DNA of 13,264 bases. It comes from Hyphomicrobiales bacterium (GTDB lineage Bacteria; Pseudomonadota; Alphaproteobacteria; Rhizobiales; Kaistiaceae). How positions within the stretch are numbered: position 1 is the first letter of the stretch; the number at the start of each line of letters is the position of its first letter. Under the pieces are notes generated by a model. The model was not told where the DNA came from. It saw only the letters and a program-made list of their open reading frames with translations, and made no database searches. Both the position numbers and the translations under genes were made by a program. This document shows positions 1 to 13,264 of this stretch, one piece after another. The DNA lies in the NCBI GenBank assembly GCA_017305815.1, contig JAFKJZ010000493.1, positions 1 through 13,264 on the forward strand, written 5' to 3'.

Positions 1-336
1 GAAATGGAATTCCTCGCCATCGCGACGGCATGGCGAGGACGGGATGCGGGCAGCGTCCCAAGGGAATATCGGGTCTGGGACGCATCGGGTGGATCCTCAC
101 TCGAGGAAGCCGTGATCCAGCAACAACATATCCGGCTTCCCTGCTTCTTCGCCGAAGCAGGGAGATGTCCTGGTGGGGAGCATCAGGGCAGGACTTGCGA
201 CGACAAGACGACCAAGGACATGCGACCAAGACAAGACAGGTGCGCCGGTCGGCGGGCGGACATGTCTTGTTGCGAACGGGCGCGGCGCAGCGGAGCCGCT
301 ACCGTCGCGGCGGATGGGCACCCGGCTGTAGCTCCC
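1..336. other. non-coding stretch rich in stem-loops
   Basis: I see no convincing gene here; open frames crossing it look like shadows. It lies 3' of the minus-strand gene that ends at 337. It holds several perfect or near-perfect inverted repeats: TCCTCGCCAT (11-20) with ATGGCGAGGA (30-39), 10 bp; GCGTCCCA (53-60) with TGGGACGC (76-83), 8 bp; a 10-bp stem plus one G-T pair at 137-147/154-164; and ACAAGACA (231-238) with TGTCTTGT (263-270), 8 bp. The density suggests terminators and/or decayed repetitive palindromes rather than coding sequence. A partial gene running off the left edge cannot be excluded. Confidence 0.5.
137..164 (-). terminator. stem-loop, possible terminator of the 337-927 gene
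   Basis: A 10-bp stem (138-147 with 154-163) plus one G-T pair encloses the 6-nt loop TTCGCC. It lies about 175 nt beyond the stop of the minus-strand gene at 337. No strong U-tract follows on either strand, so it may be a repetitive palindrome instead of a terminator. Confidence 0.3.
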
Positions 337-927
337 TCAGCCGCGCCGCCCGCCCTCCCGCTTCCAGGCATCCAGCGGCTTGATGTCGGGCGGCTCGGCA
401 TTGGCGCGCACCCAGCTGTCGACCACCCACCGCTTGCCACCGGCCTTCTCGACGATCGTCGCGGTGTTGTGCGGATAGCGTCCGTCGATCAGGAAGCCCC
501 GATTGGCCGGGCGGCCCGCCTTGTGGTGGCGCAGCCATCCCCGGCTGTCGACGAGTTCCAGCAACGTAGTGGTGTTGACGGTCTCGTCGACGCAGTCGAT
601 CTCCGACAGCGGCGTGAAAAGCTCATAGGTGTCCTTGGCGCCGTCATTCGACGTGCCGGTCGCGGCGCCCGCCTTGCGCTCGTACCACTGGTCGGCGCGC
701 GAAATCGCGGCGCGCTCGGCCGCCGGGCTAGCCTTGCCGCTATCGAGGATGCGCTTCAGGTTGGCGAGATCGGCGCGGGAGAAGGTCACCGGCGATCGCA
801 TCTTGCAGCCATAGCCGTGGCAATAGCGGATCGTCACCGGCTGAAACGCGTCGGCGAAGGCCGGCCCTGCCAGGCCCAGCAACAACGGCAAGGCCATCCA
901 TCCGGCAAAGGCGCGCTTCCGTGACAT
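337..927 (-). CDS. secreted conserved hypothetical protein, possible transglutaminase-like fold
   Basis: This 196-residue protein starts at ATG 927, preceded by AAGGGGG with 7-nt spacing. Residues 1-25 form a clear Sec signal peptide (Arg/Lys-rich start, Leu-rich core, cleavage near AFA|DAF), so the mature protein should be periplasmic or exported. I recognise it only as a conserved alphaproteobacterial family without assigned function. Visible motifs are a CHGYGC pair (Cys36, Cys41), a DCVDETVNTTTLL segment (Cys112), RGFLIDGRYPHNTA (His154) and KRWVVDSW (Asp170). The order Cys, then His, then W-x-V-D resembles the Cys-His-Asp layout of transglutaminase/papain-like enzymes; this is my inference and no activity is known. 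It is transcribed away from the DUF1127 gene and shows no operon partner in the window. The call as a real gene is firm; the function is unknown. Confidence 0.8.
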   Translation of the reverse strand: MSRKRAFAGWMALPLLLGLAGPAFADAFQPVTIRYCHGYGCKMRSPVTFSRADLANLKRILDSGKASPAAERAAISRADQWYERKAGAATGTSNDGAKDTYELFTPLSEIDCVDETVNTTTLLELVDSRGWLRHHKAGRPANRGFLIDGRYPHNTATIVEKAGGKRWVVDSWVRANAEPPDIKPLDAWKREGGRRG

Positions 928-1189
928 GCGGCATCCCCCTTTGCAGAGCGACGAGCGGCCGCCCCGCGATTCCCCAAGCGTCTCATCGTGTCGGCCGCTG
1001 CCTCTTTAGGCAATATTGCAGCGCAACATTTAGTCACTTTCACATGCTGCTCTGCATCATCTGCAGCGCAGCCATGCGCATTTACGCAGTGCTCCTGCCA
1101 GTCGTCTTCCCCTACATTGAGATCAACAAGGACGGCAGACGAAACAGATTGAGCCGCCCGACCGAAAAGATCCGTTTGTCCGAAGGAAT
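928..1189. promoter_or_regulatory. divergent intergenic region before the DUF1127-sRNA unit
   Basis: These 262 nt separate two divergently transcribed genes and must hold promoters for both. I cannot point to a convincing sigma70 or RpoH-type promoter. Notable elements are a perfect 10-bp palindrome GCAATATTGC (1010-1019), which overlaps TTGCAGCGCAA (1016-1026), and TTGAGATCAA (1117-1126). The stretch is more A+T-rich near 1005-1045 than the flanking genes, which fits a regulatory region. These sites are observations only. Confidence 0.3.
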
Positions 1190-1348
1190 ATGACCGTGGC
1201 CGTGAACATCCTCGCTTCCTACAAGAACTGGCGCAAGTACCGTGAGACCTACGGTGAGCTGATGCGCCTGACCAATCGCGAGCTCAATGATCTTGGCATC
1301 AACCGCGGCGACATCACCCAGATCGCCAAGCAGACGGCCGGTTACTGA
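1190..1348 (+). CDS. DUF1127 domain mini-protein
   Basis: This is a 52-residue basic protein. The second half, [20 protein letters not shown] (residues 26-45), is the DUF1127 (YjiS-like) signature, with an upstream [15 protein letters not shown] helix. Family members in alphaproteobacteria are short and often stress-induced, and one in Rhodobacter (CcaF1) is reported to bind RNA. ATG 1190 sits only two nt after AAGGAA (1183-1188); in-frame GTG codons at 1196 and 1202 have more usual spacing and could be the true start, giving 50 or 48 residues. Three CCTCCTCCC-loop hairpins begin 18 nt after the stop codon and end in a terminator, so gene and hairpins are probably one transcript. That context suggests a role in the stress response or in RNA handling with the downstream sRNA. 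The domain call is firm; the role is inferred. Confidence 0.9.
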
Positions 1349-1366
1349 GCCGAATACGGAATTCGA

Positions 1367-1482
1367 CGGGAACGAACCTCCTCCCTCGTTCCCGCGATAA
1401 GGCGCCAGCGAACCTCCTCCCTCGCGAAGCGCCACCCAAAGAGAACGCCCGTCGACCTCCTCCCCGACGGGCGTTTTCTTTT
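1367..1482 (+). ncRNA. cuckoo / CcsR-like sRNA array: three hairpins with anti-Shine-Dalgarno loops
   Basis: Three consecutive stem-loops show the identical 10-nt loop ACCTCCTCCC on unrelated stems. Hairpin 1 has a perfect 9-bp stem (1367-1375/1386-1394, loop 1376-1385). Hairpin 2 has a 4-bp upper stem (1408-1411/1422-1425), an internal loop and a 5-bp lower stem (1401-1405/1429-1433), with its loop at 1412-1421. Hairpin 3 has a perfect 11-bp stem (1444-1454/1465-1475, loop 1455-1464) and runs into TTTTCTTTT. Conserved loops on different stems are evidence for RNA structure. The arrangement matches cuckoo RNAs of Rhizobiales and the CcsR sRNAs of Rhodobacter, which are co-transcribed with a DUF1127 gene, processed from it and linked to stress. 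The loop resembles the 16S rRNA anti-Shine-Dalgarno sequence and could pair with GGAGG-type sites in target mRNAs. The linkers 1395-1400 and 1434-1443 are possible processing sites. Targets are unknown. Confidence 0.85.
1444..1482 (+). terminator. intrinsic terminator formed by the third CCTCCTCCC hairpin
   Basis: AACGCCCGTCG (1444-1454) pairs perfectly with CGACGGGCGTT (1465-1475) around the loop ACCTCCTCCC. The stem runs straight into TTTTCTTTT (1474-1482). This is the strongest Rho-independent terminator in the window and defines the 3' end of the DUF1127-sRNA transcript. It also separates that transcript from trmFO. Confidence 0.85.
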
Positions 1483-1509
1483 GTCCGGGCCCAATCGCGA
1501 ACTGCGCGG

Positions 1510-1538
1510 TTGTCCGAATGGCCCCGGCGCAATAATCT
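1510..1538 (+). promoter_or_regulatory. candidate trmFO promoter giving a leaderless mRNA
   Basis: TTGTCC (1510-1515), a 17-nt spacer and TAATCT (1533-1538) resemble a sigma70-type promoter. Only 7 nt separate the -10 element from the ATG at 1546, so transcription would start on or next to the A of the start codon. No Shine-Dalgarno sequence is visible before that ATG. Leaderless mRNAs are well known in alphaproteobacteria, but this site is a prediction by eye. Confidence 0.4.
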
Positions 1539-1545
1539 CCGCGCC

Positions 1546-2955
1546 ATGAAAACAGATCCCATTCACATCATCGGCGGTGGCCTGGCCGGCTCTGAAGCGG
1601 CCTGGCAGATCGTCAATCGCGGCATTCCCGTCGTCCTGCACGAGATGCGCCCGGTCCGTGCGACGGACGCCCACAAGACGGACGGCCTTGCCGAGCTCGT
1701 CTGCTCCAACTCGTTCCGTTCCGACGATGCAGACACCAATGCGGTCGGTCTGCTGCACGCGGAAATGCGCATGGCGAACTCGCTGATCATGCGCATGGGC
1801 GATGCCAACCAGGTGCCCGCCGGCGGCGCGCTCGCCGTCGACCGCGAGGGTTTCTCGCAGGCCGTCACCAAGGCGCTCGAGGAGCACCCCCTCGTCACCA
1901 TCGACCGCAACGAGATCGCCGGCCTGCCGCCAGCCGAGTGGGACAATGTCATCGTCGCCACCGGCCCCCTGACCTCGCCGGACCTCTCCGACGCGATCCG
2001 CGGCCTGACCGGCGCCGACGCGCTCGCCTTCTTCGACGCCATCGCGCCGATCGTCTATTTCGATTCGATCGACATGGACGTCGCCTGGTTCCAGTCGCGC
2101 TACGACAAGGTCGGCCCCGGCGGCAACGGCGCCGACTACATCAACTGCCCGATGGACGAGGCACAGTACAACGCCTTCCTCGACGCGCTGATCGCCGGCG
2201 ACACCACTGACTTCAAGGACTGGGAAGCCTCGACGCCCTATTTCGACGGCTGCCTGCCGATCGAGATCATGGCGAACCGCGGCCGCGAGACGCTGCGCTT
2301 CGGCCCGATGAAGCCGGTCGGCCTCACCAATCCGCGCAACCCGACCGTCAAGCCGCACGCGATCGTGCAGCTGCGCCAGGACAATGCGCTCGGCACGCTC
2401 TACAACATGGTCGGCTTCCAGACGAAGCTGAAATATGGCGCCCAGACCGACGTGCTGCGCATGATCCCGGGCCTGGAGAACGCGCAGTTCGCTCGTCTCG
2501 GCGGCCTGCATCGCAACACCTTCCTGAACTCGCCCAAGCTGCTCGATCCGCTGCTTCGTCTCAGGGCGCAGCCGCGCCTGCGCTTCGCCGGCCAGATCAC
2601 CGGCTGCGAGGGCTATGTCGAATCCGCCTCGATCGGCCTGCTGGCCGGCCGCTTTGCCGCCGCCGAGCGCCTCGGCGAGGTGCCGGTGACGCCGCCCGTC
2701 ACGACGGCGTTCGGCGCCCTGCTCGGCCACATCACCGGCGGCCATCTCGTCGACGAGGACGCTGGCAGCCGCTCGTTCCAGCCGATGAACGTCAATTTCG
2801 GCCTGTTCCCGCCGGTCGAGATCCCGCGCGAGCCCGGCGTGAAGCTGCGCGGCAATGACAAGGCGATTGCCAAGAAGAAGGCGCTCACCGCCCGCGCCCG
2901 CGCCGATGCCTCGGCCTGGCTGAACGGCCCGGCCTCGGTCGCCGCCGCCGAGTAG
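1546..2955 (+). CDS. trmFO: TrmFO, folate/FAD-dependent tRNA (uracil-54-C5) methyltransferase
   Basis: TrmFO uses methylene-tetrahydrofolate and reduced FAD to make m5U54 in the T-loop of cytosolic tRNAs. The 469-residue product has the expected family length. It opens with the Rossmann FAD motif [15 protein letters not shown] (residues 7-21). It carries the conserved [11 protein letters not shown] segment with Cys53, equivalent to the reported catalytic cysteine, and [20 protein letters not shown] with Cys236 at the second conserved cysteine position. [14 protein letters not shown] and the GLHRNTF and [16 protein letters not shown] blocks are also typical. I chose ATG 1546 because homology begins at [12 protein letters not shown]; an upstream in-frame start at 1510 would add 12 non-conserved residues and would lie inside the promoter candidate. 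No Shine-Dalgarno sequence precedes 1546. It is followed by a GC-rich hairpin and is probably monocistronic. Identification is firm. Confidence 0.97.
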
Positions 2956-2965
2956 ACCCGCCAGA

Positions 2966-3002
2966 AGGGCCGGCGCGCGGCATTGCCGAACGCGCCGGCC
3001 TT
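2966..3002 (+). terminator. GC-rich stem-loop after trmFO
   Basis: AGGGCCGGCGCG (2966-2977) pairs with CGCGCCGGCCTT (2991-3002), 12 pairs including one G-T. A second small stem, CGGC-ATT-GCCG, lies inside the loop. It starts 10 nt after the trmFO stop codon. The downstream U-tract is poor (TTCCGT), so termination may be partial or the structure may mainly stabilise the 3' end. Confidence 0.5.
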
Positions 3003-3117
3003 CCGTAAAGTCACTGCACGATCTGATTTGATGCCCAGTCCGAGAATTCGCATGCGCTAATGCCACCGCAAGGGGGAAGCCAGACATGCAGTCCGACGTG
3101 CATTGCGGGGCGCTGCC

Positions 3118-4872
3118 ATGAAGCGCCCCTTTCTCCTGGTCCTGATCAAGCCCTCGCACTACGACGACGACGGCTATGTGATCCGCTGGTTCCGGTCGTC
3201 GATCCCCTCCAACTCGCTCGCCAGCCTCTATGGCCTCGCCGCCGATTGTGACGCGCGCAAGGTTCTGGGCGACGATGTCATCCTCGACATCCGCGCCATC
3301 GACGAAACCAATACGCGCGTCCGGATCGACCGGCTGATCGAGGAATTCCGCCAGAACGGCAATTTCGGACTGGTCGGGCTGGTCGGCGTCCAGTCGAACC
3401 AGTATCCGCATGCGCTCGATCTCGCGCGACCGCTGCGGGAAGCCGGCATCCCGGTGGCGATGGGCGGCTTCCACGTCTCGGGCTGCCTCGCCATGCTGCC
3501 GGACCTGCATGTCGACCTGCAGCAGGCACTCGACATCGGCGTCAGCCTGTTCGCCGGCGAGGCGGAGGAGCGGCTCGACCGCGTGCTGCTCGACGCCGCC
3601 GCCGGCACGCTGCAGCCGCTCTACAACTACATGAAGGAACTGCCGAGCGTCGAAGGCACGCCACCTCCCTTCCTGCCGGCCGGCTACGTCGCCCGCACGC
3701 TCGGCGGCAACACCTCCTTCGACGCCGGCCGCGGCTGCCCGTTCCAGTGCTCGTTCTGCACCATCATCAACGTCCAGGGCCGCAAGTCCCGCCGCCGCTC
3801 GCCGGATGACGTCGAGAAGCTGATCCGCGAAAACCTGGCGCAGGGCATCCACAACTACTTCATCACAGACGACAATTTCGCCCGCAACAAGGACTGGGAG
3901 ATCATCCTCGACCGCATCATCGCCCTGCGCGAGCGGGAGGGAATGCGCATCGGCCTGATGATCCAGGTCGACACGCTCTGCCACAAGATCCCCAACTTCA
4001 TCGCGAAGTGCAAACGGGCCGGCGTCACCCGCGTCTTCATCGGGCTGGAGAACATCAATCCGGACAACCTGATGGCGGCGAAGAAGCGCCAGAACAAGAT
4101 CACCGAATATCGACGGATGCTGCTCGACTGGAAGCGGCAGGGCATCATCACCTATGCCGGCTACATCCTCGGCTTTCCGAACGACACGCCGGAGAGCATC
4201 CGCCGCGACATCGGCATCATCCAGCGCGAGCTGCCGCTCGATATCCTGGAGTTCTTCTTCCTGACGCCGCTCCCCGGCTCGGAGGACCACCAGTCGCTGC
4301 ATCGCAAGGGCATCGCGATGGACGGCGACCTCAACAAATACGATCTCGAACATGCCGTGACTGGCCATGAGCGCATGTCGCAGCAGGAATGGGAAGGCAT
4401 CTATCGCGACGCCTGGCGGCTGTTCTATTCGCCGGAGCACATGGTGACGATCCTGCGCCGCGCCGCCGCCACCGGGGTGAGGACGACCAGCATCATGAAG
4501 CTCTTGATGTGGTTCTCGACCTCCGTCGACGTCGAGCACGTCCATCCGCTGCAGGGCGGCGTCCTTCGCTTCAAGGACCGGCTCGACCGCCGCCCCGGGA
4601 TGCCGATCGAGCCCGCCTGGCGCTTCTATCCGCGCGAGGCGCTCGAGACGGTCGCAAAAAGCGCCAGGCTACTGTGGCTGCTCGGCAAGCTCGAATGGAA
4701 GCGCCGCCGCATCGAGGCCAGTCCCGACAAGGCGCGCTACATGGACGCCGCGCTGATGCCCGTCGGCGAGGACGAGACCGAGACGCTGGAGATCTTCAAC
4801 CAGAGCGAGGCCGCGCGCGGCGCCGTCCGCCATGCCCACAACATCGACATACTGACGCACGGGGCGACGTGA
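3118..4872 (+). CDS. B12-binding-type radical SAM protein, function unknown
   Basis: This 584-residue protein has three parts. Residues about 1-165 resemble the Rossmann-like B12-binding domain of class B radical SAM enzymes (GLVGLVGVQSNQYPHAL, then GGFH at 116-119 and the LFAGEAEERL turn); the cobalamin-ligating DxHxxG motif is absent, which is common in this class. Residues about 197-400 are the radical SAM barrel with the [4Fe-4S] motif Cys207-x3-Cys211-x2-Cys214, followed by ITDDNFARN and the GLENINPDNL strand. Residues about 400-584 form a basic helical tail rich in Trp and Arg with no domain I recognise. ATG 3118 has GGGG (3107-3110) at 7-nt spacing; an upstream TTG at 3103 is less likely. 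It may be a methylase or other radical enzyme, but the substrate cannot be read from the sequence. It stands alone between trmFO and convergent genes. Confidence 0.88.
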   Translation: MKRPFLLVLIKPSHYDDDGYVIRWFRSSIPSNSLASLYGLAADCDARKVLGDDVILDIRAIDETNTRVRIDRLIEEFRQNGNFGLVGLVGVQSNQYPHALDLARPLREAGIPVAMGGFHVSGCLAMLPDLHVDLQQALDIGVSLFAGEAEERLDRVLLDAAAGTLQPLYNYMKELPSVEGTPPPFLPAGYVARTLGGNTSFDAGRGCPFQCSFCTIINVQGRKSRRRSPDDVEKLIRENLAQGIHNYFITDDNFARNKDWEIILDRIIALREREGMRIGLMIQVDTLCHKIPNFIAKCKRAGVTRVFIGLENINPDNLMAAKKRQNKITEYRRMLLDWKRQGIITYAGYILGFPNDTPESIRRDIGIIQRELPLDILEFFFLTPLPGSEDHQSLHRKGIAMDGDLNKYDLEHAVTGHERMSQQEWEGIYRDAWRLFYSPEHMVTILRRAAATGVRTTSIMKLLMWFSTSVDVEHVHPLQGGVLRFKDRLDRRPGMPIEPAWRFYPREALETVAKSARLLWLLGKLEWKRRRIEASPDKARYMDAALMPVGEDETETLEIFNQSEAARGAVRHAHNIDILTHGAT

Positions 4873-4972
4873 CGGGCATCGCGCCCTGGGCTTCAGGCGA
4901 GGGCCAGGGGCATTCACTCAAAGCGGCGCTCTGTGAAATGGCACCTTCCAGCTCACCACCCGCTCGCCGTCG

Positions 4973-5002
4973 TCCCGGACGCAGCGAAGCGGAGATCCGG
5001 GA
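4973..5002. repeat. REP-like palindrome, type TCCCGGA...TCCGGGA
   Basis: A 7-bp stem, TCCCGGA (4973-4979) with TCCGGGA (4996-5002), encloses a 16-nt loop containing CGC-AGCGAA-GCG. The surrounding text (CGTCGTCCCGGACGCAGCGA and onward) is of a type I recall as a frequent dispersed intergenic repeat in Rhizobiales. Its copy number in this genome cannot be seen here. Confidence 0.6.
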
Positions 5003-5090
5003 TCCATTTGGCCGTCGCGCAGGTGGCTGGGCCGCTTGATTGGGCGACTAACCAGCACGCTCGCCGGGTGCGGGAATTGCCGAAGCATGG

Positions 5091-5110
5091 ATCCCTGCTT
5101 TCGCAGGGAT
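5091..5110. repeat. REP-like palindrome, type ATCCCTGC-TTTC-GCAGGGAT
   Basis: A perfect 8-bp stem (5091-5098 with 5103-5110) closes a TTTC tetraloop, flanked by CATGG and GACGG. The 'TCCCTGCTTTCGCAGGGATGAC' style of element is a widespread intergenic repeat in alphaproteobacteria. It lies 88 nt from the first element and has a different stem, so two repeat types sit side by side between convergent genes. Confidence 0.6.
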
Positions 5111-5174
5111 GACGGTCGAGGGTGAGATTGCCTCCAGCCTCGCCACGCGGCAGCCGCAGCCGACAGAGCCAGGC

Positions 5175-6017
5175 CTAGAACCGGCCCCGACGCGCCGCGC
5201 GCCACAGCCAAAGCTGCCGCTTCCATTGCGGCGGGTCGATCGCTGTCTTGAACGGATCATAATCGGCCCGGTCCATCAGCTTCAGCATCGGCTCGACGAG
5301 CGCGATCGGCTGGAACGCCGGCAACGCCACGCGGTCGGCATGCGATAGCGCGACGCGACCGGCTTCGAGATGACGGCGAGCGGTGGCGCGCAGGTCGGCC
5401 AAGAGCGCCAGCAGTTCCGGCGTCGTCCGGCCGGCAAAGATGTCGTCGGCCCTGACGCCGTGACGGTCCATGAGGTCGGCCGGCAGGAACAATTGCTGCC
5501 GGCGGGCGTGGAACGGCAGTGCGCGCATCAGCCCGGTCAGCGCCTGCGCGACGCCGGCATGGCCGGCCGCATCCGCCGTATGCGGATCCTCGCCGCCGGC
5601 GAGCACGAGCGCGGCCAGCTGAATCAATACGGAGACCGTCTCGCCGGCATAGCCTTCAAGATCGCCGAGCGTCGGCATCGGATCGTTGTAGAGATCGAAG
5701 ATGTGCGCCTCGATCAGGTTGTCGAAGGCGGCGCGCGGGAGATGGTGCAGGCCGATGGTTTCGAGCAGGGCGGCGGCGACCGGGTGTCCCGCCACCTCGC
5801 CCCTCGCCTCGCCGGCCAGGACGTCACGCCACCATTGCAGGCGGATCTCGCCCGGCATCGGATCGCTGACGAGTTCCCGCACCCGCACGATCTCGAGGTT
5901 GAAGGCGTGGAGCGCGAAGAGATAGCGCCGCTTCGCTTCCGGGGCGAACAGATCGGCGAGATACCGATCGCGGTCATGCGCGCGCACTTCATCGGCGCAA
6001 AGGGCGAAGACGTCCAT
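5175..6017 (-). CDS. squalene/phytoene synthase-fold protein, NDUFAF6-like
   Basis: This 280-residue protein has the all-helical squalene/phytoene synthase fold but lacks the aspartate-rich motifs that bind diphosphate. Where an active enzyme has its first DDxxD motif, this protein reads ALHAFNLEIVRVRELVSDP (residues 35-53), followed by IRLQWWRDVL; the second motif region reads IFDLYNDPMP (106-115). The AFN-E and MP/QxWW pattern closely resembles the human complex I assembly factor NDUFAF6, so I infer a non-catalytic assembly role, not carotenoid or hopanoid synthesis. Residues near GYAGETVSVLIQLA also match the family. ATG 6017 is preferred over an adjacent TTG at 6020. It is the last gene of the yajC-secD-secF-Mth938-like operon, 13 nt after its neighbour, and that position beside an NDUFAF3-like gene supports the call. 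Usual annotation is 'phytoene/squalene synthase family protein'. Confidence 0.85.
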   Translation of the reverse strand: MDVFALCADEVRAHDRDRYLADLFAPEAKRRYLFALHAFNLEIVRVRELVSDPMPGEIRLQWWRDVLAGEARGEVAGHPVAAALLETIGLHHLPRAAFDNLIEAHIFDLYNDPMPTLGDLEGYAGETVSVLIQLAALVLAGGEDPHTADAAGHAGVAQALTGLMRALPFHARRQQLFLPADLMDRHGVRADDIFAGRTTPELLALLADLRATARRHLEAGRVALSHADRVALPAFQPIALVEPMLKLMDRADYDPFKTAIDPPQWKRQLWLWRAARRGRF

Positions 6018-6030
6018 CAAACGAAACCAA

Positions 6031-6429
6031 TCAGACGACGACGAGCGCCGCCGCGACGGGGCGGCCCTCGGCGAGCAGGATGTTGTAGGTGCGCACCGCC
6101 GGGCCCGTGGCCATCACCTCGACGCCGATGCCGGCCGCCTTGAGCTGCTCGCGCAGTTCCTTCGGCACCACCACGATATCGCGGCCGCAACCGATCACCA
6201 GCAGCGCGACGTCGGCCGCCTCGGCGAACACATCCGAGAGCGTCTCGGCGGTGATCTCGGCGGCGCCGGCGACCGGCCATCCATAGATGCCGCTCGGCAG
6301 GCAGAGAAGCGAGCCGGAGTGCGACATCTCGGCGAAGCGGAAAACCCCTTCGCCGTAGACGTCGATCGGCGCCTGTCCAGGAAAGTGCTGGGGGCGCAGC
6401 GATTTGGATGGCCGCGTGAAGAGCGCCAT
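6031..6429 (-). CDS. Mth938-like (DUF498) protein, NDUFAF3-like
   Basis: This 132-residue soluble protein has the single Mth938-like alpha/beta domain. Diagnostic segments are IDVYGEGVFRFAEMSHSGSL (residues 22-41), the LPSGIYGWPVAG strand, ADVALLVIGCGRDIVVVP (near 71-88) and the terminal TYNILLAEGRPVAAALVVV. The closing block corresponds to the TFNxLxxEGRxVxAALI block of the mitochondrial complex I assembly factor NDUFAF3, so the two are likely homologous. No catalytic residues are known for the family and the biochemical role is unresolved. It starts 6 nt after the secF stop codon and ends 13 nt before the NDUFAF6-like gene, so the genes are almost certainly co-transcribed and probably translationally coupled. 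I infer a role in assembling membrane complexes, perhaps NADH:quinone oxidoreductase. Family assignment is firm and function is inferred. Confidence 0.88.
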   Translation of the reverse strand: MALFTRPSKSLRPQHFPGQAPIDVYGEGVFRFAEMSHSGSLLCLPSGIYGWPVAGAAEITAETLSDVFAEAADVALLVIGCGRDIVVVPKELREQLKAAGIGVEVMATGPAVRTYNILLAEGRPVAAALVVV

Positions 6430-6435
6430 GCCGGA

Positions 6436-7259
6436 TCAGGCCTTGCCGGCCGCCTCCACGTCTTCCTTCTTCGTCATCTGGTCCGAGCGCACGCCGAAAT
6501 AGATCAGGATCGGCGCGGCCACGCAGACCGACGAGAAGATCGCCGCGAGCACGCCGAAGATCATGGCGAGCGTGAACGCCTGGATGACCTCGCCACCGAA
6601 CAGGTAGAGCGAGAACAGCGCGATCAGCGTCGTCACCGTCGTGATGACGGTACGGCCGAGCATGTCGTTGATGGCGCGGTCGATCAGGTCGCCGAGCGGG
6701 ATCTTCTTGTACTTTCGCAGCGTTTCGCGAATTCGGTCATAGACCACGACCGTGTCGTTCAGCGAATAGCCGATCGTCGTCAGGATGGCAGCGAGCGAGG
6801 TCAGATTGAACTCGTGCTGCGTGACGACATAGAAGCCGAAGGTCATCACCACGACGTTGGCGGCCGAGATGATCGAGCCGACGGCGAACTGCCATTCGAA
6901 GCGGAACCACACATAGATGGCGATAGCGGCGAAGGTCACCAGCATCGCCATGGTGCCCTTGTAGGCCAGTTCGCCCGAAACGCGCGGGCCGACGATTTCG
7001 GTCCGGCGGAACTCCGCCTGATCGGCGAGTGCCGTGCGGATCTTGGCGATGGCGGCCTGCTGGGCCTCCCCGCCGCCGGTCTGCTGGCCGCTGCGGATCA
7101 GGAGGTGCCGCCGAGGAAGTCGATGCCGTAGTTGGGGCCGACGGCGAAGAACAGGATCACCGACATCACCGACAGGAAGGCGGCGAGTGGAAACGTCCAC
7201 TTCCGCATCCGCATGAACGGGATGCTGGTGTTGTCAGGAACGATGCGAAGATGAGCCAT
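6436..7259 (-). pseudogene. secF: secF, protein translocase subunit SecF, broken by internal deletion and frameshift
   Basis: SecF pairs with SecD in the inner membrane and uses the proton gradient to finish export through SecYEG. From ATG 7259 the frame reads a normal start, including a first membrane helix (residues about 21-41) and NYGIDFLGGTS (44-53), then hits TGA at 7098-7100. The rest continues in another frame from about 7107 as LLIRSGQQTGGGEAQQAAIAKI, through VVGPR-type and GYSLNDTVVVYDRIRE motifs and five more helices to the stop at 6436. Compared with SecF of Escherichia coli and rhizobia as I recall them, about 35 residues between 'GGT' and 'LIR' (start of the periplasmic domain) are missing. 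The lesion is therefore a deletion of roughly 100-115 bp that also shifts frame, not a simple one-base slip. It lies 21 nt after secD. True mutation and assembly error both remain possible. Confidence 0.85.
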
Positions 7260-7280
7260 GGTTTCTGTCCTCGCTTCGGT

Positions 7281-8800
7281 TCAGAGCGTGATCTTGGTCG
7301 GACGGCGCCAACGCACCCACATCGCGACCAGGAGGCGGGTGAAGGTGAACGCCGTGAACATCGTCGTCGCGACGCCGATGGCGTGCGTGACGGCGAAGCC
7401 GCGGATCGGGCCCGACCCCATGTAGAAGAGCACGAGGGCTGCGATCAGGGTGGTCACGTTCGCGTCGAGAATGGTGCCGAGCGCCTTGTGGAAGCCGGCG
7501 TCGATGGACGCGATCGCCGATCGCCCTGCGCGATATTCCTCGCGTATGCGCTCATAGATCAGAACGTTGGAGTCCACCGCGGTGCCGACCGTGATGATCA
7601 CGCCGGCGATGCCGGGTAGCGACAGCGTCGCGCCCAGGATCGTCACGATGGAGAAGATCAGGATGACGTTCACGATCACCGCGATATTGGCGATCCAGCC
7701 CAGCACGCCATAGGTCATCACCATGAAGGCGCAGACCGCGGCGGTGCCGATGATGGCGGCGATCTTGCCGGAGCGGATCGAGTCGGCGCCGTGGCCGACT
7801 GGATCGAGAAATTGCCGGAGATCTGGCCGGAACCGCCGAGAATGGGCTCGCGGATGACCGGGGCCGAGATCACCTTGTCGTCGAGGACGATGGCGAAGGG
7901 CCGGTTGACGTTCTTAGCGGTGACGTCGCCGAAGACGCGCGCGCCGGAGCTCGAAAGGCGGAACGACACGACCGGCTCGTTGGTGCGCTGGTCGAAGGTG
8001 GCCTGCGCGTCGGTCAGGTCCTCGCCGGTGAGGAGCGGCGCTTCCTCGAGCACGTAGGGAACCGGCGGGTTGTCGTTCGAGTTCAGGACGATGGTGCCCG
8101 GCTTGCGCGTGTCGGCCGTCGGCGAAACGCCGGTATCGACGAGGTGGAAGGTCAGCTGCGCGGTCTGGCCGACGAGCGTCTTCAGGCGCTCGGGATCGTC
8201 GAGGCCGGGCGCCTCGACGAGGATGCGGTCCGAGCCCTGACGCTGGATCGACGGCTCGACGGTGCCAAGCTGGTCGATACGGCGGCCGATGACCTCGATC
8301 GACTGATCGACGATCTGGCGGATGCGCTGCTCAAGGCCGGCTTCCGAATAGGACATCTGGACCAGGCCGTCGCTGCCGACGTTCAGGTCGAATTCGTTGA
8401 CGGCCGTGCCACCGAGCGCTGACGTGGAAAGCTGGTTGCGCAACGGCTCGAGGCGCTTGCGCACCTCGTCGAGCTGCGACAGGTCCCGGACGCGGAGCTG
8501 CACGCCCTGCCCCTGGACACCGAGGCCCGAATAGCCGATGCGCGGCTCCTGCAGCATCGCCTTGCGGATGTCGCCCACGAGCGAACGCAGGCGCTTCTGC
8601 ACGTAATCCTGCCGATCCACCTCATAGAGGAGATAGGCGCCCCCCTGGAGATCCAGGCCGAGGACCATTTGCCGTTTCGGCACCCAGCTCGGCCAGGATT
8701 GAACGGTTTCCTTCGAGAAGAGATTGGGAAGCGCCGCGAGGAGCCCGACCACCACGACGGCCAGGATCGCAATCATCTTCCAGCGTGTAAAGTGCAGCAT
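7281..8800 (-). pseudogene. secD: secD, protein translocase subunit SecD, broken by internal deletion and frameshift
   Basis: SecD is the large partner of SecF in proton-driven protein export. From ATG 8800 the product is normal for about 334 residues: first membrane helix (9-28), MVLGLDLQGGAYLLYEVD (45-62), the periplasmic domain with IGRRIDQLGTVEPSIQRQG, and IREPILGGSGQISGNFSIQS. After QSA (about 7794) the reading frame is lost and stops at 7718. The continuation lies in a different frame from about 7799 as VGHGADSIRSGKIAAI, then the membrane half with TVGTAVDSNVLIYERIREE to the stop at 7281. Homologues have about 30 extra residues here, the conserved LRAGALPAPL...ERTVGP segment, so roughly 90 bp is missing. 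The bases AGTCGGCCA (7792-7800) read plausibly in both frames and may be microhomology at the junction. The preceding gene is yajC; together with the secF lesion this points to recent decay or misassembly. Confidence 0.87.
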
Positions 8801-8821
8801 GGAAACCGTTCCAGTCGATCT

Positions 8822-8837
8822 CGGCCCCGAGGGGCCG
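8822..8837 (-). other. intercistronic hairpin between yajC and secD
   Basis: CGGCCCC (8822-8828) and GGGGCCG (8831-8837) form a perfect inverted repeat, in practice a 6-bp stem with a CGAG tetraloop. It sits in the 64-nt gap between yajC and secD, 21 nt before the secD start. It could protect or segment the mRNA. No U-tract follows, so it is unlikely to stop transcription. Confidence 0.45.
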
Positions 8838-8864
8838 TTGTATCAGGGGGAGCTAAGCGGTGGC

Positions 8865-9203
8865 TTATTCGCCGTCCTTGGCCGGCTCGCCCTTGGCGCG
8901 CACGTCGGCGATGGCAGAGCGCGAGACGCGAACGCGGACGCCCTCGGCCACTTCCAGCAGGACTTCGGAATCATCGACGACCTTGTTGATCTTGCCGATC
9001 AGGCCGCCCGACATCACGACCGTGTCGCCGCGGCGCGCACCCTTGATCATCTCCTGATGCGCCTTCTGCTTCTGCCGCTGCGGCCGAATCATCAGGAACC
9101 ACATGATGGCGAAGACGAAGATGAACGGCACGAACTGGATGAGCAGGTCGGCACCACCAGCGGGTGCGCCGGCGGCCTGAGCGAAGGCGGGGGTAATGAA
9201 CAT
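8865..9203 (-). CDS. yajC: YajC, preprotein translocase accessory subunit
   Basis: YajC is a single-pass inner-membrane protein that associates with SecDF and the SecYEG translocon. The 112-residue product has the family's usual length and layout: a short periplasmic N-terminus MFITPAFAQ, one membrane helix at about 20-39, then the basic stop-transfer and signature segment MIRPQRQKQKAHQEMIKGAR (38-57). The cytoplasmic part GDTVVMSGGLIGKINKVVDD (residues 59-78) is also typical. ATG 9203 is supported by the conserved MF-TPA-AQ start; AGGGAG lies about 11 nt upstream. It is the first gene of the yajC-secD-secF operon, 64 nt ahead of secD, and has a good promoter at 9319-9346. YajC is intact here although both of its partners are broken. 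Confidence 0.96.
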   Translation of the reverse strand: MFITPAFAQAAGAPAGGADLLIQFVPFIFVFAIMWFLMIRPQRQKQKAHQEMIKGARRGDTVVMSGGLIGKINKVVDDSEVLLEVAEGVRVRVSRSAIADVRAKGEPAKDGE

Positions 9204-9530
9204 GGAAATGGATGCTCCCTGTAGCGTTGGCGGGTCCGCTGGCGGCCCGTCGGATCAAGACGCGTGGTTTGCGCCGACCTTCACATAGGGAGAGACAGCG
9301 GTACGCGAAACGGCGCGGAATATAACGACGCGGCAGGCCTTTGCAAATGGCCGCACCGGCATGATAGTGGCGATTGTCGTCCGGAACCCTCGCTTGCATG
9401 CGGGAAGAGATCGCCCGGAGGGCCGGATGCGGCGTTTCGCCTTCGTCCGGGACGCCATTCACCCCACCGCCGGCAGGTCCGCGCCCCCTCGACAGAACGA
9501 GAGGTAGGGACGGGCCCGAGGAAATGCACT
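9204..9530. other. divergent intergenic region between yajC and the DUF815 gene
   Basis: These 327 nt separate the divergently transcribed yajC and DUF815 ATPase genes. The yajC promoter candidate lies at 9319-9346, giving a leader of roughly 105-110 nt. I found no convincing promoter for the plus-strand gene and no small gene. Confidence 0.5.
9319..9346 (-). promoter_or_regulatory. sigma70-type promoter of the yajC-secDF operon
   Basis: Read on the minus strand, TTGCAA (9346-9341), a 16-nt spacer and TATATT (9324-9319) form a good housekeeping-type promoter in an otherwise GC-rich region. Transcription would start near 9312 and run into yajC. Confidence 0.6.
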
Positions 9531-10415
9531 GTGACAGAAGATACGCTGAAATCCGTCGCCGATCGTCTCGACCGGCTGATCGCCCTGATCGAGCGCGCCG
9601 TACCGCCGGCACGCCCTGCCTTCGACCCCGACGCCGCCGATGCCTTCGTCTGGCAGGCCTCGACCGGCACGCTGCAGCCGGTGCCGAAGGTCAATCGCGT
9701 CGAGATGGTGCTTCTGAAGGGCGTCGACCGCGTGCGCGACATCCTGGTCGACAACACCGATCGCTTCGCACGCGGCCTGCCGGCCAACAACGTCCTGCTC
9801 TGGGGCGCGCGCGGCATGGGCAAGAGCTCGCTGGTGAAGGCGGCGCATGCGACGATCAACAGCGACCCGTCCAAGCTGCCGGGCGGCCATCCGATGAAGC
9901 TGGTCGAGATCCACCGCGAGGACATAGACAGCCTGCCCGAGCTGATGACGCTGGTGCGCGGGCTCGACCGCCGCTTCATCCTGTTCTGCGACGATCTTTC
10001 CTTCGACAACGACGACACGTCCTACAAGTCGCTGAAGGCGGCGCTGGACGGCGGCGTCGAGGGCCGGCCCGAGAACGTCGTGTTCTACGCCACGTCGAAC
10101 CGGCGCCACCTGCTGCCGCGCGACATGATGGAGAACGAGCGCTCGACGGCGATCAATCCCGGCGAGGCGGTCGAGGAGAAGGTTTCGCTTTCGGACCGTT
10201 TCGGTCTCTGGCTCGGCTTCCACAAGTGCAGCCAGGACGATTATCTCGCCATGGTCAACGGCTATGCCGAGCACTTCAAGCTGGATGTGGCCCCGGAGGT
10301 CCTGCGCGCCGAGGCCCTCGAGTGGTCGACGACGCGCGGCGCGCGGTCTGGCCGCGTCGCGTGGCAATATGTGCAGGATCTGGCGGGACGACTTGGGGTC
10401 GCTCTTACGGGCTGA
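9531..10415 (+). CDS. DUF815 AAA+ family ATPase
   Basis: This 294-residue cytoplasmic protein is a single-domain P-loop ATPase of the DUF815 (YcbB-like AAA+) family. The Walker A motif is GARGMGKSS (residues 92-100), Walker B is RRFILFCDDLSF (147-158), the sensor-1 type strand is VVFYATSNRRHLLP (183-196), and SDRFGLWLGF (221-230) probably carries the arginine finger. The N-terminal helix of about 60 residues and the FVWQASTGTLQPV segment are typical of this family. The start is GTG 9531: GAGGAA (9518-9523) lies 7 nt upstream and the conserved text begins at TEDTLKSVADRLDRL. An ATG at 9524 is out of frame, and longer upstream starts add non-conserved residues. The cellular role is unknown; genes of this family often neighbour yajC-secDF in alphaproteobacteria, which may only reflect conserved order. 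Confidence 0.92.
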   Translation: MTEDTLKSVADRLDRLIALIERAVPPARPAFDPDAADAFVWQASTGTLQPVPKVNRVEMVLLKGVDRVRDILVDNTDRFARGLPANNVLLWGARGMGKSSLVKAAHATINSDPSKLPGGHPMKLVEIHREDIDSLPELMTLVRGLDRRFILFCDDLSFDNDDTSYKSLKAALDGGVEGRPENVVFYATSNRRHLLPRDMMENERSTAINPGEAVEEKVSLSDRFGLWLGFHKCSQDDYLAMVNGYAEHFKLDVAPEVLRAEALEWSTTRGARSGRVAWQYVQDLAGRLGVALTG

Positions 10416-10478
10416 AGCCGCCCCGCCAGAATGATGACCGGCTAACACCCACGAGACGAGGTCGTACCGGCCAGGACT

Positions 10479-10536
10479 AGAGCGTTTTCAAGCGAAGTGG
10501 ATACCGGTTCGCGTGAAGAAAACGCGATCAGACAAG
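10479..10536. repeat. rhizobial-type intergenic palindrome (AGAGCGTTTTC element)
   Basis: GCGTTTTC (10482-10489) pairs with GAAAACGC (10518-10525), and inside it GCGAA (10492-10496) pairs with TTCGC (10508-10512), around GTGGATACCGG. Near-identical elements (AGAGCGTTTTC...GTGGATACCGGTTCGCGTGAAGAAAACGC pattern) are, to my knowledge, dispersed in many copies through rhizobial genomes. It lies between the convergent DUF815 and nlpD-like genes. Confidence 0.65.
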
Positions 10537-10537
10537 G

Positions 10538-10584
10538 GACCAAGGCCGTTCAGCGTTTACCAGAAACGATGAACGGCCTTGGTC
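10538..10584. terminator. bidirectional terminator-like hairpin, 14-bp perfect stem
   Basis: GACCAAGGCCGTTC (10538-10551) pairs perfectly with GAACGGCCTTGGTC (10571-10584) around a 19-nt loop. It ends two nt from the nlpD-like stop codon and lies 122 nt after the DUF815 stop, between convergent genes. U-tracts are weak on both sides, so it may act as a bidirectional barrier or stabilise 3' ends. Confidence 0.6.
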
Positions 10585-10586
10585 GG

Positions 10587-12086
10587 TCAGCCCTGCAGGT
10601 AGTCCAGCGGGTTGACCGGCTTCGAGCCCCTGCGAAGCTCGAAATGAAGCTGGGGCGCATTCACCGAGCCGGACGCACCCGCCTGCGAGATGATCTGGCC
10701 GCGCCGCACGGAATCGCCGCGCTTGACCAGGATCTTGCTGTTGTGGGCGTAGGCCGAGACCCAGCCGTCGGCGTGACGGACGAGGACCAGGTTGCCGTAG
10801 CCCTCGAGTTCATTGCCGGCATAGATCACGGTGCCGGCCTCGGCGGCCTTGATCGAGGTGCCTTCCGGAACGGCAAGGTTGATGCCGTCGTTCTTTTCGC
10901 CCGTCGCCGAAGCACCGAAGCCGGTGATGATGCGGCCGCGCACCGGCCAGCGGAACGTCGTGCCGTTGGCGGAACCCGGATCGGCGCTGGCGTTGGTCGC
11001 GGCCGGCGGGTCCTCGGTCGGCGGCGCATAGGCCACCGGCTGGTTCGGCGTCGCGGGCTTGGCGATCGAAGCCGTCTCGACCGGCTTGGCGACGCTGGCC
11101 GTCGTTGCCGGCTCCTCCACCGACTTCTGCGGCGCGTTTGCGGCGACCGGCTTGGCGTTCGGATCCTCGCCCTGCGGCTTCTCCTCGCGGCGCGACGGAT
11201 CGGTGCGAAGCGCGACGGCCTGCGGATTGCCGTTGTTACCGGGAATGCGGAGCTTCTGGCCGGACTTTAGCTGGTTCGTCGAGGACAGGCTGTTGGCGGC
11301 CGCAAGGTCCTTGGCGCTGACACCATAGAGACGGGCGATCGAGGACAGCGTCTGACCGGGCGAAACCGTGTGCACACCGTTCAACGAGCCCTCGGCGGAG
11401 GCGACCGGCTTGCGCTCGCCGGCCGGCGCGGGACCGGCAACCAGCTGGGTGCTGTCACGGCTCTGCGGCGACGAGGCGGCGGGCGCCTCGGCGACGGCGG
11501 CGCCGCCGCCCTGGCCATAGGTCGGGATCGTCAGGCGCGTGCCGGCGCCGACCTGCGAGGGATTGCCGATATTGTTGACGCGGGCCAGTTCCTTGATCGG
11601 AACGCCATAGCGACGCGAAACGGAAGAGAGCGTCTCGCCGGGGCCGAGCGTCACGACGGTGCCGCCCTCGGTCGACCAGGCGCCGTTGCGGCGCGGCGGC
11701 TGGGCAGCGGACGCAACCTGCATCGGCTGGGCGTCGGCCGGCGGCGTATAGCCACGCGGCGCGGGCGTTTCATAGGAAGGGGCTGCCGCCACGGCCTGCG
11801 GGTTCTGCTGGGTGCCTGGCAGCATCGGCGGCAGGTCCGAACGGCTCACGGCGCGCGACGGCGGCGGAACCGCAACGACGTCGCTGTTGCTGGCGCCGTA
11901 GTCCACCGGAGCGGGCATCGGCTGCGAACCGCCGATGATCTGCCGCTGATTGGCGGTACTGCCGGTGAAGATCGAGCCGTAGCGCGAACCGTCAGCGCTG
12001 CAGGCAGCGGTCAAGCCCGAAAGGAGCGCGATGACCGCAACCTGGGAGAGAGTCCGAGACCGAAAAGAGGAGACATTTCTGCACAT
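10587..12086 (-). CDS. NlpD/DipM-like lipoprotein, LysM x2 and degenerate M23 (LytM) domain
   Basis: This is a 499-residue envelope protein. ATG 12086 gives a signal peptide with a candidate lipobox LTAAC (Cys29), although Thr at -3 is unusual. It has LysM repeats at about 143-189 and 239-282, a long Pro/Ala-rich linker, and an M23/LytM domain at about 378-496. The M23 metal site is degenerate: where active enzymes have H-x3-D this protein reads NDGIN (Asn399, Asn403), and the HxH motif reads QLH (Gln479, His481); His448 in SAYAHNS is kept. NlpD and EnvC show the same loss, so I infer an activator of cell-wall amidases at division and not a peptidase. Its place after pcm matches the pcm-nlpD pairing of many proteobacteria. 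A start at 12179 is possible but would bury the signal peptide. Usual automatic names are 'peptidoglycan DD-metallopeptidase family' or 'M23 family peptidase'. Confidence 0.9.
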   Translation of the reverse strand: MCRNVSSFRSRTLSQVAVIALLSGLTAACSADGSRYGSIFTGSTANQRQIIGGSQPMPAPVDYGASNSDVVAVPPPSRAVSRSDLPPMLPGTQQNPQAVAAAPSYETPAPRGYTPPADAQPMQVASAAQPPRRNGAWSTEGGTVVTLGPGETLSSVSRRYGVPIKELARVNNIGNPSQVGAGTRLTIPTYGQGGGAAVAEAPAASSPQSRDSTQLVAGPAPAGERKPVASAEGSLNGVHTVSPGQTLSSIARLYGVSAKDLAAANSLSSTNQLKSGQKLRIPGNNGNPQAVALRTDPSRREEKPQGEDPNAKPVAANAPQKSVEEPATTASVAKPVETASIAKPATPNQPVAYAPPTEDPPAATNASADPGSANGTTFRWPVRGRIITGFGASATGEKNDGINLAVPEGTSIKAAEAGTVIYAGNELEGYGNLVLVRHADGWVSAYAHNSKILVKRGDSVRRGQIISQAGASGSVNAPQLHFELRRGSKPVNPLDYLQG

Positions 12087-12455
12087 CGAGCCAACTCGCA
12101 ACGCCACACCACACATGAGGCCAATAAACGCCGGTAACGTTGATAAAGGCTTAAACGGGACGCAAAACTTCGTCGGCATTGCACAATCCCGCGAATTTTC
12201 CGCCGCAGGATGCCGCGCTTCCTGCCCTAGGGCGCCCTGCCGCCCGGTTAAGAATCGTCCGGCAAAACAAGGCGGAAAGCCGGCCCCGGTGCGGTCGGTT
12301 CAGGCCAGAACATGAAGGCGGGCGAAGCCGAACGCCCGCACGCGGGACGCGAGACATCGGACGGAACCCTGCCTCTGCGAAGCCCGCGTCCGGCATCGCG
12401 ATTGGGTGCCTACAGGAATATCCAAGAATGAAGGGGGGCGCAGCACCACGCCGAA
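12087..12455. other. intergenic region between pcm and the nlpD-like gene
   Basis: These 369 nt separate two minus-strand genes and should hold the promoter of the nlpD-like gene and possibly the pcm terminator. I see no coding frame that I trust. A 7-bp hairpin lies at 12318-12339 and the palindrome GCCCTAGGGC at 12224-12233. A+T-rich stretches near 12120-12165 are the likeliest promoter position, but no clear -35/-10 pair stands out. Confidence 0.4.
12318..12339 (-). terminator. hairpin downstream of pcm
   Basis: GCGGGCG (12318-12324) pairs with CGCCCGC (12333-12339) around an 8-nt loop, 117 nt after the pcm stop codon. The following minus-strand text is only mildly U-rich (CTTCATGTTCT), so termination is uncertain. 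Confidence 0.35.
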
Positions 12456-13148
12456 TCAGAGCCGGGCCGCCCTGCCCTTGATCAGCGGCACCATGCGAAC
12501 CGGGCAAATCGGCGTCGCGACCAGCTGACGATCGACGCGGATGAACCGGGTCAACGTCTGGATGCCCTCGTCGGGGCCGATCGGCATGACGAGCGTGCCG
12601 TTGGTGCTCAGCGCCTCGACGAAGGCCGGCGGCACGGCGGGAGCGGAAGCCGAGGAAACGATGCGGTCGAACGGCCCCTTCTCCGGCCAACCGTCAAGGC
12701 CGTCGCCGAAGACGGAAGTGACATTGGCGATCCGCAGCATCTCGAAGCGCGACTGCGCCGCCGAAACCAGGGTCCGGAAGCGATCGACCGTGTAGACCCG
12801 GCGCGACAGGCGCGACAGCACCGCCGCGAGATAGCCGGTGCCGGTGCCGACATCGAGCACGCGGCAACGGGTCGTCGGCGCGAGCGCCTCGATAATGCGG
12901 GCGGCGAGCAGCGGCGGGGTGTCGAGCTGGCCGCAATCGATCGGCTGCGGACGCTCGTTGAACAGCGGGCTGCGCTTTGCGTCCAACGGCTGGAAAGGCT
13001 GGCGCGGGATGGCCTCGAAGGCATCGACCATGCGCCGGTCCATGATGCCGAACTGTCGCAGACGCAGCAGGAACTGGGCGATCGGGACGAGATTATCGTC
13101 GAACGCCTCATAGTCCATCGGGTGAAACTGAACCGCCTCGAGTGCCAT
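12456..13148 (-). CDS. pcm: protein-L-isoaspartate O-methyltransferase, divergent rhizobial type
   Basis: Pcm methylates the carboxyl of L-isoaspartate in damaged cytosolic proteins, using S-adenosylmethionine, to start their repair. The 230-residue product has the SAM-binding motif VLDVGTGTGYLAAV (residues 97-110), the acidic VDR turn (121-123), FGDGLDGWPEKGPFDRI (147-163) and VMPIG (187-191), all in canonical order. It differs at the substrate-binding sites: the usual GxxQTISQP loop is replaced by PIDCGQLDTPP (69-79), and the usual VTAAAP strand reads VSSASAP (164-170). Similar substitutions occur in other rhizobial homologues, so this may be a clade feature. ATG 13148 is favoured; GAGGG lies about 12 nt upstream, and Met11 (13118) is a weaker alternative. 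It lies upstream of the nlpD-like gene with a 369-nt gap. Methyltransferase fold is certain; activity on isoaspartate is likely but unproven. Confidence 0.88.
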   Translation of the reverse strand: MALEAVQFHPMDYEAFDDNLVPIAQFLLRLRQFGIMDRRMVDAFEAIPRQPFQPLDAKRSPLFNERPQPIDCGQLDTPPLLAARIIEALAPTTRCRVLDVGTGTGYLAAVLSRLSRRVYTVDRFRTLVSAAQSRFEMLRIANVTSVFGDGLDGWPEKGPFDRIVSSASAPAVPPAFVEALSTNGTLVMPIGPDEGIQTLTRFIRVDRQLVATPICPVRMVPLIKGRAARL

Positions 13149-13264
13149 ACGCTACGCGCCCTCGCCTTCCGAGCCCTACACATGCGGCCGAGGTGGTAAA
13201 CGGCGTCTTATTGCGCGCAGCGCTGGCGATGATTTTGCGTCATTTCGGGGCAATTGGCGGATCG
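13149..13264. other. right-edge intergenic sequence upstream of pcm
   Basis: All minus-strand frames entering from the right edge stop before pcm (for example at TAA and TGA codons) and none resembles the SurE C-terminus that often precedes pcm. I see no clear promoter. If surE is present, it lies beyond the window. Confidence 0.35.

Follow-up and report, generated by a model that had tools for sequence, protein, structure and literature searches.

The window, by which we mean the whole stretch of 13,264 nucleotides that was analysed, carries near its start a small group of features (Table 1): candidate promoter elements, a gene for a small DUF1127 protein, an array of three hairpins assigned to the ar14 (cuckoo) family of small RNAs, and trmFO. 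A large radical-SAM protein gene (3118-4872, plus strand) lies just 3' of trmFO.

Table 1. Features of the DUF1127-ar14-trmFO region, with positions in the window
Feature	Position	Strand	Basis
LsrB-type box TGCATCATCTGCAG, one mismatch from TGCA-N6-GCAT	1053-1066	+	Pattern match
VtlR-type box, exact GCAT-N3-TG-N3-T (plus strand reads AGCGCAGCCATGC)	1065-1077	-	Pattern match
Candidate promoter core: GTGCTC (1089-1094), 17 nt, CTACAT (1112-1117)	1089-1117	+	Read from sequence
DUF1127 small protein gene, 52 aa	1190-1348	+	PF06568, 51.6 bits, cut-off 23.3
ar14 (cuckoo) sRNA array, three hairpins	1358-1479	+	RF02344, 68.4 bits, E 6.4e-11
Loop 1, ACCTCCTCCC	1376-1385	+	Sequence, motif count, RNA folding
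Loop 2, ACCTCCTCCC	1412-1421	+	Sequence, motif count, RNA folding
Loop 3, ACCTCCTCCC, within terminator hairpin	1455-1464	+	Sequence, motif count, RNA folding
Terminator-like hairpin and T-rich tail	1438-1483	+	Arms 1438-1454 / 1465-1481; folding
trmFO, conserved downstream neighbour	1546-2955	+	NCBIfam TrmFO equivalog above cut-off; synteny

The hairpin array and its family

The motif CCTCCTCCC occurs at 1377-1385, 1413-1421 and 1456-1464 on the plus strand and has no further copy on either strand of the window, and at least three copies were reached in none of 200 dinucleotide shuffles (shuffle mean 0.11). At all three loops the 10-mer reads ACCTCCTCCC, and RNA folding of 1349-1484 gave three hairpins with exactly these 10-nt loops, at a minimum free energy of -63.4 kcal/mol against -37.06 (sd 3.53) in shuffles (z -7.46; as good in 0/200). 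In the predicted fold, the stem of hairpin 1 has 9 bp and 3 bp more beyond a bulge, that of hairpin 2 has 5+4 bp, and that of hairpin 3 has 17 bp, made up of a GC-rich core of 11 bp and an A/U-rich extension; GTTTTCTTTTG at 1473 falls in the region of hairpin 3. The first-pass annotation of this DNA, which described an identical 10-nt loop on three differing stems behind a DUF1127 gene, was thus borne out at 1358-1479; its stem cores of 9 bp and 4+5 bp were found again, whereas the 11 bp it gave for hairpin 3 are the core only. Because 17 pairs are followed by a T-rich tail, hairpin 3 is likely to be a terminator according to the folding model, as that annotation also proposed. A pattern-based terminator scan of 700-2200, which allows only loops of 3-8 nt, listed nothing.

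The covariance search suggested by the same annotation was run against Rfam release 15, and the array scored 68.4 bits with the ar14 model (RF02344, the NfeR1/cuckoo family; gathering score 58.8) over model positions 1-123. The CcsR1 model (RF02791) gave 27 bits, under its gathering score of 65.3, which rules out CcsR membership; of the proposed cuckoo/CcsR identity, the cuckoo half therefore stands, as ar14/NfeR1, and the CcsR half falls. The ar15 model (RF02345) had no match in the window in the Rfam search. According to published work, the three hairpins of ar14 RNAs share an identical, ultraconserved CCUCCUCCC motif and differ highly in their stems (PMC10746234), and the array has this form, with CCUCCUCCC unpaired in each loop and variable stems, although hairpin 3 hardly varies within the genus. 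The copy number of three, which had been singled out as noteworthy, is the published norm for ar14 (PMC10746234), and named loci reach nine CCTCCTCC motifs, so the idea of an unusual loop number was rejected. Expanded arrays of this kind lie 5' of trmFO (L027, L047, L073, L072): Mesorhizobium jarvisii and Pseudaminobacter arsenicus each have nine CCTCCTCC motifs there, Aurantimonas has seven and Pleomorphomonas has eight. The locus also agrees with the definition of a CIN1 locus, a short DUF1127 gene with a cuckoo-like RNA, under which the link of DUF1127 genes with such RNAs is already in print (PMC10253847). It is not NfeR1 proper, because the DUF1127 ORF separates the promoter block from the array. 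Judged by its sequence, the locus is a new ar14-family RNA that is otherwise ordinary for its order.

Conservation of loops and stems was examined in the genus, where the loci share descent and the counts are not independent. The loop alignment covered 43 of the 46 ar14 hits of the genus (L127, L149 and the contig-end locus L122 were left out), and the loops were identical to those of the window in 30/43 loci for hairpin 1, 39/43 for hairpin 2 and 32/43 for hairpin 3. The 13 departures in hairpin 1 include seven in the C222 paralog group and four with a shorter loop; hairpin 2 departs in four loci and hairpin 3 in 11, ten of which read ATCTCCTCCC. Stem covariation was tested in 36 of the 43 loci, each having three 10-nt loops. 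Hairpin 2 had 19 distinct arm pairs, with double changes and no broken pair at four loop-proximal positions, and 5.16 of 7 positions were paired (shuffle mean 3.81, maximum 4.68), positions 5-7 being often unpaired. For hairpin 1, 14 arm pairs were found, with 5.79 positions paired against a shuffle maximum of 5.43 and with 1-4 broken cells per position. Hairpin 3, with two arm pairs only, barely varies and is little informative. The earlier claim of selection on the exposed loop over the stems is therefore supported for hairpins 1 and 2, whose stems vary and co-vary. The pattern that would speak against it, loops lost while stems are kept, was looked for in the genus and its reverse was seen: most loops are kept and stems 1 and 2 co-vary. 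In some other genera of the family the loops shrink toward a TCCTCCC core, so that the 10-nt form is not universal.

Genomic setting and candidate promoter

The DUF1127 stop codon ends 9 nt before the start of the ar14 model, and this short gap makes it most likely that the array is processed out of the DUF1127 transcript. A DUF1127 gene stands ahead of the array in 43 of the 46 genus hits; it is absent from the weak hits L127 and L149 and from the strong hit L163. The last (G013:C3; 76.7 bits), with no detectable DUF1127 gene in front, is possibly an independent case of a stand-alone array. Three DUF1127-ar14 loci were found in the genome of the window, namely the window itself, contig C222 (L001) and contig C106 (cut by the contig end, 34.1 bits), together with four weaker hits. 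Among the 61 genomes searched, ar14 was found at E<=0.001 in 37 (14/14 of the genus, 13/14 of the other family members and 10/33 of the other order members) and above the family cut-off in 23; 79 of the 82 ar14 hits were analysed as rows.

One ar14 copy lies directly 5' of trmFO in all 14 genus genomes, including that of the window. We also inspected the trmFO loci of named genomes, which are the best 80 of 592 matches, and found ar14 above the gathering score on the strand of trmFO, in an upstream stretch of mostly 2.5 kb, at 37 of these 80. Within these best 80 of 592, each of the seven Mesorhizobium loci carries a pair of DUF1127 genes, two or three arrays and trmFO, in that order; loci of Phyllobacterium, Oricola, Labrenzia and Roseibium have the DUF1127-ar14 order; and in Sinorhizobium and in several Rhizobium loci the DUF1127 genes come after one or two stand-alone arrays. 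In the same best 80, other Rhizobium loci had no ar14 above the cut-off, and those of Bradyrhizobium, Methylobacterium and Microvirga had DUF1127 genes and no ar14 above the cut-off.

Two candidate regulator boxes lie about 125 nt 5' of the DUF1127 gene. They resemble the LsrB box reported at NfeR1, TGCA-N6-GCAT (PMC10746234), and the VtlR box GCAT-N3-TG-N3-T (PMC7486931), which in Brucella is given as CAATGCAGCCATGCA (PMC12595884). The layout of the candidate promoter core looks similar, by eye, in both paralogous loci and in many genus loci; a generic sigma-70 promoter scan of 700-2200 found none. From the start of the LsrB-type box to the -10-like hexamer there are 59 nt in the window and 58 nt in a stand-alone ar14 promoter of Sinorhizobium glycinis. 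Boxes were scanned in the 200-nt stretch 5' of the first DUF1127 gene of each operon, skipping genes with less than 150 nt upstream or preceded by another DUF1127 gene; the 43 genus operons scanned are those with a DUF1127 gene, a different set from the 43 loci of the loop alignment. An exact VtlR or LsrB box was present in 32/43 genus operons, 8/10 operons of other family genera, 2/2 elsewhere in the order and 23/23 operons (21 loci) of the named genomes (best 80 of 592 trmFO loci). The LsrB box in its exact form occurred in 11/43 genus operons, and the VtlR box was absent from both other-order operons scanned (n=2). For neither box did any of 200 letter-permuted decoys reach the observed count in the genus set, the family set or the named set; in the genus the best decoy came to 15/43 for the VtlR box and to 7/43 for the LsrB box. 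Eleven of the 43 genus operons had no exact box in the scanned stretch, and L150, counted among the carriers, has its box off position at -221. Because 47 of 75 DUF1127 genes without ar14 linkage also have a box ahead of them, the box marks DUF1127 promoters generally, and the array is apparently carried along with it.

A promoter DNA profile was built from 53 genus and family loci and run on the named loci (best 80 of 592). It gave 58 matches at E<=0.1, 30 of them at E<=0.001, and none in one block-shuffled copy. On the plus strand, 47 of 48 matches end at most 131 nt 5' of a DUF1127 gene (34) or an ar14 array (13), against a random mean of 3.96. The 13 ar14-linked matches include stand-alone arrays of Sinorhizobium, Ensifer, Rhizobium and their kin, and in three of them the block enters the start of the array; in two stand-alone Agrobacterium arrays the block likewise runs into the array (E 0.0053 and 0.033). 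Among 30 ar14 loci of the named genomes, which partly overlap, a plus-strand profile match lies upstream in 21 and none in nine.

AbcR genes offered a cross-check. In S. glycinis the profile matches the first AbcR after lsrB (E 0.0038) and misses the second; these would be AbcR1 and AbcR2, as assigned by gene order (coordinates from PMC7143759). In S. meliloti, AbcR1 was reported to depend on LsrB and AbcR2 not (PMC8844928); contrary to this, another report found AbcR expression unchanged in an lsrB mutant (PMC7486931). The profile misses the abcR region of Agrobacterium (L227, L233, L241), where abcR1 was reported to be VtlR-dependent (PMC7486931), as well as the lsrB/AbcR-like region of the window's own genome (L249). 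The cross-check is thus one favourable case, not proof. This genome has one LsrB ortholog, 59% identical over residues 4-302 and the only match at E<=1e-60, and both here and in S. glycinis the lsrB gene adjoins one for thioredoxin reductase. A weakly AbcR-like (ar15-like) stretch directly after this lsrB (G000:C466, L249) bears CCCTCCTCCC, has an exact VtlR box upstream and scores 23 bits, below the cut-off; going by its sequence and position, it is likely a divergent AbcR below the Rfam ar15 cut-off. No ar15 match at E<=0.001 was found in five other genomes of the family.

Proposed mechanism, known systems and rival explanations

Family membership, loop conservation with co-varying stems 1 and 2, the operon layout, the boxes, trmFO synteny and the LsrB ortholog were all observed here, and we consider it probable that the array is a trans-acting sRNA of the ar14 family in the 3' UTR of the DUF1127 mRNA, expressed from one LsrB/VtlR-type promoter, processed, and acting through anti-Shine-Dalgarno loops. 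Transcription, processing, LsrB binding and targets are here predicted from sequence. The promoter upstream of the DUF1127 gene, whose most likely activator is LsrB/VtlR, a redox regulator of the LysR type, would yield a DUF1127-ar14 transcript that starts near 1124, to judge from the -10-like hexamer, and ends at hairpin 3. An endonuclease such as RNase E may then free the array, by analogy with the CcsR case of Rhodobacter. The exposed CCUCCUCCC loops would block translation by pairing with Shine-Dalgarno sites that resemble GGGAGGAGG, the probable targets including ABC-transporter binding-protein mRNAs. The first-pass annotation had thought instead of competition with 16S rRNA; published work on the family describes antisense pairing with particular mRNAs at their translation start (PMC10746234).

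The target prediction that it had also suggested gave a weak result. Exact GGGAGGAGG sites before an ATG number five in the genome against one in the reversed-pattern control, and they precede ORFs of 432 (frame-broken), 405, 141, 98 and 35 aa, the first of which was annotated. One ORF (G000:C87), with a Tat-like signal (22.1 bits, under the cut-off of 22.7), has GGGAGGAGG 5 nt ahead of its ATG, and its next piece, in another frame of the assembly, matches Peripla_BP_6, which is the target class reported for NfeR1 (PMC10746234). The looser pattern GGAGGAGG-N4-10-ATG gave 17 listed matches (16 places) against two in the reversed control, and many of them open short ORFs. In the ntrB leader the match is limited to GAGGAG, and for ntrB of S. 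meliloti eight nucleotides were predicted (PMC10746234). The genome-wide target signal is otherwise weak. Because AAGGA, not GGAGG, precedes the DUF1127 start, the DUF1127 mRNA should escape its own RNA.

Several known systems resemble the locus in part. NfeR1 (Smr14C2)/ar14 has, like the array, three hairpins with CCUCCUCCC in each loop and divergent stems. Its upstream LsrB-type box, from whose consensus the one in the window departs by one mismatch, lies in S. meliloti at -72 to -60 from the transcription start (PMC10746234); in a trmFO-linked ar14 copy of S. glycinis, TGCA-N6-GCAT lies 71 nt before the model start. However, NfeR1 is transcribed alone from a promoter of its own, whereas the array here trails a DUF1127 ORF. 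In the CIN1/CcsR1-4 system of Rhodobacter sphaeroides with CcaF1, as here, such RNAs (CcsR-like) lie behind a DUF1127 gene, and they belong to the same operon as that gene (PMC10253847), but its promoter is of the RpoHI/RpoHII type (PMC10253847), unlike the LsrB/VtlR-like candidate promoter of the window, and the low CcsR1 score separates the RNAs themselves. AbcR (ar15) RNAs share anti-Shine-Dalgarno motifs with the array, have ABC-transporter targets, and AbcR1 was reported to be activated by LsrB/VtlR in S. meliloti (PMC8844928) and A. tumefaciens (PMC7486931); they differ in that the window has no ar15 match and its genome only the ar15-like stretch beside lsrB. In Brucella and in Agrobacterium (atu1667, ortholog of two Brucella genes), a small DUF1127 gene lies behind a VtlR box, as here (PMC7486931, PMC12595884), but the accessible sections of these papers do not mention an anti-Shine-Dalgarno array behind them.

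The Rhodobacter case raises an alternative in which the same array is driven by an RpoH heat-shock sigma factor, as in ccaF1-CcsR, and the LsrB-like boxes are decoration or serve another start. The RpoH1 dependence of S. meliloti AbcR2 (PMC8844928) lends this some plausibility, but the block 5' of the DUF1127 gene shows, by eye, boxes of the LTTR type and a CTAYAT-like -10 with a spacer of 17 nt, and the profile matches the first S. glycinis AbcR promoter rather than the second, so we regard RpoH drive as unlikely. We find it quite unlikely that the array works mainly in cis, terminating the DUF1127 mRNA and stabilising its 3' end, while the DUF1127 protein or ribosome-associated factors read the loops. 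The array does lie immediately behind the DUF1127 gene with a terminator-like last hairpin, and the DUF1127 protein CcaF1 helps process the sRNAs of its own operon (PMC10253847); yet the loop matches an anti-Shine-Dalgarno stretch exactly, a terminator would not need three loops, stand-alone ar14 RNAs without DUF1127 in front exist, and NfeR1 loops silence mRNAs in trans (PMC10746234). The three similar 19-nt copies in tandem that make up the array might recall C-rich repeats that arose by chance, or a mobile repeat of the REP/MITE type, beside a gene, but the chance version is already contradicted by the shuffles (0/200 with three motifs), and with stems that differ and co-vary and a position 5' of trmFO in every genus genome, a repeat origin is barely credible.

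Possible common origin and other observations

DUF1127-ar14 operons with a promoter of the LsrB/VtlR type, the resemblance of this promoter to those of stand-alone ar14 genes, and the anchoring at trmFO did not occur together in the literature searched, and the combination is apparently new. No paper joining LsrB/VtlR, DUF1127 and ar14 was found in the literature searched, which excluded central papers and in which Greek-alpha spellings may escape a search. We tentatively propose, as a possibility about which we have somewhat more doubt than confidence, that the stand-alone rhizobial ar14 RNAs, such as NfeR1, and the DUF1127-ar14 operons go back to one ancestral locus 5' of trmFO with one LsrB/VtlR promoter. 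In Rhizobiaceae the promoter would have moved directly onto the 3'-UTR array, giving an independent sRNA, with the DUF1127 gene keeping its own promoter copy. If this is true, LsrB drives production of the RNA family together with a protein that possibly binds RNA and may help the family to mature. The shared promoter type is the part worth testing, as it hints at a common origin of two separately studied circuits, joining VtlR/LsrB control of small DUF1127 genes with LsrB control of anti-Shine-Dalgarno sRNAs, which the accessible literature treats apart. It offers a test case for how a 3'-UTR RNA turns into a free-standing sRNA, and it bears on how DUF1127 proteins work, whether on the RNAs encoded downstream of their genes or via protein partners, as was reported for Agrobacterium DUF1127 proteins (PMC12501420).

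Elsewhere in the window, the secD/secF region (6436-8800, minus strand) has broken frames, SecF-type at 7098-7259 and 6436-7200 and SecD-type at 7718-8800 and 7281-7724, which are possibly draft-assembly errors and call for caution with other frames of the window. A long, near-perfect hairpin without a T-run at 10538-10584, for which the Rfam microRNA label is far below the cut-off, sits between a plus-strand ORF ending at 10415 and a LysM/M23 peptidase gene at 10587-12179.
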